Part shown: positions 1-64,000 of the stretch, one piece after another
Layout of the letters: every line of letters starts with the position of its first letter
Numbering within the stretch: position 1 is the stretch's first letter
Assembly (NCBI RefSeq): GCF_026427595.1
Contig: NZ_CP101527.1
Span: 3,529,001-3,593,000, forward strand
DNA: 64,000 nucleotides
From: Alkalimarinus sediminis
Lineage (GTDB): Bacteria > Pseudomonadota > Gammaproteobacteria > Pseudomonadales > Oleiphilaceae
Direction: 5' to 3'
Program-made: the position numbers and the translations under genes
Notes under the pieces: generated by a model
What the model was told of the DNA's origin: nothing
The model's input: the letters and a program-made list of their open reading frames with translations, nothing else
The model's database searches: none

Positions 1-3000
1 ATCTGGTCTGCCTGTAGCGCTGCGCCTGAAACAGTTAATGTGTCGCTTTGACTGCTTAGGTTGGTGGCGACAATTTGGCTATTTCGATAATGCAGACTTT
101 CGCTGTCTGCGTCGCTATTTTTGAACCCTGCTTGTATATTTCCGCTTAGGCCTTTGGCGCCATAACTCACGCTAATGCTTTGGTTATCTGAGTGAGTTTC
201 GCTTTTGCTTGATGCGGTGCTCTCTCCGGCATTAATGAGGATGTTTTGACTGCTGAGGTCTGCATTGCCGCCCACCCATAGGTCTGACCCCGTCAATGCG
301 AGCTGTTGACCGCTTGAGAGTGCTGCATTTCCGCCTGCGATCATCTGACTGCCATTCCACTCACCGGTTTGGGTTTGTGTGACGGTTTCTGTTTTTTCGC
401 GTACGGCACTTCCGCTCGCATAGAAGCCGGCGGTTGCGGTAGAGCCTGCAGCGGTTGCGCCACTTAAACCTAAGGCGATGACGGCCTGACCTAAGTTAGC
501 CGTGGCTGCCGCAAGGTTCATCTCATAGTATTTGATGTCTTTTTCTCTTAGCTTGCCATCTTTAACTTTTTGTTTGGCTTCGCTTAGTGATTTTCGGGCT
601 TTTGATACCCCTTTTTCGGCTTCAGCCACGGCATCAACTGCGAAGCCAACATCAACATAGGCGTTTCGAACGGCGGCGGTGATCGTTTGCGTTTCTTTAC
701 TGTATTTATCAGTGATCGCTTGCTGGTCTTGCTTACCTGTCACCGTGAGACTGTCTGCGGCGTTGAGTTCAAGGTCTTGCTCGGTTGTGATTTGAGCCGC
801 CGTAATGTCGATATTTTTATCTGCGTTCAGGCTGATATTGCCTGCGCTGAGTTGACTGCCCTTCCAAGTGGTAGTGGTCACTGACTGGCTTTCTTTTTCT
901 TTGGCGATCTCGATACCGCCTAGCGATACTTCATCTTTGTTTAACGCCATGCCCAGGCTTTTTATAGACTCTGACGTTGATGATTGATAGCGCTCACTGC
1001 TATCGGCCACGGCATCAATTTGAATATCACCTGAGTTTATGATCAGGTTTTCAGTGACATTGACCTCTGCTCCGGCAAGGCGAGTTAGTCCTTCACTTTC
1101 AATAGATAGATTCTCGGCCGCGATGTATGAGCCGTTTTGGATCGTTTGCTGAGTTCTTAATTCTTGGCTACTCGCAACCTCCATTGCAGGTGCATCAATC
1201 ACGCCCCCCATCATCATGGCAAAGCCAATAGATGCCGCCTTAATAAGCTCTTTAACCGGCCCTTTAAAGCCTTTACTTTTTTCGTGCCATTGCTCATTAG
1301 TGAGTTCGATGGTATCGACAATAACGTTCTCTGCACCCGATCCTGTGGTGGTCACTGTTGCTTGAGATGCCTTTGTAAGGATATTGCCGCCGATGATCAT
1401 ATCGCCTTCTGCCTGCAACTCAGAACCTAATAGGTGTATGTTACCCGCAGTGTTTAGGCTTAAATCGCCACCACTATTAACGCTTGATGAAATGGCGTTT
1501 TGTTGTTGATACCCGTGAGACTCATTACTGTACTTTACGGCGTTTTCTTTTTTCTCCTGATAGGCGTAGTTTTCTTGGTCAACGGCCGCGATCAGCTTAA
1601 TATTCTCAGCAGCATCGATAGTTACATTACCCCCTGCCTGAACCGTTGAGCCATAAGCCAGAAGGTTTTGACCGCTACTCAGTGTTAAGTCAGCACCCGA
1701 AATAAGCGCAGTGCTTTGATGATTAACCGCACTAGACTCTGATGACGTACGTTTATCTGAGCTCCCATAACTACCTTTTCGGCTGTAGCTAAATGATGCC
1801 TCTTGGGTATCTGCTACGGCCAGTAAATTGATATTGTCAGCCGCATTGATAACTAGGTTATCTGCCGCGTTTACCGACGCACCTTCTAGCAGAATATTAC
1901 CGCCAGAGGCGACCGTTAAATCGCCTCCACTTTGCAGTTCGCTCGTTAAATGATCTCGACGATCTAACGTTTGATAGTGAGAGCCGCCACCGAATTGATA
2001 ACCGGTAATCTGCTCTTGAGATTCAACCCGTACTTCCTCACCGGCATTGAGTGTTAATGCGTCCCCTGCAGTGATCAATCCGGCTTTGTCCGTGATATTC
2101 TTGCCTGCAGTCAATTCAAGAGTCTGCCCTGCACTCAAGCTTGCCCGCGCACCTTGCTGGCTTAAAGCAAGCGTTTTAACGCTGCCAACATTTTCAATCA
2201 GTGTTTCGTTGAGAATGCTATCGCCAGCAAGCAGGTTTAACCTCTCACCCTCAATACGCCCACTTAAATTACTAATATTTTGTGCCGCATCGGCCTGCAA
2301 CAAATTACCCGCTACTAACGTGCCTTGGTGATTTGTTATATTGCCTGTCGCACTTGAAATGGCCAGCGTGTCTAATGCTTCAATGACGCCTGTATTTACA
2401 ACATCTGAGTTACCTAGAATCGCTACATTTTTACCGGCGATGAGAGCACCATCTTCTGCTTTTAGCTCTCGATTAGATGAAAGGTAGACCACCGGAACCA
2501 ACACTTTTACACCGTCAACAATGCGTGTTTCCATCCAGATCATACTGCGGGTGAGTCGATTAACTTGATCTTTGCTGAGCGCAACGCCGACACTGAGATC
2601 TAGGTCTTCTGTTGTTTGAACGGCGTTATCCATTAACTGTTCAAACATTTCTGCGCCTGCCAAACCGTCTAGATAACGGCTTCCTGTTTGGGCCTGTAGA
2701 CTATCTTCAATCAGTGTTTGCTCGTAGAAACCATCGCCAATTCGGCGTAAATACTCATCCCCACTCCAGCCTAAACGATCAAGCAAGTAGTCAGAACTCG
2801 TAAAGTTATTGTAGTTGGTGAGTAGCGGATTCGTCTCAATCAAATAAGGATGCGATGGATTTTTGTTCATAGTAAACAGCCCATTGCTGGGAAGTTCAAA
2901 GCCTGGAATCAACAATGGGTCTATTACCATCAGGCTAAGACCTGCTAGGTTAACAGAGGTATACAAAGGAGGGAGCGTACTGCTCAGAGTCGACGCGCTT

Positions 3001-6000
3001 GGCGCACTGATTGTACCACCGAGTTTACTGGCTGAAGGGGCAGTGAGTGTCACAGCGCCACTAGCCTTAACACTATTTTGGTGAGCCGATGCAGTAGTCA
3101 CGGCCACCGAACGAGTATTCTTAGTCACTGTTCCGTTATTAATCACGTTAGAAAAATTTAATGCGACATTACCAAGAGACTCAATAATTGAAGCGGCAAT
3201 AGATACCGTACTCATAGTGTTTACAATTACTGCAGCTGATGTTCTACGATAGTTTTTATGGCTTTTCCACTTTTTAGGTCTTTTCTTTATCCACCAAGCC
3301 GCTTCAGTCACTGTTTTAATATATTCTGCACCGGTCCCTTCTTGGTTATTAAAGGTAGAGCCTGATAATTGGATATTTCCTTTTGCGCCGATGTAACTTA
3401 CATCGTTGACGAAAGTGTCTGCATGGGCGTTTAAAGACCCACCAGCAACAACCTTCGCCGTTTGTTGATTTTTCGCGGTGGGTGTCTCGCGTGTAATCGT
3501 TGTTTTAGTGTTTCTCACCCCCTCAGCAATATGCCCGATGGTCACATTGAATGCATTCTTCCCATGAGAGTAAATCGGTGCCTCGGTGACGCTATTTGAA
3601 GGTCCCGTTTCGTAACTACCCACGTTATAAAAAGACGCTGTATTAAACCTTAAATTACCTTCAGACCTAATCAAGCCATGGTTGTTAGTTATTTGGTGCG
3701 ACTTATTTAGCGTTGAATCTTTTGCCAGATTCATATCGCCAAAAGTAAAAATATCACCTCGGTCGTTGTATAAACTATTGCTATATATATTCAGGTTGTT
3801 TTGACCGAATAGTAACCCTGTATTGTAGAGTGAACCCACGTTCAGCTGAGTCGTTAACCCTCCGATGTCGCCATAGTTGTCGAGTTTGTTGGCTGTGACG
3901 GTTAATGCTTGGTTTGAACTCACTCGGTTATAGTTGGAAAAATCATTACTGATCGCAATATTACCCTGAGATGCCCCAGCCAAAACCCCGGCGTTTCCTA
4001 CCGTCATATCACGCGCGATCAGCTCATAATGTCTACCCGTATTTATTTCTCCATCCAAGGCGAGTAGACCCGTTGCATGCAACGTCAATTCACCTGCTGT
4101 ATTCCATAACTGGCCTGCAGCTATGTTGATATCGCTACGACTGAGCACATCGATATAGCCCGCGTCTATTTGTCCTTGATAATTAAAATCGTCGACCGCA
4201 ATACTCAGTTGATGATTAGCCAACATCTGACCGGTTTTATTTTTTAGCACTGCAAGGTTAGTGATAGACAGATCAGAAACCGCCTGAATCAGTCCTGATG
4301 AGGTATTGTCTAGCAGGCGTTGGCCCATTGAAAAAAGTAAATTTATAGAGCCACCCGATACTATACTACCGCCTTGGTTATTAACTTCAGAGGCGCTTAC
4401 GTTAAAGTCAGACGAAGAGAGTGATAACAATGACCCTTTGCGGTTATCCAGCGATGCTGCATTAACCTGTAACACCGTAGCAGACTCGATTTCGCCGAGT
4501 TGATTATTAATACGTCTAGCGTTTAACTTCTGTTTTTGCTGGGAGGATATTTTTCCCGAGGTGTTATTAATTATTGACGCAGTAATATCAAGTATTCCAC
4601 CCGATACGATTAACCCTGAACGGTTCTGAACATCACCCGCAGTAACCGATAACAGCACACTTTCAACTGCTGATACCTGACCATCATTATTATTTAAGAG
4701 CGTATCTTGAGTAATCTCTAGCAAACCATTACTGCTAATAATACCGTTCTGGTTATTTAACTCGGAACCTCTAAAAGTAGTATTCTGATCACCATAATGA
4801 GCTATTTTACCGCCTGCTGAATTGTCTAAACGAGAGACATTTAGCACTAGATTTTTAGCATTGGTTGCTAACTCACCATTTCGGTTATCCAGTGTATTTA
4901 GTGTGATTGTCTGATCTTCATCCGATAAAACCAGCACGCTACCATCTTGGTTATCTAACCTGTCAGCCGTCAGGTTAAGCGTGCCACCCGTTTGCAATTG
5001 GCCTGATGCATTGATTACTGTTTTGGCATCAACATTGACTTCATTAACTCCGACTAAGGCACCTTGACTGTTATCTAATGTATTGCCGACAAATGACAAC
5101 TCCGTACCTGCTTGAAGCCCGCCTGAATCATTGGTCAATGTTGATGCCGTAAGGGAGAGTTCTTTTTGGCTGATTAGCTGGCCACCATCATTCACTAATT
5201 GATCACTTACCACCTCAAGCATTGACTCACTAATTAATCGTCCATTCCGGTTGCTCATATCGACCGTTTTGACCCGTAAATCACCTCGGCTAACAACCGT
5301 ACCATCGCTATTATCAAAATCAGTCGTGTTAATCGAAAGCTGTTTTGTGGCGGACAACGTTCCGCTATTTCGCACCTGGGTATCGCCAGTAATATTTAAA
5401 TCGCCATGCCCTACCTGAGCGATAGTGCCCGTGTTATCAAACTGCGGGGCGGTTACGCTAATACCTTGCGAAACAACGGAACCGTTATTTCGCATGGCAT
5501 CTGCTTTAATATCTAATTCGCCATTACCGCGTTGCAGCCCAGTTTCGTCATAACCCACCGAAAGGGTTCCATTGCCTTCAATGGTTACCTGATGACCTGA
5601 TACCGCTACTCTGTCTTGAGCAGCTACTGCGCCATTAATATTAATGGCATCCCCTGCTACTAATGACAGGGTTTGTTGACTAAAATGATCACCTACCAAC
5701 TCAATATTGCCTGCCGTTGAGGTGAGCGATGAGGCGCTCTCGGAGTGAGTGCTTTTGAGCTTTATATCGCCTTCAGCAGTGAGAATTAAGCCCCCTGCTC
5801 CCGCTGCAATAACCCCTTCACTATTAACGCCAACCCCTTTCTCTGTTCCAACCATAAAGATACGATTAGCGTACATTCCACCAAGAGCAGAAACATCTAA
5901 AGATACTAAAGGCGTGTCTCCTTCTCCTTCAATTTTTGAAGTAGAAAGATCGCTATAGTCAACACGATTAGTGCCTGTGACTACATTAATTTGTTGCCCG

Positions 6001-6653
6001 TGAATGTCTGCATTAACTTCAATAGCACGAGCTAAAAGATCTAGCTGATTAATATTTGAAGCATTAAGACCTCGCCCATTAACCTGAAGTGCTCCCTGGT
6101 TAACACGAATATTATCAACCGCACCCGCATTATCTAACTCAACGGTGCCTGTGGTTAGTACACCTCGGTTAGTGTTGATGAAGCCACAACCATTACAAGT
6201 GATGCCTCCAGGGTTTGCGATGATGACATCTGCTTGCTGACCTGCCACTTCAGCATACCCGTTAAGCGCTGACGGTAAGCTACCATTAACTTGGTTTACG
6301 ATAATTCTGGCCCCATTGCTGGTCGCCAAGTTCGAATTACCCTCAATGTAGCCACTCAACTGAGTGTTTGTGATTTGTTGACTGTTGTTGAGAATCAGCC
6401 CGTTATTACTAATATTGAACTGACCGTATTTATTCATAGAAACGCCTGATGCTGAAGGCGCTGTAATCTGAACAATGGGCACGCCGTTACCTGCTGCATC
6501 GATGGTAGGCTGATGGTTTGAGGCTGCATTGGGGTCGACCGTCAATGTATCGGCTAATGCAAGCGAACTATAGAGAGGGGAGAACACCAATTGGAAAATG
6601 AGTAAAAGGCTAACCGTTTGACGGGTGCGGCTATTACGATAAGCGTATTGCAT
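1..6653 (-). CDS. FHA/CdiA-like two-partner secretion exoprotein (TpsA), C-terminus outside window
   Basis: A very large secreted beta-helical exoprotein, open from the ATG at 6653 to the left edge (at least 2,217 codons). The start has a strong ribosome site (AAGGAAGG). Residues 1-35 form a signal peptide ending in a SLALA-type cleavage site. The TPS secretion domain follows, with the hallmark NPGGI motif near residues 146-150 and a Cys-Asn-Gly-Cys just after it. Then come many short repeats of form L-x-N-x-x-G, a Tyr/Asn-rich non-repetitive stretch with GDGFYEQ near residue 1303, and further haemagglutinin repeats rich in GGN and SGQ. The partner transporter gene lies 108 bp upstream on the same strand. 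In this family the C-terminus decides the function (adhesin, cytolysin or contact-dependent inhibition toxin), and it is not visible here. Family call is very sure; toxin role is inference. Confidence 0.93.
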   Translation of the reverse strand, partial: MQYAYRNSRTRQTVSLLLIFQLVFSPLYSSLALADTLTVDPNAASNHQPTIDAAGNGVPIVQITAPSASGVSMNKYGQFNISNNGLILNNSQQITNTQLSGYIEGNSNLATSNGARIIVNQVNGSLPSALNGYAEVAGQQADVIIANPGGITCNGCGFINTNRGVLTTGTVELDNAGAVDNIRVNQGALQVNGRGLNASNINQLDLLARAIEVNADIHGQQINVVTGTNRVDYSDLSTSKIEGEGDTPLVSLDVSALGGMYANRIFMVGTEKGVGVNSEGVIAAGAGGLILTAEGDIKLKSTHSESASSLTSTAGNIELVGDHFSQQTLSLVAGDAININGAVAAQDRVAVSGHQVTIEGNGTLSVGYDETGLQRGNGELDIKADAMRNNGSVVSQGISVTAPQFDNTGTIAQVGHGDLNITGDTQVRNSGTLSATKQLSINTTDFDNSDGTVVSRGDLRVKTVDMSNRNGRLISESMLEVVSDQLVNDGGQLISQKELSLTASTLTNDSGGLQAGTELSFVGNTLDNSQGALVGVNEVNVDAKTVINASGQLQTGGTLNLTADRLDNQDGSVLVLSDEDQTITLNTLDNRNGELATNAKNLVLNVSRLDNSAGGKIAHYGDQNTTFRGSELNNQNGIISSNGLLEITQDTLLNNNDGQVSAVESVLLSVTAGDVQNRSGLIVSGGILDITASIINNTSGKISSQQKQKLNARRINNQLGEIESATVLQVNAASLDNRKGSLLSLSSSDFNVSASEVNNQGGSIVSGGSINLLFSMGQRLLDNTSSGLIQAVSDLSITNLAVLKNKTGQMLANHQLSIAVDDFNYQGQIDAGYIDVLSRSDINIAAGQLWNTAGELTLHATGLLALDGEINTGRHYELIARDMTVGNAGVLAGASQGNIAISNDFSNYNRVSSNQALTVTANKLDNYGDIGGLTTQLNVGSLYNTGLLFGQNNLNIYSNSLYNDRGDIFTFGDMNLAKDSTLNKSHQITNNHGLIRSEGNLRFNTASFYNVGSYETGPSNSVTEAPIYSHGKNAFNVTIGHIAEGVRNTKTTITRETPTAKNQQTAKVVAGGSLNAHADTFVNDVSYIGAKGNIQLSGSTFNNQEGTGAEYIKTVTEAAWWIKKRPKKWKSHKNYRRTSAAVIVNTMSTVSIAASIIESLGNVALNFSNVINNGTVTKNTRSVAVTTASAHQNSVKASGAVTLTAPSASKLGGTISAPSASTLSSTLPPLYTSVNLAGLSLMVIDPLLIPGFELPSNGLFTMNKNPSHPYLIETNPLLTNYNNFTSSDYLLDRLGWSGDEYLRRIGDGFYEQTLIEDSLQAQTGSRYLDGLAGAEMFEQLMDNAVQTTEDLDLSVGVALSKDQVNRLTRSMIWMETRIVDGVKVLVPVVYLSSNRELKAEDGALIAGKNVAILGNSDVVNTGVIEALDTLAISSATGNITNHQGTLVAGNLLQADAAQNISNLSGRIEGERLNLLAGDSILNETLIENVGSVKTLALSQQGARASLSAGQTLELTAGKNITDKAGLITAGDALTLNAGEEVRVESQEQITGYQFGGGSHYQTLDRRDHLTSELQSGGDLTVASGGNILLEGASVNAADNLVINAADNINLLAVADTQEASFSYSRKGSYGSSDKRTSSESSAVNHQSTALISGADLTLSSGQNLLAYGSTVQAGGNVTIDAAENIKLIAAVDQENYAYQEKKENAVKYSNESHGYQQQNAISSSVNSGGDLSLNTAGNIHLLGSELQAEGDMIIGGNILTKASQATVTTTGSGAENVIVDTIELTNEQWHEKSKGFKGPVKELIKAASIGFAMMMGGVIDAPAMEVASSQELRTQQTIQNGSYIAAENLSIESEGLTRLAGAEVNVTENLIINSGDIQIDAVADSSERYQSSTSESIKSLGMALNKDEVSLGGIEIAKEKESQSVTTTTWKGSQLSAGNISLNADKNIDITAAQITTEQDLELNAADSLTVTGKQDQQAITDKYSKETQTITAAVRNAYVDVGFAVDAVAEAEKGVSKARKSLSEAKQKVKDGKLREKDIKYYEMNLAAATANLGQAVIALGLSGATAAGSTATAGFYASGSAVREKTETVTQTQTGEWNGSQMIAGGNAALSSGQQLALTGSDLWVGGNADLSSQNILINAGESTASSKSETHSDNQSISVSYGAKGLSGNIQAGFKNSDADSESLHYRNSQIVATNLSSQSDTLTVSGAALQADQ
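3700..5700 (-). repeat. FHA-type short repeats inside the exoprotein
   Basis: Roughly residues 320-985 of the exoprotein consist of divergent repeats of about 20 residues. Each carries a core such as LDNRxG, VNNQGG, INNTSG or LNNNDG, followed by an ILxSG/SGG-like turn. This is the beta-helix coil pattern of filamentous haemagglutinins. The repeats are degenerate at DNA level, so recent expansion is not obvious. Confidence 0.75.
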
Positions 6654-6761
6654 AGTGTACTTCCTTCCTTGGTTTTACAGCCCGCTCTCTTTTAGATCTG
6701 GGCGCTATTTTATCCATACTTACAGCACACACGATTAATCGCATGTACGTTATTCAACTAA

Positions 6762-8507
6762 TTAAAGCGTGTTATAGGCGAGCTTTAATCCGAACTCTGG
6801 GTTATCCGGCTCAGCAATCAGACTTGACGACGAAGCAATGGTTTTACCTATCATGAGTTCTAGCGAAAAGCCGTAACCTTGCGCTATAAACGCAAGCTCG
6901 GTGGCCGTTGCGTTACCATAATTAAAGGGTTGTAACGAATTATGAGGCACCCACCCTTTCATCAATGAAATTCGGCTACTCAACACAGCACCGGTAGTAT
7001 CGGAGCGATAAAAGTAGGGACTATTGGCATCAAAACGAAGCCAACCACCGGTGTTTCCTGTCAGGTTGAGAGGCCCGTACCCTGTAAGTTGAGATGAACT
7101 TGCGACCAATAATTTTTCAGATGAAGGCAATATATCGCCGGTATGCTGATACTGAGCTGATGCACCCAACCCCCAAACACCCAGCAGATCAGAGTAAAGA
7201 GGCTTGTAGGCACTGGTTAAAAAGCCGTACTTAACAAATTGCGCCTTATCAGGGTAAATACTCTGACCGTCATCGTCTGCGCCTAAAATATCCAAACCGG
7301 CATCAATACTTAGGTTTAAAAAAACCGTCATATCCTTCCAAAGATATTGTTTATGTTTTGTTTCTACACGAAAAACTGAAAGACGACGACTGGACACGTC
7401 AATACGGGTATCTTCTATAAAGTTATTGATGTCTTTCGTTGTCAAACTACTCGCAACATCTAGCTTAATACTGCGGTTTCTATAAAGTGTATGGTTTGCT
7501 GCCAAACTAAAAACAGTGTTATCACCAGAGACCTCAAAGTTCTGATTAGAGCCGTTAACAATATTCTCGTATTCAAACCGATTGCCACTAATTGAAAACA
7601 GACTGTAGTGCCAGGGAAATGAATAGTCGAAACCCAGTCCTTTTGATAATGAACGCGTCGTTTCAGCAAGCGACTGATTATAGTTAACAATCAATTGATC
7701 ATTAATACCGATGAGATCATCAGCAAAAAAATCAGCCCGGGCACGATAGTCATCGCCTTGCTGAATACTCGTTCCATCAACGCCTAGCCGAGCATAAAAG
7801 CGGTCATTCTTAATATTATTAACCTGAACAACAGACTGGCCCGGTAAATCACCCGGAATCAATTTGATCGTCGACTGGTTTGAGCCAAGGCGATTAATTT
7901 GGTCTAAACCCTGCTCGATATCTCTAAGACTCAATAACTGATCTGACTCAACAGGAAAGGCCCAAGTCAGGTTTCTAGTAGTGAGCGTATTTGATTCGAT
8001 TGCTTTAACCTTCCCAACAATCACTCGAATAAGCAGCTCACCCTTTTTCAGCGACTGTTCGGGTAAAAACGCGCGCGTAGTCACCAGCCCATGATCTAAA
8101 AAATATTGATTGATCTGGCTGACAATGTCTGACATTTCTGCCAAGTGCAAACACCGACCAACAAACGCTTGAGCTATTTCAGTGACATCACTAAGAGCTC
8201 TTTTTGGCAGACCACTTAACCCTGCAAACAATATCGTCTCAATAACAAAACACTGACCGTCAGCAGACTTAATCGCGGGTTCTTTAATACGGGGAGCTAG
8301 TTGTTTAAAATCATTATCGAGTTCACGCTGTAGCTTTTCACGCTGTAGCGTTTCTTGCTCTTTTTTGATATCTAACTGCTGTTTTTGGATTGATTGACCA
8401 ATATCTTGAAGTGGTTGCGCAGAAGCAACGATAGGAAGCCAAAATGTCAATAAAAATGCAGATATAGTTAAGAAGTAGGCCCTAAGACCCGTTAGAAATA
8501 CGTCCAT
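6762..8507 (-). CDS. ShlB/FhaC/CdiB-family outer-membrane TpsB transporter
   Basis: A 581-residue outer-membrane transporter that should secrete the exoprotein encoded just downstream. A signal peptide ends near ASAQ at residue 31, followed by a Gln/Lys/Glu-rich helix (about 34-70) like the FhaC plug helix. Two POTRA modules follow (about 75-245), and the rest alternates like a 16-strand barrel. Length fits the family (about 550-600). The ATG has an AAGGTAG ribosome site. Oddities: the loop-6 motif, normally VRGY/F, reads LTGY at residues 474-477, lacking the family arginine, and the protein ends in NTL rather than the usual terminal Phe. The order tpsB-tpsA matches E. coli-type cdiBA loci and many adhesin loci. 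Family assignment is firm; the substrate is inferred from adjacency. Confidence 0.92.
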   Translation of the reverse strand: MDVFLTGLRAYFLTISAFLLTFWLPIVASAQPLQDIGQSIQKQQLDIKKEQETLQREKLQRELDNDFKQLAPRIKEPAIKSADGQCFVIETILFAGLSGLPKRALSDVTEIAQAFVGRCLHLAEMSDIVSQINQYFLDHGLVTTRAFLPEQSLKKGELLIRVIVGKVKAIESNTLTTRNLTWAFPVESDQLLSLRDIEQGLDQINRLGSNQSTIKLIPGDLPGQSVVQVNNIKNDRFYARLGVDGTSIQQGDDYRARADFFADDLIGINDQLIVNYNQSLAETTRSLSKGLGFDYSFPWHYSLFSISGNRFEYENIVNGSNQNFEVSGDNTVFSLAANHTLYRNRSIKLDVASSLTTKDINNFIEDTRIDVSSRRLSVFRVETKHKQYLWKDMTVFLNLSIDAGLDILGADDDGQSIYPDKAQFVKYGFLTSAYKPLYSDLLGVWGLGASAQYQHTGDILPSSEKLLVASSSQLTGYGPLNLTGNTGGWLRFDANSPYFYRSDTTGAVLSSRISLMKGWVPHNSLQPFNYGNATATELAFIAQGYGFSLELMIGKTIASSSSLIAEPDNPEFGLKLAYNTL

Positions 8508-8690
8508 GTCTACTACCTTAAAAACAACAAATTACCGAAGCGAAATATCAGCGGCTACTGCGCAATACTCTCAGTTCGTCAATTAATTTCAGGGTTCTAA
8601 CTGCCGCGTTAACACGACTAAGCCAGCATCGATTTATACTTTTTCCATAAAATAAAACAACCATCGAATCTGACGCTTTCAATCGAATGA

Positions 8691-8719
8691 ATTATACACA
8701 AAAAAATGATCAGCTTGAG
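8691..8719 (-). promoter_or_regulatory. Possible tpsBA promoter
   Basis: A perfect TATAAT on the minus strand (plus-strand ATTATA at 8691-8696) lies about 184 bp upstream of the transporter start and just past the terminator of the preceding gene. The -35 region is poor, so an activator might be needed. Weak prediction. Confidence 0.3.
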
Positions 8720-8745
8720 TGCTTTTACACAAACCGATCATTTTT
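8700..8745 (-). terminator. Rho-independent terminator candidate for the lipoprotein gene
   Basis: On the minus strand, AAAATGATC and GATCATTTT arms enclose a loop of about 21 nt and are followed by a run of seven T. It sits about 35-80 bp past the stop of the 8780-10609 lipoprotein gene. The long loop weakens the call. Confidence 0.45.
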
Positions 8746-8779
8746 AATGCGTTAGAGTTCCTTAAATCTAACCCCTAAA

Positions 8780-10609
8780 CTAAGGATTAAACTGATCCAA
8801 AATATTGCCCATCGCGACAGAGTTAAACTCATACCCCGTCCATTCGGTCACCGCGCCTGCAGGTGTATATTCGCCTGCTCTGAGGTACCCGTCTATCACA
8901 GTGAAAAACACCTCTGTTGGTCCATCGCTATACCATTCGTCCAGTTTCTTCATTTTGGCGGGGATTTGAATAGCGACGACAGTAATGCCCGGTGATGCGT
9001 CTCTTATTTCCCAAATTGAGTTAATAATCGACGAGCTGTTGTTAAGGTTTATTTTTACAGTGCCACTTAGGCTGCCGGCATTCTCTCGGTTTAGAGTGAC
9101 CGTATAGTTGCTGGTATGAATTGCTTTATCGTTAGTGCCTGAGAAAAGCTCTTCAATGCTCCGCAACTCAACTCTTGGGTCACCTGATGTGACGTTATTA
9201 CAGTTGGTTGTCTCATCTATCCATGGAATGGTGGTTCCAACACATGAATTGAAGTCATTATCCAAACTAACCCGATAAATATCGGCACTCGCCATCACTG
9301 AAGATAAGTACGCTTTAGCGCCTGAACTAAAAGCCGCATTGGAACCGGCGACCTCATTAACAATGTCCTCTGATATATTCAGGTTTTTATTGCTGGCTAA
9401 AAAAGGCACTATTTTTTTGCCTGCAATATCAAGCTGGATAAATGAGACCACTTCTAGCGGCATAAGTGCGATTTGGTTAGGTGCAACTTCGGTTTGCGTA
9501 GAGCCCGTCTTTTTCGCGTCATGATAAACCCATTTGCCATCAACCAGCATATCGGAATGGTTCCAGTAAAAGTTGGGTGATGATACCGGTGTCCATACCC
9601 CTGATTGATAAGCTTTTTGGCTATGCTCCCAGTCATATGTCAGGTCGGCATTGACACTCAGTATGATGGTATCGTTCTCGTAGGTGCAACGCCCACTATC
9701 GCAGTCATACTTATCGATACTGGATAAACCACCGTCTTTCTCAAAAACAGTCTTTATGTCAAAGTTTTTGGTTGACGCTTTAACTTCCGTTTCTTTTTCC
9801 AATCGACTTTTAATGTTAGCGGTATTCAATTGAACATCTAAAGCAGCCAGTTCGTTTTCAGTAAAGGCACTATCATCTGCTTTTGCAGTGGCAACCACCT
9901 TAATGCTCGCTAATTGAGAGAAGACATGCTGTACCAGTAAATTATGAATAGCCACTGACTGCTCATCAACACTCAATCCTTCACGCTGAGCTGCTTCATT
10001 AAATGTTTGATGATTCTGTCCTAAGATATAAGCGGCAATTTGTGCGATTTTATGAAGCTGTTGATAAGGCGCTTCATTAGCTCCCTTAATATAATCATTA
10101 AACAAACTCATGTTTGAGCGATCAAAAGCCATGTTTTGCTTTACAATCTGTTCAGCGTCACCTTCGGTCGTTTTTAACATGTCCATAGTGGTATGAACTA
10201 AGGTAGTAAGTGGGCTGACAAAAGCGTATTTGCCGGGAGGGCTTGTTAATACATAGCTTTTGCCTACTGCACTACCCGTATCTTCATCAATAGTAGAGGC
10301 ACTCACTTCAACTACGACGGCATGCTTTGCAGCATCTTCAGCAGTCACATTGAGTAGCGTATATTGGCCATTAGTGCCCGAAGTGGCGGTTGGCTCGCTT
10401 TGATCACAGCGCTTGTTGTCATTCATATCAAGACACACTGTAGCCCCATAAAGGTAGCCGTCAGCGACCGCACCTGAAATAGACGCACTTGAACTGTCTG
10501 AACTTTTTGCAACCGAAGGGGAGGAACTTCCACCTGACCCACCACCGCAACCGGTAACTGCCAGACTTAAAATAGAAGAGAAGAGTAGCGCTTTAGAGTT
10601 TACATCCAT
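8780..10609 (-). CDS. Hypothetical GGGSGG lipoprotein
   Basis: A 609-residue exported lipoprotein of unknown function. The N-terminus has a short positive/hydrophobic stretch and the lipobox LAVTGC, so Cys21 would be lipidated. A Gly/Ser linker follows. Residues about 43-90 resemble a carboxypeptidase-regulatory or SdrD-like beta-sandwich: SGAVADGYLYGATVCLD, then a D-x-N-D-N-x-x-C-D segment that could bind calcium. The rest has no motif I recognise; several paired cysteines (for example CDSGRC) suggest disulfides in the periplasm or at the surface. The gene stands alone, divergent from the PilJ-domain gene, with a terminator candidate downstream. The start at 10609 has only a weak GGTGA ribosome site. 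Export is sure; function unknown. Confidence 0.85.
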   Translation of the reverse strand: MDVNSKALLFSSILSLAVTGCGGGSGGSSSPSVAKSSDSSSASISGAVADGYLYGATVCLDMNDNKRCDQSEPTATSGTNGQYTLLNVTAEDAAKHAVVVEVSASTIDEDTGSAVGKSYVLTSPPGKYAFVSPLTTLVHTTMDMLKTTEGDAEQIVKQNMAFDRSNMSLFNDYIKGANEAPYQQLHKIAQIAAYILGQNHQTFNEAAQREGLSVDEQSVAIHNLLVQHVFSQLASIKVVATAKADDSAFTENELAALDVQLNTANIKSRLEKETEVKASTKNFDIKTVFEKDGGLSSIDKYDCDSGRCTYENDTIILSVNADLTYDWEHSQKAYQSGVWTPVSSPNFYWNHSDMLVDGKWVYHDAKKTGSTQTEVAPNQIALMPLEVVSFIQLDIAGKKIVPFLASNKNLNISEDIVNEVAGSNAAFSSGAKAYLSSVMASADIYRVSLDNDFNSCVGTTIPWIDETTNCNNVTSGDPRVELRSIEELFSGTNDKAIHTSNYTVTLNRENAGSLSGTVKINLNNSSSIINSIWEIRDASPGITVVAIQIPAKMKKLDEWYSDGPTEVFFTVIDGYLRAGEYTPAGAVTEWTGYEFNSVAMGNILDQFNP

Positions 10610-10953
10610 GTTGGTTCACCATTTACAACTTAGAACAACGGTTGGGCATGAACCTTTCTATTATCGCATCCATGCCATAGAAATATAAAAGTTTTGATGT
10701 TTTCTGAGTCATCAAACTTGCGGTGCGCAGTATACACCAAAAAACTGTTCAAAACCTGAACAAAATATCATTTTTTATAAAATGGGCGCGGGGGTGGTAA
10801 ATGTTACTCTGACCCCAATTAAGTTTACATTTTCGCACTACTTGCACCACTCGATTTTACACATACCACTAAAATCTCATCTATGCTGTTATCTGAGGAT
10901 TTTTAAACGCTGTTCCTTTTTTGAAAATTTTCTATATAGCATAAGGATTTCCT
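10610..10953. promoter_or_regulatory. Divergent intergenic region with a TGTTCA palindrome
   Basis: This 344-bp gap separates the divergent lipoprotein and PilJ-domain genes and must hold both promoters. The clearest element is TGTTCA-N5-TGAACA at 10746-10762, an operator-like inverted repeat, followed by an AT-rich stretch. No convincing gene, RNA or strong -35/-10 pair seen. A short open frame at 10782-10967 runs into the next gene and looks like chance. Confidence 0.4.
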
Positions 10954-11796
10954 ATGAATTATTTTAATAAGAGCGTCAGCATCAGGGTCAACAGCTTATC
11001 TCCCTTACCCCTTTATTTCTTTGCCTTTCTTGTGATGTCTGGCGCTTTGCTGATCACAAGTTACTCCCCTCCGTTAAATGCGCAAGAACTTACGATTGAT
11101 TCTGCAATCAATAAGGCTGGGCGGCAGCGAATGTTGACTCAGAGGATTTTAAAATCATACCTGTTGATCGGCCAGAATGTGGATGTCGACTCTGCGCAAA
11201 GACAGTTGGATCAAAGCATTGCCTTGTTTGAGCAGCAGCTAGACGAGCTCGGAGAGTTCACCACCGATAAAGGGGTAACAAAGTCTTTAGATCGAGTGCA
11301 AAGACAATGGCAGCAATTTCGCCAAAGGGTGCTAGAAGAACCTAACACCAAGAACGCTATCAGTATTATTAATGAAGGTGATGAGCTTCTGGTAAGCTGT
11401 GAAAAAGTCGTTAAAAACCTTGAATTGATGGCTAACTCTAATAAAGGCAAAATCATTAACCTCTCTGGGCGTCAGCGTATGCTCTCTCAACGTATCGGCA
11501 TGTTATATGCAGCCCATAGTTGGGGGGTAGACAATCGAGAGATTAGTAAGAATTTAGAGATAGCGATTAAGGAGTATGATGAAGCACTTGTTCGCCTGCA
11601 GGCTGCACCGATTAATACTAAAAAAATATCTGATGCCCTCGCTAAAGTCGCATCTAAATGGGAGTTTTCACGATCAGGGTTTAGTCAAATGGATAATGAA
11701 CGATATGTGCCTTTTATTATCCAGATGACAACTGAGTCAATGTTGAAAAAAATGAATGATATAACCGGAATGTATGAAGCGCTCGGGGAGAGTTAA
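10954..11796 (+). CDS. Tandem PilJ-domain periplasmic protein
   Basis: A 280-residue protein with an N-terminal membrane segment or signal sequence (about residues 18-44, ending PLNAQ). Two copies of the PilJ N-terminal sensor module follow. Each opens with the helix motif GRQRML(T/S)QR, at residues 56-64 and 172-180. This module is the ligand-sensing helical bundle of PilJ chemotaxis transducers and is related to the NarX nitrate sensor domain. No HAMP, methyl-accepting, kinase or GGDEF region follows, so this is a free-standing sensory or binding protein. Cys150 lies between the modules. The start has AAGGA 5-6 bp upstream, and a strong terminator follows. Ligand and partner are unknown. 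Confidence 0.85.
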   Translation: MNYFNKSVSIRVNSLSPLPLYFFAFLVMSGALLITSYSPPLNAQELTIDSAINKAGRQRMLTQRILKSYLLIGQNVDVDSAQRQLDQSIALFEQQLDELGEFTTDKGVTKSLDRVQRQWQQFRQRVLEEPNTKNAISIINEGDELLVSCEKVVKNLELMANSNKGKIINLSGRQRMLSQRIGMLYAAHSWGVDNREISKNLEIAIKEYDEALVRLQAAPINTKKISDALAKVASKWEFSRSGFSQMDNERYVPFIIQMTTESMLKKMNDITGMYEALGES

Positions 11797-11851
11797 CGTA
11801 ATAAGCCCTCGCTTTGTAAAACATAACGTAAATTACGTCATATCTTTGCAT

Positions 11852-11884
11852 AAAAAACGGGCCACTAAAGGCCCGTTTTTTTTA
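11852..11884. terminator. Bidirectional rho-independent terminator
   Basis: The stem ACGGGCC/GGCCCGT (11857-11863 and 11870-11876) with loop ACTAAA is flanked by A-runs on the left and T-runs on the right. It can end both the PilJ-domain gene and the convergent TRAP binding-protein gene. Confidence 0.9.
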
Positions 11885-11897
11885 TATTGTATCAACC

Positions 11898-13007
11898 CTA
11901 GCGAGCGTTGATGTAGGCTTTTTCAGATATTTCATGATACTGAATAACACCATCACGGAACGCTTTGTAAGAGTCGTAAACTTTGGCGATTGCAGGGTCG
12001 CTATCGGCAATCTCTTTGATCGCATTTTCAGAGATCACCTGTAACTCATCCAATACATCTTTAGGGAATTTACGAATTTCAACGTTGTGCTTAGTGGTAA
12101 GCTCTATTAACGCTGAGTTATTGCGTGCGGTATATTCATCTAGCATATCTTGATTGGCTACACGCGCAGCATTCTCTACAATGGCTTGCAGGTCTGCTGG
12201 CAGCTTTTCGAACGCTTTTTTGTTTACCGTTATCTCTAGCGCTGTACCTGGCTCATGCCAACCTGGGAAATAGTAATATTTAGCCGCTTTATGAAGACCA
12301 AACGCTAGATCATTATAGGGGCCTACCCATTCAGTCGCATCAATAGTACCCGTTTGTAACGCAGTAAAGATCTCGCCGCCAGGTAAGTTAACGGGAGTGC
12401 CACCGGCTCTTTGCAGTACTTCACCACCCAAGCCTGGAATGCGCATTTTTAAGCCTTTTAGGTCATCAAGAGAGTTAATCTCTTTGTTAAACCAACCACC
12501 CATTTGTACGCCCGTGTTGCCACCTGCAAACGGTATTACACCAAAAGGCTCATAGGCTTCACGCCATAATTCAAGACCACCACCGTAGTGAATCCAACCA
12601 TTGTACTCTTGAGCATTCAAACCAAAAGGAACCGTTGAAAAAAACTGTGCCGCCGGAATTTTACCTTTCCAGTAATAAGCCGCACTATGGCCAACCTCTG
12701 CGGTACCTTGTGATACCGCATCGAATACTTCTAACGGTGGAACTAGCTCGCCACCGCCATAGACTTTAACCGTTAAACGCCCATTACTCATGCGGTTAAC
12801 TTCTTTAGCAAAACGCTCTGGTGCTTCACCTAACCCGGGGAAGTTCTTAGGCCAAGAGGTGACTAGCTTCCACTTAAATGTTTCTTGGGCGGCTGCCGGC
12901 TGTGCGGTTTGCTTGCTATCAGCTGCCTTATCTGACGGTGAACAAGCTGAAAGCACCGCCCCTAAAACGCTCGCTCCTACGACGGTGAATAGATGTCGTC
13001 TTTTCAT
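11898..13007 (-). CDS. TRAP transporter substrate-binding protein, TakP/2-oxoacid type
   Basis: A 369-residue DctP-superfamily periplasmic binding protein. The N-terminus has MKRRHLF then a hydrophobic stretch ending in lipobox LSAC (Cys22), so it is probably a lipoprotein; the Arg pair is Tat-like. The mature part begins with the WKLVTSWPKNFPG signature. It contains the GPYNDLAFGLHKAAKYYY and GWHEPG segments of the TakP subfamily, which binds 2-oxo acids or lactate. The DctP selectivity arginine lies in the GLKMRIPG region. The start has AGGAGAAAG just upstream. No dctQ or dctM membrane genes are adjacent, so it must work with a distant permease. Subfamily is confident; the ligand is inferred. 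Confidence 0.9.
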   Translation of the reverse strand: MKRRHLFTVVGASVLGAVLSACSPSDKAADSKQTAQPAAAQETFKWKLVTSWPKNFPGLGEAPERFAKEVNRMSNGRLTVKVYGGGELVPPLEVFDAVSQGTAEVGHSAAYYWKGKIPAAQFFSTVPFGLNAQEYNGWIHYGGGLELWREAYEPFGVIPFAGGNTGVQMGGWFNKEINSLDDLKGLKMRIPGLGGEVLQRAGGTPVNLPGGEIFTALQTGTIDATEWVGPYNDLAFGLHKAAKYYYFPGWHEPGTALEITVNKKAFEKLPADLQAIVENAARVANQDMLDEYTARNNSALIELTTKHNVEIRKFPKDVLDELQVISENAIKEIADSDPAIAKVYDSYKAFRDGVIQYHEISEKAYINAR

Positions 13008-13066
13008 ACTTTCTCCTATTTTTTTGTTTTTTGTTTTCCTTATAAATGTCTACCCAAAAACTAACG

Positions 13067-13092
13067 GTCATTCCCGCCTTCGCAAAGATGAC
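13067..13092. repeat. Degenerate dispersed palindromic repeat remnant
   Basis: GTCATTCCCGCCTTCGC followed by an imperfect returning arm ending in ATGAC resembles the widespread GTCATTCCCGC...GGGAATGAC palindromes scattered between genes in many proteobacteria. The right arm has decayed. It lies in the 151-bp gap between uvrD and the TRAP gene. Only one copy is visible here. Confidence 0.35.
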
Positions 13093-13158
13093 AAGAAGAT
13101 ACCATTACGGTGTTTCAGGGTGGGCACTAATTAATTGCTCCTGCCTTATAATTTGTAC

Positions 13159-15327
13159 TTATAATGCCTCCAACTTAGCATATGACATAACTAACCATTT
13201 ACTCCCTTCACTGAGGAAGTTAACCTGAATTCTGGCATGAGGCCCCTGACCTTCATAATTTAAAACCGTCCCCTCTCCAAAAATTGGATGGCTCACCAAC
13301 TGTCCTAATTGAAACGCGGCTTCGCTTGATGCTGCAGTGGCCCAACTTTCATCATTAGCACGCTGAAAGCTCACTGGCCGCGTTACGGTATTCTTTAATC
13401 GAACTTCCTGAATTAATGATGCCGGTATTTCGCGAATAAAGGGTGATACAGCATGGTATTTTTCTTGCCCATACAGCCTTCTAGTTTCGGCGTGAGTCAT
13501 TACCAACTTCTCCATCGCGCGGGTGATACCCACATAACAGAGTCGCCGTTCTTCTTCGATTCTGCCTGGCTCTTCTGCAGAGCGACTATGAGGGAATAAC
13601 CCCTCTTCCATACCCACCATAAAGACAAGCGGGTACTCAAGACCTTTAGCAGAGTGAAGCGTCATCATTTGCACGCTATCTTCATGCTCTTCAGCCTGAT
13701 TTTCGCCTGCATCAAGCGCAGCTTGGGCAATAAAGGCAGAAAGCGGCTCCATCTCTTCATCATCTGCTTCGAAGTCTCGGGTTGCGTTAATCAGTTCATT
13801 TAAGTTCTCTACCCGAGCCTGGCCTTTTTCACCCTTCTCACTACCATGAAACTCTTTTAACATGCTTTCGTTGATCACTTTTTCAACTAGAGTATGTAGC
13901 GGCAAATCAGTTGCACCGTCAGCTAAATCTTCGATTACATCAATAAATTTTTGTACTGCGTTGGCAGCTCTACCTCTCAAGCTACCTAACGAGATCATCT
14001 CATTACAGGCTTGCCAAAGTGTGACCGACTCATTTCGAGCATGATCACGAATATCAGAGATGGTTTTGTTACCAATCCCCCTCGGAGGCACATTAATAAC
14101 CCGCTCGACGGCTGCATCATCATGACGATAGTGAACCAGTCTAATATAGGCGAGCGCATTTCTGATTTCCATTCGATCATAAAAACGAAGCCCGCCATAA
14201 ACCCGATAAGGGACCTGCTGTCGAATAAAGGCATCTTCTATCACCCGCGACTGGGCATTTGAGCGATAAAGTATGGCCACATCCGATCTGAGGTTACCTT
14301 TTTTGACCCAGTCATCGATGCAGTCGGCAACATAGTTTGCTTCATCTTGCTCATTAAAGGCAGAATAGAGATCAATCGGTTCGCCTTCATTTTCTTCAGT
14401 CCATAGCTGTTTACCTAAGCGGCTGCCATTGTTGGCGATCAAGCCGTTTGCAGCATCCAGAATAGTGCTAGTCGAGCGATAGTTGCGCTCTAGTTTTACC
14501 TGCATCGAATCGGCAAAGTCGTTTTGGAAGTGCTGGATATTTTCTATCTTGGCGCCTCGCCAGCCATAAATTGACTGGTCATCATCCCCTACGACGGTCA
14601 ACGGAATCCGATTACCTGCCAATACTCTGAGCCACGCATATTGAATGGTATTGGTATCTTGAAACTCATCAACCAAAATATGTCTAAATCGCTCTTGGTA
14701 ATGTGCCAACAGTTGAGGGTTATTAAGCCAAACCTCATGTGAGCGAAGTAGAAGCTCACCAAAATCAACCATACCAGAACGCTGACACTGCTCTTCATAG
14801 CCTTTATAGACTTGCGCCATGGTGCGCATATAGAGATCGCTAGTGGCCTCTATATATTCAGCGCGTATGCCTTCATCTTTTTGAGCATTAATAAACGACT
14901 GAGCTTGTCGCGGCGGCCACTTTGTTTCATCTAATTGAAGGTCTCGCATAACGCGCTTGATAACCCTAAGCTGATCATCAGAATCTATAATCTGAAAGTT
15001 CTCAGGAAGGTTAGCATCTCGCCAGTGGGCTCTTAGCAAGCGGTGAGCTATTCCGTGAAAGGTGCCAAACCATAAACCTCTCGGCGGCAGGTCTAATAGC
15101 TTCTCGATCCGCCCGCGCATCTCTTTTGCTGCTTTATTAGTAAACGTCACCGCCATGATGCTAGTAGGCGTAAGGCGCTCAATTTCCATCAGCCATGCAA
15201 TACGGTGCACTAGCACACGAGTTTTTCCGCTTCCTGCCCCCGCCAAAACCAACAGGTTTCGCATAGGTGCTGCTACAGCCTGTCGCTGCTCATCATTTAG
15301 GGAGTCAAGAATATGGGAAACATCCAT
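13159..15327 (-). CDS. uvrD: DNA helicase II UvrD
   Basis: A 722-residue superfamily 1A 3'-5' DNA helicase acting in nucleotide excision and mismatch repair. The first 50 residues match E. coli UvrD almost position for position (MDVSxxLDSLN start), and length is near the usual 720. Walker A AGAGSGKT is at 29-36; motif II appears as LVDEFQDTN, motif III as VGDDDQSIYGWRGA, and motifs V/VI as TLHSAKGLE and YVGITRA. The C-terminus (GEGTVLNYEGQG) is the Tudor-like extension that contacts UvrB or RNA polymerase in UvrD/PcrA. It is a single gene upstream of, and in the same direction as, the TRAP gene with a 151-bp gap, so probably a separate transcript. Very sure. Confidence 0.97.
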   Translation of the reverse strand: MDVSHILDSLNDEQRQAVAAPMRNLLVLAGAGSGKTRVLVHRIAWLMEIERLTPTSIMAVTFTNKAAKEMRGRIEKLLDLPPRGLWFGTFHGIAHRLLRAHWRDANLPENFQIIDSDDQLRVIKRVMRDLQLDETKWPPRQAQSFINAQKDEGIRAEYIEATSDLYMRTMAQVYKGYEEQCQRSGMVDFGELLLRSHEVWLNNPQLLAHYQERFRHILVDEFQDTNTIQYAWLRVLAGNRIPLTVVGDDDQSIYGWRGAKIENIQHFQNDFADSMQVKLERNYRSTSTILDAANGLIANNGSRLGKQLWTEENEGEPIDLYSAFNEQDEANYVADCIDDWVKKGNLRSDVAILYRSNAQSRVIEDAFIRQQVPYRVYGGLRFYDRMEIRNALAYIRLVHYRHDDAAVERVINVPPRGIGNKTISDIRDHARNESVTLWQACNEMISLGSLRGRAANAVQKFIDVIEDLADGATDLPLHTLVEKVINESMLKEFHGSEKGEKGQARVENLNELINATRDFEADDEEMEPLSAFIAQAALDAGENQAEEHEDSVQMMTLHSAKGLEYPLVFMVGMEEGLFPHSRSAEEPGRIEEERRLCYVGITRAMEKLVMTHAETRRLYGQEKYHAVSPFIREIPASLIQEVRLKNTVTRPVSFQRANDESWATAASSEAAFQLGQLVSHPIFGEGTVLNYEGQGPHARIQVNFLSEGSKWLVMSYAKLEAL

Positions 15328-15572
15328 TCAGTTAACCTGTCAAAAAAGTAAAATCTAAAATATCGTGTATTATCATAACAACAGTTCAATAAGTTATGAG
15401 TACCTAATCACAATTTAATAAGACATATCAAGCGGTAGATAGGTCAAAAAGTTAGAATGAGTAAAATACCACTGGATAATCATGTTCAACAGTGCTCATC
15501 TAACTTATAGCATTATCCCAAACGCTATCGTTAACTTCGACAGCATTCGGTTAAAAAGGGAATTATAACAAG

Positions 15573-18485
15573 ATGACAGGGCCAACCGAGCGCCACCCGT
15601 CACCAGAATTGCGTTTAATGACAGAGTTCTCTGCCCCTAAGCGTTCAACTATTTTATTGCATCAAATAAAAGCAAGCTACCGAGAGAGTTTGCCACTATT
15701 TGCAGCCTCAATCGGCTGTGCGATTATTGTCACGCTACTGCTGTGGAACGAGTATGTTCCTCACACGCTACTAGTAGGCTGGTTAGTCTCTACAACCCTC
15801 TTCTCACTGGTACAGATTGGTTGTATTATCAAATTTCGTTCAGTATCAGAGCAACGGTTTTCAATTAAGTTTTGGCATTCTTTGTTACTAGTAGGCTCTT
15901 TCATTAACGGAGCTCATTGGGGCTTTTCTGCGCTCACTATGTTGCCAGACACGATCGGTATAACGCAACTGATTGGGTTAATGTCCGTAGCTTCGCTTTT
16001 GGTATTTTCTACGACCGTTTTTACCACTAATATCAAGGCGTTTTTATGCTTCGTGGTACCGCCTTTTTTCTCACTTATTACACACACTCTCATAACCTTT
16101 TACAATTACGGCTACCCGTTTTTGTTTGTGGTAATCATGTTTGCAGGTTTTGTAATTTTCTCAGCCTACCGCCACTATAAAAACCGCGAACGCACACTCA
16201 TTAAAGAGCTTGAGAATGAGTCATTAATACAATACCTCGACAATGACAGACGGGTGGCCGAAGAACTAAACGAGCAATTAACTAACGAAGTACTGAGTCG
16301 TGAGAATGCTGAACAACAGCTACTCTCAGCACAAAAAACCCTCGAGCAAAATGTTGAGCAGCGCACTCGGGACTTAACCCTCACCAATGAGCGCCTTAAT
16401 CAACAGGTTGCCTTACGAAAAAGCATTAGTGATGCGTTAGTTAAAAGCCAAACACGACTATCACAAGCGATTGAAGCCTCACAACTCGGGTTATGGGATT
16501 GGGATCTGGTCTCAGGCACGGTCTATCAATCTGCATTTCATCAAGCATTCAAACAGCGAGAGCTAACCTCTACCGACTTTATCAACAACCTGCAGCAAGC
16601 GATTCACCCTCATGACTACCCTGGCGCAAAGCAGGCACTGAGTGACTATCTTAAAAACAAAAGCGAAGCCTACTATGTGCAATACCGAATAAAAGACGGT
16701 GAGGGTTGGCTCTGGATAGAAGATAGCGGCAAAGCAGTTAAGTTCGATGGCAGTGGTGTACCGATTAGAATGTTAGGCACTCGACGCAATATCAATGCTG
16801 AGAAAAAACGCGATGAACAGGTCAGGCTTGCCAAATCAGTATTCGACCACACCTCTGAGGGCATTTTTGTACTCGATTCAGACTTCTGTTTTATCTCCGT
16901 AAACCCGGCCTTCTGTGACATAACCGGTTACGCTAAAACAGATATTGAGGGGAACTGCTTTATTGAATTAAGCCATACCCCCAAAAAATACGAAGTCTTT
17001 GAGCAAGCAAAAGAGCAGATTAACAACAGCGGGCAGTGGCAAGCAGAAATTTTCGAAAAGCGAAAAGACGGTAACTACTTCCCGGCATGGATTCAGCTTA
17101 ACAGTATCATTAATAGCAATGGCCAAATCGAGTGTTATGCGGGGCTACTGTCTGATATATCTGCACGCAAAGAGGCAGATGAAAAGCTCAATTACCTTCT
17201 TAATTATGACGACCTAACCAGTTTGGCGAACCGCTCACTATTTAAAGATAGGCTTCACAATGCAGTGAATAAGTCTCGTAAGGATGACCTAAAATACAAC
17301 CTCATAATGGTCGACATCGATCGTTTTAAACAGATCAATGATAGTCTCGGCCATGAGACTGGAGACCTACTGTTAAAAGAGGTCTCTAAACGCATTACAG
17401 GTGCGGCTAAGTCCCCAGATACCATTGCACGTTTATCGAGCGATGAGTTTGCGATTCTGACTCAATATAACGCTGAAGATGCGGTCTCTTCACAAGCAGA
17501 GCAGATACTAACCGCAATCTCGGCCCCCTACTTTATCGCGGAGAACGAGCTACTCATATCATGTAGTATCGGTATCTCTCTATTGCCCGCAGATGCCCTA
17601 GAACTGCAACCACTGCTCCAACAGGCCGCTATGGCTACACAGCAGGCTAAGTATCTTGGTGGCAATAATATCCAGCTCTACCACCAAGGGCTCGAAAACC
17701 AATCCAAAGATTACATGGAGATTGAGGGTGAGCTCCGCAAAGCGATGCAAAACAATGAGCTAGAGGTTTTCTATCAGCCCAAAGTCAACGTTCACTCCCA
17801 GTGTATTGAGTCAGCCGAAGCGCTCGTGCGTTGGCAGCATCCTAAAAAAGGCGTTATTTCACCGGCAGAGTTTATTCACATTGCTGAAGATAGCGGGCTG
17901 ATAGCAGAGATTGGTGAGTTTGTGCTGCTAGAGTCATGCCTGCAAGCTAAGCAGTGGGCAGACAACGGAACAGCAGAGATTACTGTATCTGTTAATGTAT
18001 CAGCACACCAACTGAGACATGAAAATCTGGCACAAGCCGTTGGCAATGTTCTGAAAACGACCAAACTGCCTGAGAATCAATTAGAACTAGAGTTAACAGA
18101 AAGCTCACTGATGGAAAACTTGAGTGCAGCAACAGCACTGCTAAAAAGACTTAGTGATCTTGGCGTCAGCATTTCATTAGATGATTTCGGTACTGGTTAC
18201 TCATCACTCAGTCACCTAAAACGCTTCCCGGTAGATGGGCTAAAGATAGACCGTAGTTTTATTAAAGATATAACCTCAAAGCCAGAAGATGAAGCAATCG
18301 TGAATGCCATCATCGTTCTCGGCCACAGTCTTAACCTCAAGGTTATTGCTGAGGGCGTAGAAAGCAAAGAACAACTCGCCCTACTCGATCAACTGGGGTG
18401 TGATGAGATACAAGGCTACTTCATCGCAAAACCTCTCTCATCTCAGGACATGACAACCATGCTCTTGCAGCAAAAAAGCGGATAA
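15573..18485 (+). CDS. Membrane PAS-GGDEF-EAL cyclic-di-GMP protein, probable phosphodiesterase
   Basis: A 970-residue signalling protein. Residues about 40-210 hold five or six membrane helices (a MASE-like sensor of unknown ligand). A coiled coil (about 210-300) and two PAS domains (about 300-410 and 420-540) follow; the second contains FVLDSDFCFISVNPAFCDITGY. The GGDEF domain has its signature changed to SSDEF (622-626), and the inhibitory RxxD site reads KSPD, so cyclase activity is unlikely. The EAL domain looks complete: EALVRW (749-754), DDFGTGYSSL, KIDRSFI, AEGVES and QGYF. The likely net activity is cyclic-di-GMP hydrolysis, with the degenerate GGDEF perhaps binding GTP. It is divergent from uvrD. 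Domain calls are sure; the signal is unknown. Confidence 0.93.
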   Translation: MTGPTERHPSPELRLMTEFSAPKRSTILLHQIKASYRESLPLFAASIGCAIIVTLLLWNEYVPHTLLVGWLVSTTLFSLVQIGCIIKFRSVSEQRFSIKFWHSLLLVGSFINGAHWGFSALTMLPDTIGITQLIGLMSVASLLVFSTTVFTTNIKAFLCFVVPPFFSLITHTLITFYNYGYPFLFVVIMFAGFVIFSAYRHYKNRERTLIKELENESLIQYLDNDRRVAEELNEQLTNEVLSRENAEQQLLSAQKTLEQNVEQRTRDLTLTNERLNQQVALRKSISDALVKSQTRLSQAIEASQLGLWDWDLVSGTVYQSAFHQAFKQRELTSTDFINNLQQAIHPHDYPGAKQALSDYLKNKSEAYYVQYRIKDGEGWLWIEDSGKAVKFDGSGVPIRMLGTRRNINAEKKRDEQVRLAKSVFDHTSEGIFVLDSDFCFISVNPAFCDITGYAKTDIEGNCFIELSHTPKKYEVFEQAKEQINNSGQWQAEIFEKRKDGNYFPAWIQLNSIINSNGQIECYAGLLSDISARKEADEKLNYLLNYDDLTSLANRSLFKDRLHNAVNKSRKDDLKYNLIMVDIDRFKQINDSLGHETGDLLLKEVSKRITGAAKSPDTIARLSSDEFAILTQYNAEDAVSSQAEQILTAISAPYFIAENELLISCSIGISLLPADALELQPLLQQAAMATQQAKYLGGNNIQLYHQGLENQSKDYMEIEGELRKAMQNNELEVFYQPKVNVHSQCIESAEALVRWQHPKKGVISPAEFIHIAEDSGLIAEIGEFVLLESCLQAKQWADNGTAEITVSVNVSAHQLRHENLAQAVGNVLKTTKLPENQLELELTESSLMENLSAATALLKRLSDLGVSISLDDFGTGYSSLSHLKRFPVDGLKIDRSFIKDITSKPEDEAIVNAIIVLGHSLNLKVIAEGVESKEQLALLDQLGCDEIQGYFIAKPLSSQDMTTMLLQQKSG

Positions 18486-18636
18486 TTTTGGCTAAACACC
18501 GATTTATTTGTGACCTACCTCTCAAGAATCTCTAGAACTGTTAACTCTGTCACTTTAATTTCACCTCATTTCTATAACGTATACCCTGATCCTCAATATT
18601 AGGAATGTTGATCACTTCCGAAGGAGAAAGGTGCGC

Positions 18637-18843
18637 ATGAATAACAACAATAATGCCGTTGTCCAATCGACCAAAAACCAATTGGTAGAGCTATTTATGG
18701 ACATCAATAAGCTTGATACCAAAGCTAAAACTAAAGAAAAATCCACCCCTCAACAAAAATTAGCCGCCAGAAGAGCCATAGAGCAACACTTCGAAAAGAA
18801 GCGCCTGCAGCATGATTTAGACGATTACTGGTTTGATGGTTAA
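18637..18843 (+). CDS. Small PA3496-like protein
   Basis: A 68-residue charged cytoplasmic protein. The N-terminus is Asn-rich; the C-terminal half is a helix of form A-A-R-R-A-I-E-x-H-F-E-x-K-R-L ending in DDYWFDG. This resembles the short PA3496 family (putative envelope integrity), known mainly from pseudomonads and relatives, whose role is poorly understood. I chose ATG at 18637, 10 nt after AAGGAG (18621-18626). A GTG at 18631 in the same frame is only 4 nt from it and would add two residues. It lies between two cyclic-di-GMP genes, but nothing ties it to them. The gene is likely real given the ribosome site; the family call is moderate. Confidence 0.7.
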   Translation: MNNNNNAVVQSTKNQLVELFMDINKLDTKAKTKEKSTPQQKLAARRAIEQHFEKKRLQHDLDDYWFDG

Positions 18844-18981
18844 ATAACCTGCGCGGGTATAGTGGACGGTATTCGTCGCTTTTCGAATACTCTGCTATAG
18901 TTTTAAGAGTCAACAAACAACGTTATCACTAGGTGGTCCGTGCGTTGACTCTTAACCAATTACTCGCGTTTAGAGAACATA

Positions 18982-20109
18982 ATGCCGCTGCATAAAGACA
19001 CCTTAACCGACCTCAACAAAAAAGCGTCAATAGCAGACAAACTAAAATCACTTCATCTGGCCACCCAGCAACATCACCCATTTATTTCAAGAATTGCCGT
19101 TGCACTTTATGATCATGATACCGATCTCTTAAAAACATTTATCTATAGCAGCAACGACCAAACCCTACTGACCAACTACCAAGCCAAACTCTCAGACATC
19201 GAGTCTCTGCAGGGTATTACCGAAAACGCAGACCCAAGAGTTATTAATGACCTAACCACCCTTGAGCACTCACAACAGACGCACACCAAAGCACTATTAG
19301 ATGCAGGCTATCTTGCAAGCTATACACTACCAATGATTGTTAATGATCATTTTTTTGGTTTTGTGTTCTTTAATGCTGCAGAGAAAAACGTGTTTACCGA
19401 GCACGTAATGGTCGAGCTAGATATGATCGGCCACATGATAGGACTACTCATTTACAACGAGCGATCAAGCATCAGAACCCTGGTAGCCACGGTAAAATCA
19501 GCGCTCGACATGACGCATTCCCGCGACCCCGAAACCGCCTATCACCTTGAAAGAATGTCACGATATACGCGACTGATTGCTAAAACATTGGCCAATAAAT
19601 ATAACTTTGATGATCAGTATATCGAACACATTTATCTCTTTGCGCCACTTCATGACCTGGGGAAAATTAAAGTTCCTGACCGCATTTTACTGAAGCCAGA
19701 CAAGCTGACCAATGAAGAGTTCTCGATTATGAAAAGCCACCCTCAAGATGGCAGAGAGCTTATCGACTCATTACTCGAAAACTACGGTCTTAATGGTATC
19801 GGACATGTAGATATGTTACGCAACATCGCAAACTATCATCACGAGTGCGTTGATGGCAGTGGTTACCCTGAAGGGTTGATCGGAGAAGCGATTCCTATCG
19901 AAGCGAGAATAGTGACCGTAGCCGATGTATTTGACGCACTCACTAGCGAGCGTCCCTACAAAAAGGCCTGGAGTAACGAAGCCGCTTATGAAAAGCTAAA
20001 AGAGTTATCTGGAAAGCAGTTCGACCCACAGTGCGTTGATGCACTACTCGCTCACACCGATGAGATCGAAGAGATTCAACGTACGTTTATTGAAAATGAT
20101 TACGGTTAA
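18982..20109 (+). CDS. GAF-HD-GYP cyclic-di-GMP phosphodiesterase
   Basis: A 375-residue soluble protein. Residues about 20-160 resemble a GAF-like sensory domain (a hydrophobic strand pattern around FGFVFFNA). Residues about 165-370 are a complete HD-GYP domain: the HD pair of LHDLGKIKVPD at 224-225, HHE at 286-288, and DGSGYPEGL, then the conserved VADVFDALTSERPYK. With all metal ligands and the GYP motif present it should hydrolyse cyclic-di-GMP to pGpG or GMP. The HD-to-HHE spacing of about 62 residues is normal, in contrast to the 38141-41101 protein. It is transcribed alone. The upstream 138 bp hold no clear -35/-10 pair. Sure of family. Confidence 0.93.
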   Translation: MPLHKDTLTDLNKKASIADKLKSLHLATQQHHPFISRIAVALYDHDTDLLKTFIYSSNDQTLLTNYQAKLSDIESLQGITENADPRVINDLTTLEHSQQTHTKALLDAGYLASYTLPMIVNDHFFGFVFFNAAEKNVFTEHVMVELDMIGHMIGLLIYNERSSIRTLVATVKSALDMTHSRDPETAYHLERMSRYTRLIAKTLANKYNFDDQYIEHIYLFAPLHDLGKIKVPDRILLKPDKLTNEEFSIMKSHPQDGRELIDSLLENYGLNGIGHVDMLRNIANYHHECVDGSGYPEGLIGEAIPIEARIVTVADVFDALTSERPYKKAWSNEAAYEKLKELSGKQFDPQCVDALLAHTDEIEEIQRTFIENDYG

Positions 20110-20141
20110 CAGACAACCTAAACCATCTTGTCAGCGCACTA

Positions 20142-20393
20142 CTAACCTACCGTTGGAATCGCTTTAATGTGCTGAATAGCTTGATCGATAAAGCTAGTGA
20201 CAGCGGGGGCCTCAACCACCTCTTGATTGTCGGCAATGATCTGATTCCAACTCATTACCGCCTCCGTTCTATTTGGAAATGTCGCCGAACGTGCGCCACA
20301 ATTAAAGCAGCATACATTCCAATTACGTGACCCAATGGCACCTGACTCACAAACAGGCTCACAGCCACAAGTACAATTTGATAAAACAGCCAT
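20142..20393 (-). CDS. Small Lar-like zinc-ribbon protein
   Basis: An 83-residue protein with two cysteine clusters: C-T-C-G-C near residues 7-11 with Cys15, then C-C-F-N-C-G near 28-33. These are followed by a T-E-A-V-M-S-W-N-Q segment. The arrangement (Cys pair, about 15 residues, Cys pair, then T-x-x-A-x-x-x-W-N) is that of the Lar family restriction-alleviation zinc ribbon found in phages and bacteria. The C-terminal 30 residues are unrelated. The start has AAGG close upstream and GGGAGAG further up. It lies convergent to the HD-GYP gene and downstream of the molybdopterin gene's reading direction. Resemblance to Lar is by pattern only; restriction alleviation is not implied. Confidence 0.6.
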   Translation of the reverse strand: MAVLSNCTCGCEPVCESGAIGSRNWNVCCFNCGARSATFPNRTEAVMSWNQIIADNQEVVEAPAVTSFIDQAIQHIKAIPTVG

Positions 20394-20567
20394 GCCTTAC
20401 TCTCCCGGAATTCAAAGTCTTACATCAACTACTCGGGCTGAATCCTTTCAACATATTATTTTCTGGTGAGCATAAACAGCAAAAAAACAATCACTCTTTA
20501 ATCACACACTCATTCTAAGGCCGACATTCTAGAGTCCACAACCTAATCCACCTTAATCTTGATCAAG

Positions 20568-22883
20568 TTAGGCTGAGATGGGTTCAATTATCACCGGCAC
20601 ATGTTTGTGGTACGGCGTTTTAGAGAGAGGATCGCAATGTGTCACAGATGTTAACTCATTAACCGCAGGACCATTTTGCAACAGTTCGCCCTGGCTATTG
20701 GAATATAACATGCCATAGCCATGTGGAAGCGTCACCATGCCAATCTGAACCGTATCATCCTCCATGAGCAGCACCTCAATCTGACTCGTTTGTGAGCGAC
20801 AAATAGCTCTATCGTTATCTCTGAGCCCCAGTTTAGTGAGATCTTGCGGGTGAATTCGCATAGCCCCTTCTTTATCTGTTTTGCGCCAGTCGGGAGTCCT
20901 GAAGATTTGATTAGCATTATAGGAGCGGCGCTCTCCTGCCATCAAAATATATGGATACGCCTGATTACCAGCAGGGTCTGCATCGGCCTCTTCTGCCAAC
21001 TGGTCTAGATCTGACAACATTTCATCAATAGCCAACGCTACTTTTTTATCTGCTGTCTTCATCAATTTCCAAGTGTCACTATAATCAAAGGTAGCAAGGG
21101 GGACTGGCAGGTCAGACTCTAGAGCTCTATTAAACAGCGCATATCCTTGCTTATACCCTTTGCCAGAAATTCCCTCTCGGGCTACTTGACGGCTAAATTT
21201 AGCCGCATAGAACTGACAAACACCCCACAACGTTGCGGCCGATGCCATCTTCTCTGGTAAAGCCCTGCCAATAGTGGCATATAAAATGACAGGCACATAC
21301 TTCATCCAGCCGGGGTTTGCCTTAAGCGCGGCTGCTAGCGCTAGAGGGAATAGCCGCCCACCGGGGAATTTTCTATCAAGCTTGGCAATACTCTCTAGCT
21401 TTGGGAATCGATCGGGAATGACGCCTAATGCGACAACTAATCGTCGGTAGATTTCTGGTTCAGGTAGCGTGTCGCCGAGAGGTTCAACAACCGGCTTACG
21501 GAGGTGAAAGTAGGAGGTAGGAAAGCCAAAATTAAAGAACGTACATTCAGTTTTTTCGAACTGTGATGAAGCAGGTAAAACGTAATCTGCAAGCCGAGCC
21601 GTTTCAGTAAAAGCAACATCAATCACCACAGATAGTTCGAGTTTTTTAAACGCCTGCCGATAAGCCTCAGCATCTGCTCCCGACAGTGCAGGGTTAGCGC
21701 TATCAACCACTAATGCCCTTAAACGCTCGGGGTGATCAGTATTTATCTCTAGAGGCAGAATATTCGGCGGGAAGAGCTTACTAATACCTCTCATGCCCGT
21801 TACACGGGTCACTGGCCCACCCTCTTCTGGCTCCTTAGAGTGGCCAATAATAGGCGCAAACAGAGGCACCAGATGGTTTCCACCTGACTTATTAAAGTTA
21901 CCCGTAATCAAAAAGAGTAGCTTTTCTAAATAGGAGTTTAGCGTGCTATGCAGGCTCTGCTGAATACCCAGGTCTGCTCTCACCGTTGCGGTTTTTGCCT
22001 GGGCAAACCCGACCGCAACGCGATGCACTGTTTCATAATCCAAACCGGCTATCTTAATATATTTAGCCACAGGCACCTTGCCAAACTGCTCTTTGATAAC
22101 GTCATAGCCATTGGCGTGCTGCGCTATAAACGCTTGGTCTTCTAACCCTTCCTGAAGAATTATTGCAATAATGGCTGAAAGCAAAAATGCATCCTTGCCA
22201 GGCTTAACCGGCAGGTGAATATCTGCCATTTTTGCCGACTCAGTTAAACGAGGGTCTATCACCACCATTGTGCGGCTAGGATCTTTCTTAAAGGCTTTTA
22301 GCACATCCCGGGTTTTCGGCACGCCATGAGCATCCCAAGGGTTGGCTCCTAGCACAATGGCATACTCTGCATGCTCCATCCCCTCAATAGCAAAACAGTT
22401 TTGACGTCCAAATAGTTTGCCGTTAACCCAAAAATCACCGGTTTTTTCTTGCGCTAATGCGGTGTAGATATAGGGTGTGCCAAGTGCGGCATTCAGTGAA
22501 GCGCTATAGGTTCCTCCAAGGTGGTTACCCTGGCCACCCCCACCATAATAGGCAAACGCATGACCACCATGAGCCTCGCGAATTGCGAGCATTTTTGCTG
22601 CAATTTCATTGATAACAACATCCCACTCGACCTCTTCAAAGCTGCCATCACTGCTTTTGCGTAAGGGTTTGGTCAAACGCTCACTGTGATTTTGATAGTG
22701 GTCTAAACGGGCCGCTTTCTGACAGATATACCCTTCGGAAGAGGCTGCTTTTTTGTCGCCTCTAATTTTTGTTAAGTGGTGACCATCAACCTGAACTTCA
22801 ATCGCACAACCTATACTACAAAGCATGCATGCAGTGGATTTCCACTCTTCGTGTTTCGCCTTGGCATTCTGCGTTGAGTTCAT
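20568..22883 (-). CDS. Molybdopterin-dependent oxidoreductase, formate-dehydrogenase-like
   Basis: A 771-residue catalytic subunit of the DMSO-reductase superfamily, binding a bis-pterin Mo or W cofactor and one 4Fe-4S cluster. Cluster ligands are Cys19, Cys22, Cys26 and Cys54 (CxxCxxxC...C). Pterin-binding hallmarks include VLGANPWDAHG, VIDPRLTESAKMAD and, near the end, the molydopterin-dinucleotide-binding lobe with AGERRSYNANQIFR and HPQDLTKLGLRDND. No Tat signal is visible, so it is probably cytoplasmic. I cannot identify a Cys or selenocysteine metal ligand at the formate-dehydrogenase position, so the substrate is unknown. No electron-transfer partner gene is adjacent. It is divergent from an HxlR regulator, with paired operators in between. 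Superfamily is sure. Confidence 0.88.
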   Translation of the reverse strand: MNSTQNAKAKHEEWKSTACMLCSIGCAIEVQVDGHHLTKIRGDKKAASSEGYICQKAARLDHYQNHSERLTKPLRKSSDGSFEEVEWDVVINEIAAKMLAIREAHGGHAFAYYGGGGQGNHLGGTYSASLNAALGTPYIYTALAQEKTGDFWVNGKLFGRQNCFAIEGMEHAEYAIVLGANPWDAHGVPKTRDVLKAFKKDPSRTMVVIDPRLTESAKMADIHLPVKPGKDAFLLSAIIAIILQEGLEDQAFIAQHANGYDVIKEQFGKVPVAKYIKIAGLDYETVHRVAVGFAQAKTATVRADLGIQQSLHSTLNSYLEKLLFLITGNFNKSGGNHLVPLFAPIIGHSKEPEEGGPVTRVTGMRGISKLFPPNILPLEINTDHPERLRALVVDSANPALSGADAEAYRQAFKKLELSVVIDVAFTETARLADYVLPASSQFEKTECTFFNFGFPTSYFHLRKPVVEPLGDTLPEPEIYRRLVVALGVIPDRFPKLESIAKLDRKFPGGRLFPLALAAALKANPGWMKYVPVILYATIGRALPEKMASAATLWGVCQFYAAKFSRQVAREGISGKGYKQGYALFNRALESDLPVPLATFDYSDTWKLMKTADKKVALAIDEMLSDLDQLAEEADADPAGNQAYPYILMAGERRSYNANQIFRTPDWRKTDKEGAMRIHPQDLTKLGLRDNDRAICRSQTSQIEVLLMEDDTVQIGMVTLPHGYGMLYSNSQGELLQNGPAVNELTSVTHCDPLSKTPYHKHVPVIIEPISA

Positions 22884-22912
22884 CTGACACTCCCGTTAAT
22901 AATAATTGGTTA

Positions 22913-22957
22913 GTTCTATTTTGGAACCTTAAAGAATAGTAAGTTCCAAAATAGAAC
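22913..22957. promoter_or_regulatory. Perfect 15-bp inverted repeat operator between oxidoreductase and HxlR genes
   Basis: GTTCTATTTTGGAAC (22913-22927) and its exact reverse complement (22943-22957) are separated by 15 bp. Each arm also has GTTC/GAAC ends, so each could bind a dimer. The site sits 30 bp from the oxidoreductase start and overlaps the regulator promoter: the pattern of an autoregulated divergent pair. Confidence 0.8.
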
Positions 22958-22972
22958 TTGTAAAGCTATAAT
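22944..22972 (+). promoter_or_regulatory. Probable promoter of the HxlR gene
   Basis: Perfect -10 TATAAT at 22967-22972 and a weak -35 TTCCAA at 22944-22949, 17 bp apart. The -35 lies inside the right operator arm, so the bound regulator would block it. Confidence 0.6.
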
Positions 22973-23061
22973 CAGAGCCAATACTCAGTTTAAGTGCACA
23001 AATGGTACTCTTAAACTGCTTTGCCGATTCTTATACCGTCATAAAAGGTAGTCGATTTTCT

Positions 23062-23544
23062 ATGAAGTGGGACGATATTCAAGAGATGCCTTGCTCCGTC
23101 GCTCGAGCATTATCAATTGTAGGGGATCGTTGGACACTACTTATTCTTCGCGACTGCTTTATGGGTACTAAGCGGTTTGACACATTTCAAAAGCAGATAG
23201 GCCTGAGCAGACACCGCCTAACCGATCGCTTAAATAAATTGGTTGAACATAAAATTCTAAATAAGACGCCCTATCAAGAAAAACCATTGCGCCATGAGTA
23301 TCAGCTCACGAAAAAGGGCGTTGACCTATACCCAATACTGATGACGCTAGCCAAATGGGGTGATACTTGGATGGCCGATGAAGCAGGATCACCCATTGAG
23401 TACTTGCATACACCCTGCGGGCATATTACCTCTGTTCAGCTCTGCTGCTCAGTGTGCGGTGACGCCATCAAGCCAAACGAGATAAAACCCAAAGCAGGCC
23501 CGGGCTTAAAGGCCTATGCGACAAAAGCAAAATCTCAACCCTGA
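23062..23544 (+). CDS. HxlR-family winged-helix regulator
   Basis: A 160-residue DNA-binding regulator. The HxlR winged helix spans residues about 8-100: PCSVARALSIVGDRWTLLIL, then FDTFQKQIGLSRHRLTDRL and a wing at KPLRHEYQLTKKG. A C-terminal extension carries CGH and CCSVCG, a possible small zinc ribbon. I chose ATG at 23062 because family members begin MKWxxI just before PCSVAR; an upstream ATG at 23002 would add 20 residues but lacks a ribosome site and lies about 20 nt from the predicted transcription start. It is divergent from the molybdopterin oxidoreductase and probably represses both genes through the inverted repeat at 22913-22957. HxlR proteins often respond to aldehydes, quinones or redox; the ligand here is unknown. 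Confidence 0.9.
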   Translation: MKWDDIQEMPCSVARALSIVGDRWTLLILRDCFMGTKRFDTFQKQIGLSRHRLTDRLNKLVEHKILNKTPYQEKPLRHEYQLTKKGVDLYPILMTLAKWGDTWMADEAGSPIEYLHTPCGHITSVQLCCSVCGDAIKPNEIKPKAGPGLKAYATKAKSQP

Positions 23545-23563
23545 CCTAACACCTGCATTGCAC

Positions 23564-24403
23564 TTACTCTTCAGTTAACTGCTCGAGCGCAGTACTGCCT
23601 GCCCCACCCTCACTCAACAGCTTATCTAATACTGGCAGCGCCAACTCCATATCGGCTTTTAGGGTATAGGGTGGATTAACCACAATCATTCCGCTACCGG
23701 TCATACCTCGCTCAACATCAGGCAATATACAGTGCTCTATACGCAGCATATTGCGAACACCTGCGTTAGCCAGTTGCCCCATAAACTGCTCTGTTGCTTT
23801 ACGTTCAAGCACCGGGTACCAGATTGCGTAAGTGCCCGTTGAAAAACGCTTATAAGCCTGCTGCAGTGCCGTAACAATAGTTTTGTAGTCTTGCTTAACT
23901 TCATAAGAGGGGTCGATCAATACTAACCCTCGTTTTTCAGGTGGTGGTAATAGTGCTTTGAGACCCTGCCAAGCATCTTGTTGATAGACTTTTACTTTCT
24001 TTGACTTGCCCACTAGCGATTGCAACAGTGCGTAATCTGTAGGGTGAAGTTCGGTCAACTGTGCTCGATCTGTCGGGCGCCTTGCTGACAACATAATTTG
24101 AGGTGAGCCAGGATACCCGTTTAACCGGCCGGTAGGGTTTAACGAACCAATTAAGTCAATGTAGTGATCAATAATACTAATACCGGTTCGACGACCATAC
24201 AGCTTGCCAATACCACTTTGGTACTCACCGTTTTTCTGCATTTCGGCAGAGGCTATCGTATAACTGCCAGCGCCACTATGGGTATCATGGTAGCAAAACG
24301 GCTTATCCTTTCTTTTCAGGTAGTCAATAATGGCTAATTGTGTGCAGTGCTTAAGTACGTCTGCAAAATTTCCTGCGTGATAACTGTGTCGATAACTTAG
24401 CAT
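23564..24403 (-). CDS. rlmJ: 23S rRNA (adenine-2030-N6)-methyltransferase RlmJ
   Basis: A 279-residue Rossmann-fold methyltransferase that modifies A2030 of 23S rRNA using S-adenosylmethionine. It starts with the diagnostic MLSYRHSYHAGNFADVLKH and has DTHSGAG (SAM-binding loop), YPGSPQIML, and the catalytic-type DPSYE (here VLIDPSYEVK). Length equals E. coli RlmJ (280). The gene ends 19 bp from the convergent HxlR gene with no terminator between. Transcribed alone. Very sure. Confidence 0.96.
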   Translation of the reverse strand: MLSYRHSYHAGNFADVLKHCTQLAIIDYLKRKDKPFCYHDTHSGAGSYTIASAEMQKNGEYQSGIGKLYGRRTGISIIDHYIDLIGSLNPTGRLNGYPGSPQIMLSARRPTDRAQLTELHPTDYALLQSLVGKSKKVKVYQQDAWQGLKALLPPPEKRGLVLIDPSYEVKQDYKTIVTALQQAYKRFSTGTYAIWYPVLERKATEQFMGQLANAGVRNMLRIEHCILPDVERGMTGSGMIVVNPPYTLKADMELALPVLDKLLSEGGAGSTALEQLTEE

Positions 24404-24778
24404 GCTGATGCGAGCCTATAATACTGATTGATAACCGCGACAATGCCTTCAACAGAACTGAAAATCAATAAAAAATGACTAACAAACAATCCAACCCAAC
24501 ACAGCCTGACAAAAATCTCGACACCCGCCTTACCAGTAATATCTAAATATACACCCAAGCCATTAAATTCTATTTTTTATACACTTAAAAACCATGGTGT
24601 CGAATTTATTTACATAAAGAGTCAATTTTCACCTCTAGGAACACTAACAAAAGCTAACGCAGGCTAGTTATCACAATGATAGAAAAGACCTTTTTATACA
24701 TCAGGCCTACAAAATGCATAGGTAACAGATATAGATAATATAGAAAAAATTAGAAAACAATCATTCAAGGGTGTAACG
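24404..24778. other. Intergenic region, 375 bp, AT-rich
   Basis: Divergent spacer between rlmJ and the first PEP-CTERM gene. It must carry both promoters. I see no tRNA, strong hairpin or convincing -35/-10 pair, and no open frame that looks coding. An AAGGGTG ribosome site at 24768-24774 serves the PEP-CTERM gene. Confidence 0.5.
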
Positions 24779-25525
24779 ATGATGAACTCAAAACAACTCA
24801 TAGCAGGCATATTCACACTATTGGTAACAAGCGCTAGCCATGCAGCGCCCATATCGTTATGGGATAATGAAGGTTGGACACAGTTTGCCGACGACGAAGG
24901 CGTTCAAAACGGTGGCTATGTAGACCCTGGCTATGGTGGTCAAAAGTTCGATGCAGAGTATCTTTATTACAAGTTAGAAGGGTCTGTTATATCGTTTGGT
25001 ATCCAAGCAGGTTTTGATCTAATTGATGGTAAAGTGCGTTACAGCAATAAAAATTATTACACCGGTGACTTAGCGCTATCATTTGATAACGATGCATCAA
25101 ATTATGAGTATGCCGTTGACTTCGGTCTCTTAACTAGGGATTACCATGGCGGTGACATTGTCGAAGCAGATAATAACGGTGATGGCAAAGATGATGCTGG
25201 TTTATACAGAGTATCAAGCTGGAACAACGATATTATTTATAACGATTCAGCACCATTTGCGATGGATGGCGGCACCTTCGTTAAAGGTTTAGAGAGCAAT
25301 CGTTCAGGTCAGGATGGCGTCAGTTATTTTAGAATCGTCTCTTTTGATCTTGCGGGCTTGGGTTTCGGCAATCAACTAGAGTTAGATGCTCACTGGACTA
25401 TGTCATGTGGTAACGACGTATTAGAGGGCCATGTATCAGCTGAAGTTTCAGAGCCTAACACCATCCCAATGCTTGCTTTAGGGGTTTTGGCACTTGCAGC
25501 GATGCGTAGAAATAAAAACGCATAA
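24779..25525 (+). CDS. PEP-CTERM-type exported protein
   Basis: A 248-residue secreted protein. A signal peptide (residues 1-22, ending SHAA) precedes a beta-rich domain with Asp/Asn-rich turns; a D-N-N-G-D-G-K-D-D stretch near residue 140 looks like a calcium-binding loop. The C-terminus has the exosortase sorting pattern: SEPNTIP, a hydrophobic helix (LALGVLALAA), then MRRNK. The Pro-Glu-Pro core is relaxed to Ser-Glu-Pro. Such proteins are cleaved and anchored or released by an exosortase (EpsH/XrtA type), usually with exopolysaccharide. No exosortase gene is in this window. Two adjacent ATG codons (24779 and 24782) are possible. A strong terminator follows at 25546. Function of the domain is unknown. 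Confidence 0.85.
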   Translation: MMNSKQLIAGIFTLLVTSASHAAPISLWDNEGWTQFADDEGVQNGGYVDPGYGGQKFDAEYLYYKLEGSVISFGIQAGFDLIDGKVRYSNKNYYTGDLALSFDNDASNYEYAVDFGLLTRDYHGGDIVEADNNGDGKDDAGLYRVSSWNNDIIYNDSAPFAMDGGTFVKGLESNRSGQDGVSYFRIVSFDLAGLGFGNQLELDAHWTMSCGNDVLEGHVSAEVSEPNTIPMLALGVLALAAMRRNKNA

Positions 25526-25545
25526 CCTCACCCAGTCCCAATACG

Positions 25546-25577
25546 AAAAAACGGCGCCTTGTGCGCCGTTTTTTTTG
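25546..25577 (+). terminator. Rho-independent terminator after PEP-CTERM gene
   Basis: Stem ACGGCGC/GCGCCGT (25551-25557, 25563-25569) with loop CTTGT, A-run before and eight T after. It lies 20 bp past the stop. Confidence 0.92.
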
Positions 25578-25666
25578 TTATAGGTAAAAAACTAGCGCCC
25601 ACCCAACCAATAAGCTACATTAATTTATGTACCATCAATTAATGGCTTATAGAGTGGAGCAGTTCT

Positions 25667-26521
25667 ATGAATGCTTTAATTTCCCCCTTAACTCGCAATC
25701 TAAAGTTCAACTTACCTAAAGACAAGATCACTCACTGGCACTCTGAAGGCATACATGTATCACAGTTTTTCAACACCATGTCTCTTTTCTTTCCTGAAGG
25801 TGAACGGTTTTTTATACACAGTGTGCGCCATTACCGCGACCAGATAACCGATAAGAGACTGCAAAAAGCAGTGACAGCATTTATTGGTCAAGAGGCGATG
25901 CACGGTAGAGAACATGCAGAGTACAACACAGCAATGGTTGAAGCGGGCTTTCCCGTCGACAAAATGGAACAACAAGTAATTAGTCGCCTCAATTTTTTCA
26001 AGCAGCATGCCCCTGCACCATTGCAACTTGCCATTACTATTGCATTAGAACACCTGACAGCCATCATGGCCGATACGCTGTTAGAAACGCCCGAGTTTCT
26101 GCAAGATTCTGACCCGCAGTTTGTAGCGCTATGGCAATGGCATGCACTAGAAGAGACTGAACACAAGGCCGTAGCCTTTGATGTCTACCAAACCGTCATG
26201 GGGAGTTCTTTAAAAAGTTACACGCTTCGCACGACTACCCTTGCATGGGTAACGCTGGTGTTTTTTATTCATTGCTACCGTTTTCAGTTTCAAATATTGA
26301 AACAACGCAACGAACATAAGAATGTGCAAGGTTGGTGGACACTGCTTAAAAACCAATGGGTCTCACCCGGAGTGCTGCGAAAGACTATTCCCGCCTGGCT
26401 AGACTACTTCAGGCCCGGTTTTCATCCTTGGGACCATGACAATCAACACCTACTAGTCATGATTGATGAGTTGGTCGAGAACGTAAACACCTTAAATAAT
26501 CAAAGTCAAAGTGCTGCGTAA
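25667..26521 (+). CDS. Predicted metal-dependent hydrolase (PF10118-like)
   Basis: A 284-residue helical protein of the family annotated as predicted metal-dependent hydrolase. Putative metal ligands form ferritin-like pairs: GQEAMHGREH near residues 74-83, then EH (ALEHLTA) near 126, and HALEETEHKAVAFDVY near 157-172. The E-x-x-H pattern suggests a di-iron or di-manganese site rather than a hydrolase; no reaction is established to my knowledge. A hydrophobic segment at about 186-202 may touch the membrane. The ATG has GGAG upstream. It is convergent with the MerR gene. Family is confident; activity is not known. Confidence 0.87.
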   Translation: MNALISPLTRNLKFNLPKDKITHWHSEGIHVSQFFNTMSLFFPEGERFFIHSVRHYRDQITDKRLQKAVTAFIGQEAMHGREHAEYNTAMVEAGFPVDKMEQQVISRLNFFKQHAPAPLQLAITIALEHLTAIMADTLLETPEFLQDSDPQFVALWQWHALEETEHKAVAFDVYQTVMGSSLKSYTLRTTTLAWVTLVFFIHCYRFQFQILKQRNEHKNVQGWWTLLKNQWVSPGVLRKTIPAWLDYFRPGFHPWDHDNQHLLVMIDELVENVNTLNNQSQSAA

Positions 26522-26571
26522 GATAAAACACAGCAGGGGAGAATACAGCAAGCCCCCATCATTAACAGGAA

Positions 26572-27408
26572 CTATTTGGGTGGATCGAGCTGCTCTATCA
26601 TTTTCTCTAGCTTATCCCCCAAGAAGTGGTTTGCTGCGTTTTCCATTGCTCTAGCCAGCTCGGCATGAACGGCCATTTCTGCTAGCGGCCTTAAACGCCA
26701 AATCAGCTCTGCCAATTTAGGCAGATCTTCTTTGGGTGGCATGGAATCTTCTTCATAAGGGCTCAACACATGCTCTGACACTAACTTTACTAACTCGCCT
26801 GCCACGCGCTCTACATTACCCCGCAACATGCGGATAATATCTAGCAAATCTTCAAATGGTATACCGGTTGCGACTAACTCGGCACCGGCCTTTAGGGTTC
26901 TCATACTGCGCACTCTTACACTACTGCCATCATTTTCAAGCTGAACCAAGTCTAGGGCCATTGCTTTGCCAATAGCTTCGGGTGAGATTTTGTTGTCAAA
27001 CATCGTCATTAACTCAGCAACAGCAATGACAACAGGCTCTTCATCTGTCCAAGGGCTGGTAAGTGCAGACTCGATACCCATAAAGTTGCGCAGATCAATA
27101 CCTTGCTCTAGGGCGTTTAACAGATCTCCTACAGTCGATAAGGTGTAACCTCTATCTAGCAGATCGGCAATCAAGCGTAAACGTGAATAGTGGGCATTGG
27201 AGTAATAACCTTTGCGCCCTTTAAGCGTCGGAGGGGGAAGAATGCCACGTTCCTGATAGGCTCGAATATTACGAGTCGTCGATTCAGATGCCCTAGCGAG
27301 TTCATCAATCGTATATTCTTTGTCTTCAGGTGGCGCTTTAACCCCTTCTGTATTCAAATGGGGCGCATGCTGCGCAATCACATTGAGGGGGGAACGAGTG
27401 TCTTTCAT
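26572..27408 (-). CDS. MerR-family transcriptional regulator
   Basis: A 278-residue regulator. After a 30-residue polar leader, the MerR winged helix-turn-helix spans about 31-100 (YTIDELARASESTTRNIRAYQERGILPPP, then YSNAHYSRLRLIADLLDRGYTL). It is followed by a long helical C-terminal effector region (about 110-275) without the cysteine motifs of metal sensors. The length is about twice that of classical MerR proteins and fits the group with a large C-terminal ligand domain. The neighbour upstream (27474-28166) is on the same strand but unrelated; the gene is convergent with the PF10118 gene. Target and inducer are unknown. Confidence 0.88.
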   Translation of the reverse strand: MKDTRSPLNVIAQHAPHLNTEGVKAPPEDKEYTIDELARASESTTRNIRAYQERGILPPPTLKGRKGYYSNAHYSRLRLIADLLDRGYTLSTVGDLLNALEQGIDLRNFMGIESALTSPWTDEEPVVIAVAELMTMFDNKISPEAIGKAMALDLVQLENDGSSVRVRSMRTLKAGAELVATGIPFEDLLDIIRMLRGNVERVAGELVKLVSEHVLSPYEEDSMPPKEDLPKLAELIWRLRPLAEMAVHAELARAMENAANHFLGDKLEKMIEQLDPPK

Positions 27409-27473
27409 TTATTCAAATCATCGTTGCGGAATAGAGTATACCCATACTATATCCTATGACTTGCGATAGCGCT

Positions 27474-28166
27474 TTAGTTAAGCGAAAACTCTACCGCTTT
27501 AGCCCCATGAATTTGAGTCGTGTCGTATAAGGGTATAGGTGCATCGGCACTCGTTATTAGCATGCCAATTTCGGTGCAGCCTAATATCACAGCTTCTGCG
27601 CCCGCTGCCTGCAGTTCATTAATAATCCGCAAATATTCAGTTTTAGATGATGCATTAATCACCCCTAAGCAAAGCTCTTGATAGATCACCTCATGAACGA
27701 TTTTCATATCCGCCGGATTAGGGATAATCACCTCAAGCCCATACTTTTCAGTCAGTCGCCCTTTATAAAATTCTTGCTCCATCGTAAATCCGGTCCCCAG
27801 TAGCCCCACCCGCTTAACGCTATTTTTAAGCAGAGACTCGCCCGTTGCATCGGCAATATGTAGTAACGGAATAGACACTGCGCTCGCTACCTGGTCAGCC
27901 ACTTTATGCATCGTATTCGTACAAATGAGAATACAGTCTGCACCCGCTCGCTCAACCTGTCGTGCGGCATTGGCTAAGATTTCTCCGCTTTTATGCCACT
28001 CCCCTTGTTGTTGGAGCTTTTCGATAGGATCAAAATCAACACTGAAAAGTACAATTTTGGCCGAGTGCAGGCCACCTAACGCAGCTTTAACGCCTTGATT
28101 AATCTCTCGGTAATAGCCCATGGTGCTTTCCCAGCTCATTCCACCTATCAGCCCGATAGTTTTCAT
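27474..28166 (-). CDS. Aspartate/glutamate racemase family protein
   Basis: A 230-residue cofactor-independent amino acid racemase of the YgeA/aspartate racemase group. It starts with KTIGLIGGMSWEST, typical of the group, and has both catalytic cysteines: Cys82 in ICTNTMHK and Cys197 in LGCTEI. Length is normal. The start lies 12 bp from the end of the YjbR gene on the same strand, so the two are probably co-transcribed. Substrate is not decided by sequence; YgeA-type enzymes prefer homoserine or other broad substrates. The fold and two-cysteine chemistry are confident. Confidence 0.92.
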   Translation of the reverse strand: MKTIGLIGGMSWESTMGYYREINQGVKAALGGLHSAKIVLFSVDFDPIEKLQQQGEWHKSGEILANAARQVERAGADCILICTNTMHKVADQVASAVSIPLLHIADATGESLLKNSVKRVGLLGTGFTMEQEFYKGRLTEKYGLEVIIPNPADMKIVHEVIYQELCLGVINASSKTEYLRIINELQAAGAEAVILGCTEIGMLITSADAPIPLYDTTQIHGAKAVEFSLN

Positions 28167-28178
28167 CTGCTCTCATTC

Positions 28179-28580
28179 CTACTTTTTATAAAGCGCATCC
28201 TGGCCATATCGGAGTTCTAAGCCTTCCCGCTCTATCTTTTTTAGACCTTTAACAATAAGCGTATATGAGTGATCAATCATGCGCTCTATTTCGCCATTTG
28301 GAATAGTCCCATCCAAAATAACCGTGTTCCAATGCTTTTTGTTCATATGATAGCCAGGAATCACTGCCGTAAAAATATCACGCAGTGCTAATGCCTCCTC
28401 AGGGTCACACTTTAAATTCAGCTGCCCTACCCCGTTATTCATTCCCAAGATTGCGAAAATTTTGTTTTTTACCTTAAAGACAGGAATACCCTCTCCGAAC
28501 GGCTCGCTCTCTTCAGTTTCGGGCTTGCTTAGCAGGTACAGTTTAGCAATTTCATAATCCATCATGTCTACCTGGGTCAT
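28179..28580 (-). CDS. MmcQ/YjbR-family protein
   Basis: A 133-residue protein of the MmcQ/YjbR (CyaY-like fold) family. Family marks are the opening YLLSKPETEES-PFGEG, the central VFKVKNKIFAIL and LNLKCDP, the PGYHMNKKHWNTV segment, and a final SYTLIVKGL helix. These proteins are sometimes called DNA-binding, but their cellular role is not settled. The start may be the first or the sixth/seventh residue Met; several close ATG/Met options exist at 28560-28580. It precedes the racemase gene by 12 bp on the same strand. Family call confident. Confidence 0.9.
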   Translation of the reverse strand: MTQVDMMDYEIAKLYLLSKPETEESEPFGEGIPVFKVKNKIFAILGMNNGVGQLNLKCDPEEALALRDIFTAVIPGYHMNKKHWNTVILDGTIPNGEIERMIDHSYTLIVKGLKKIEREGLELRYGQDALYKK

Positions 28581-28625
28581 TGAAGTAGTATCAGTTTAGT
28601 GAGTGGCGATATAATAGCGTCGACA

Positions 28626-28649
28626 TAAAAAAGGACGCTAATGCGCCCT
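28626..28649 (-). terminator. Rho-independent terminator after CBS gene
   Basis: On the minus strand AGGGCGC and GCGTCCT pair (one G-U) around loop ATTA, followed by six T. It lies about 20 bp past the CBS-protein stop. Confidence 0.75.
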
Positions 28650-28669
28650 AAATCAAGATAGCGGACTCA

Positions 28670-29140
28670 CTAGAACTCTTCAACTGGGATAGATGACTCG
28701 AGCTGCTCTAAAAGGTGCACTGCCACACCAACAAAGTCGGTATCGGTAATAATGCCTTTTAGCTCACCATCGGTCACCACTGGCAAACAGCCGTGTTTAT
28801 ACTTTCTAAGGCGTAAAGCGGCTGAGCGAAGACTATCTCGCTCATCAATCGTTTTTACCGTTCGAGTCATGATCTTTTCAATTTTATGCTGTTTCTCCAA
28901 CTCGACACGGGCGTCATTGCTCGTTGTATACAACGTGGACTCAGATGCACTAAGTAGGTCTCGTTGGGTCACCAAGCCTACCAGTTTATTCGCTTCATCA
29001 ACCACCGGCAGGTGACGAATATCCTGCTCGCTCATCAAGCAACGTGCATCATATACACTGCTCTCAGGTGATAACGTAAATACATTAGCGGTCATAATCT
29101 CATCGACACTAATCATGGGGCTCTCCATAGTGTTATTCAT
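28670..29140 (-). CDS. Two-CBS-domain protein
   Basis: A 156-residue cytoplasmic protein made of a CBS pair (Bateman module) and little else. CBS1 spans about 12-65 (MTANVFTLSPESSVYDARCLM, then IRHLPVVDEANKLVGLVTQRDL). CBS2 spans about 88-145 (KIMTRTVKTIDE, then HGCLPVVTDGELKGIITDTDFV). Such proteins bind adenine nucleotides and regulate a partner enzyme or channel. The partner is unknown; no catalytic domain is attached. Monocistronic with its own terminator. Confidence 0.93.
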   Translation of the reverse strand: MNNTMESPMISVDEIMTANVFTLSPESSVYDARCLMSEQDIRHLPVVDEANKLVGLVTQRDLLSASESTLYTTSNDARVELEKQHKIEKIMTRTVKTIDERDSLRSAALRLRKYKHGCLPVVTDGELKGIITDTDFVGVAVHLLEQLESSIPVEEF

Positions 29141-29254
29141 TATATTTATTAACTACTACATCTAGATAAACAGACATCACCCATTCAAGCATTGATACCC
29201 GTCAAAGTTAAGTTTAGCCGCTATAACAACACCCACAGCTTCATTTCTACCTGC

Positions 29255-29977
29255 TTAATCTGCAGCTGATAAGAAATTCACAATCCACTTAGCAATTAAC
29301 AGATGGTCTGTTTCATCAAATAGGGATGCCAAGCCTCCTTCAATAACATCGTCAGGAATTATGCCTCGGCGCATTTCCATTAGTTGACGACTATAACCCC
29401 GCATAAATTCAGGGTGACCTTGAAACCCCAATACACTATCACCCATTTGAAAGGCTGCATTCGGGCAGTAGTCACTACTAGCAATAACTGTTGCGTTAGC
29501 AGGCAGCTGTACCACTTGGTCTTGATGGCTTACGAGCAATGAATAGGACTCCACTTTTGGCTCCATCCATTCAGGGCTGGCCATGATATCGCTAGACTTA
29601 ACTCCAACGCCCCATCCCCCTTCATTTTTTTGGGCAATCCCACCTAACACGTGCGCCAACAACTGATGACCAAAGCAGATGCCCACCATTTTTTTATTCT
29701 GGCTAGCCAGGGTTCTGATATAGTTTCGTAACGTGCCGATCCATTCATCATTATCATAGGCGCTGCTCTTGCTGCCGGTAATAATATAGCCGTCACACTC
29801 ATCCACCTCTTCAGGATAAACCCCATCAATAACAGAATAGACCGCGAAGTCTATAGAAGGAGCAACCTGCATAAAGAGTGTCTGCATCATATGGGCATAA
29901 GAGACATACTGGGCACGCAACGAGTCATGTAGTTGATCACAATCGAGGATACCCAGTTTTAACTGTTGGCCGGTCAT
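29255..29977 (-). CDS. Class I glutamine amidotransferase, probable gamma-glutamyl hydrolase
   Basis: A 240-residue stand-alone class I GATase. The triad is complete: Cys101 in GICFGHQ, His188 and Glu190 in GFQGHPEF. No synthetase domain is fused and no ammonia-accepting partner is encoded nearby. Its ATG overlaps the alcohol dehydrogenase stop by 4 bp (ATGA), so the two are translationally coupled. As the last gene after a glutamine-synthetase-like ligase, aldehyde dehydrogenase and alcohol dehydrogenase, the simplest role is to hydrolyse a gamma-glutamyl amide at the end of the pathway, as PuuD does for gamma-glutamyl-GABA (PuuD belongs to a different branch of the fold). Family is sure; the role is inferred from context. 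Confidence 0.9.
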   Translation of the reverse strand: MTGQQLKLGILDCDQLHDSLRAQYVSYAHMMQTLFMQVAPSIDFAVYSVIDGVYPEEVDECDGYIITGSKSSAYDNDEWIGTLRNYIRTLASQNKKMVGICFGHQLLAHVLGGIAQKNEGGWGVGVKSSDIMASPEWMEPKVESYSLLVSHQDQVVQLPANATVIASSDYCPNAAFQMGDSVLGFQGHPEFMRGYSRQLMEMRRGIIPDDVIEGGLASLFDETDHLLIAKWIVNFLSAAD

Positions 29978-31173
29978 GCGACAAACCCTATACCAGCCAC
30001 GGCAGTGCTGCAGAGAATGCCGTAGTCTTCAGCTGTTAGTGGTATCGGGTTACCGCCTGCTGAAGGGTCGAGTGCGGCCATATCGCCTACTAGCTCACTG
30101 CACTCCGCTGTAATGCCTATCTCCGCTAGTGAGTGAGGAATATCAAGCCGCTGTCGTAGGTCTATAATCCAGGCCATAAAGCCATCAAAGGTGCTATCTT
30201 CAAGCCCAAGACAAGCCGCCACATGTTCGATTCTGCTCTCTATCGCCATACGGTTACGCATCAAGACATAGGGCAGCAAAATTGCATTTAATAGGCCATG
30301 ATGAGCATCAAACAGCGCACCTAACGGATGAGCTAGCGCATGGACGCCACCCAACCCTTTTTGAAATGCGGTAGCCCCCATTGATGAAGCGACCATCATA
30401 TGGCTGCGAGCAGTAAGGTTATTGCCATCTTCAACGGCAGGCACCAGCCACTCTTTAATCAATCGCATGCCTTCAAGAGCAATGCCATCGGCCATTGGGT
30501 GATACCCTGGCGCGCAATAGGCTTCGAGACAGTGCACAAATGCATCTAACCCCGTTGCGGCGGTTAGGTGAGCTGGCAGGCCCGTTACTAATTCAGGGTC
30601 AGCTAACACCACCTGAGGCATCATTTTAGGGTGGAAGATTATTCTCTTCACCTTTTGTTCTTCATCTAAAATAACCGATGCTCGTCCTACTTCAGAGCCA
30701 GTGCCCGATGTTGTCGGTACCGCTACGATTGGCGCAATACCGTCTGGGTCTGCGCGTAGCCAGTTGGTGCCTACGTCTTCCAAATCCCAGAGCGAATGGG
30801 TCTGGCCGCTCATCAGCGCAATCGCTTTACCGGCATCTAATGCGCTTCCACCCCCTAACGCGATGACACCGTCATGATTACCGGTTTTGTATGCCTCGAC
30901 ACCCGCTGCAATATTAGCTCCGCTAGGATTGGGTTTGACTTCGCTAAACAGTGCAATGTTTGCACCTTCGGCTTTGACAAACTCCATAGCTCTAGCGACA
31001 AACGGCTGTTCAACCAGACCTGCATCGATCACCAGTAGAGGGTTCCGAATCCCCAATGACTTGCACACAAAAGGGAGTTCTGCGAGTCGCCCCCCTCCCA
31101 TTCGAATGGTGGTTGGATAGTTCCAGTTGCCCTGAATACTATCCGGTGTTGTAAGGTCTAATGGTTGTTCCAT
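29974..31173 (-). CDS. Iron-containing (group III) alcohol dehydrogenase
   Basis: A 399-residue NAD(P)-dependent alcohol dehydrogenase. The nucleotide-binding GGGSALDAGKAIA and the PTTSGTGSE loop are present. Metal-site residues lie in TGLDAFVHCLEAYCAPGYHP and in GGVHALAHPLGALFDAHHGLLNA. I chose ATG at 31173 (GGTGAGAG ribosome site); a GTG 12 bp upstream is in frame. It lies 46 bp after the aldehyde dehydrogenase gene and overlaps the amidotransferase gene by 4 bp. In context it would oxidise the hydroxyl of a gamma-glutamylated amino-alcohol, or reduce the aldehyde in a salvage step. Family is sure; substrate unknown. Confidence 0.92.
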   Translation of the reverse strand: MEQPLDLTTPDSIQGNWNYPTTIRMGGGRLAELPFVCKSLGIRNPLLVIDAGLVEQPFVARAMEFVKAEGANIALFSEVKPNPSGANIAAGVEAYKTGNHDGVIALGGGSALDAGKAIALMSGQTHSLWDLEDVGTNWLRADPDGIAPIVAVPTTSGTGSEVGRASVILDEEQKVKRIIFHPKMMPQVVLADPELVTGLPAHLTAATGLDAFVHCLEAYCAPGYHPMADGIALEGMRLIKEWLVPAVEDGNNLTARSHMMVASSMGATAFQKGLGGVHALAHPLGALFDAHHGLLNAILLPYVLMRNRMAIESRIEHVAACLGLEDSTFDGFMAWIIDLRQRLDIPHSLAEIGITAECSELVGDMAALDPSAGGNPIPLTAEDYGILCSTAVAGIGFVA

Positions 31174-31219
31174 AACTGCTCTCACCTATACCTATTATTG
31201 TTATATTTTTTGCGTTTAA

Positions 31220-32602
31220 TTATATCCGTTTTAGATGAAATGACTTGGGACGCGTTAACTGTTGATAACCCAAAACCGACAACGCACATCCACGACCTGA
31301 CTGCTTAACGCCCACCCAAGGCAGTGCAGGGTCAAGATAGTCACAACGATTCATAAATACGGTACCGGTTTCTAATAGGTCACCAATCGCCAATGCCTTC
31401 TCTTCATCTTCTGTCCAAATTGAGGCCGTTAAACCATATTGGCTATCATTTATTAGCTTAACGGCTTCTTCATCACTTGCTACAGACATTACACCAATCA
31501 CCGGGCCAAAACTCTCTTCTGTCATGATATCCATCTGGTGATTAACATGGCTCAATATCTGGGGCGCAATATAGGCTGTGCCTTCTTCGCTGCGTTCGAA
31601 GTAATGTTGATCCACCCCTGTTCTGGCACCTTGGGCTACAGCGTCTTCAATTTGCTGTCTTACTGCGGCGGCAGCGTTTACACTAACCATCGGGCCAATC
31701 GTCGTTTCAGGGTCTAAAGGGTTCCCCAGTTTGTGTTCATAGACCTGATTGATCGCACCGGTAAGAAAACGCTCGTAAAGTGATTCGTGCACATACACCC
31801 GCTCAATGCCGCAACAGGACTGCCCTGAATTAAAGAAAGCGCCATCCAAGACATTCTCAATCGCATGGGCTAGATTGGCATCTTCCCGAATATAAGCCGC
31901 ATCTTTACCTCCAAGCTCTAGCGCTACCCCCTTAAAAGCGCCCGCCAAGCTCTTCTCAATTTGTTCACCACCTGAAACCGAACCTGTAAACGAGACAAAA
32001 TCAACACGCTCATGGTTAATGAGCGCTAAAGTACCTTCATGGTTTAAGTGGAGATACTGGAACACTTCATCAGGCAGCCCCGCTTGCTTGAACGCTTCGG
32101 CAAACCGTTCTGCACATAACAATGTCTGATTTGAGTGTTTAAGTATCACACTGTTACCCGCCATCAGAGCAGGTATTATAGAGTTAACAGCGGTTAGATA
32201 AGGGTAGTTCCATGGCGCGATTGTCACTACGACGCCGAGAGGTTCATGACGAATAAAACGATTAAAGCCTGCATGCTCCTCTATTAGTTCATCAGTCAGC
32301 GCTGTCTCTGCAACATCAATCATATAACGGGCACGCTCTTCAATACCACGCACTTCACCTGCCGCATATTGAATCGGCCTTCCCATTTGCAGGGTAATCT
32401 CTTCTGCTATGGGCTCTTGATTCTGCACAAAATAATCGATCGCTTTGTGACAAATAACGGCTCGTTCATGGAGTGCAACCTGCCTCCAACTTCGCTGTGC
32501 ATCTGCGGCACGCTCTACCGCTGCTGACGTTTCTTCAGCAGATGCCAATGCTCTTTCAGCAACTACGCGCCCATCAATGGGGGAATACAATGTGATATTC
32601 AT
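31220..32602 (-). CDS. NAD(P)-dependent aldehyde dehydrogenase
   Basis: A 460-residue aldehyde dehydrogenase, on the short side of the family. Catalytic residues: APWNYP (Asn of the oxyanion hole), ELGGKD (general base Glu) and Cys263 of GQSCC, which is followed by a second Cys. The C-terminus has MNRCDYLDPALPWVGVKQSG. It resembles the semialdehyde dehydrogenase branch. The ATG has AGGA upstream. It sits 96 bp after the glutamine-synthetase-like gene and before the alcohol dehydrogenase, all on the minus strand. In context it would convert a gamma-glutamylamino-aldehyde to the acid, as PuuC does in putrescine degradation. The exact substrate is inference. Confidence 0.92.
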   Translation of the reverse strand: MNITLYSPIDGRVVAERALASAEETSAAVERAADAQRSWRQVALHERAVICHKAIDYFVQNQEPIAEEITLQMGRPIQYAAGEVRGIEERARYMIDVAETALTDELIEEHAGFNRFIRHEPLGVVVTIAPWNYPYLTAVNSIIPALMAGNSVILKHSNQTLLCAERFAEAFKQAGLPDEVFQYLHLNHEGTLALINHERVDFVSFTGSVSGGEQIEKSLAGAFKGVALELGGKDAAYIREDANLAHAIENVLDGAFFNSGQSCCGIERVYVHESLYERFLTGAINQVYEHKLGNPLDPETTIGPMVSVNAAAAVRQQIEDAVAQGARTGVDQHYFERSEEGTAYIAPQILSHVNHQMDIMTEESFGPVIGVMSVASDEEAVKLINDSQYGLTASIWTEDEEKALAIGDLLETGTVFMNRCDYLDPALPWVGVKQSGRGCALSVLGYQQLTRPKSFHLKRI

Positions 32603-32698
32603 TTGCTGGTCCTGTTTTTGCTGTCATCAAAATAACTTATTGGGTTACACGCTAAGCGATCTTGCCCCATATCATCCCCTTGGGACGGCCACAGAAGA

Positions 32699-34066
32699 TC
32701 AGATAATTTCAAAATAACGGTCTAACTCCCAGTCAGAAATATGCTTTCTAAACTCTCGCTCTTCCCACTCTCGGGTAGCAGAGAAGTGGTCAACAAATGC
32801 ATCGCCGAAATAGTGTCGCGCTACCTGTGATGTTTTTAGTCTTTGGGCTGCATCCCATAATGTGTGAGGGAGCTGTAGGTGAGGCGGAAAGCGGGTTTCG
32901 TAAGCACTCCCCTTCACTAACGGCTCAGGCTCAACTCTATTCTCAACGCCCCATAAACCAGATGCAATAACAGCCGCTTGAATAATATAGGGGTTGGCAT
33001 CAGCAGCACCTATTCGGTATTCAATACGCTGCGCCTGCTCTGAACCTGGGATAATACGAATAGCACAGGTACGATTGTCTATACCTGCACTGGCCTCGGT
33101 AGGCGCCCAGAAACCGGGAATCAATCGTCGATAGGCATTAATGGTTGGCGCGATCATGGCGAGTAGTTCAGGCATTAGTTTTTGTTGGCCCGCGTAGAAG
33201 TGACGCATCGTATCGCTAATATTATCTGGCTTACTCTCATCGTAAAACATCGATGCGCCGCTTAAATCCCTGACCGAGAGGTGAATATGCCCACTTTGCC
33301 CTGGGTACTCTGGCGACCACTTAGCCATAAATGTCGCCATTTTGCCCTCTTTCTGCATGGCAACTTTAGTGAATGTTTTAAATAGCGCAGCTTTATCGGC
33401 AGAGGGTAACGCATCATCGTGTGCAATTGCCGCCTCTAACACTCCAGGGCCGGTCTCTTCATGTAAGCCTTCGATGGGGATATCCATCTGGCTGCAGAGT
33501 TTCAGTAAGTTCTGATAGGTTTGTGACTCGGCACTATTGCGAATGACCGAATAACCAAATTCTGCAGGCCCCAGTGACCGAAGCCCTTGGTAATGCTTTT
33601 CACGAATGCTTTCCGGGGTTTCATTAAATACGAAAAACTCATACTCAAAGCCCGTTTCAATTTGCATGCCTAGAGATTTAGCCTGTTGTAAAACCTTACG
33701 CAAAACGCCTCTAGGGCATATTGCTTCGGCCTCGCCCACAAACTCTGCGAGAAAGAGCACATTATTATGTTCTAACGGCAACTCTCGACAGCTTTCAGGT
33801 ATTATTCTGGCCGCTGCATCAGGGTAGCCGGTGTGCCATCCGGTATATTGTGTGTTGTCATAGAGTTGGTCTCGTACATCCCAACCTAACACCACATCAC
33901 AAAAGCCAAAGTCATTTTCAAGCGATGATAAGAACTTTTCTTTAGACATATATTTGCCGCGCATCACGCCATCAATGTCAAACATGCCCACTTTTACATG
34001 ATTCAATCCTCGCGCTTCAATAAGCTCTCGAGCATCTGCGATACTTTGCACATCTTTTGCTTCCAT
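32699..34066 (-). CDS. Glutamine-synthetase-like gamma-glutamylamide ligase (PuuA/GlnA-like type III)
   Basis: A 455-residue ATP-dependent ligase of the glutamine synthetase fold. It has the beta-grasp N-domain (VKVGMFDIDGVMRGK), metal-binding EYEF and HEETGPGVLEAA, SGHIHLSV, PGFWAPTEASAGIDNR (ATP and Glu binding) and RIEYRIGAADANPY. Compared with true GlnA it lacks the adenylylation-loop Tyr context, and the arginine/ammonia-site motifs are altered, as in PuuA, IpuC and other enzymes that glutamylate amines. It is the first gene of the four-gene operon; the ATG has GAGGA upstream. It would attach Glu to a primary amine or amino-alcohol. A nitrogen-assimilating role is unlikely. The amine is unknown. 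Confidence 0.9.
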   Translation of the reverse strand: MEAKDVQSIADARELIEARGLNHVKVGMFDIDGVMRGKYMSKEKFLSSLENDFGFCDVVLGWDVRDQLYDNTQYTGWHTGYPDAAARIIPESCRELPLEHNNVLFLAEFVGEAEAICPRGVLRKVLQQAKSLGMQIETGFEYEFFVFNETPESIREKHYQGLRSLGPAEFGYSVIRNSAESQTYQNLLKLCSQMDIPIEGLHEETGPGVLEAAIAHDDALPSADKAALFKTFTKVAMQKEGKMATFMAKWSPEYPGQSGHIHLSVRDLSGASMFYDESKPDNISDTMRHFYAGQQKLMPELLAMIAPTINAYRRLIPGFWAPTEASAGIDNRTCAIRIIPGSEQAQRIEYRIGAADANPYIIQAAVIASGLWGVENRVEPEPLVKGSAYETRFPPHLQLPHTLWDAAQRLKTSQVARHYFGDAFVDHFSATREWEEREFRKHISDWELDRYFEII

Positions 34067-34138
34067 GACCGTCCTCTGCTTATATTAATTTTTATTTTTC
34101 TATCGCAAAGCCAGTTGTGCCATACAACTCAGCTAGTG

Positions 34139-34161
34139 GTAACGGCTTGAGCTTGGTTACC
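34139..34161. other. Stem-loop after DUF998 gene
   Basis: GGTAAC and GTTACC arms (34139-34144, 34156-34161) lie directly beyond the DUF998 stop, and a second small hairpin AGTTGT/ACAACT lies at 34113-34129. There is no T-run immediately after them, so a terminator or an attenuator in the leader of the ligase gene are both possible. Confidence 0.3.
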
Positions 34162-34166
34162 GCAAA

Positions 34167-34775
34167 TTAACCCGCGCCAAAAATCATCAATAGCGAAACC
34201 GTCAACATCCAAGCAAAAAAACTAGTCTCAGCCGCCCGTTGCACCACCCCTCTCACCGCTTTCAAGCGAGGTAATATCAACAAGACAAGGCTCAACAATA
34301 TCACCGAACCACTTAAGATTAAATAGAGGCTCATAAGTGGTTTGGCCGAATGGTCGACAGCCTCTCGGCCTAATAAGATTAACCCAACCCCTGCCCCCAG
34401 ATACTCAAATAAACCGGCTATATTATGTATCTGGTTACTAACTGACCCTCCTATAGGTGCTCCTTGGTCACATGGAAATATAGCGGCAACCAAATACCCA
34501 ACACCCACAAGACCTATCAACCCCCAAATAAATGGGCTTTGTGGTAACAGTGTCACCACCGAATGAGCAAGTATAACAAAGACAATTGTCATAACACCCA
34601 GTGGCAGAAAGTAGAACCTAGAGACCGCTTTTTGATAGCGGCTTCCTGTTGCGCCTAACTCACTCAACGTATTCAGACGTGATGAATAACCTGCCGTCTT
34701 ACGGGCAAAATAGGCAGGCATAACACACGCGAAGAGAGACGTTATAACCCCTAGCACCCCAAGTAACGATAACAC
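34167..34775 (-). CDS. DUF998 integral membrane protein
   Basis: A 202-residue inner-membrane protein with about six hydrophobic segments. Family marks are LSELGATGSRYQ after helix 1 and FPCDQGAPIGGSVSNQIHNIAGL in the centre. DUF998 proteins have no established function to my knowledge. It starts with GTG at 34775, with GAGGAG about 10 nt upstream. It lies 100 bp upstream of the ligase gene on the same strand and could be the first gene of that operon, though hairpins in the gap argue for partial separation. Family sure, role unknown. Confidence 0.85.
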   Translation of the reverse strand: MLSLLGVLGVITSLFACVMPAYFARKTAGYSSRLNTLSELGATGSRYQKAVSRFYFLPLGVMTIVFVILAHSVVTLLPQSPFIWGLIGLVGVGYLVAAIFPCDQGAPIGGSVSNQIHNIAGLFEYLGAGVGLILLGREAVDHSAKPLMSLYLILSGSVILLSLVLLILPRLKAVRGVVQRAAETSFFAWMLTVSLLMIFGAG

Positions 34776-34954
34776 TTATAATGACTCCTCATTCACATTG
34801 AATTTGCCATTATGCACTCCACGACTAAAGTATAGTCTTATCTTTTTATTCAAAGCATTTAGCTCAGCATCATTTCAGGCTAGACTGCAATATAAATCAT
34901 GGGCAGTATAACTGCGACAATACTATTACCATTTAGCCAACTTAGAGGCTTAAG

Positions 34955-35962
34955 ATGATTCAAGAGACACCCGCCACCTTCAAAGCACTCGTACTTCGTC
35001 AAGAAGACGGCAAAACCGTTAGCGCCGTTGAGCAACTTACGGTTAATGATCTGCCTGAAGGCGATGTATTAATATCCGTTGAATACTCTAGCATTAACTA
35101 CAAAGATAGCATGGCAGTGACCGGTACGGGGAAAATCGTTCGCACTTGGCCAATGGTTCCGGGCATCGACCTAACAGGTACCGTTTTAGAGTCACAAGCA
35201 GATAACTACAAAGCAGGCGATAAAGTGCTTTTAACCGGTTGGGGTGTAGGCGAACAGTTCTGGGGCGGCTACTCTCAAGTTCAGCGAGTACAATCAAAAT
35301 GGCTTATTCCTCTGCCAGAAGGTATTGAAAGTAAAACCGCAATGGTGATTGGCACAGCAGGTCTAACCGCAATGCTATGTGTAATGGCTCTCGAAGATGC
35401 CAACATAACACCTGATCGAGGCCCTGTGATTGTCACGGGAGCTGGCGGTGGTGTAGGTAGTGTAGCTGTGGCGATCTTGAGCAAGCTTGGCTATGAGGTT
35501 ACAGCACTGTCTGGTAGAGACTCAACACATGACTATCTTAAAGGGCTAGGAGCGAAAGAGATCGTATCTCGTGAAGAGATGATGAAACCTGCACGGCCAT
35601 TAGAAGCGCAACGTTGGGCCGGTGCGATCGACACAGTCGGTGATGTAATCCTTGCTCGGGTATTAGCTGAAACCGACTACAATGGTGCTGTCGCAGCGTG
35701 CGGATTGGCTGCCGGCTTTAAACTTCCCACAACTGTCATGCCATTTATTCTTAGAAATGTACGTTTGCAAGGGGTTGATTCTGTCATGTGCCCCAATGAG
35801 CGCCGCCAAGCTGCCTGGAAACGCCTCGCTCAAGACTTACCGCAAGCCGCACTAACAGAGATCAACCATGTCGTAAGTCTTGAAGAGATTCAACAGGTCG
35901 CTGAAGATATGATGGCAGGTAAAACCCAAGGACGTACAGTGGTTGATCTAACTCGCCCATAA
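34955..35962 (+). CDS. acuI: Acrylyl-CoA reductase AcuI/YhdH-type
   Basis: A 335-residue medium-chain dehydrogenase/reductase without the zinc ligands of alcohol dehydrogenases. It matches the AcuI/YhdH group throughout: YSSINYKDSMAVTGTGKI, PMVPGIDLTGTV, GWGVGEQFWGGYSQ, GTAGLTAMLCV and VTGAGGGVGSVA (NADPH-binding loop). AcuI reduces toxic acryloyl-CoA to propionyl-CoA, important in marine bacteria using DMSP or acrylate, and in E. coli in 3-hydroxypropionate metabolism. No dddD/dddL or prpE-like gene is adjacent, so the link to DMSP cannot be shown here. It ends 5 bp from the convergent ald gene. Confident. Confidence 0.93.
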   Translation: MIQETPATFKALVLRQEDGKTVSAVEQLTVNDLPEGDVLISVEYSSINYKDSMAVTGTGKIVRTWPMVPGIDLTGTVLESQADNYKAGDKVLLTGWGVGEQFWGGYSQVQRVQSKWLIPLPEGIESKTAMVIGTAGLTAMLCVMALEDANITPDRGPVIVTGAGGGVGSVAVAILSKLGYEVTALSGRDSTHDYLKGLGAKEIVSREEMMKPARPLEAQRWAGAIDTVGDVILARVLAETDYNGAVAACGLAAGFKLPTTVMPFILRNVRLQGVDSVMCPNERRQAAWKRLAQDLPQAALTEINHVVSLEEIQQVAEDMMAGKTQGRTVVDLTRP

Positions 35963-35967
35963 CCCCC

Positions 35968-37083
35968 TTATTGAAGTACGTCTGCAGCCGGTACATATTG
36001 ATACCCTAAGTCATGCGCGACCGGCTCGCAGGTAACCTGCCCTTTAAAAACATTAAGCCCGTTACAGAAGTGATGGTCATCTGTCAGTGCCTGCTGGTAT
36101 CCTTTGTTTGCCAAGGCGATCACATAGGGCAGCGTCGCATTAGTTAACGCAAATGTAGCCGTTCTTGCAACGCCACCAGGCATATTGGCAACGCAGTAAT
36201 GCACGACCCCCTCAATGGTGTAAGTAGGCTCTTGATGAGTGGTTGCTTTACTGGTTTCAAAGCACCCTCCCTGATCAATCGCCACATCAACCAACACGGA
36301 GCCGTTTTTCATCTGGGTAAGTGTTTCGCGCTTAACCAGCTTAGGAGCCGCAGCTCCAGGTACCAAGACAGCACCAATAACAAGATCCGCCTCACAAACA
36401 GAACTCTCTATCGACTCAACCGTTGAATAGAGTGTTTTGAGTTGCGGCCCATAGTGATTGTCTAGCGCTTTTAAGCGGTCGATCGAACGATCAAGCACCG
36501 TTACATCTGCACCTAGCCCCATCGCCATACGAGCGGCGTTTTCTCCTACAACACCGCCACCAATCACAACAACTTTACCCGGCTGTACACCAGGTACCCC
36601 CCCTAGCAATGTGCCGTTTCCACCCTGCGCTTTTTCGAGCGAATGGGCGCCTGCCTGTATTGCCATTCGTCCAGCCACTTCACTCATTGGAGCCAATAGT
36701 GGTAAGCCACCATGATCATCTGTTACCGTCTCATAGGCGATAGCTATTGCGCCTGACGCCACAAGCTGCTCCGTCTGCTCTGGGTCGGGTGCAAGATGAA
36801 GATAGGTAAATAGCAGTTGGCCTGGGCGCAGCATTGCACACTCTGATGGTTGCGGTTCTTTGACTTTTACCACCATCTCAGCATTGCTGTACACCTCCTC
36901 CGGGGTGTTGACTAACGTAGCACCTGCTATTTGATATAGCTCATTGGTTAGGCCAATTGCAGTGCCTCCATCTCGCTGAACTAGCACTTGATGACCTCGT
37001 TGCACTAACTCCCTAACACCTGCGGGCGTCATACCAATGCGATATTCATGATTCTTTATCTCTTTAGGTACACCAATAATCAT
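35968..37083 (-). CDS. ald: Alanine dehydrogenase
   Basis: A 371-residue NAD-dependent L-alanine dehydrogenase (alanine + NAD+ to pyruvate + ammonia). It starts with [20 protein letters not shown], which is diagnostic. Catalytic Lys75 (KVKEPQ) and His96 (YLHLA) fall at exactly the positions known for the bacterial enzyme. The Rossmann glycine loop is [15 protein letters not shown], and the Asp of VDVAIDQGG is present. Length is normal. It is convergent with acuI and divergent from the small gene at 37419. It may serve alanine catabolism or ammonia assimilation. Very sure. Confidence 0.97.
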
Positions 37084-37284
37084 AGAGATACTCCTATCAA
37101 TACAGCCATGAATTATATCTCTTTGTGAAACCTCTTTGTAAAATCAGGCGTTACCATCACGCTCATTAGTTTTATATAGAGAGTATAGTAAGAGAGTGGA
37201 GAATATTACGGCTAATTTTCACCATACAGACAAAGATATTTAGCAGTTATGCTGTGGCCTTAACTTGTCATTAGAATGAGGCAG

Positions 37285-37313
37285 TCAACAACGAGCATCA
37301 ATACTGCTATAAT
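37285..37313 (+). promoter_or_regulatory. Promoter of the ART-like gene
   Basis: -35 TCAACA (4 of 6 matches) at 37285-37290 and perfect -10 TATAAT at 37308-37313, 17 bp apart. Transcription would start near 37320, which rules out the ATG at 37317 as the true start. A second TATAAT at 37370-37375 lies within the repeat. Confidence 0.6.
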
Positions 37314-37330
37314 CCGATGTTCGACGACCT

Positions 37331-37384
37331 GTTTGATGGATTTATATTTTTAAGCCCGTTTGATGGCGTTATAATGCTAAGCCC
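37331..37384 (+). repeat. 27-bp tandem duplication in a 5' leader
   Basis: Two abutting 27-bp copies (37331-37357, 37358-37384), each beginning GTTTGATGG and ending TAAGCCC, are identical at 22 of 27 positions. The second copy contains TATAAT. The duplication sits in the untranslated leader before the ART-like gene. Confidence 0.75.
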
Positions 37385-37418
37385 TGTGATGACTCTATCT
37401 TTTGGAACCCTATATCCT

Positions 37419-37985
37419 ATGACAAATATTGCAACTCCAACCTATTTACAAGATGCCAATCAATTGCTGTCTGCCGATGGATTTAAATTAACTGGGTCGT
37501 GGTATCACGGCACGGCGTCAGGCTTAACCGATGCCATTTTAGAAAAGGGTCTAATAGGCTCTGGGGACGCTGAACTTAACAAAAAAACCAAAAGCGCAAT
37601 GGCGACGATTGGTAATCGTTACACCGAGCAAAAAGAGCCTGTATTTTTAACTCAAAGCAAAGAGCTGGCTTATTATTGGGCAAACGAGAAAGCAGAACTG
37701 CGTAAAACGCGATTTGGCAGCGATGAGACCCCCGTTGTATTTGAGCTTTCGCTACCAAGCGAGTTAGCCGACAAAGTAAAAACCGATGTAGGGGCTGCCA
37801 CGATGTTAATATCTGGCAACGATCCATACATAGCGTACCTTCAGGCATTGTATTCAGACAACAACATAGAGCTACCTGAACTAGACCCGGCCAATATAGA
37901 CCGCATGGCCTATCTCAATTTACTAGGCATGGCATATTGCAGCGTTGATATCCCCGCAGAACACATTATCGTTTTGGCGGGCTAG
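37419..37985 (+). CDS. Possible ADP-ribosyltransferase-fold protein
   Basis: A 188-residue protein I do not recognise by name. I chose ATG at 37419; the same frame is open back to 37317, but promoters overlap that stretch. After a 24-residue leader comes W-Y-H-G-T-A then AILEKGLIG, the pattern at the start of the H-Y-E class of ADP-ribosyltransferase folds (KptA, DarT, PARP-like). A VFLTQSKELAYYWANE segment about 50 residues later matches the usual v-y-l-T...A-x-x-Y-A helix, and a C-terminal I-P-A-E-H-I could supply the glutamate. No signal peptide. Standing alone between ald and a sensor gene, with no visible antitoxin. Fold call is moderate; toxin or regulatory role is only a hypothesis. 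Confidence 0.6.
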   Translation: MTNIATPTYLQDANQLLSADGFKLTGSWYHGTASGLTDAILEKGLIGSGDAELNKKTKSAMATIGNRYTEQKEPVFLTQSKELAYYWANEKAELRKTRFGSDETPVVFELSLPSELADKVKTDVGAATMLISGNDPYIAYLQALYSDNNIELPELDPANIDRMAYLNLLGMAYCSVDIPAEHIIVLAG

Positions 37986-38039
37986 CCAAAGGGTTTAATA
38001 AAACAAAAGTCTGCTGATTTCAGGTCAGCGGTCGCTATT

Positions 38040-38063
38040 AAACATGGGCGATAGCCCATGTTT
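38040..38063. other. Perfect 10-bp stem-loop between convergent genes
   Basis: AAACATGGGC and GCCCATGTTT (38040-38049, 38054-38063) with loop GATA lie 55 bp past the ART-like stop and 78 bp past the end of the HD-GYP gene. There is no T-run on either side, so it may act as a structured 3' end rather than a classic terminator. Confidence 0.5.
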
Positions 38064-38140
38064 AGGTATACTTATTCGACTTATTAACGTTTCAAACGTC
38101 TAATTATTCCAACCTCTGATCTTTCGATTTAGATGTTGAT

Positions 38141-41101
38141 CTACTTTCCAACATATAACGATATATCAACCTCATCAACCTGCTCGGGTTTCAGGTATTG
38201 GTCGCCATACTGCCGATATACACCCGACGTCAAAAACAGCTCAAACAAATCAGGGTCTATATGGTTATCTTGCTTCATAAAGCCCATTATTTTAATCGCT
38301 TCGCTGAGGGTTTTCGCTTTTTTGTAGGGGCGGTCAGAAGCGGTTAAGGCTTCAAATATATCTGCTATCGCCATCATCCTTGCACTAACTGGCATATCAT
38401 CACGATGCAATCGTTTCGGGTAACCGGTGCCGTCCATCTTTTCGTGATGTCCGCCAGCTATTTCTGGAATAGCTTTCATCTGCTTTGGAAACGGTAACTT
38501 ACTCAGCATGATGATGGTCTGAGTCATATGGTTATTGATAATAAACCGTTCTTCGTCAGTGAGAGTGCCCCGCCCTATTGATAAGTTGTATACCTCACCT
38601 CGATTAAATTTATGCTCTGGCACATCCAACTTAAAGCCCCAAGGGTTATCAGGGTCCTCGTACTCGCTCGGTTCCCGCTCTATAATGTGGTCTCGCCGGT
38701 CTGACAACAGAGGCTCTTTGACGGGTAATGACGAAGAAGGAGTAGAGGCTTTTCTCTGCAACTCTTCCCACGAAACCCCAAGGCGATCATCCAGTGTTCG
38801 TAGCCATGTTCTTTTAGCAATCTGCTCCAAGCGCTCTAGTTTGTCTGGGGCCATAAACTCACCACCCAAGTTACACTCAGCAATAAAGGCAAAGTCGTCA
38901 TCTAGCGCTGCGAGCTCTTGATCAAGCGCAGGCTTCAGCGCCTCTTCGCTTGCGCCACCTGCTATGGCCTTCCAATAGGTTAGTTCTGCTTCTCGCTTGA
39001 CCACCTCAAAGCGCATTCTGATTTCATGAATACGATCATAGATTGTTTCTAACTTAGTCGACTTATCAATCACATATTCAGGTGTCGTAACCTTGCCACA
39101 GTCATGCAACCAACTCGCTATATGGAGCTCCTCCCACTGCTCCTTTTTTAAATCAAAGCTGGCAAATCGATCATCATCACTCTTACAAGCAGCTTGAGCT
39201 AGCATATTGGTCAACACTGGCACACGTTGGCAGTGGCCTCCTGTATAGGGTGACTTTTCATCAATGGCGCCAGCTATCAGCTTTATAAACGCTTCCAGTA
39301 ACTCTTTCTGTGCTTCAACCATTTGGGTGCTTTCAATGGTTAATGCGCTAAACCCTGTAACCGCTTGTACAAAGTCTAACTTCTCAGCAGACGCTACAGC
39401 ATCGCTATCCGTCAATGGGTCAAATAAGAGGCATAACATGCCTATATGTTCAAACTGTCGATTTTTAAGAGGGAATATCACAACCTTTAGTTCATCAACA
39501 CCTAGGGCATCAAGTACCTCTAACGCGCCTTTTTGATCCGCGTCGTTGTTCCCAAGTTTGATATCTCTACCGATATTAAAGGTCTTTGTCTGATGGCTTT
39601 GAACGCTTTCTCGCAACAATGCATCACTTTCAACCTCTACATCATTGAGTTGATTAGGCCTTACACCATCGTGAGTCATAAAACAGGAGGGTTTTAGTAT
39701 TTTTTCGTCTTCTGAAAGCAGGTAGACAATTGCTCCCGAGGCCGAACTAACCTGGATGGTATCACTGGTGATCTTTTCTAATAATCGCTCAAAGTCTTTC
39801 TCGCCGGCTACTGCATTAATCATCTCGATAAAGTTATGAATGGTATCTTGCATTAGCTGTATCGAGTGACCAAGATCGCTAATTTCAAGAATAAATGATT
39901 TGACCGGTACAGGTTTGCTAAAATCAAAGCGTCGAACACGGGAGGTCTGAGCTGCAAGCACTTTGAGAGGGTTAGATATTTTTGTTGCGATAAAAAGCGC
40001 TGCGGGTATCGATAAAATAATGATAAGTATGGTGATAAAGATAGATTGATCTCTCACCACTAACGCTTCAAACAATAACTCTTTAGTTGGCACCAAAATC
40101 AGCAGGCGCAATCTCAGGCTATCACTTAAATCTGCGTTTCGAGCAGCCGCTAGCCAGTCGTTACCAGTGACTTGAAAGAAATTTCCAGCTTCAGAGTACT
40201 CTGCTTCACCTTTGATAATTCGGTTTAATATCGGATTATCGAGTTCTTTGATGGACTTTATTTTGGTTACATCAAGCGAACTACTGAGCACAAAGTCTTC
40301 GTGCTCAGAGCTTGCCAGTAAACGGTTTTCACTATCCACCAGGTACAATTGAGTACCGGGTGTCACTTCACTTTGTTCAAGGGTATTTGACAAGCTATCA
40401 AGTGAGATATCAGCTGCAATAACCGCATCATCTTTAGCACTATATTTAGCTACCGTAATCCCGATTAAGCCAGAAAAATAGAACATATAAGGGTTAGTTG
40501 TAATAAGTGAGTCGCTGGCCAACGCCGCTTCATACCACTCTCTTTTTAGAGGGTCATAGGTGGTTTGCTCTAAAAACTTTACATCTAGCCGAGTTAACGA
40601 CGCATCATAGAAATATCGTTCTAAAATCCCCACCCCTGTGTCGGTCTCTATGCTATCGATAACATAAGCCGTATTAGCAGGCGCATCATACTGCTTTCTG
40701 GCATTATCGTTATCGGTTCGACGCAGAATCAACGCCTCACTATTGGCATAGCCCACCAGCATATTAATCAGTTCAGGCTTGGTTTTGAGCACGCTATCGA
40801 GCTGTTCAAGGTATACAATACGTTCCTCAAAGTTCGAAGCACTCAGCAGACCTGAAAAAGAGAGTAAATCAACGGTGGTAGTAACCGGGTGATAGGCCAT
40901 TTCAAACTTAAGAATTACATCTTGCGCGGCTCTATCAAACATCGTCTGCGCATCATCAACGATCAGTTTGGTGATTTTTTGATAATGAAAAAAACCTAAC
41001 GAAATTCCGAGCAATAGAACAAACGAAACAATCGCTACAAAAAGGTGTATTCGAATAGGGTAGCTATACAGGCCTGCCGCTGACTCATCTTTTTTACTCA
41101 C
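38141..41101 (-). CDS. dCACHE-HAMP-GAF-HD-GYP sensor phosphodiesterase with large insertion
   Basis: A 986-residue membrane sensor. Transmembrane helix 1 is at about 20-42. A periplasmic double-CACHE-like domain fills about 45-340, with helix 2 near 350-370 (IFITILIIILSIPAALFIA). HAMP is about 372-425 and GAF about 430-590. The HD-GYP module starts near 600 (FIKLIAGAIDEKSPYTGGHCQRVP). The HD pair is His666-Asp667 in WLHDCGKVTTPEY; HHEKMDGTGYP begins at 885. The HD-to-HHE distance is about 219 residues, against about 62 in the protein at 18982, so about 155 extra residues sit inside the catalytic domain. Expected activity is cyclic-di-GMP hydrolysis controlled by a small periplasmic ligand. 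Monocistronic. Family sure. Confidence 0.92.
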   Translation of the reverse strand: MSKKDESAAGLYSYPIRIHLFVAIVSFVLLLGISLGFFHYQKITKLIVDDAQTMFDRAAQDVILKFEMAYHPVTTTVDLLSFSGLLSASNFEERIVYLEQLDSVLKTKPELINMLVGYANSEALILRRTDNDNARKQYDAPANTAYVIDSIETDTGVGILERYFYDASLTRLDVKFLEQTTYDPLKREWYEAALASDSLITTNPYMFYFSGLIGITVAKYSAKDDAVIAADISLDSLSNTLEQSEVTPGTQLYLVDSENRLLASSEHEDFVLSSSLDVTKIKSIKELDNPILNRIIKGEAEYSEAGNFFQVTGNDWLAAARNADLSDSLRLRLLILVPTKELLFEALVVRDQSIFITILIIILSIPAALFIATKISNPLKVLAAQTSRVRRFDFSKPVPVKSFILEISDLGHSIQLMQDTIHNFIEMINAVAGEKDFERLLEKITSDTIQVSSASGAIVYLLSEDEKILKPSCFMTHDGVRPNQLNDVEVESDALLRESVQSHQTKTFNIGRDIKLGNNDADQKGALEVLDALGVDELKVVIFPLKNRQFEHIGMLCLLFDPLTDSDAVASAEKLDFVQAVTGFSALTIESTQMVEAQKELLEAFIKLIAGAIDEKSPYTGGHCQRVPVLTNMLAQAACKSDDDRFASFDLKKEQWEELHIASWLHDCGKVTTPEYVIDKSTKLETIYDRIHEIRMRFEVVKREAELTYWKAIAGGASEEALKPALDQELAALDDDFAFIAECNLGGEFMAPDKLERLEQIAKRTWLRTLDDRLGVSWEELQRKASTPSSSLPVKEPLLSDRRDHIIEREPSEYEDPDNPWGFKLDVPEHKFNRGEVYNLSIGRGTLTDEERFIINNHMTQTIIMLSKLPFPKQMKAIPEIAGGHHEKMDGTGYPKRLHRDDMPVSARMMAIADIFEALTASDRPYKKAKTLSEAIKIMGFMKQDNHIDPDLFELFLTSGVYRQYGDQYLKPEQVDEVDISLYVGK

Positions 41102-41215
41102 AATTATCTCGCTTTTTTATTATTGGAAAGGCAAAAGAAAACATGGATTCATTATTGTTATACCGTTTGATTGTATGTATTAACGGCCTAACCATCAATG
41201 TAAGAATGTGAGTGT

Positions 41216-42082
41216 CTACGCCTTCAACGAGCGTTTTTCAGCCTGAATATTAATATAATTGCCCAAAAACATGATGCAACCACCGAACAGTACCGCCCAA
41301 TCAAGTGGTTCGCTATATAACAGAAACCCTACCAGCGCAATCAATGGCAAGCGCATAAAGTCCATAGGCACCACCACCGACGCATCAACCAACTGCATGG
41401 CTCTGGCAATACAATAGTGGGCAGTCAATGCAGTTACTGCAACCAGAACAATCAACAACCACTCATCAATTGAAGGAACGTTAAACTCAAATATAACCCC
41501 CAATAGCCCTAGGGGAAGCTGAATAACTGTCATATAAAACAAAATACACAGAGGGCTGTCTTTACCAACGAGCGACTTGGTTTTGATGTACGCCAAACTA
41601 TAACAAAGCGCACTTAGTAACACGGCATAAGTGGCAGGTTGTATCGACTCAAAGCCGGGCCTGACGATGATTAGCATACCCACCAGACCTAGCAGAATAG
41701 CTATCCCGCGACTTTTTGTTATACGCTCTCCCAATACCAATACAGCGAGTAACGCCGTCCAAAGTGGAACGGTAAACTCAATGGCAAAAACATCAGATAG
41801 TGGAAGGTAAGCCAACCCAAAAAACCAACCAAATTGACCCCCGTAGTGGGCTAAATTTCTCACAATGTGTGTCGGCATTTGCTGAGTGCGAATAAGAGAC
41901 CACCCTTTATAGTGGATCAATACACTCAGAACCAACAGCCCAACCAGACTTCTAAAAAAAAGTATTTCGAATGTGCTGAGTGTTGCCGACAGTTCTCGTC
42001 CTGCAATAGCCATCAACATAAAAGAGAGCAACGTGCCCAACATCCAAACAACCGCAACGGTAACAGTGTTTAATTTTTTCAT
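41216..42082 (-). CDS. EamA/DMT-family inner-membrane transporter
   Basis: A 288-residue ten-helix transporter of the drug/metabolite superfamily, with two EamA repeats (about 1-135 and 145-285). Marks include LFFRSLVGLLVL in helix 2, PLWTALLAVLVLGERIT at the end of repeat 1, and VVVPMDFMRLPLIALVGFLLYSE in repeat 2. The second repeat starts ATYAVLLSALCYSLAYI. I chose ATG at 42082, immediately before the first helix; an in-frame GTG at 42115 would add 11 polar residues. Substrate cannot be read from sequence; this family exports amino acids and other metabolites. It is divergent from the solute-binding protein gene at 42184 with about 100 bp between. Confidence 0.88.
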   Translation of the reverse strand: MKKLNTVTVAVVWMLGTLLSFMLMAIAGRELSATLSTFEILFFRSLVGLLVLSVLIHYKGWSLIRTQQMPTHIVRNLAHYGGQFGWFFGLAYLPLSDVFAIEFTVPLWTALLAVLVLGERITKSRGIAILLGLVGMLIIVRPGFESIQPATYAVLLSALCYSLAYIKTKSLVGKDSPLCILFYMTVIQLPLGLLGVIFEFNVPSIDEWLLIVLVAVTALTAHYCIARAMQLVDASVVVPMDFMRLPLIALVGFLLYSEPLDWAVLFGGCIMFLGNYINIQAEKRSLKA

Positions 42083-42183
42083 TGCGTCATCGTTCCAAAA
42101 AGGTGCACGGTTCACTACAAAATCAGCTAACTCCCACTATACTTTAGGTTTAAGCTTAAATATTGCCAGAGAATGATAGATCC

Positions 42184-42987
42184 GTGATTAAAATAATAAC
42201 GATATTATCATCGCTAATTCTTTACGCTAGTGCCAGCCAGGCGTTCGGTGAGGAGGTCAACTACCTGATTGTTGAGGATTTATCGGTTCCCTTTCAAGTC
42301 ACCGAACAAGGCGAAAGCAAAGGTGGCATTATTACCGATATCGTTGATGAAGTATTTAAAGACTCGTCTTATACGGTTAAACATCATGTTTTACCACTTA
42401 ATCGACTATATAAAATGATAGAGTCTAGAGAGCTTCAGAACTGGATAGCCTATGATGCAAAAGCCTGGAACTCTCTCAGTCAGTGGGGAGAATTTGTACC
42501 CGAACCGCTGTTTTCTGTTAATCACACCTATTTAACTTGTAAAGAAAACCCTCCATTGCATTTCGAATCAGCCGACGACATCAACAATCAAAAAATCGCT
42601 ACTATCAGAGGGTTTATTAATCCCGAGCTTAGTGAGCTGGAAAAGAACGATAAGTTGAGTCTGGTCCCGGTTGATGAATACTTGCAAGGTATCAACTTGG
42701 CCGCCTTGAGCAGAGTAGATGGTTTTGTCGAGATGGAGTTGCGGATTCGTTTTAACATGCAACGTGAATCCATCAACGAACCATGCCTTAAGTTTGTCGA
42801 TATGAGTCAGATTATCCCCGCTTACTCAATCTATTTCAGTACCGATAAACACAACAATACGGGCTTAAATCAATTCGTAAATAATAGAATCAAGACACTC
42901 AAAGGAACAGGAAAAATCGACCAAATGATGGGTCAGTACACACAAACCAAACTAGGTGCGGTAGCCACAAACAACTCGCAACCCTAA
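42184..42987 (+). CDS. Periplasmic solute-binding protein, family 3-like
   Basis: A 267-residue exported protein of the SBP_bac_3 (amino-acid binding) fold. A signal peptide (IITILSSLILYASASQAFG) is followed by a diverged binding domain: GGIITDIVDEVF, LPLNRLYKMIESRELQNW, then a second lobe starting KIATIRGFINPEL and ending with the IDQMMGQYT helix typical of the family. I chose GTG at 42184 because it gives a clean signal peptide; a TTG at 42163 is in frame but would put acidic residues in front. Two cysteines (in TCKENP and PCLKF) could form a disulfide. No permease is adjacent; single proteins of this type in Oceanospirillales are often orphan sensors. Substrate unknown. Confidence 0.82.
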   Translation: MIKIITILSSLILYASASQAFGEEVNYLIVEDLSVPFQVTEQGESKGGIITDIVDEVFKDSSYTVKHHVLPLNRLYKMIESRELQNWIAYDAKAWNSLSQWGEFVPEPLFSVNHTYLTCKENPPLHFESADDINNQKIATIRGFINPELSELEKNDKLSLVPVDEYLQGINLAALSRVDGFVEMELRIRFNMQRESINEPCLKFVDMSQIIPAYSIYFSTDKHNNTGLNQFVNNRIKTLKGTGKIDQMMGQYTQTKLGAVATNNSQP

Positions 42988-43379
42988 CCTAACCAGGTTA
43001 GACGTTAATATCTAAGCTCATAAATATGATCAGCCAATAAAACACCTTCTCAAGCATGATTCTGATGCGCTTGATCCAGCCACTCCCCTTACTGAACACT
43101 TTTCACCAACCTAAATGCCGTACGAGTAGCCACCTCATTACAAGTATCGATAAAATCCAAAAAAAACAGACTATTTTACGCGTACAGACTACTTTCCTCT
43201 TCTGCATCCGGCAGCTTTTTATTACACTTGAGTCTGACTAAAATTAGATCAATATGACTTTAGCAATATTTCATGTTAGAGTAATTGCTCTATATAAGGT
43301 TTTCGCATGTTAGTATGAGTGCAACCAAGACAAGACATTGTGTTATCAAACACAGGGATTTAATAAAAGGGTTATAACG
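42988..43379. other. Intergenic region, 392 bp
   Basis: Spacer between the binding-protein gene and the iron alcohol dehydrogenase gene. A small palindrome CTAACC-a-GGTTAG lies at 42989-43001 just past the stop. CATGTTAG occurs twice (43272-43279, 43307-43314), about 100 and 65 bp before the next start, with TATATAAG between them as a possible -10. A short open frame at 43056-43241 has no ribosome site and looks random. No RNA gene seen. Confidence 0.4.
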
Positions 43380-44588
43380 ATGCTATTTTCACTTCAGGTT
43401 AAAGGTTATCAAGGTTTAATGGGGGCGATGAAATTCGCAGCGAAAGTCGTTCCAATGCCTAAACCAACATTATTCACAGGTATAGACTCTTCACTTGAAC
43501 TTTGCGATGCCATTGGTCAAATGGGTACCAAGAAAATCCTTATTGTGACCGATGCTATGCTCGTAAAGCTCGGAGTACTCGATAAAATCCAAAAGAAGTT
43601 AACCGAAAACAACATAGAATTTGTCATTTATGATGGTGTTTTACCTGACCCAACTTATGATCAGGTAGAAAATGGTCTTAACGCATACAAGCAAAACAAG
43701 TGCGAAGCGATTTTGGCTGTTGGTGGTGGCTCTCCGATTGATGCCGCAAAAGTGATTGCTGCACGTGCAACCAATAACCGTGCAATTAAAAAGCTAGCCG
43801 GTATGTTTAAAGTGTGGAGTGCACCCGCACCACTATTTGCTATTCCAACAACTGCAGGTACAGGCTCAGAAGTAACAATCGCCGCGGTTGTATCTGACCC
43901 TGTAACTCACCAGAAAACGCCACTTATCGACCCTAAGCTAGTACCGATGATGGCTGCACTAGACGCAGGCCTAATGACAGGCTTGCCAGCACCAGTTACT
44001 TCTGCCACAGGTATGGACGCACTAACCCATGCAGTAGAAGCGTTCATCTCTAAGAATGCATCTGCTGAGACAGACGGTTACGCGATTGCTGCCACTCGTC
44101 TTATTATGGAGAACCTGTCTACCGCAGTTAAAAAAGGCGATAACATTGAAGCCCGCCAGAATATGGCATTGGCTTCTTACTATGCAGGTTTGGCCTTTAC
44201 TAAAGCGAGCTTAGGCTATGTTCATGCCATCTCACATAACTTTGGTGCAAAATACTCAACCCCTCACGGGTTAGGTAATGCAATTGTTCTTCCTTATGTT
44301 CTTGACTACTCAAAAGCTGAGATCAATGAGCGCCTGGCTGAACTAGCTAAAGTCAGCGGCCTCAAAACTGGCAAAGAGAGCAACTCAGAACTAGCGCAGA
44401 AGTTTATCGACAAGATCCGCGCGATGCTTAAAGAGTTCAATATTCCTGAGAAACTAGAAGCGCTTAAGCCTGAAGATATTCCAGAAATCGCAAGGCTTGC
44501 ACTGAAAGAAGCGCATTATAACTACCCTGTACCTAAATATATGGATCAGGAAACATGCGAAGAGTTTATCAAGCAGATGGTCGCTTAG
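43380..44588 (+). CDS. Iron-containing alcohol dehydrogenase
   Basis: A 402-residue group III alcohol dehydrogenase, distinct from the enzyme at 29974. Cofactor loops are AVGGGSPIDAAKVIAA and PTTAGTGSEVT. Metal-site segments are SATGMDALTHAVEAFISKNAS and GYVHAISHNFGAKYSTPHGLGNA. A 30-residue leader (LFSLQVKGYQGLMGAMKFAAKV) precedes the catalytic fold. ATG at 43380 has AAAAGGG upstream; the frame is open 14 codons further, without a ribosome site. It is transcribed alone and ends in a strong terminator. Likely oxidises or reduces a short or medium primary alcohol or lactaldehyde; this cannot be settled by reading. Confidence 0.92.
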   Translation: MLFSLQVKGYQGLMGAMKFAAKVVPMPKPTLFTGIDSSLELCDAIGQMGTKKILIVTDAMLVKLGVLDKIQKKLTENNIEFVIYDGVLPDPTYDQVENGLNAYKQNKCEAILAVGGGSPIDAAKVIAARATNNRAIKKLAGMFKVWSAPAPLFAIPTTAGTGSEVTIAAVVSDPVTHQKTPLIDPKLVPMMAALDAGLMTGLPAPVTSATGMDALTHAVEAFISKNASAETDGYAIAATRLIMENLSTAVKKGDNIEARQNMALASYYAGLAFTKASLGYVHAISHNFGAKYSTPHGLGNAIVLPYVLDYSKAEINERLAELAKVSGLKTGKESNSELAQKFIDKIRAMLKEFNIPEKLEALKPEDIPEIARLALKEAHYNYPVPKYMDQETCEEFIKQMVA

Positions 44589-44611
44589 TGAAATAGCTTA
44601 AAAAGACTAAT

Positions 44612-44650
44612 AAGGGCGAGTGGGTTTAATTATCCACTCGCCCTTTTTTA
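44612..44650 (+). terminator. Strong rho-independent terminator
   Basis: A 12-bp stem AAGGGCGAGTGG/CCACTCGCCCTT (44612-44623, 44634-44645) with a 10-nt loop and T-run follows the alcohol dehydrogenase gene. Confidence 0.95.
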
Positions 44651-44743
44651 TGTTAAAAACCAGTATGTTTTACAATCTTTTAAAACACTCTATGCTAAAA
44701 ACAGTTAACATATTTACGACATTAAATTAGTTGAGATGTTTTT

Positions 44744-45271
44744 GTGGTAAACAAGACTAACTTTATCAACGCTTCAAATAACCAAGGCTTTACACTGATT
44801 GAGCTCGTTATCGTTGTAGTGATTTTAGGTATATTGGCTGTATTCGCGTTACCTAGGTTCGCAGATCTCGGGGAAGAAGCTCAACGCTCATCAGTGGAAG
44901 CAACGGGAGCTGCGTTTGACGTAGGGGTAAGAGGTGTTCATCTGCAATGGAATGCAGCAGGTAGCCCAGGAGCCGTACAAGACTTTATAAAGATCAGCGA
45001 CCCTCTCGTTCTCGGAGACCTTAGTGTCAACGCTGCAGGGTGGCCTGCAGACACCAGAGGAGTATCCTTAACACTTAACAGTCAGGCAGACTGCATCGAT
45101 GTTTGGCGTGCCGTACTGACCAGTAGCTCCGAACAAGTTAGTAGCAGTACAGACCGTGATTACCAAGCCATCTATAACGGCTCTAATCGTTGCACCTACA
45201 TCTACCAACAGAACACCGCATTTACCATTCAGTACAATTCAAATACGGGCGAAGTCGTCACTAATACATAA
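44744..45271 (+). CDS. Type IV/MSHA-like prepilin
   Basis: A 175-residue class IV-a type prepilin. The leader ends NNQG and is cut before FTLIELVIVVVILGILA; Phe+1 and Glu+5 are in place. The mature part is an N-terminal membrane helix followed by a globular head, with a disulfide candidate (Cys in DCIDVW and RCTYIY), typical of MshA-like pilins. It starts with GTG at 44744; GAGAT lies upstream. No pilus assembly genes are adjacent, so it is a lone structural or accessory pilin dependent on a distant machine. Prepilin identity is sure; MshA-like is by resemblance. Confidence 0.9.
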   Translation: MVNKTNFINASNNQGFTLIELVIVVVILGILAVFALPRFADLGEEAQRSSVEATGAAFDVGVRGVHLQWNAAGSPGAVQDFIKISDPLVLGDLSVNAAGWPADTRGVSLTLNSQADCIDVWRAVLTSSSEQVSSSTDRDYQAIYNGSNRCTYIYQQNTAFTIQYNSNTGEVVTNT

Positions 45272-45306
45272 AACGACCTAACTCCCCGTCAGCTTATGTA
45301 CCGAAC

Positions 45307-45753
45307 TTATTCCAGTTTAAACCCTTGCTGTAGTCGCGCAATATTGTCAACGATATGCTGAGGGATAGCGCTACTCTTCTTGTTTGCATAGTCATAGAAA
45401 ACCACTAACCCATCACCTTCAGCCACCAAACGCTGCTGACTCAGACTATGCACGCGATAATGCATGGTAAAACGTTTTTCTGCGATCTGGTCAATCCAAG
45501 CACCTATTACAATGTCATCTGGGAAGTCTAACGGTGCTCTAAAATCACATCGAGTTGACGCCAGAATCGGACCTACATGGGTCTCTTTTAGATGTTCCAT
45601 CACCTGTAGTTGAGTAAAGTACTCCATTCGTGCATCCTCAAAATAACGAAAATACACGGTGTTATTAACATGCTCGAAGGCGTCCATATCTCCCCAGACG
45701 ACGGATTGGGTCAAATAAACTGGATATCGTTCATGTAGCTCTGATTTATTCAT
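45307..45753 (-). CDS. Acyl-CoA thioesterase, 4HBT hot-dog family
   Basis: A 148-residue hot-dog-fold thioesterase. Active-site region: VWGDMDAFEHVNNTVYFRYFEDARMEYF, where the Asp of GDMD is the catalytic residue in 4-hydroxybenzoyl-CoA thioesterase-like enzymes. Later ILASTRCDFRAPLDFPDDIVIG completes the family signature. Cytoplasmic, probably a tetramer. It probably hydrolyses acyl-CoA of medium chain or a stray CoA ester. Convergent with the prepilin gene. Family sure. Confidence 0.93.
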   Translation of the reverse strand: MNKSELHERYPVYLTQSVVWGDMDAFEHVNNTVYFRYFEDARMEYFTQLQVMEHLKETHVGPILASTRCDFRAPLDFPDDIVIGAWIDQIAEKRFTMHYRVHSLSQQRLVAEGDGLVVFYDYANKKSSAIPQHIVDNIARLQQGFKLE

Positions 45754-45888
45754 CTACTACCTCTCTTCAGCCCCACTTTCTCGGTGCCAGTTCACATTTT
45801 ACATTCGTTTGCATTAGCTATTGAGCAATTGAGTTATTATTGTTTGCATATTATCTATTTAATTTAAACATAAAAACGAGATCAATTT

Positions 45889-46497
45889 ATGAAGAAGATA
45901 TCATTAGTACTATCAGCAGCTGCCGCATTAGTATTTAGCTCAACGGTAAGCGCAAGTCTGATAACTCTTGATAGCAGAGCAATTAATACCGCTATCGATA
46001 GTGCTGACTTTGCCTCTTCGTGGACCAACCAGACTTCAACTATCTCTAGCAGCCTAGTTGATACATTTGACTCGTATCGCACTGGTAACAATACGATCAA
46101 CCTTATGACTATTGATTTCGATATGAACTCTGCAGGGTCTTGGGGTTTTGATCTAGCGCTAGATGCTGGCTACGGTGCTGCTTTTTACCTAGACGGTAAC
46201 TTAGTCAGCAATAGAACCGACAATCTGTGGTGGGCATACAACTGGAACAGTAGCGACGTAATGCGTGTATTAGATAACACATTAACCGCGGGCGATCATA
46301 AGATTGAAATCTTTTGGGCTGAGAATTGCTGTAATGGCGCAAGCAGTGCAAAGTTCACCACTGACGGTATCAACTGGCAGGCACTATCAAGTGCAAACAT
46401 TGCAGCTGCTGCATCGGTAGCAGAGCCAGCAACTATCGCACTATTTAGCATTGGTCTTGTAGGGCTATCTCTCTCTCGCATGAAGAGAAAGAGTTAA
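45889..46497 (+). CDS. PEP-CTERM-sorted exported protein
   Basis: A 202-residue secreted protein. A signal peptide (about 1-23, ending VSAS) precedes a beta-sandwich-like domain with many Asn and Trp residues and a close Cys pair (ENCCNG), a pattern seen in other PEP-CTERM proteins. The C-terminus is AEPATIALF, a hydrophobic helix, and SRMKRKS, the exosortase sorting signal with the first Pro replaced. Different in sequence from the protein at 24779. A perfect hairpin follows. Biological role is unknown; this class is linked to biofilm or exopolysaccharide surfaces. Confidence 0.87.
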   Translation: MKKISLVLSAAAALVFSSTVSASLITLDSRAINTAIDSADFASSWTNQTSTISSSLVDTFDSYRTGNNTINLMTIDFDMNSAGSWGFDLALDAGYGAAFYLDGNLVSNRTDNLWWAYNWNSSDVMRVLDNTLTAGDHKIEIFWAENCCNGASSAKFTTDGINWQALSSANIAAAASVAEPATIALFSIGLVGLSLSRMKRKS

Positions 46498-46510
46498 CAC
46501 AATTGTTAAC

Positions 46511-46537
46511 GTCTACCTGCACTCTCTGCAGGTAGAC
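46511..46537 (+). terminator. Hairpin after the second PEP-CTERM gene
   Basis: A perfect 11-bp stem GTCTACCTGCA/TGCAGGTAGAC with loop CTCTC, 14 bp past the stop. No T-run follows, so the terminator role is likely but not certain. It could also serve the convergent aldehyde dehydrogenase gene. Confidence 0.6.
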
Positions 46538-46574
46538 ATTCTACACGTCTGAATAACTAAGCCTTCCTTTTACG

Positions 46575-48122
46575 TTAACCTCTCGGTTTCTGAGACTCAG
46601 ACTCCAGCTTAAGCCCGCTGATCGCAAACTTGACCCACTTTTGTAACCCTTTACCAAACAGCGCTTCAATAAACTGGCTAAAGAGCTGATATTTTTTTCG
46701 GGTGTAGGGGTACCAGTTGGCTTCTATTTTGGCACTCTGAGTGTCGACTAAAAGCGCTTTGGATTGAGTCATCCCTCGCAACCCTTCAGCCCCTTTTACT
46801 CGCCCAAAGCCGCTCTGCTTGGTTCCACCAAATGGTAGTGCGGGGTTGCCTTCGGTCAGCATTACATTATTGATAGATACAGCGCCCACCTCTAACGCTC
46901 TGGCAACTCGGTCAGCACGTTTTAGGTCTTTACTCCACACACTGGCACTTAGGCCGAAATCAGTGTTATTTGACTCATCAATGACCGCTTGTTCAGAGGT
47001 AAATGCGGAAATTGTCAGTACCGGACCAAACGTCTCTTGGCTTAAAACAGTCATATCGGTAGTGGCATCTTCGATAATGGTGGGGAGGTAGAAAGGCATG
47101 TCGTCAGACAACATCTCTCCGCCAGCAATCACGTTTGCACCTGCTGATTTGGCTTCATCAACCTGCTTGCGAATAATATCTAGCTGGAAGTCTGCGGTAA
47201 TACCGCCAATATCTGCATCACCGTCATCTCCTGAGTTGAGCACTAACTTGGCACACTCTTCTTTCAGCTTCTCAACAAATGGCTGATAGATACTTTTATG
47301 CACATAAACTCGTTCAACAGAGGTACACGACTGGCCCGCATTGGTCATCGCCCCCCACAAACATCCGGCTACCGTGCGTTCAATATTAACGTCCTCAAAG
47401 ACTATCATTTGATCTTTACCGCCAAGCTCAAGCTCAACAGGTATCAGGTAATTAGCCGCCTGACTGAGGATCTTTTTGCCAGTACGAGCACTGCCTGTGA
47501 AGAATATTTTTGCTGGTCGCTGATCAATCAGCTTTTGTGCCGTTAAACCAGTACCATAAACAACATTCACACACTGCCTAAAGAGGGGTGATGCCGACAT
47601 CATCTCTTCTATTAAGCCGCTTAGAGGCGTTATTTCAGATGGTTTAAATACAACCGAGTTACCCGCCGCCAGCGCAGTCAGGATAGACACCATTGCAATG
47701 TTAAACGGGTAGTTCCAAGGTGCGATAATCAACACCACACCTAGAGCCTCATGATAGATTTTGGATTTCTTACCCATCAATGCAAGCGGTGTGTGGGCTT
47801 TTTCGTCTGCTAGAATCTTAGGCGCATTCGCAATTAGCCAATCGGCATAATCCAAGACTCCCATCGCTTCTGATACCAAGGCATCGGTGCGACTTTTGCC
47901 AGTCTCAAGTACCACCTTATCGACAATGAGTTCACGGTTTTCGTAGATCGCATCTCGTACTTTTTTGAGTGCTTCTACCCGCTCTTTAACAGTGGTTTTC
48001 TTTAAGTCCTGAAAACCCTGTCGCGCTGTTTGAAACGCCTCTTTTACCTGCTCGTCGCTGCTTTCATTAATTTCGTAAAGCGTTTCTAGTGTCACGCTGT
48101 TTTTAACTGCAATGGCATTCAT
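46575..48122 (-). CDS. Aldehyde dehydrogenase, fatty/coniferyl-aldehyde type
   Basis: A 515-residue NAD(P)-dependent aldehyde dehydrogenase. It has APWNYPFN, LELGGKD and catalytic Cys266 in GQSCTSVE, then QETFGPVL and LPFGGTKQSGFGR. A C-terminal extension of about 60 residues begins at YPYTRKKYQLF and continues with an amphipathic/hydrophobic stretch, as in the ALDH3-like fatty-aldehyde and coniferyl-aldehyde enzymes that associate with membranes. Its ATG overlaps the preceding stop by 4 bp (ATGA). Last gene of the FadL-GMC operon, where it would oxidise the aldehyde made by the GMC enzyme. Family sure; substrate inferred. Confidence 0.93.
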   Translation of the reverse strand: MNAIAVKNSVTLETLYEINESSDEQVKEAFQTARQGFQDLKKTTVKERVEALKKVRDAIYENRELIVDKVVLETGKSRTDALVSEAMGVLDYADWLIANAPKILADEKAHTPLALMGKKSKIYHEALGVVLIIAPWNYPFNIAMVSILTALAAGNSVVFKPSEITPLSGLIEEMMSASPLFRQCVNVVYGTGLTAQKLIDQRPAKIFFTGSARTGKKILSQAANYLIPVELELGGKDQMIVFEDVNIERTVAGCLWGAMTNAGQSCTSVERVYVHKSIYQPFVEKLKEECAKLVLNSGDDGDADIGGITADFQLDIIRKQVDEAKSAGANVIAGGEMLSDDMPFYLPTIIEDATTDMTVLSQETFGPVLTISAFTSEQAVIDESNNTDFGLSASVWSKDLKRADRVARALEVGAVSINNVMLTEGNPALPFGGTKQSGFGRVKGAEGLRGMTQSKALLVDTQSAKIEANWYPYTRKKYQLFSQFIEALFGKGLQKWVKFAISGLKLESESQKPRG

Positions 48123-48541
48123 CGCTCTACACTCCCGTTTGGTTCAACCATCTCACACCTAACTTGATACCCAATAGCTTCATGTACTAAAGGGCCTTGA
48201 TAAAAATCACTGGTGTTATTTGAATAGTAGAGGCTAAATACAACACCTTTAATGCCGACGTTTAACAGCCTAATCAAACCACCTATAGGCTCAGGGAAGA
48301 CCGACTCTTTATCCAATAACTTCAAGATGCCTTTAATAAAGAATTCTGGCGCGACACTAAAAACCTTCATTAACAATTTAAAGTCTTTTACATCTGCTTC
48401 AGGCGTAGGGCCCATAACCTCATCAATATGGTCGACACAGCCGGTTTCAGAAAAAGAAGGCATGCCGTAACCACCAGGAATGACGAGATCCCCAAGTTTT
48501 TTCAATCCACGAATTTCACGTTGAGATAAATAGAGAGACAT
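48119..48541 (-). CDS. Small GMC partner protein, gluconate-dehydrogenase-subunit-3-like
   Basis: A 140-residue protein between the GMC oxidoreductase and the aldehyde dehydrogenase. I chose ATG at 48541, which overlaps the GMC stop as TAATG; the frame is open 21 codons upstream inside the GMC gene, which is unlikely to be used. The segment LGDLVIPGGYGMPSFSETGCVDHIDEVM resembles the start of gluconate 2-dehydrogenase subunit 3 proteins, which partner GMC flavoproteins. It ends with a YQGPLVHEAIGYQVR-type tail also seen near such subunits. No signal peptide. It probably assists folding, export or membrane association of the GMC protein. Family call is moderate; coupling to the GMC gene is seen directly. 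Confidence 0.75.
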   Translation of the reverse strand: MSLYLSQREIRGLKKLGDLVIPGGYGMPSFSETGCVDHIDEVMGPTPEADVKDFKLLMKVFSVAPEFFIKGILKLLDKESVFPEPIGGLIRLLNVGIKGVVFSLYYSNNTSDFYQGPLVHEAIGYQVRCEMVEPNGSVER

Positions 48542-49983
48542 TAGAGTTGTACCTCCACAACAGGTGATTCTTTTTGTACTTGAGTCGAGGATGACACCCC
48601 GCACTCTGCCAAAATATGTTCACTGGCTTTATGAGCCAGAGCCATGATACTTAACGCTGGGTTAATACCCGGTGCTGAAGGGAAGATTGATGAATCCGCA
48701 ATAAACAAGTTGGGGTGATCATGAACCTGAAAACGCTCATTTACCACCGAGTGCTGGCCATCTTTACCCAGAGTACAACCACCCATAAGGTGCAGACCAA
48801 TTTTAATGGGTGATTTCATCACCTCTCTCGCGCCCAATGTATTAAACAACGTTTCTACCACTTGCAGGCCTGCATTAGCACGCTGCCAATCAGCATCGGC
48901 CATAGTCTTTTTAATCTTCAAACGGCCTGTTTTATCAATATCAATGGTGCCCGCAGTTGCATCTCTTACCGCCACTTCTATACAGGCCATATTGCGATAC
49001 TTCTGCATAAAGCGTTGGTGATCGATACCAAAACCTGGCTTGAGTAGTGATACCGCAATCGGCCCAGCGAATACGTTTTCTAACTTAAAGCCCTGCTGAC
49101 GAAATCGAGCATCTTGAGATTTAACCGACTGGAAGGCTCCTTTGTGGGAATCAACAATCTCATCAAACAGTGCAATATTCATAAACTGAGGGTGACAGTT
49201 AAAGTTATTCCCCAACGCAGGCAGTTTAGATTTAAAGCCAGACTTTAATAACATTTGAGTAGAGCCTAATGCACCACCTGCCACAATACAGCGACGACCA
49301 TGCACCTGTCTGGCTGTGCCATTTTGCTGGCCATAAACCGTAACGAGGTTAGTACCATGAATAATTTGCGATACGTTAAACTGGGTTTCAACCGTCAAGC
49401 CATGCTGTCTGGCCTTCTTAATAAACGTCACTAGTGAACTTTGCTTGGACTCTCTTGGGCAGCCACCTAAGCAAACAATACAATCGTTGCCGCTGCCGCA
49501 ATCACTTTGGCCTCTGCGTAAAGGCGCCCACTCCATGCCGCACTTTTCAAACCCTTCGACATAAAGCTCGGCATTGCGGTTCCAGTCGCACCTTTCCATC
49601 GTATGAAGAGAGAGATGAGATTCCACTTCATCATAGTGGCGGGCCATGGCATCAGTAGAGAAAAAGTCGACCCCTGTGCGAGCGCGCCAATCATCAAGCG
49701 CGTTATCATCAAAGCGATCTAACAGACACTGGTTAATAATACTGCCACCGCCTAATACTTTACCGCGAAGAAACAACAGACCAGCATCTGTGGTGGTATC
49801 CATGCCACCACTCCACATCAACGAAGCGTTGGCAGACATTTCATTGCTGGGGAATGTGTTTGGCGTAAACTCCTTACCTGCCTCCAGCATTAGCACCCGA
49901 GCACCGGCCTTGCATAAGTTATAAGCCAGTACGCCTCCTGATGGGCCTGAGCCTATAATCACGAAATCATAAATATCTGCCAC
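48541..49983 (-). CDS. GMC-family FAD oxidoreductase
   Basis: A 480-residue flavoprotein alcohol oxidase/dehydrogenase. The FAD-binding GSGPSGG is at residues 11-17, with RGKVLGGGSIINQ after it. The C-terminal GMC block has GGCTLG, LFIADSSIFPSAPGINPALSIMALA. A cysteine-rich insert, CGSGNDCIVCLGGC (near 160-175), resembles the Cys cluster of long-chain alcohol oxidases and could hold an iron-sulfur cluster or disulfides. No signal peptide. It sits after the PLP-fold gene (33 bp) and is coupled to the small partner protein. Substrate is likely a hydrophobic alcohol, given the FadL and aldehyde dehydrogenase neighbours. Confidence 0.9.
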   Translation of the reverse strand: MADIYDFVIIGSGPSGGVLAYNLCKAGARVLMLEAGKEFTPNTFPSNEMSANASLMWSGGMDTTTDAGLLFLRGKVLGGGSIINQCLLDRFDDNALDDWRARTGVDFFSTDAMARHYDEVESHLSLHTMERCDWNRNAELYVEGFEKCGMEWAPLRRGQSDCGSGNDCIVCLGGCPRESKQSSLVTFIKKARQHGLTVETQFNVSQIIHGTNLVTVYGQQNGTARQVHGRRCIVAGGALGSTQMLLKSGFKSKLPALGNNFNCHPQFMNIALFDEIVDSHKGAFQSVKSQDARFRQQGFKLENVFAGPIAVSLLKPGFGIDHQRFMQKYRNMACIEVAVRDATAGTIDIDKTGRLKIKKTMADADWQRANAGLQVVETLFNTLGAREVMKSPIKIGLHLMGGCTLGKDGQHSVVNERFQVHDHPNLFIADSSIFPSAPGINPALSIMALAHKASEHILAECGVSSSTQVQKESPVVEVQL

Positions 49984-50016
49984 GTGTTATCCCTCTCTCA
50001 CTATGAAGTTTAAGGT

Positions 50017-51222
50017 TTATATGAAAGACTTCCCCTGACCACGATAGGTCAGGCATCTATCAACAACTTCACCATTTTTGATCAAAACCAACTCATTAAA
50101 GCGTTCACACAGCTCGCCCGCTTTAGCGTGCCGGAACAAGACCGGATCACCATGCGCAAGTGCATTCACGCTGTTTTTATACTTTTTATTCGATAGGCTT
50201 TTCAGGGGCGTCTGAACTTCCCCTGCGCCTTCGTTATCATCCAATGTCAGCCCTTCAGGTAAGTAAGGCTGGGGGGCTTTTTCGCTGCCAACACCACCGG
50301 AGGCAATATAGCCGCCGCCGCTACAGGTAACGTAACCACTTCCTGATTGGCGCGATACTTCCAACGCAAACCCTGCCGCTGGCAAGTAACTAAAACCATG
50401 GTAGTAATCAAACAGATGAGGGCTATAAAAACCTGACCCTACTGCCAACTCGGTAACCGATGGATCTTGCTGGGTCGAGTCGATACTGCCGGTACCACCG
50501 CCATTAACAAACCGTAGTTGAGCGCCAGCCTGCTCAAGGGCACGGACAATGGCTACTCGTCGACGGGTGAGCATAGGTATCGAAAGCCGTTTCAACCACG
50601 GTACAGCTCGGTTTTGCAGCTCTTTACCTGGGACACTTTCACCCACTCCAGCTATCTGGGCTTCATACCCCATAACACCTTCTAGTTTGAGGGATGGTCT
50701 ATTTACAATCTCACGATACAGCTCTACCGCTTGCTCTGGCGTGTTAATCGGAGATCGACGAACACCAAAATAGATACCTGGAAAGCGCGTAGACATATCA
50801 ACATCCATACAAACCGGCATCACCACACCAACCTGTTGCGCAATATTGGCAATTAACTCAACATGAGCTCTTGAGTCCACCATAAGCACAATAGTTGCAG
50901 CCTTTAACGCTGCCTTACAAGCCGATTCGATAGCTGTTTTCTGCATAGATGGGTAGGCAACCAACAAGTCATCAAGCCCCTGCTCGGCCAAGAATGCGGC
51001 TTCATCAGGGTGAAAACACATCACCCCTTGAAAGCGAGGTGAATAGTCTAATAGGCGCTTGATAATATCGACACTGCGTAATGACTTCGACACTACCCGC
51101 ACCGGCATATTCCCTGCTCGGTCGAGTATTGCTCTCGCATTCTGCTCGAGGTAGTCGAGATTGACATAGGCCAGCGGTAGTGGCTGGCCCTGTAAACTAT
51201 TTTTGTAATCCTGATAGTTCAT
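50017..51222 (-). CDS. PLP-dependent alanine-racemase-fold protein (amino acid deaminase/aldolase type)
   Basis: A 401-residue PLP enzyme of fold type III. It starts with NLDYLEQNARAIL, and the Schiff-base lysine is Lys46 in VVSKSLRS. The D-threonine aldolase-like barrel continues through GVMGYEAQIAGVGE and FVNGGGTGSI. The C-terminal domain carries CSGGGYIASGGVGSEKAPQPYLP, and a metal-site His in AHGDPVLFRHAKAGELCE, as in D-serine dehydratase/D-threonine aldolase relatives. Its presence in a hydrophobic-alcohol operon is unexpected; annotated relatives are often called amino acid deaminase/aldolase. It follows the porin gene by 45 bp. The reaction here is not known. Confidence 0.85.
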   Translation of the reverse strand: MNYQDYKNSLQGQPLPLAYVNLDYLEQNARAILDRAGNMPVRVVSKSLRSVDIIKRLLDYSPRFQGVMCFHPDEAAFLAEQGLDDLLVAYPSMQKTAIESACKAALKAATIVLMVDSRAHVELIANIAQQVGVVMPVCMDVDMSTRFPGIYFGVRRSPINTPEQAVELYREIVNRPSLKLEGVMGYEAQIAGVGESVPGKELQNRAVPWLKRLSIPMLTRRRVAIVRALEQAGAQLRFVNGGGTGSIDSTQQDPSVTELAVGSGFYSPHLFDYYHGFSYLPAAGFALEVSRQSGSGYVTCSGGGYIASGGVGSEKAPQPYLPEGLTLDDNEGAGEVQTPLKSLSNKKYKNSVNALAHGDPVLFRHAKAGELCERFNELVLIKNGEVVDRCLTYRGQGKSFI

Positions 51223-51266
51223 TATTGTCCTAAAGGTAATCGTCTGGAAATAGAGTGAGTATTTAT

Positions 51267-52706
51267 CTACTCACCAAACTTCCATCTTAAACCAACCGCC
51301 AATGATGTGTACTGGGTTTCGACCTTGGCTTGCGTGGTAGCCGCATCGCCAAAGATGGATGCATCGCCCTGACTAACATTACGGTCAAACGAAAGCGTAT
51401 GCTGCAAACCTGCATCAACCACAAGGGTTTCGCTAGGCTCATAACTAAAGCCAACCGAAAGCGCCTTATAATCATCAAACGCAAAATCGATAGATGTGGT
51501 CTGATCAGGTATTGGAGTCTTTTCAAATGCTAAACCAGCGCGCAGAGTCCACTGAGGGTTTAGCTGAAAGCCACCCCCTAACGCCACACGCCAGGAGTCA
51601 TTCCAACTCTGAGGTGTGCTCAACACATCACCGGTATCTTCCAGTACGATATCAATCGACTTAAAGCGGCTCCAGTTAGTCCAGTTGGCATCTGCTTGCA
51701 CATACCAACGCTCATTAATTTGGTGGAAGCCACTCAACGACAACGTTTCAGGCGTCACTAACTCTACCGTCGCGGCAGTGGCATGAGTGGTTAGGTTTGG
51801 ATCAAGCGCCGATAGGACAGCCTCTGCATTGGCAGGAATAGTAAAGTTGCCACTGCCCTGCAGGGTATGCTCTATCTTACTTCTAAAGTTCATTCCGACA
51901 CGGGTATCTTCACTAAACTCATAGAGTACGCCTGCGGTAAAACCATAATCAGTATCATGCCCTTTTACCTTGAAGTAACCATCGCTGCTATAACTGCCAG
52001 GTGCACCCACACCGATATCTGCACAGCTATTACCCCCGGTTAACCCTAAGCTTTCTGCACCGCTACAATAACCCGCAACGTTAATACCCTGCTCTAGATT
52101 GGCAGAAACACGCTGCATATTGATACCGCCACCCAATGAGAGTTGATCCGTCAGTTTTAAACTGGCCATAAAGCCGACATTAATGCCGGTAATTTCAGAC
52201 TCAAGACCGAAATAACGTCCAACAAAATCTCGGTTAAACTCTGTACCACTGGCATAAGGGGCGTTAATTGATACACCAAATGCCAGTTGATCATATTGAG
52301 GGAAGGCAAGATAGATACTTGGTAGCCCAAAAGCATTGTCAACGGAAGGAGAACCGTCACCTTCTAAGGGCACAGTGGTATAACTGCTCAAACTGGTCAT
52401 TTGGTCGAGGCTAGTGCCCGTGGCGCTTACATCGGTAGAGGTGGTCAACACACTCACATTAACCACCAGCTCTGACTGTTTAATTCGGCTTAGCCCGGCA
52501 GGGTTATAAAAGGCCGTTGAGGCGTCTTCTGCTTCAGCCGCACCACCAGAGAATGCATCACCTAAACGCTTGGCACTCTGCTCATCAACATAGTAGCCCT
52601 GGGCCGACAACTGACTACTAACCATTAGCGCACTTAACGTTAGCACAGCAGGGGTAACACCCACTTTTTTATTTGATAATGGTTCTGACTTTTTATTTTT
52701 ATTCAT
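51267..52706 (-). CDS. FadL-family outer-membrane transporter
   Basis: A 479-residue outer-membrane barrel of the FadL/TodX/OmpP1 family, which carries fatty acids or hydrocarbons across the outer membrane. A signal peptide ends SAQ; the mature N-terminus runs GYYVDEQSAKRLGDAFSGGA then STAFYNPAGLS, the FadL hatch region. The C-terminal strand ends SLAVGLRWKF. I chose ATG at 52706, 8 nt after GGAG; a GTG three codons upstream is in frame but too close to it. First structural gene of the operon after the TetR gene. The substrate is probably a hydrophobic alcohol or related compound, from its neighbours. Confidence 0.92.
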   Translation of the reverse strand: MNKNKKSEPLSNKKVGVTPAVLTLSALMVSSQLSAQGYYVDEQSAKRLGDAFSGGAAEAEDASTAFYNPAGLSRIKQSELVVNVSVLTTSTDVSATGTSLDQMTSLSSYTTVPLEGDGSPSVDNAFGLPSIYLAFPQYDQLAFGVSINAPYASGTEFNRDFVGRYFGLESEITGINVGFMASLKLTDQLSLGGGINMQRVSANLEQGINVAGYCSGAESLGLTGGNSCADIGVGAPGSYSSDGYFKVKGHDTDYGFTAGVLYEFSEDTRVGMNFRSKIEHTLQGSGNFTIPANAEAVLSALDPNLTTHATAATVELVTPETLSLSGFHQINERWYVQADANWTNWSRFKSIDIVLEDTGDVLSTPQSWNDSWRVALGGGFQLNPQWTLRAGLAFEKTPIPDQTTSIDFAFDDYKALSVGFSYEPSETLVVDAGLQHTLSFDRNVSQGDASIFGDAATTQAKVETQYTSLAVGLRWKFGE

Positions 52707-52791
52707 GACACACACTCCAGTTACATGGTAACAATAGTATTTCTACTGCTTAAGAAACCTGATGAATGCCTAATATTGTGCTCGATAGATC

Positions 52792-53436
52792 TTATGACGA
52801 GGTCGTACGCTCACGCAAATAAGCTTTCACCATTAGCTTTAGTTCCGACAACAACATTTCTGCCTGCTGTTCATTCATGGTCATCGAGAGCCTTAATATG
52901 GCGCCACAGGTTCGAGGCAACATTACGCAGATAAGCCACACCCTTTCATCTTCGACACCTACAAATGTTGACTTTGCTTTTACCGATAAATTATCTGCAT
53001 TGTTATATAGGTCACCAAGATCTAGCTCCTGTAGTTCGGGCATCGACTCTACCCCCGACCAAATCTCTTTATAACCGGGCTCTGACCGATAGAACTCAGC
53101 ATAGACATCAATCAGGTGATCAAAGCCCTCGTCTAAATCAAAGTCGACCAAAAACGCCTGCATCAGGCTACTTAGCTTTTCTATATGCTGCTGAGCAATC
53201 GCCTTAATAATCGCTGTTTTATTAGGAAAGTACCGATAAAGCGACGGTAGTGAGATGCCTGCTTTGCGGGCAATCTCAGATGTTTTTAAGCCTTGAACGC
53301 CAACGTCAATGATTAGCTCAAGCGTACTGCTGAGAATTACATTAACCCTTTCACGGCTTCGTCCTTGAACTGGCAGACGACGAGGTTCCACATCAGTGGA
53401 CACCACTTGATCATCTTTTTGGCTTTCAACTTTCAT
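52792..53436 (-). CDS. TetR-family transcriptional regulator
   Basis: A 214-residue repressor. The TetR helix-turn-helix is at about 25-72 (RVNVILSSTLELIIDVGVQG then TSEIARKAGISLPSLYRYFPNK). The C-terminal ligand domain is diverged. It precedes the FadL gene by about 85 bp on the same strand, so it is probably co-transcribed with, and regulates, the operon. Two palindromes lie upstream at 53508-53534 and 53580-53598. Family is sure; inducer unknown. Confidence 0.92.
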   Translation of the reverse strand: MKVESQKDDQVVSTDVEPRRLPVQGRSRERVNVILSSTLELIIDVGVQGLKTSEIARKAGISLPSLYRYFPNKTAIIKAIAQQHIEKLSSLMQAFLVDFDLDEGFDHLIDVYAEFYRSEPGYKEIWSGVESMPELQELDLGDLYNNADNLSVKAKSTFVGVEDERVWLICVMLPRTCGAILRLSMTMNEQQAEMLLSELKLMVKAYLRERTTSS

Positions 53437-53507
53437 TAAGGGACCTCTTAATTTAGTTAGAGTCTAGTATTGCCAGCAAATGATGACAACATATCACGTT
53501 TTATTTT

Positions 53508-53534
53508 TTGTATGTTTTGTGAACAATCATACAA
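53508..53534. promoter_or_regulatory. Inverted repeat upstream of TetR gene
   Basis: TTGTATG and CATACAA with 13 bp between them, 72-98 bp upstream of the TetR start. It has the size of a TetR-family operator. Confidence 0.45.
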
Positions 53535-53579
53535 CATCCGTATTTTTTCGGTTATCAGAACTGAATACACTCACAAATA

Positions 53580-53598
53580 ACGTGACAATTAGTCACGT
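53580..53598. promoter_or_regulatory. ACGTGAC-N5-GTCACGT palindrome
   Basis: A perfect 7-bp inverted repeat with 5-bp spacer, about 145 bp upstream of the TetR start. A second operator candidate; it may serve TetR or another regulator. Confidence 0.45.
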
Positions 53599-53926
53599 AC
53601 ATATCATTATTGGTGAATTACGCCCTAAAAGAACTAACTTCCCGACTAATTAAACCGCCCATTGAAATCAAGCCTGCCTGCCAGATGGTGTCATTAACCA
53701 GATTGAGAAGAATAAATCTCTATGTCGCAAGCAGAGGTTACAGAAACTTTGGGCGTTACACACTTATACTAACGCTTAGTGCAATCTCGTTTTACAACGC
53801 TATCACATCAATCTATAAAAATGTTGGTCAAAATAAAGATAACGGCACCCGGCCGGGCGCGAGGGGTGCACCCTCTAGCCTCATTAATAAGACAAAGGGT
53901 GCAGAAGTGAGTGGCAGAGAGGGTAC

Positions 53927-55378
53927 CTAGCCTCGATACACTAGAACATTGTTAAAGCCTTCACCTTTAAGGTGGCTAGCATGCAACTGACTCATCGTGC
54001 CCTTTTCACAATACAATAGATAACGTTTTGAAAGGTCGAGTTCTAGGGTTTTGCTCATTAACTCAAAAAATGGGATGTGCATAATTTCATTATTGGTTAA
54101 GTGCAAGGGCTTTCTTTCAGCCTCATCGGGGTGGCGAATATCGATTATCACATCATCAATCGAAGGGGTTGATACCAACTCAACATCTTCTACCGTCACC
54201 ACTGAGTCCATAACTTTATCAATCGACACCCATACCTGATCTTCTACTGCTTTATCGAGTACGGCAAAGTCAAAGCGCTCTTCTTCTCTGGCAATTTTAT
54301 CTAGCTTAGCGCGAGTGGTAGGACGGTCAGAAATAACACCACAATACTCAGGCATGGTTTTAGCGAAGTCTTCGGTGCCTATTTCAGCCGAAATACGAAT
54401 AATCTCCGGCTTATCCATTGTGACGAGAGGCCTCAGAACCAATGTATCAGTCACACTATCAATCACCGACAAATTAGTGAGCGTTTGACTCGAAACCTGA
54501 GCAACACTCTCCCCAGTAACTAGCGCTTGAATACTCATGTTTTTCGCAACTTCCGAAGCCGCTCTCAACATCATGCGTTTCAACACTACACCCATTTGAG
54601 AATGATGCACGCTCTTAAGAATCTCAGCCACCACCTCTTCAAACGGGATCGTGATAAACTGCACTTTATGGGACGAGCCATAACGCTCCCATAGGTATAA
54701 GGAGACTTGCTTTACACCAATCTCATGAGCTGAACCGCCCAGATTAAAAAAACAAAAGTGTGTTCGCAACCCTCGTCTCATCGTTAGGTAACTAGAGACG
54801 GTAGAGTCAAAACCTCCAGAGATTAAAGATAAAACAGTATCTAGGCTGCCGATAGGAAACCCGCCCAATCCTTCATATCGCTTTTCGATGATATAGAGTT
54901 TTTCATCTCTAATTTCGAGCTTAACCACTACCTCAGGGTTACGCAGATCAACCGACTTACCTTCAGTTAACTTTAGCAGTCCACCTCCCACATAGCGCTC
55001 AACATCAGTAGACTTGAAGTCATGCTTGCCCGCTCGCTTCACTCGCACTACAAATGTTTTGCCTGCGATCATTGGCTCATAAATATCTCGGGTTTTCGTG
55101 AGGATGTCATCAAAATCTTCATAGGTGTGTTCGGTCACTTGAAGAATATTGGCTATACCCGGAATACGTTTAAGGGCATCAACTACATCACCGGATATCG
55201 GTGTTAACTCAACTGGAAGGTCAACTTCTATTTTGTCCCACTGTCCAATAACCTCAATATTATCGTCGATCCGTTTCAGTATTTTTCTGATATTACTTTT
55301 CAGTTGTTTTACGAACTGCCTGCGAACGGGCTTACTTTTAATAGTGATTTCTGGGAATAACTTGACGATAAATTTCAT
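53927..55378 (-). CDS. thiI: tRNA uracil 4-sulfurtransferase ThiI
   Basis: A 483-residue enzyme making 4-thiouridine at tRNA position 8 and supplying sulfur for thiamine thiazole. It starts MKFIVKLFPEITIKSKPVR, with the ferredoxin-like and THUMP domains in residues 1-165. The PP-loop ATP pyrophosphatase has SGGFDSTVSSY. The C-terminal rhodanese domain (about 400-483) has the persulfide Cys457 in LYCEKGTMS, equivalent to Cys456 of E. coli. Length matches E. coli (482). Single gene; very sure. Confidence 0.97.
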   Translation of the reverse strand: MKFIVKLFPEITIKSKPVRRQFVKQLKSNIRKILKRIDDNIEVIGQWDKIEVDLPVELTPISGDVVDALKRIPGIANILQVTEHTYEDFDDILTKTRDIYEPMIAGKTFVVRVKRAGKHDFKSTDVERYVGGGLLKLTEGKSVDLRNPEVVVKLEIRDEKLYIIEKRYEGLGGFPIGSLDTVLSLISGGFDSTVSSYLTMRRGLRTHFCFFNLGGSAHEIGVKQVSLYLWERYGSSHKVQFITIPFEEVVAEILKSVHHSQMGVVLKRMMLRAASEVAKNMSIQALVTGESVAQVSSQTLTNLSVIDSVTDTLVLRPLVTMDKPEIIRISAEIGTEDFAKTMPEYCGVISDRPTTRAKLDKIAREEERFDFAVLDKAVEDQVWVSIDKVMDSVVTVEDVELVSTPSIDDVIIDIRHPDEAERKPLHLTNNEIMHIPFFELMSKTLELDLSKRYLLYCEKGTMSQLHASHLKGEGFNNVLVYRG

Positions 55379-55602
55379 GCTTTTGCCTGTCGAACGGGGA
55401 CTATAAATAGCTGCTTAAGAGCGTAGCGGCTTATTTTACCTGTTTGTCATCAAGATTTCACAACTAGTTCCTGCTCACATTTATTATCCACCACCCACTC
55501 TAATGGATCTATTTGTTTTAGAATGTAAAACGCTGCCCTACAGAATCCCCTGAAATCAACTAAGCTTATTAATAGACCACTAATAAGACCAATAGAGGCA
55601 TT

Positions 55603-56973
55603 ATGGCCAAGACTGGAATAAACGCACGCGTCACACCCGAAGGCACCATGGAGGTGCTATCTAGACACGAAGTCAGCCTGCTTAAAGACAGAAGCAAAAA
55701 AGGGTTGTACGACCTTTTTCGCCAGTGCGCTTTAGCAGTACTTAACTGCGGTAATGAGAGTGACGATAGCAAATCGATCATGGAAGAGTACAAAGACTTT
55801 GACATTAAACTCGTCAACCAACCAAGGGGGATTAAACTCCAAATTACCAACGCCCCCAGCAGCGCCTTTGTCGATGGTGAGATGATCAAAGGGATCAAAG
55901 AGCATCTGTTTTCGGCACTACGCGATATTGTTCATGCCAATAGCGTGCTGGTAAAGAGCAGCGAGTTTGACCTTAACTCCTCAGATGGCGTAACAAACTT
56001 TATCTTTCATCAACTTCGCAATGCACAAATACTAGAAGCAGGCACCCAGCCCAATATTGTTGTCTGCTGGGGCGGCCACTCGATTAGTCGAATGGAGTAT
56101 AACTTCACCAAAAAGGTAGGGCATGAGTTAGGGCTAAGAGGGCTTAACATCTGTACAGGTTGCGGGCCCGGCGCCATGAAAGGTCCTATGAAAGGAGCCA
56201 CAATCGCCCACTCCAAACAACGCAACTGTAACGGTCGCTATATTGGTATTAGTGAACCAGGCATTATTGCAGCAGAATCCCCCAACCCAATCGTGAACGA
56301 ATTAACGATTCTGCCAGATATAGAAAAGCGACTCGAAGCGTTTGTGCGTATAGGCCACGGAATTATCATCTTCCCTGGTGGCGTCGGCACGGCAGAAGAA
56401 ATTTTATACCTCTTGGGAATACTGCTTCATCCAGCCAATCAAAAACTGCCCTTCCCCGTGATCTTTGCTGGCTCTAAAGAGAATGAGTCTTACTTTAAGA
56501 TGATCGATAGGTTTATTGGGGGGGCGCTCGGTGAAGAAGCACAAAAGCGGTATAAAATTATTATTGACGACCCAGTCAGCGTCGCTAAAGAGATAAAAAC
56601 AGGCATAGAAGAGGTTGCCCAATATCGCAGGGTTCACCGTGACGCATACTACTTTAACTGGCTACTAAAAATTGACCCGTTATTTCAACAGCCTTTTCAA
56701 CCCACCCATGAAAATATGGCAAACCTGCAACTGCATCGAGAGCAGCCGGTACATATTCTAGCTGCGAATTTGCGTAGAGCGTTTTCTGGCATTGTGGCGG
56801 GCAACGTTAAAGATGACGGTATTCGGAGGGTAGAGAAATTCGGACCTTTCGAGATTCATGGTGATAAAACCATCCTCGATCCATTGGAAGGTTTGCTTGA
56901 GTCATTCATTCATGAAAACAGAATGAAACTACCGGGCAAAGTATACACGCCTAGCTATCGCATCGTAAATTAA
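55603..56973 (+). CDS. ppnN: Nucleotide 5'-monophosphate nucleosidase PpnN
   Basis: A 456-residue YgdH/PpnN enzyme that cleaves purine and pyrimidine 5'-monophosphates to base and ribose 5-phosphate, and in E. coli is controlled by (p)ppGpp. It aligns along its length with E. coli PpnN: GTMEVLSRHEVSLLK, LFRQCALAVLN, SSAFVDGEMIKGI. The LOG-type catalytic core has GGHSISRMEY, GCGPGAMKGPMKGA and PGGVGTAEEILYLLG. The length is normal (454 in E. coli). A bidirectional terminator follows. Very sure. Confidence 0.96.
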   Translation: MAKTGINARVTPEGTMEVLSRHEVSLLKDRSKKGLYDLFRQCALAVLNCGNESDDSKSIMEEYKDFDIKLVNQPRGIKLQITNAPSSAFVDGEMIKGIKEHLFSALRDIVHANSVLVKSSEFDLNSSDGVTNFIFHQLRNAQILEAGTQPNIVVCWGGHSISRMEYNFTKKVGHELGLRGLNICTGCGPGAMKGPMKGATIAHSKQRNCNGRYIGISEPGIIAAESPNPIVNELTILPDIEKRLEAFVRIGHGIIIFPGGVGTAEEILYLLGILLHPANQKLPFPVIFAGSKENESYFKMIDRFIGGALGEEAQKRYKIIIDDPVSVAKEIKTGIEEVAQYRRVHRDAYYFNWLLKIDPLFQQPFQPTHENMANLQLHREQPVHILAANLRRAFSGIVAGNVKDDGIRRVEKFGPFEIHGDKTILDPLEGLLESFIHENRMKLPGKVYTPSYRIVN

Positions 56974-56985
56974 CACGATAAGACA

Positions 56986-57020
56986 AAAAAAAGCAGCACC
57001 CATAGGAGCGCTGCTTTTTA
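56986..57020. terminator. Bidirectional rho-independent terminator
   Basis: AAAAAGCAGC and GCTGCTTTTT (56988-56997, 57010-57019) with a 12-nt loop, A-run before and T-run after. It can end ppnN and, less directly, the convergent cytochrome gene. Confidence 0.88.
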
Positions 57021-57138
57021 TTAGTGACTAAACGAAGTTGATGGTTTATCGATAAACCGCCACTCGTTCAATCCAGTCTAATTGCTTCGAACCAGACCTG
57101 CTCACTCAAACTAGATCGGCTAGCTTAAGCTGACCCTA

Positions 57139-57465
57139 TTACTTCAAGCTAGCGTAGTAAGCAGCCAAGTTAGCGATATCTTCATCACTTAATGCTGCTG
57201 CTTGACCTTGCATAATAGGCGCTTGACCACCAGTACGCTGCTTAGCTTTATACGCTTTTAGAGAGCTTACCAAGTACTGCTCGTTCTGCCCTGCCAAGTT
57301 AGGGTAAATTGGAATCATGGCAATACCTTCAGGGCCGTGACATGCAGCGCAAACACCTGCTTTTGCTTTCCCTGCAGCAACATCGCCACCTGCATTTGCC
57401 ATCATCGGTGCAGACACAGCAAGTGTGGCTGCTATAGCCAATACAGAATTCTTCAATGCTCTCAT
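57139..57465 (-). CDS. Periplasmic class I cytochrome c (c553/c5-like)
   Basis: A 108-residue cytochrome. Signal peptide 1-25 ends ANA. The haem motif CAACH is at residues 39-43; the distal Met is in APIMQGQ near 83. [15 protein letters not shown] helix and a C-terminal LAAYYASL helix complete the fold. The type is that of small diheme-free c553-like cytochromes that pass electrons to oxidases or are fused in cytochrome c4. It lies 132 bp from the copper chaperone gene on the same strand, a sensible pairing with a terminal oxidase. Family is sure. Confidence 0.95.
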
Positions 57466-57597
57466 ATTTTGATCCTCTCAAATCATAGTGTTTTTCTAAT
57501 ATAGAACCTAACAGACTAACTATCAGTGTTATTTAAAACACATCATTTAAGCAATAGTACTGCTTATTGAAAATGATATCCATCAAGGAGATACAGT

Positions 57598-58116
57598 TTA
57601 ATGATGCATTTGATGATCGCCATGCTGCATCTTCACTTCACCCTTATGACTACCCTCTGGTGGATGCGAAACCTTCAGCTGCATATTGACCCGTCCATGA
57701 TGCTCGAAAACAAGCGTCAAGGGAACCATACTCCCCACTTTAAGAGGCTCCTTGAGGTTAATTAACATTAAGTGGTTTCCAGCGGGTTCAAACATAACAT
57801 AGCCTTTTGCAGGCACTAAGACGTCGTCAAGTTTGATCATTTTCATGACGCCATCACTCATCTCGGTAGCATGCATCTCGACTATCTCACTGGCTGGAGA
57901 CTCAACGGCTATCAAGCGGTCATCTTGTTGACTGTAGTTATGCAGCATCATGTAGGCAGCAGTGGTGGTCGCCACGGGAGGTACGGCCCGAACCCAAGTC
58001 ATATGAGCTTGTATATCTGACGCTTTAACGTGCTTCATCTCTGCCTCTGCAGTTAGCGCCACTAAACTCATCACTGCTACGAACCCTGTAGCCACCCATT
58101 GTTGAAGCCGTTGCAT
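57598..58116 (-). CDS. PCu(A)C-type periplasmic copper chaperone
   Basis: A 172-residue periplasmic copper(I) chaperone that delivers copper to the CuA or CuB site of cytochrome oxidases. Signal peptide 1-25 ends AEA. The ligand pattern H-x10-M-x21-H-x-M is exact, from HATEMSDGVMKM to AGNHLM. The last 20 residues are His/Met-rich (HKGEVKMQHGDHQMHH), a second copper-binding tail found in some members. The gene is upstream of the cytochrome gene. Very sure of family. Confidence 0.95.
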   Translation of the reverse strand: MQRLQQWVATGFVAVMSLVALTAEAEMKHVKASDIQAHMTWVRAVPPVATTTAAYMMLHNYSQQDDRLIAVESPASEIVEMHATEMSDGVMKMIKLDDVLVPAKGYVMFEPAGNHLMLINLKEPLKVGSMVPLTLVFEHHGRVNMQLKVSHPPEGSHKGEVKMQHGDHQMHH

Positions 58117-58293
58117 GGTAAACTCTCCCCAAAAATTGATCGTTGGTAATATCTAAAAACTAGACCGCCATTCTAACGGTTTATAAAACAAGATACCCCG
58201 CTGAAGATGCGTCATTTTGTCACATTAAACAGGCTTTCCGACAAATCCCATGACTCACCTCAATATAACCGTTAAGCGGTGTATTGATAAACT

Positions 58294-59175
58294 CTAGCGG
58301 TAGCGAACCTTCTTATACTCCATAGGCGACATACCTATTACTTTTTTAAATAAGCGCGAGAAATAATACGCGTCATCATAACCAAGCTCCCGCGCAATTT
58401 CATTAACATGCTGGGTAGATACATCTAACAGATAACAAGCATGCTCCATCTTCAGATGAATAAAGTGCTGAATTGGCGAGCGCCCTGTCAATTCTTTGTA
58501 CTTTTTAGAGAAATAATATTTAGATAGATTAGCTTTTGTCGCGAGGGATTCCAAATCCAGGTGCTCATGAATATGGTGCTGCATAACACCGTGAATTTCA
58601 TCAAGATTGAGTGACTTACTCTCACCCGCCTTCACTGACGGTATCAATATAGCAATATAGGTCATTAGCTGCTTGAGATGGTTGGCGATATGGATATACA
58701 CCTTTTGACCAAAACCTGACGCACTAATCGCTAACAACGACTCAAACCCCGCTACTAGTCGCGGCAATACACCTAGAGGGATAATGGGGGTTTCAAAACT
58801 ATAGTTAAGATTATCAAGGTAAGCCTGACTGAGCTCGCCGTCAAAGTGAATCCAAAATATTGTCCAAGGGTTGTCATCATTGGCCTTATACGAATGGATA
58901 CTGTCTTTGGGCAACATGACTAGATTGCCCTTTCGGACTTTGTGATGTCGCCCTTCTACGACTAAGTCGGCCTCGCCATCTACACAATAGATCAGCAAAT
59001 GATCGTCATGCTGCTCCCTCTGCATATTGTGCCCTTTTGCGTTCGGATAATAGCCAAAACGTAGCGGGTAAAGATCTTTGCACAATACATTTTCTAGAAA
59101 CAACGTCACTATAAAGTCGGGGACAAAAAAACGAATCCCATCAACAGGCAGTGGCCAATCTGAGGTCAAAGACAT
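58294..59175 (-). CDS. AraC/XylS-family regulator, MmsR-like by context
   Basis: A 293-residue regulator with an N-terminal cupin (about 20-160, with HDDHLLIYCVDGEADLVVEG and VMLPKDSIHSY) and a C-terminal AraC double helix-turn-helix (about 190-290, with SLATKANLSKYYFSKKYKELTG then IARELGYDDAYYFSRLFKKV). It is divergent from a valine-degradation operon beginning with mmsA. In Pseudomonas aeruginosa the mmsAB operon is activated by MmsR, an AraC-family protein encoded next to it. The same role here is inferred from position. Two near-identical half-sites 21 bp apart lie 65-101 bp upstream of its start. Confidence 0.9.
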   Translation of the reverse strand: MSLTSDWPLPVDGIRFFVPDFIVTLFLENVLCKDLYPLRFGYYPNAKGHNMQREQHDDHLLIYCVDGEADLVVEGRHHKVRKGNLVMLPKDSIHSYKANDDNPWTIFWIHFDGELSQAYLDNLNYSFETPIIPLGVLPRLVAGFESLLAISASGFGQKVYIHIANHLKQLMTYIAILIPSVKAGESKSLNLDEIHGVMQHHIHEHLDLESLATKANLSKYYFSKKYKELTGRSPIQHFIHLKMEHACYLLDVSTQHVNEIARELGYDDAYYFSRLFKKVIGMSPMEYKKVRYR

Positions 59176-59239
59176 TCTATCAACCTGTATTCTAAGGATA
59201 TTTTAGTGAATCGACATTCACTTCTTTAAATCTAAAGAA

Positions 59240-59276
59240 CAATATAGTCCATCAATAGAGCAATTTAGTCAATCCA
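59240..59276. promoter_or_regulatory. AraC-type tandem half-sites
   Basis: CAATATAGTCCATCAA (59240-59255) and CAATTTAGTCAATCCA (59261-59276) match at 13 of 16 positions in direct repeat, with a 21-bp period (two helical turns). This is the geometry of AraC-family binding sites. It lies 65 bp upstream of the regulator start and about 435 bp from mmsA. Confidence 0.6.
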
Positions 59277-59343
59277 GAGTTAAGCAGCATTCAGTTTACA
59301 ATCTTCTCATCGCTGCTAATCAGGGTTCGATCAAGAAATCGAA

Positions 59344-59410
59344 TTGCTCAATGTACTGACCTGAATTTGGGTCACCCTACTTGAGCAACATTACACGTCA
59401 GTACCCAAAT
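59344..59410. promoter_or_regulatory. Three interleaved inverted repeats
   Basis: Perfect arm pairs interleave: TTGCTCA/TGAGCAA (59344-59350, 59382-59388), GTACTGAC/GTCAGTAC (59353-59360, 59397-59404) and ATTTGGGT/ACCCAAAT (59365-59372, 59403-59410). They could form alternative hairpins or be binding sites. Confidence 0.55.
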
Positions 59411-59710
59411 AAAAATAATAACTAACGTGTATAGAACACTAACAACAAAATAAAAAACAAATGAACAAGAATAATAACGATGCGGAAGGATTGAATCGTT
59501 ACTGATTAGCAGTTTTGTTTATCTCAGGCCAGATCGCAGCAAAGGGCCCTATTTATAAGCGCCAGAACAAAAAGTCATTCAGATCCTGCCAAAATCAGCT
59601 TCTAATTTCGCATCAAGCTTGTGTAGTACGGACTACCGTGAACGAATCAATGGGTTTATATAACCCCGACTAGCAGCACGACTATAAACGCATTTTTAAA
59701 GGATGATCTC

Positions 59711-61204
59711 ATGCATAGCAAACTCCCACTCTATATTGATGGCGAATTCAAAGCTAGCCAAAGTACACGAACTATTCCCGTCAAAAACCCAGCCACACAA
59801 CTTGTGCTAACCGACACCCCTTGTGCAACTAAAGAAGAGGTCGAGCAGGCCATTTCGAGCGCCAAAAAAGCATTTCAAAGCTGGAAAGAAACCCCCTCTC
59901 CTGAGCGGGCTCGACTCATGCTGCGCTATCAACAATTACTGAAAGAGCACCACGATGAACTAGCCGAAATACTCAGCCAAGAGACAGGCAAAATTTTCGC
60001 TGATGCAAAAGGCGATGTATGGCGAGGTATAGAGGTAGTCGAGCAAGCTTGTAATATCTCCTCATCGATGATGGGTGAAACCGCTGAAAACGTTGCTAGA
60101 GATATCGACACCTATAGTTTTATGCAACCGCTTGGGGTTTGCGCTGGTATCACACCGTTTAACTTCCCCGCGATGATCCCTTTATGGATGTTTCCTTTAG
60201 CCATCGCCTGTGGTAATACCTTTATCCTCAAGCCCTCAGAGCAAGACCCTATGACCCCTGTTCGACTGGCCGAGCTATTTCATGAAGCAGGCTTTCCAAA
60301 AGGGTTGTTACAAGTTATTCATGGCGATAAAGAGCAAGTCGATCAGATTATTAATCACCCCGACATCAAAGCGATATCATTTGTGGGTTCAGCTCATGTT
60401 GGCCAGCATATATACCGAACAGGCACAGACAACCTTAAACGCGTTCAATGTATGACAGGCGCAAAAAACCACATGGTGATTATGCCTGATGCTAATAAAT
60501 CACAAGTCATCAATAATATTGTTGGGGCTTCAGTCGGTGCAGCAGGCCAGCGCTGCATGGCTATCAGTGTGGCCGTATTTGTAGGCGAGAGCAAAGAGTG
60601 GATACCCGAAATTAAAGCTGCAATCGCCAAGGTAAAACCTGGGTTATGGAATGATGAAGAAGCAGGATTTGGCCCCGTTATCAGCCCTGAAGCCAAGGCC
60701 CGCATACTCAAATTGATTGAGCAAGGAAAACAGGAAGGCGCGGTGTGCGAGCTAGATGGTTCCTCTTTCTCACTACCTGAGTACCCCGAAGGCAACTGGG
60801 TAGGCCCATCACTCTTTACGGGCGTAACACCAGATATGGCGATCTATAAAGAGGAGATATTTGGCCCTGTACTGCTAACAATGGAGTCAGACTCACTCGA
60901 GCAGGCTGTTGAGCTTATTAATCAAAACCCATACGGCAATGGCACCTCTATCTTTACGGAATCAGGTTCCGCTGCACGCTATTTCCAGCATAACATTGAA
61001 GTGGGGCAAGTGGGCATTAATGTACCGATCCCAGTACCATTACCTTTCTTTTCATTTACCGGTTGGAAAAACTCGTTCTATGGAGATCTCCACGCCTATG
61101 GCAAACAGGGGGTTCGTTTTTATACCGAGACTAAAACCATCACCTCTCGCTGGTTTGATGAAGAGTCGCTTCACGGTCCAAATATGACAATATCACTCAA
61201 ATAA
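59711..61204 (+). CDS. mmsA: CoA-acylating methylmalonate-semialdehyde dehydrogenase
   Basis: A 497-residue aldehyde dehydrogenase that converts methylmalonate semialdehyde to propionyl-CoA, the last step of valine (and part of thymine and inositol) breakdown. Diagnostic features: [44 protein letters not shown] (the general-base Glu of other ALDHs is replaced by the Gly-Ala-Lys-Asn region, as in this family) and catalytic Cys282 in GQRCMAIS. The length is normal. First gene of the operon; 26 bp to the next gene. Very sure. Confidence 0.96.
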
Positions 61205-61230
61205 AAACTACGAGGCCATGAGTTAAGCGT

Positions 61231-62391
61231 ATGGACTTTAATTTAAACGACGAACAAAGAGCCTATCAACAATCGGCTGCTTTGTTTGCAGAAAAAGAAC
61301 TATCACCAAATGCCGCTCAATGGGATGAAGAGTCTTTCTTCCCCGTTGACGTCATTAAGCGGGCAGGTCAGACGGGTTTTTGCAGCCTCTATACGCCAGC
61401 AGAAATCGGTGGGATGGGGCTAAGCCGACTCGACTCATGCTTAATAATTGAAGAGTTGGCAAAGGGCTGTACGTCAACCACGGCCTACCTGACGATTCAT
61501 AATATGGCAACGTGGATGATCGCCAGTTTTGGCAGTGAAACACTGCAACAGGCATGGTGCCCCAAGCTAGTCAACGGTGATTTGCTAGCCTCCTATTGCC
61601 TGACAGAGCCTAATGCAGGTTCCGATGCGGCATCACTCAAGACTACGGCTAAACGAGACGGCGACGATTACATTATTAACGGCAGCAAGATGTTTATCTC
61701 TGGAGCAGGAGATACCGATGTATTGGTTCTAATGGCGCGTACAGGCGAACCTGGTGCCAAAGGCATTTCAAGCTTTGTTGTTCCAGCAAACCTTGAAGGC
61801 ATCAGCTATGGCAGAAAAGAGAGCAAAATGGGTTGGAATAGTCAGCCGACTAGAGCCATCACCTTGCAAGACGTTAAAGTACCTGCAGGCAACCTGATAG
61901 GCCAAGAGGGAGAAGGTTTCAAAATTGCGATGAAGGGACTCGATGGTGGCAGGATAAATATTGCTACCTGCTCTTTGGGGACGGCGCAAGCAGCACTTGA
62001 ACAGGCACAGCGATACCTCAATGAGAGAAAGCAATTTGGTCGCACACTGGCAAGCTTTCAGGCACTACAATTTAAACTAGCCGACATGGCCACAGAACTG
62101 ATCGCAGCCAGACAAATGGTACACCTCGCAGCATGGAAGCTCGACCATAAAGACCCTGAAGCAACCGTCTACAGCGCTATGGCAAAACGCTTTGCGACAG
62201 ATGTCTGTTTTAATATCTGTAACGAGGCGCTACAAATACATGGTGGTTATGGATATATCCGCGAATATCCATTAGAGCGGCACGTTCGAGATAGTCGAGT
62301 ACATCAAATCTTAGAAGGCACTAACGAAATAATGCGCGTGATCATAGCGCGACGTTTATTAATGGAAGGCGCAACAGATATTATTAGATAA
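61231..62391 (+). CDS. Acyl-CoA dehydrogenase, isobutyryl-CoA type
   Basis: A 386-residue FAD acyl-CoA dehydrogenase. It has the family marks YCLTEPNAGSDAASLKT, KMFISGAG, RKQFG(R) and LQIHGGYGYIREYPLERHVRDSRVHQILEGTNEI, with the catalytic Glu just before GTNEI. Located right after mmsA and before two enoyl-CoA hydratase-fold genes, it most likely oxidises isobutyryl-CoA to methacrylyl-CoA in valine degradation. Related enzymes (2-methylbutyryl- or butyryl-CoA dehydrogenase) look alike; context decides. Confident in family, fairly confident in role. Confidence 0.92.
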   Translation: MDFNLNDEQRAYQQSAALFAEKELSPNAAQWDEESFFPVDVIKRAGQTGFCSLYTPAEIGGMGLSRLDSCLIIEELAKGCTSTTAYLTIHNMATWMIASFGSETLQQAWCPKLVNGDLLASYCLTEPNAGSDAASLKTTAKRDGDDYIINGSKMFISGAGDTDVLVLMARTGEPGAKGISSFVVPANLEGISYGRKESKMGWNSQPTRAITLQDVKVPAGNLIGQEGEGFKIAMKGLDGGRINIATCSLGTAQAALEQAQRYLNERKQFGRTLASFQALQFKLADMATELIAARQMVHLAAWKLDHKDPEATVYSAMAKRFATDVCFNICNEALQIHGGYGYIREYPLERHVRDSRVHQILEGTNEIMRVIIARRLLMEGATDIIR

Positions 62392-62439
62392 CCAAGCAAC
62401 TTCCCGATTAACGAATAATGCTAAAGCAGGCTTGAAAAT

Positions 62440-63225
62440 ATGACTCCAGATACATCAAAACTACTCCTTGAGATTATCGAGCACACAGCGATCATTACCA
62501 TTAACAACCCTCCCGCTAACACCTGGGATGGGGAAAGCCTTGCGGCACTAAAAACGCTTATTTTAAACCTGAATGAAGACCGAAATATCTACAGCCTGGT
62601 CATTACAGGCCAAGGACAAAAGTTCTTCTCCGCCGGCGCTGACCTCAACTTGTTTGCCAGTGGCGATAAAGCCGTAGCAGAAGAGATGGGGAGAGTATTT
62701 GGCGAAGCATTTGAAACACTCAGTCAATTCAGGGGCGTGTCGATTGCCGCCATTAACGGTTTTGCCATGGGTGGAGGTCTGGAGTGCGCATTGGCCTGTG
62801 ATATTCGTATTGCCGAAGCCCAAGCCAAAATGGCGCTTCCCGAAGCAACTGTTGGCTTGCTCCCTTGTGCAGGCGGCACCCAAAACCTGCCATGGTTAGT
62901 TGGCGAAGGCTGGGCAAAACGTATGATTCTTTGCGGTGAACGAGTAGATGCCAAACAAGCGCTTACCATTGGCCTGGTAGAAGAAGTCGTTGAACCAGGA
63001 GAAGCCCTAGAGGCTGCGTTAGCCCTAGCGAAAAAGGTTGCCAAACAAAGCCCCTCCTCTGTTGCCGCGTGTAAAACGCTGGTGCAAGCAGCCAGAAGTA
63101 ACCCGATGCAACAAGCACTTCCAACAGAGCGAACCCTATTTGTTGATCTATTCGATACCGAAGACCAGGCCGAAGGGGTAAATGCATTTTTAGAAAAGCG
63201 CACCCCCGCATGGAAAAACAAATAA
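62440..63225 (+). CDS. Enoyl-CoA hydratase, methacrylyl-CoA hydratase role
   Basis: A 261-residue crotonase-fold protein. The oxyanion-hole strands are FFSAGADLN and GFAMGGGLECALACDIRIA. The two catalytic glutamates of enoyl-CoA hydratases are present in GGLECA and in PEATVGLLPCAGGT. Position between the acyl-CoA dehydrogenase (48 bp) and the HIBCH-like gene (36 bp) suggests hydration of methacrylyl-CoA to 3-hydroxyisobutyryl-CoA. Family is sure; substrate from context. Confidence 0.93.
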   Translation: MTPDTSKLLLEIIEHTAIITINNPPANTWDGESLAALKTLILNLNEDRNIYSLVITGQGQKFFSAGADLNLFASGDKAVAEEMGRVFGEAFETLSQFRGVSIAAINGFAMGGGLECALACDIRIAEAQAKMALPEATVGLLPCAGGTQNLPWLVGEGWAKRMILCGERVDAKQALTIGLVEEVVEPGEALEAALALAKKVAKQSPSSVAACKTLVQAARSNPMQQALPTERTLFVDLFDTEDQAEGVNAFLEKRTPAWKNK

Positions 63226-63261
63226 CACCGTTTATCAACAAAACAGGAAGGCACGTTAATT

Positions 63262-64000
63262 ATGAGCTCCAAACAACCTGTTATTTTTGAAGAGCAACCC
63301 GCTGCTAATGGCTGCGTTATTGGCGTTGCGACCCTTAATGCTGAGTCATCACTGAATGCATTGACCCTCGAAATGATAGACCTACTCACGGCTCAACTAA
63401 CAGAGTGGTCTATTAACGATAAATTAACCTGTGTTGTACTGCGAGGAGCAGGTGATAAATCATTCTGTGCGGGCGGCGACATCATTAAACTCTATGAATC
63501 GATGAAGCAGAGCCCAAATGGCCCTAACCCTTACGCTGAGAGTTTTTTTACCCGGGAATATAGTCTTGATTACTTAATTCATACCTACTCAAAGCCCATC
63601 ATCTGTATCGGCCAAGGTATCGTCATGGGTGGGGGCTTAGGGCTATTTGCAGGGGCTAGCCATCGAATCGTGACAGAGACCTCAAGAATCGCAATGCCCG
63701 AGATTACTATCGGGCTATTTCCAGATGTTGGCGGCACATGGTTCCTAAATAAGATGCCTGATAATTGTGGCCTCTATTTAGGCTTAACAGGGTCATCAAT
63801 CAATGCAACTGACGCCCTCTACCTCAACTTGGCTACTCACTTTATCGCTGCTGATAGCCGCACATCATTATTGAGTCAACTAAAAGAGGCCGACTGGGGC
63901 ATTGACAAAACAACCAATGCACAAGTCATCGATGACATATTGACGGTATTATCCGAAAACACACAATCGATTAAGCCCCTCGCTCAAGTTGAAACTCATA
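63262..64000 (+). CDS. 3-hydroxyisobutyryl-CoA hydrolase-like protein, C-terminus outside window
   Basis: At least 246 residues, running off the right edge. Crotonase fold of the HIBCH type: SFCAGGDIIKLYE, IVMGGGLGLFAGASHRIVTETS and PEITIGLFPDVGGTWFL, where Glu of PE and Asp of FPDVG are the hydrolase residues. These distinguish it from ordinary hydratases. It would release 3-hydroxyisobutyrate. The ATG has GGAAGG upstream. A 3-hydroxyisobutyrate dehydrogenase (mmsB) would be expected next, outside the window. Confidence 0.93.
   Translation, partial: MSSKQPVIFEEQPAANGCVIGVATLNAESSLNALTLEMIDLLTAQLTEWSINDKLTCVVLRGAGDKSFCAGGDIIKLYESMKQSPNGPNPYAESFFTREYSLDYLIHTYSKPIICIGQGIVMGGGLGLFAGASHRIVTETSRIAMPEITIGLFPDVGGTWFLNKMPDNCGLYLGLTGSSINATDALYLNLATHFIAADSRTSLLSQLKEADWGIDKTTNAQVIDDILTVLSENTQSIKPLAQVETH

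Follow-up and report, generated by a model that had tools for sequence, protein, structure and literature searches.

Described gamma-glutamylation routes and the operon

Some bacteria are proposed to catabolize ethanolamine by first joining it to glutamate, and the systems closest to the locus studied here are described in three papers. GlnA4 of Streptomyces makes gamma-glutamylethanolamide, as shown with a ligase mutant and an assay, the later steps being predicted (PMC6529630). In Streptomyces coelicolor, which uses ethanolamine by this route without a dedicated permease, the glnA4 cluster (SCO1610-1615) encodes the ligase, an aldehyde dehydrogenase, an alcohol-oxidizing dehydrogenase, and an amidotransferase-like protein; SCO1615 is called once a glutamine amidotransferase and once a member of the formylglutamate amidohydrolase family (PMC6529630). 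The Phaeobacter sp. MED193 operon for the same enzymes (ETAGA, GAADDH, GETADH, and GGAH) was seen by proteomics to be induced, and EtoX, including the Csal_0678 type, binds ethanolamine; the enzyme steps are again predicted (PMC10132767). For Chromohalobacter salexigens, a review table lists PF00120, PF00465, PF00171, and PF05013 (PMC9397018).

How does the present locus compare? The window, a 64,000-nucleotide stretch of the Alkalimarinus sediminis genome, encodes a glutamine synthetase (GS)-like ligase, an aldehyde dehydrogenase (ALDH), an iron alcohol dehydrogenase (Fe-ADH), and a class I amidotransferase, in that order of transcription (Table 1). A check of the open reading frames (ORFs) upheld this order, as well as the 4-bp overlap between the last two genes (29974-29977), both of which a sequence-only reading of the DNA had claimed; the earlier gaps are 96 bp (ligase/ALDH) and 34 bp (ALDH/Fe-ADH). 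All Pfam matches of the four proteins exceed the curated cut-offs. The same reading noted no adjacent PuuB-like oxidase or transporter, and ORFs and Pfam indeed place neither within the operon.

Table 1. Genes of the operon and its upstream neighbor, in window coordinates
Feature	Position	Strand	Protein	Domain match	Assignment
GS-like ligase	32699-34066	minus	455 aa	PF00120, 309 bits	Probable gamma-glutamylethanolamide (or other amino-alcohol) synthetase
ALDH	31220-32602	minus	460 aa	PF00171, 442 bits	Probable gamma-glutamyl-aminoacetaldehyde dehydrogenase
Fe-ADH	29974-31185	minus	403 aa, GTG start	PF00465, 161 bits; PF25137, 135 bits	Probable gamma-glutamylethanolamide dehydrogenase
Stand-alone class I amidotransferase	29255-29977	minus	240 aa	PF00117, 49 bits	Probable gamma-glutamylglycine hydrolase
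DUF998 membrane-type protein	34167-34775	minus		PF06197	Function unassigned

With MED193, the operon shares PF00120, PF00171, PF00465, and a final gamma-glutamyl hydrolase (PMC10132767). With the Chromohalobacter table it shares the ligase and dehydrogenase families, including both PF00465 and PF00171, and a final hydrolase, a likeness of families rather than a direct comparison of ligases; the hydrolase itself belongs to PF00117 in the window and to PF05013 in Chromohalobacter (PMC9397018). Unlike both systems, the window has no adjacent EtoVWX TRAP transporter or RpiR regulator, and its ligase carries a different subclade signature. The S. coelicolor cluster is alike in its four kinds of gene and differs in that its orf2 is called a short-chain dehydrogenase (in a legend) and that a regulator lies inside the cluster (PMC6529630).

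Two pathways for other amines bear a more distant resemblance. Escherichia coli PuuABCD likewise glutamylates its substrate, oxidizes it to an aldehyde, employs an ALDH, and hydrolyzes the product; however, the window has an Fe-ADH where the PuuB amine oxidase acts, the PuuD-type Peptidase_C26 is unmatched, and the ligase falls far below the cut-off for PuuA of this putrescine pathway. The ipuC cluster of Paenarthrobacter aurescens TC1 also pairs a GS-like ligase with an amidotransferase, but the ligases are 37% identical and the Ipu P450/ferredoxin and SDR take the place of the Fe-ADH and adjoining ALDH. A listing-level survey of the literature brought up no obvious alternative pathway for other gamma-glutamylated amino-alcohols.

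The locus holds a genuine catabolic operon that is conserved and belongs to a kind already in print. It very probably acts on a primary amino-alcohol, judging from its genes and their relatives, and the reading preferred here is that it provides a gamma-glutamylation route for ethanolamine, which we consider probable, if well short of certain. For A. sediminis itself we infer each reaction, as well as the substrate. The ligase would couple the amine to glutamate at its gamma-carboxyl, at the expense of ATP; the Fe-ADH would oxidize the hydroxyl of the glutamylated amino-alcohol to an aldehyde, and the ALDH would convert the aldehyde to gamma-glutamylglycine. The amidotransferase would then split this into glycine and glutamate, so that glutamate would be recycled and the free aminoaldehyde would never appear. 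Glutamylation, oxidation, and amide hydrolysis of an amino-alcohol, as the sequence-only reading supposed, is the chemistry proposed for ethanolamine in PMC6529630, PMC10132767, and PMC9397018; since that route is already published, the four-gene proposal was right in kind and already known. The operon and its relatives extend a little-annotated nitrogen and carbon route to more marine and soil bacteria; database entries for the genes still read glutamine synthetase, aldehyde dehydrogenase, or GMP synthase-like.

The ligase and its partner enzymes

Might the ligase simply make glutamine from ammonia, the outcome that the sequence-only reading had named as telling against it? It shares a Pfam family with glutamine synthetases and, in an alignment to E. 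coli GlnA, retains the columns of E129, E131, E212, E220, H269, R321, R339, and R359, which we take to be metal, ATP, and glutamate residues; GlnA Asp50 aligns with D70. An ordinary GS paralogue is nevertheless exceedingly improbable. The ligase stays under half the curated score both for GlnA type I (202.9 against 429.15 bits) and for GlnIII (192 against 470), and it attains 161 of the 650 bits set for PuuA. The flap residue Glu327 of GlnA is replaced by W320, a column in which IpuC also has Trp and PuuA has Tyr. Moreover, the host genome, a single contig of 4.23 Mb with three PF00120 proteins including this ligase, has a separate GlnA scoring 456.7 bits.

The partner enzymes keep their key residues. 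In the ALDH, C263 is conserved in 95/98 and E229 in 98/98 aligned homologues. No NCBIfam equivalog cut-off is reached by the ALDH (among the best 25 of 45 matches; 253.5 of the 850 bits for PuuC) or by the Fe-ADH. The full Cys-His-Glu triad ascribed to the amidotransferase is borne out as C101, H188, and E190, near-invariant among 57 aligned homologues (57, 56, and 56, respectively). Among solved structures, gamma-glutamyl peptidase 1 is the closest to it (E 5.9e-23), which fits a hydrolysis of gamma-glutamylglycine, and it does not match PF07722 (Peptidase_C26, the PuuD type) at E 0.001.

The PF05013 hydrolase of the Chromohalobacter column is absent from the window operon, which has the PF00117 protein instead; as published work mentions hydrolases of both kinds, the swap is of a known type. 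Among 94 family loci (assembled as described below), PF05013 proteins occur in 5, never together with a window-type amidotransferase and in a single locus (L154) together with a second PF00117 type. Two counts speak against a tidy pathway: none of the three hydrolase types lies near 20 of the 76 loci that carry both dehydrogenases, and in 7 of the 19 genomes checked, no amidotransferase homologue is recognizable at E 1e-25.

A further gene, encoding the DUF998 protein, lies 100 bp upstream of the ligase on the same strand. It is found there in 5/5 genomes examined from the window's genus, whereas the other loci of the set lack it in this place, and it is possibly the first gene of the unit. 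A scan for promoters and terminators gave counts not above those of shuffled sequence (7 against a mean of 10.4; 8 against 5.7, sd 3.0), and a transcription unit is therefore not claimed.

Conservation of the neighborhood and transporter linkage

In all, 135 loci were gathered: the window, 40 from close relatives and the class, 14 of the 47 hits in the order, and, from GTDB, the 80 best of 574. Hits left out comprised three rows of about 30% identity from close relatives and the class rows G324, G216, and G177. The 94 loci analyzed are those that remained once 5 duplicates, 3 loci of less than 55% identity, and 33 whose flanks were short had been dropped; one short-flank locus of the window's own ligase subclade, L055, lacks an ALDH within the 3.8 kb available downstream. 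The distribution of the ligase family is patchy: it occurs in 21/58 close relatives (E 1e-60), 23/369 class genomes (E 1e-90), and 45/390 order genomes (E 1e-180), with the own genome counted where listed.

Is the arrangement itself conserved? Its absence from relatives had been named beforehand as a possible refutation, and the neighborhood proved to be conserved. Across the 94 loci, which include the best 80 of 574 from GTDB, an ALDH is present in 85, an Fe-ADH in 81, and both in 76; a window-type amidotransferase is present in 53 and all four genes in 51. The strict colinear order of ligase, ALDH, Fe-ADH, and amidotransferase recurs in 44, making the arrangement more than chance. In the first set of 84 loci, 7 instead place the amidotransferase gene upstream of the ligase and in divergent orientation.

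The family is also linked to ethanolamine import. An Eat-type permease or EtoX-like TRAP binding protein accompanies 31 of the 94 loci (again including the best 80 of 574 from GTDB), with the permease in 23 and the binding protein in 9; L116 and L102 each have a transporter hit that runs over more than one frame. Against the TIGR00908 "ethanolamine permease" cut-off of 381.75 bits, three Eat members scored 544, 388.5, and, just below it, 353.1. The TRAP binding protein of L064 matches PDB 4uab/4xf5 (E 1.6e-145), presumably Csal_0678 of Chromohalobacter. Of the 31 transporter-linked loci, 30 also have the Fe-ADH. This linkage supports the amino-alcohol substrate put forward in the sequence-only reading.

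Could the ligase instead glutamylate some other amine, such as a diamine or alkylamine, with the Fe-ADH unrelated or secondary? Relatives at 51-57% identity adjoin aminotransferase, peptidase, and ABC genes or a GMC oxidoreductase, and a DAO-type oxidase takes the place of the Fe-ADH in 2/94 loci, from which it follows that the wider ligase family is not confined to a single substrate. A second amine could be bound by the acidic residues at positions 169 and 180 (described below). Against this stand the Fe-ADH, kept in most loci of the family and in 12 of 14 loci of the window's subclade, its overlap with the amidotransferase gene, and an operon without a PuuB-type oxidase. On balance, another amine is quite improbable.

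Several observations favor the ethanolamine reading: the publication of the same gene set for ethanolamine, the conservation of the family, the linkage to transporters, the nesting of the window's clade beside the transporter-linked lineages L064, L067, L094, and L095 in the trees, a hydrolase resembling a gamma-glutamyl peptidase, and the absence of EutB from the host genome in a search with a positive E. coli control. One local candidate for an ethanolamine binder, an orphan TRAP binding protein at 11898-13007, was set aside; its 26% identity to an EtoX-type query is a level common among unrelated TRAP proteins.

A divergent ligase subclade and its substrate

While the window ligase belongs to the same family as Halomonadaceae ligases that adjoin EtoX-type genes, it falls in a separate subclade. 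It falls in a group of 21 sequences, itself included, with an SH-aLRT of 91 in a quick maximum-likelihood tree (the careful search being unfinished), and FastTree agrees. W327 is a Trp common to the ethanolamine, isopropylamine, and putrescine ligases; 112 of 115 other amine ligases keep it, whereas 22/22 subclade members have another residue there (V in 15, A in 3, L in 3, I in 1). At position 169, 21/22 members and 0/115 of the other ligases have E or D, and position 180 is acidic in 19/22. Next to residue 169 in the window ligase is F170, which aligns with the ammonium-site residue Tyr179 of GlnA.

Transporters set the subclade apart as well. None of its 14 loci has an adjacent Eat or EtoX gene, compared with 31 of 80 others (Fisher p 0.004, ignoring phylogeny). 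In the 16 genomes with only a window-type ligase, of which three are incomplete (G688, G705, and G047, at 81-87%), an Eat query gave no match at E 1e-20 (16/16; 7/7 positive controls matched), and no EtoX orthologue was present (16/16; 4/4 controls matched); in G669 and G289 the EtoX query met only TRAP relatives of 23-26% identity. Three genomes of one genus (G022, G027, and G032) carry a transporter-linked ligase with a full operon plus a window-type ligase without an adjoining Fe-ADH, and two ligase types within one genus hint at two substrates.

These hints speak against ethanolamine. Changes at near-constant positions, missing importers, and paired ligases would suit a ligase that had shifted, within the same four-step chemistry, to another primary amino-alcohol, either larger or bearing a second positive charge, which the cell would itself produce or take up through an unknown carrier. 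Retention of the Fe-ADH in most subclade loci is in keeping with such a shift. Yet L094, which is linked to an Eat permease, has also lost W327 (to I), and L148, likewise Eat linked, has V64, so such changes can coexist with ethanolamine transport. The window operon has no linked ethanolamine transporter, a non-obligatory feature that the S. coelicolor route also does without (PMC6529630). Furthermore, 3 of the 16 genomes are less than 90% complete and the counts are tied to phylogeny. The loss of W327, the acidic residue at 169, and the lack of transporters allow a change of substrate and do not show it. A shifted substrate is unlikely, if a serious contender. The narrower proposal, that the subclade has been retooled for a different amino-alcohol, perhaps of intracellular origin, with the shared Trp gone, an acidic residue next to the amine site, the Fe-ADH retained, and no known ethanolamine importer in the genomes, appears a little more doubtful still. 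Were it true, the amino-alcohol served by this gamma-glutamylation pathway would be one that has yet to be named. Ethanolamine remains the preferred substrate, and the family shows a concrete split, with one branch tied to ethanolamine importers and the window's branch lacking them and having a changed ligase signature.

The neighbors of the subclade ligases were considered as a substrate clue and indicate none, the FapA-like gene being confined to one genus. In five genomes of that genus it lies immediately upstream of the ligase, with signaling and flagellar genes nearby, and in L053 and L054 lipoyl-enzyme genes lie upstream.

Neighbors of the ligase gene

A DUF998 gene lies 5′ of the gamma-glutamyl-amine ligase gene in all five genomes examined in the window's genus and at none of the other loci of the set. 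In the window, its product might have an accessory role or act in transport. Other neighbors accompany ligases of the window's own subclade: in five genomes of a single genus (L206 to L210), a FapA-like gene (PF03961) is directly 5′ of the ligase, and at one of these loci, L208, a flagellin gene is found 3′.

Features at the window and related loci
Feature	Location	Strand	Remark
TRAP-type solute-binding protein, PF03480	window 11898-13007		orphan
DUF998 membrane-type protein	window 34167-34775		upstream of ligase
222-aa protein	window 37317-37985		
Second Fe-containing alcohol dehydrogenase	window 43338-44588		9 kb from operon
ALDH, GMC oxidoreductase, alanine-racemase-N-type protein, FadL/TodX outer-membrane protein	window 46575-52715	minus	cluster
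DAO-type FAD oxidoreductase	L138:12799-14190		after ligase and ALDH
DAO-type FAD oxidoreductase	L146:12454-13746		after ligase and ALDH

Oxidoreductase genes

What occupies the expected Fe-ADH position at L138 and L146, two loci of the ligase family in other genomes? Both carry a DAO-type FAD oxidoreductase there, as if the oxidation step had been exchanged together with the substrate. In the window, the minus-strand cluster at 46575-52715 looks like a further alcohol-oxidation unit.

Other proteins of the window

The TRAP-type protein, whose gene adjoins that of a UvrD-type helicase, is 26% identical to the EtoX-type query, EtoX being an ethanolamine-binding TRAP protein. A Pfam search at E 1e-5 matched no family to the 222-aa protein, the middle of which, judged by eye alone, reads like an ADP-ribosyltransferase-type fold.
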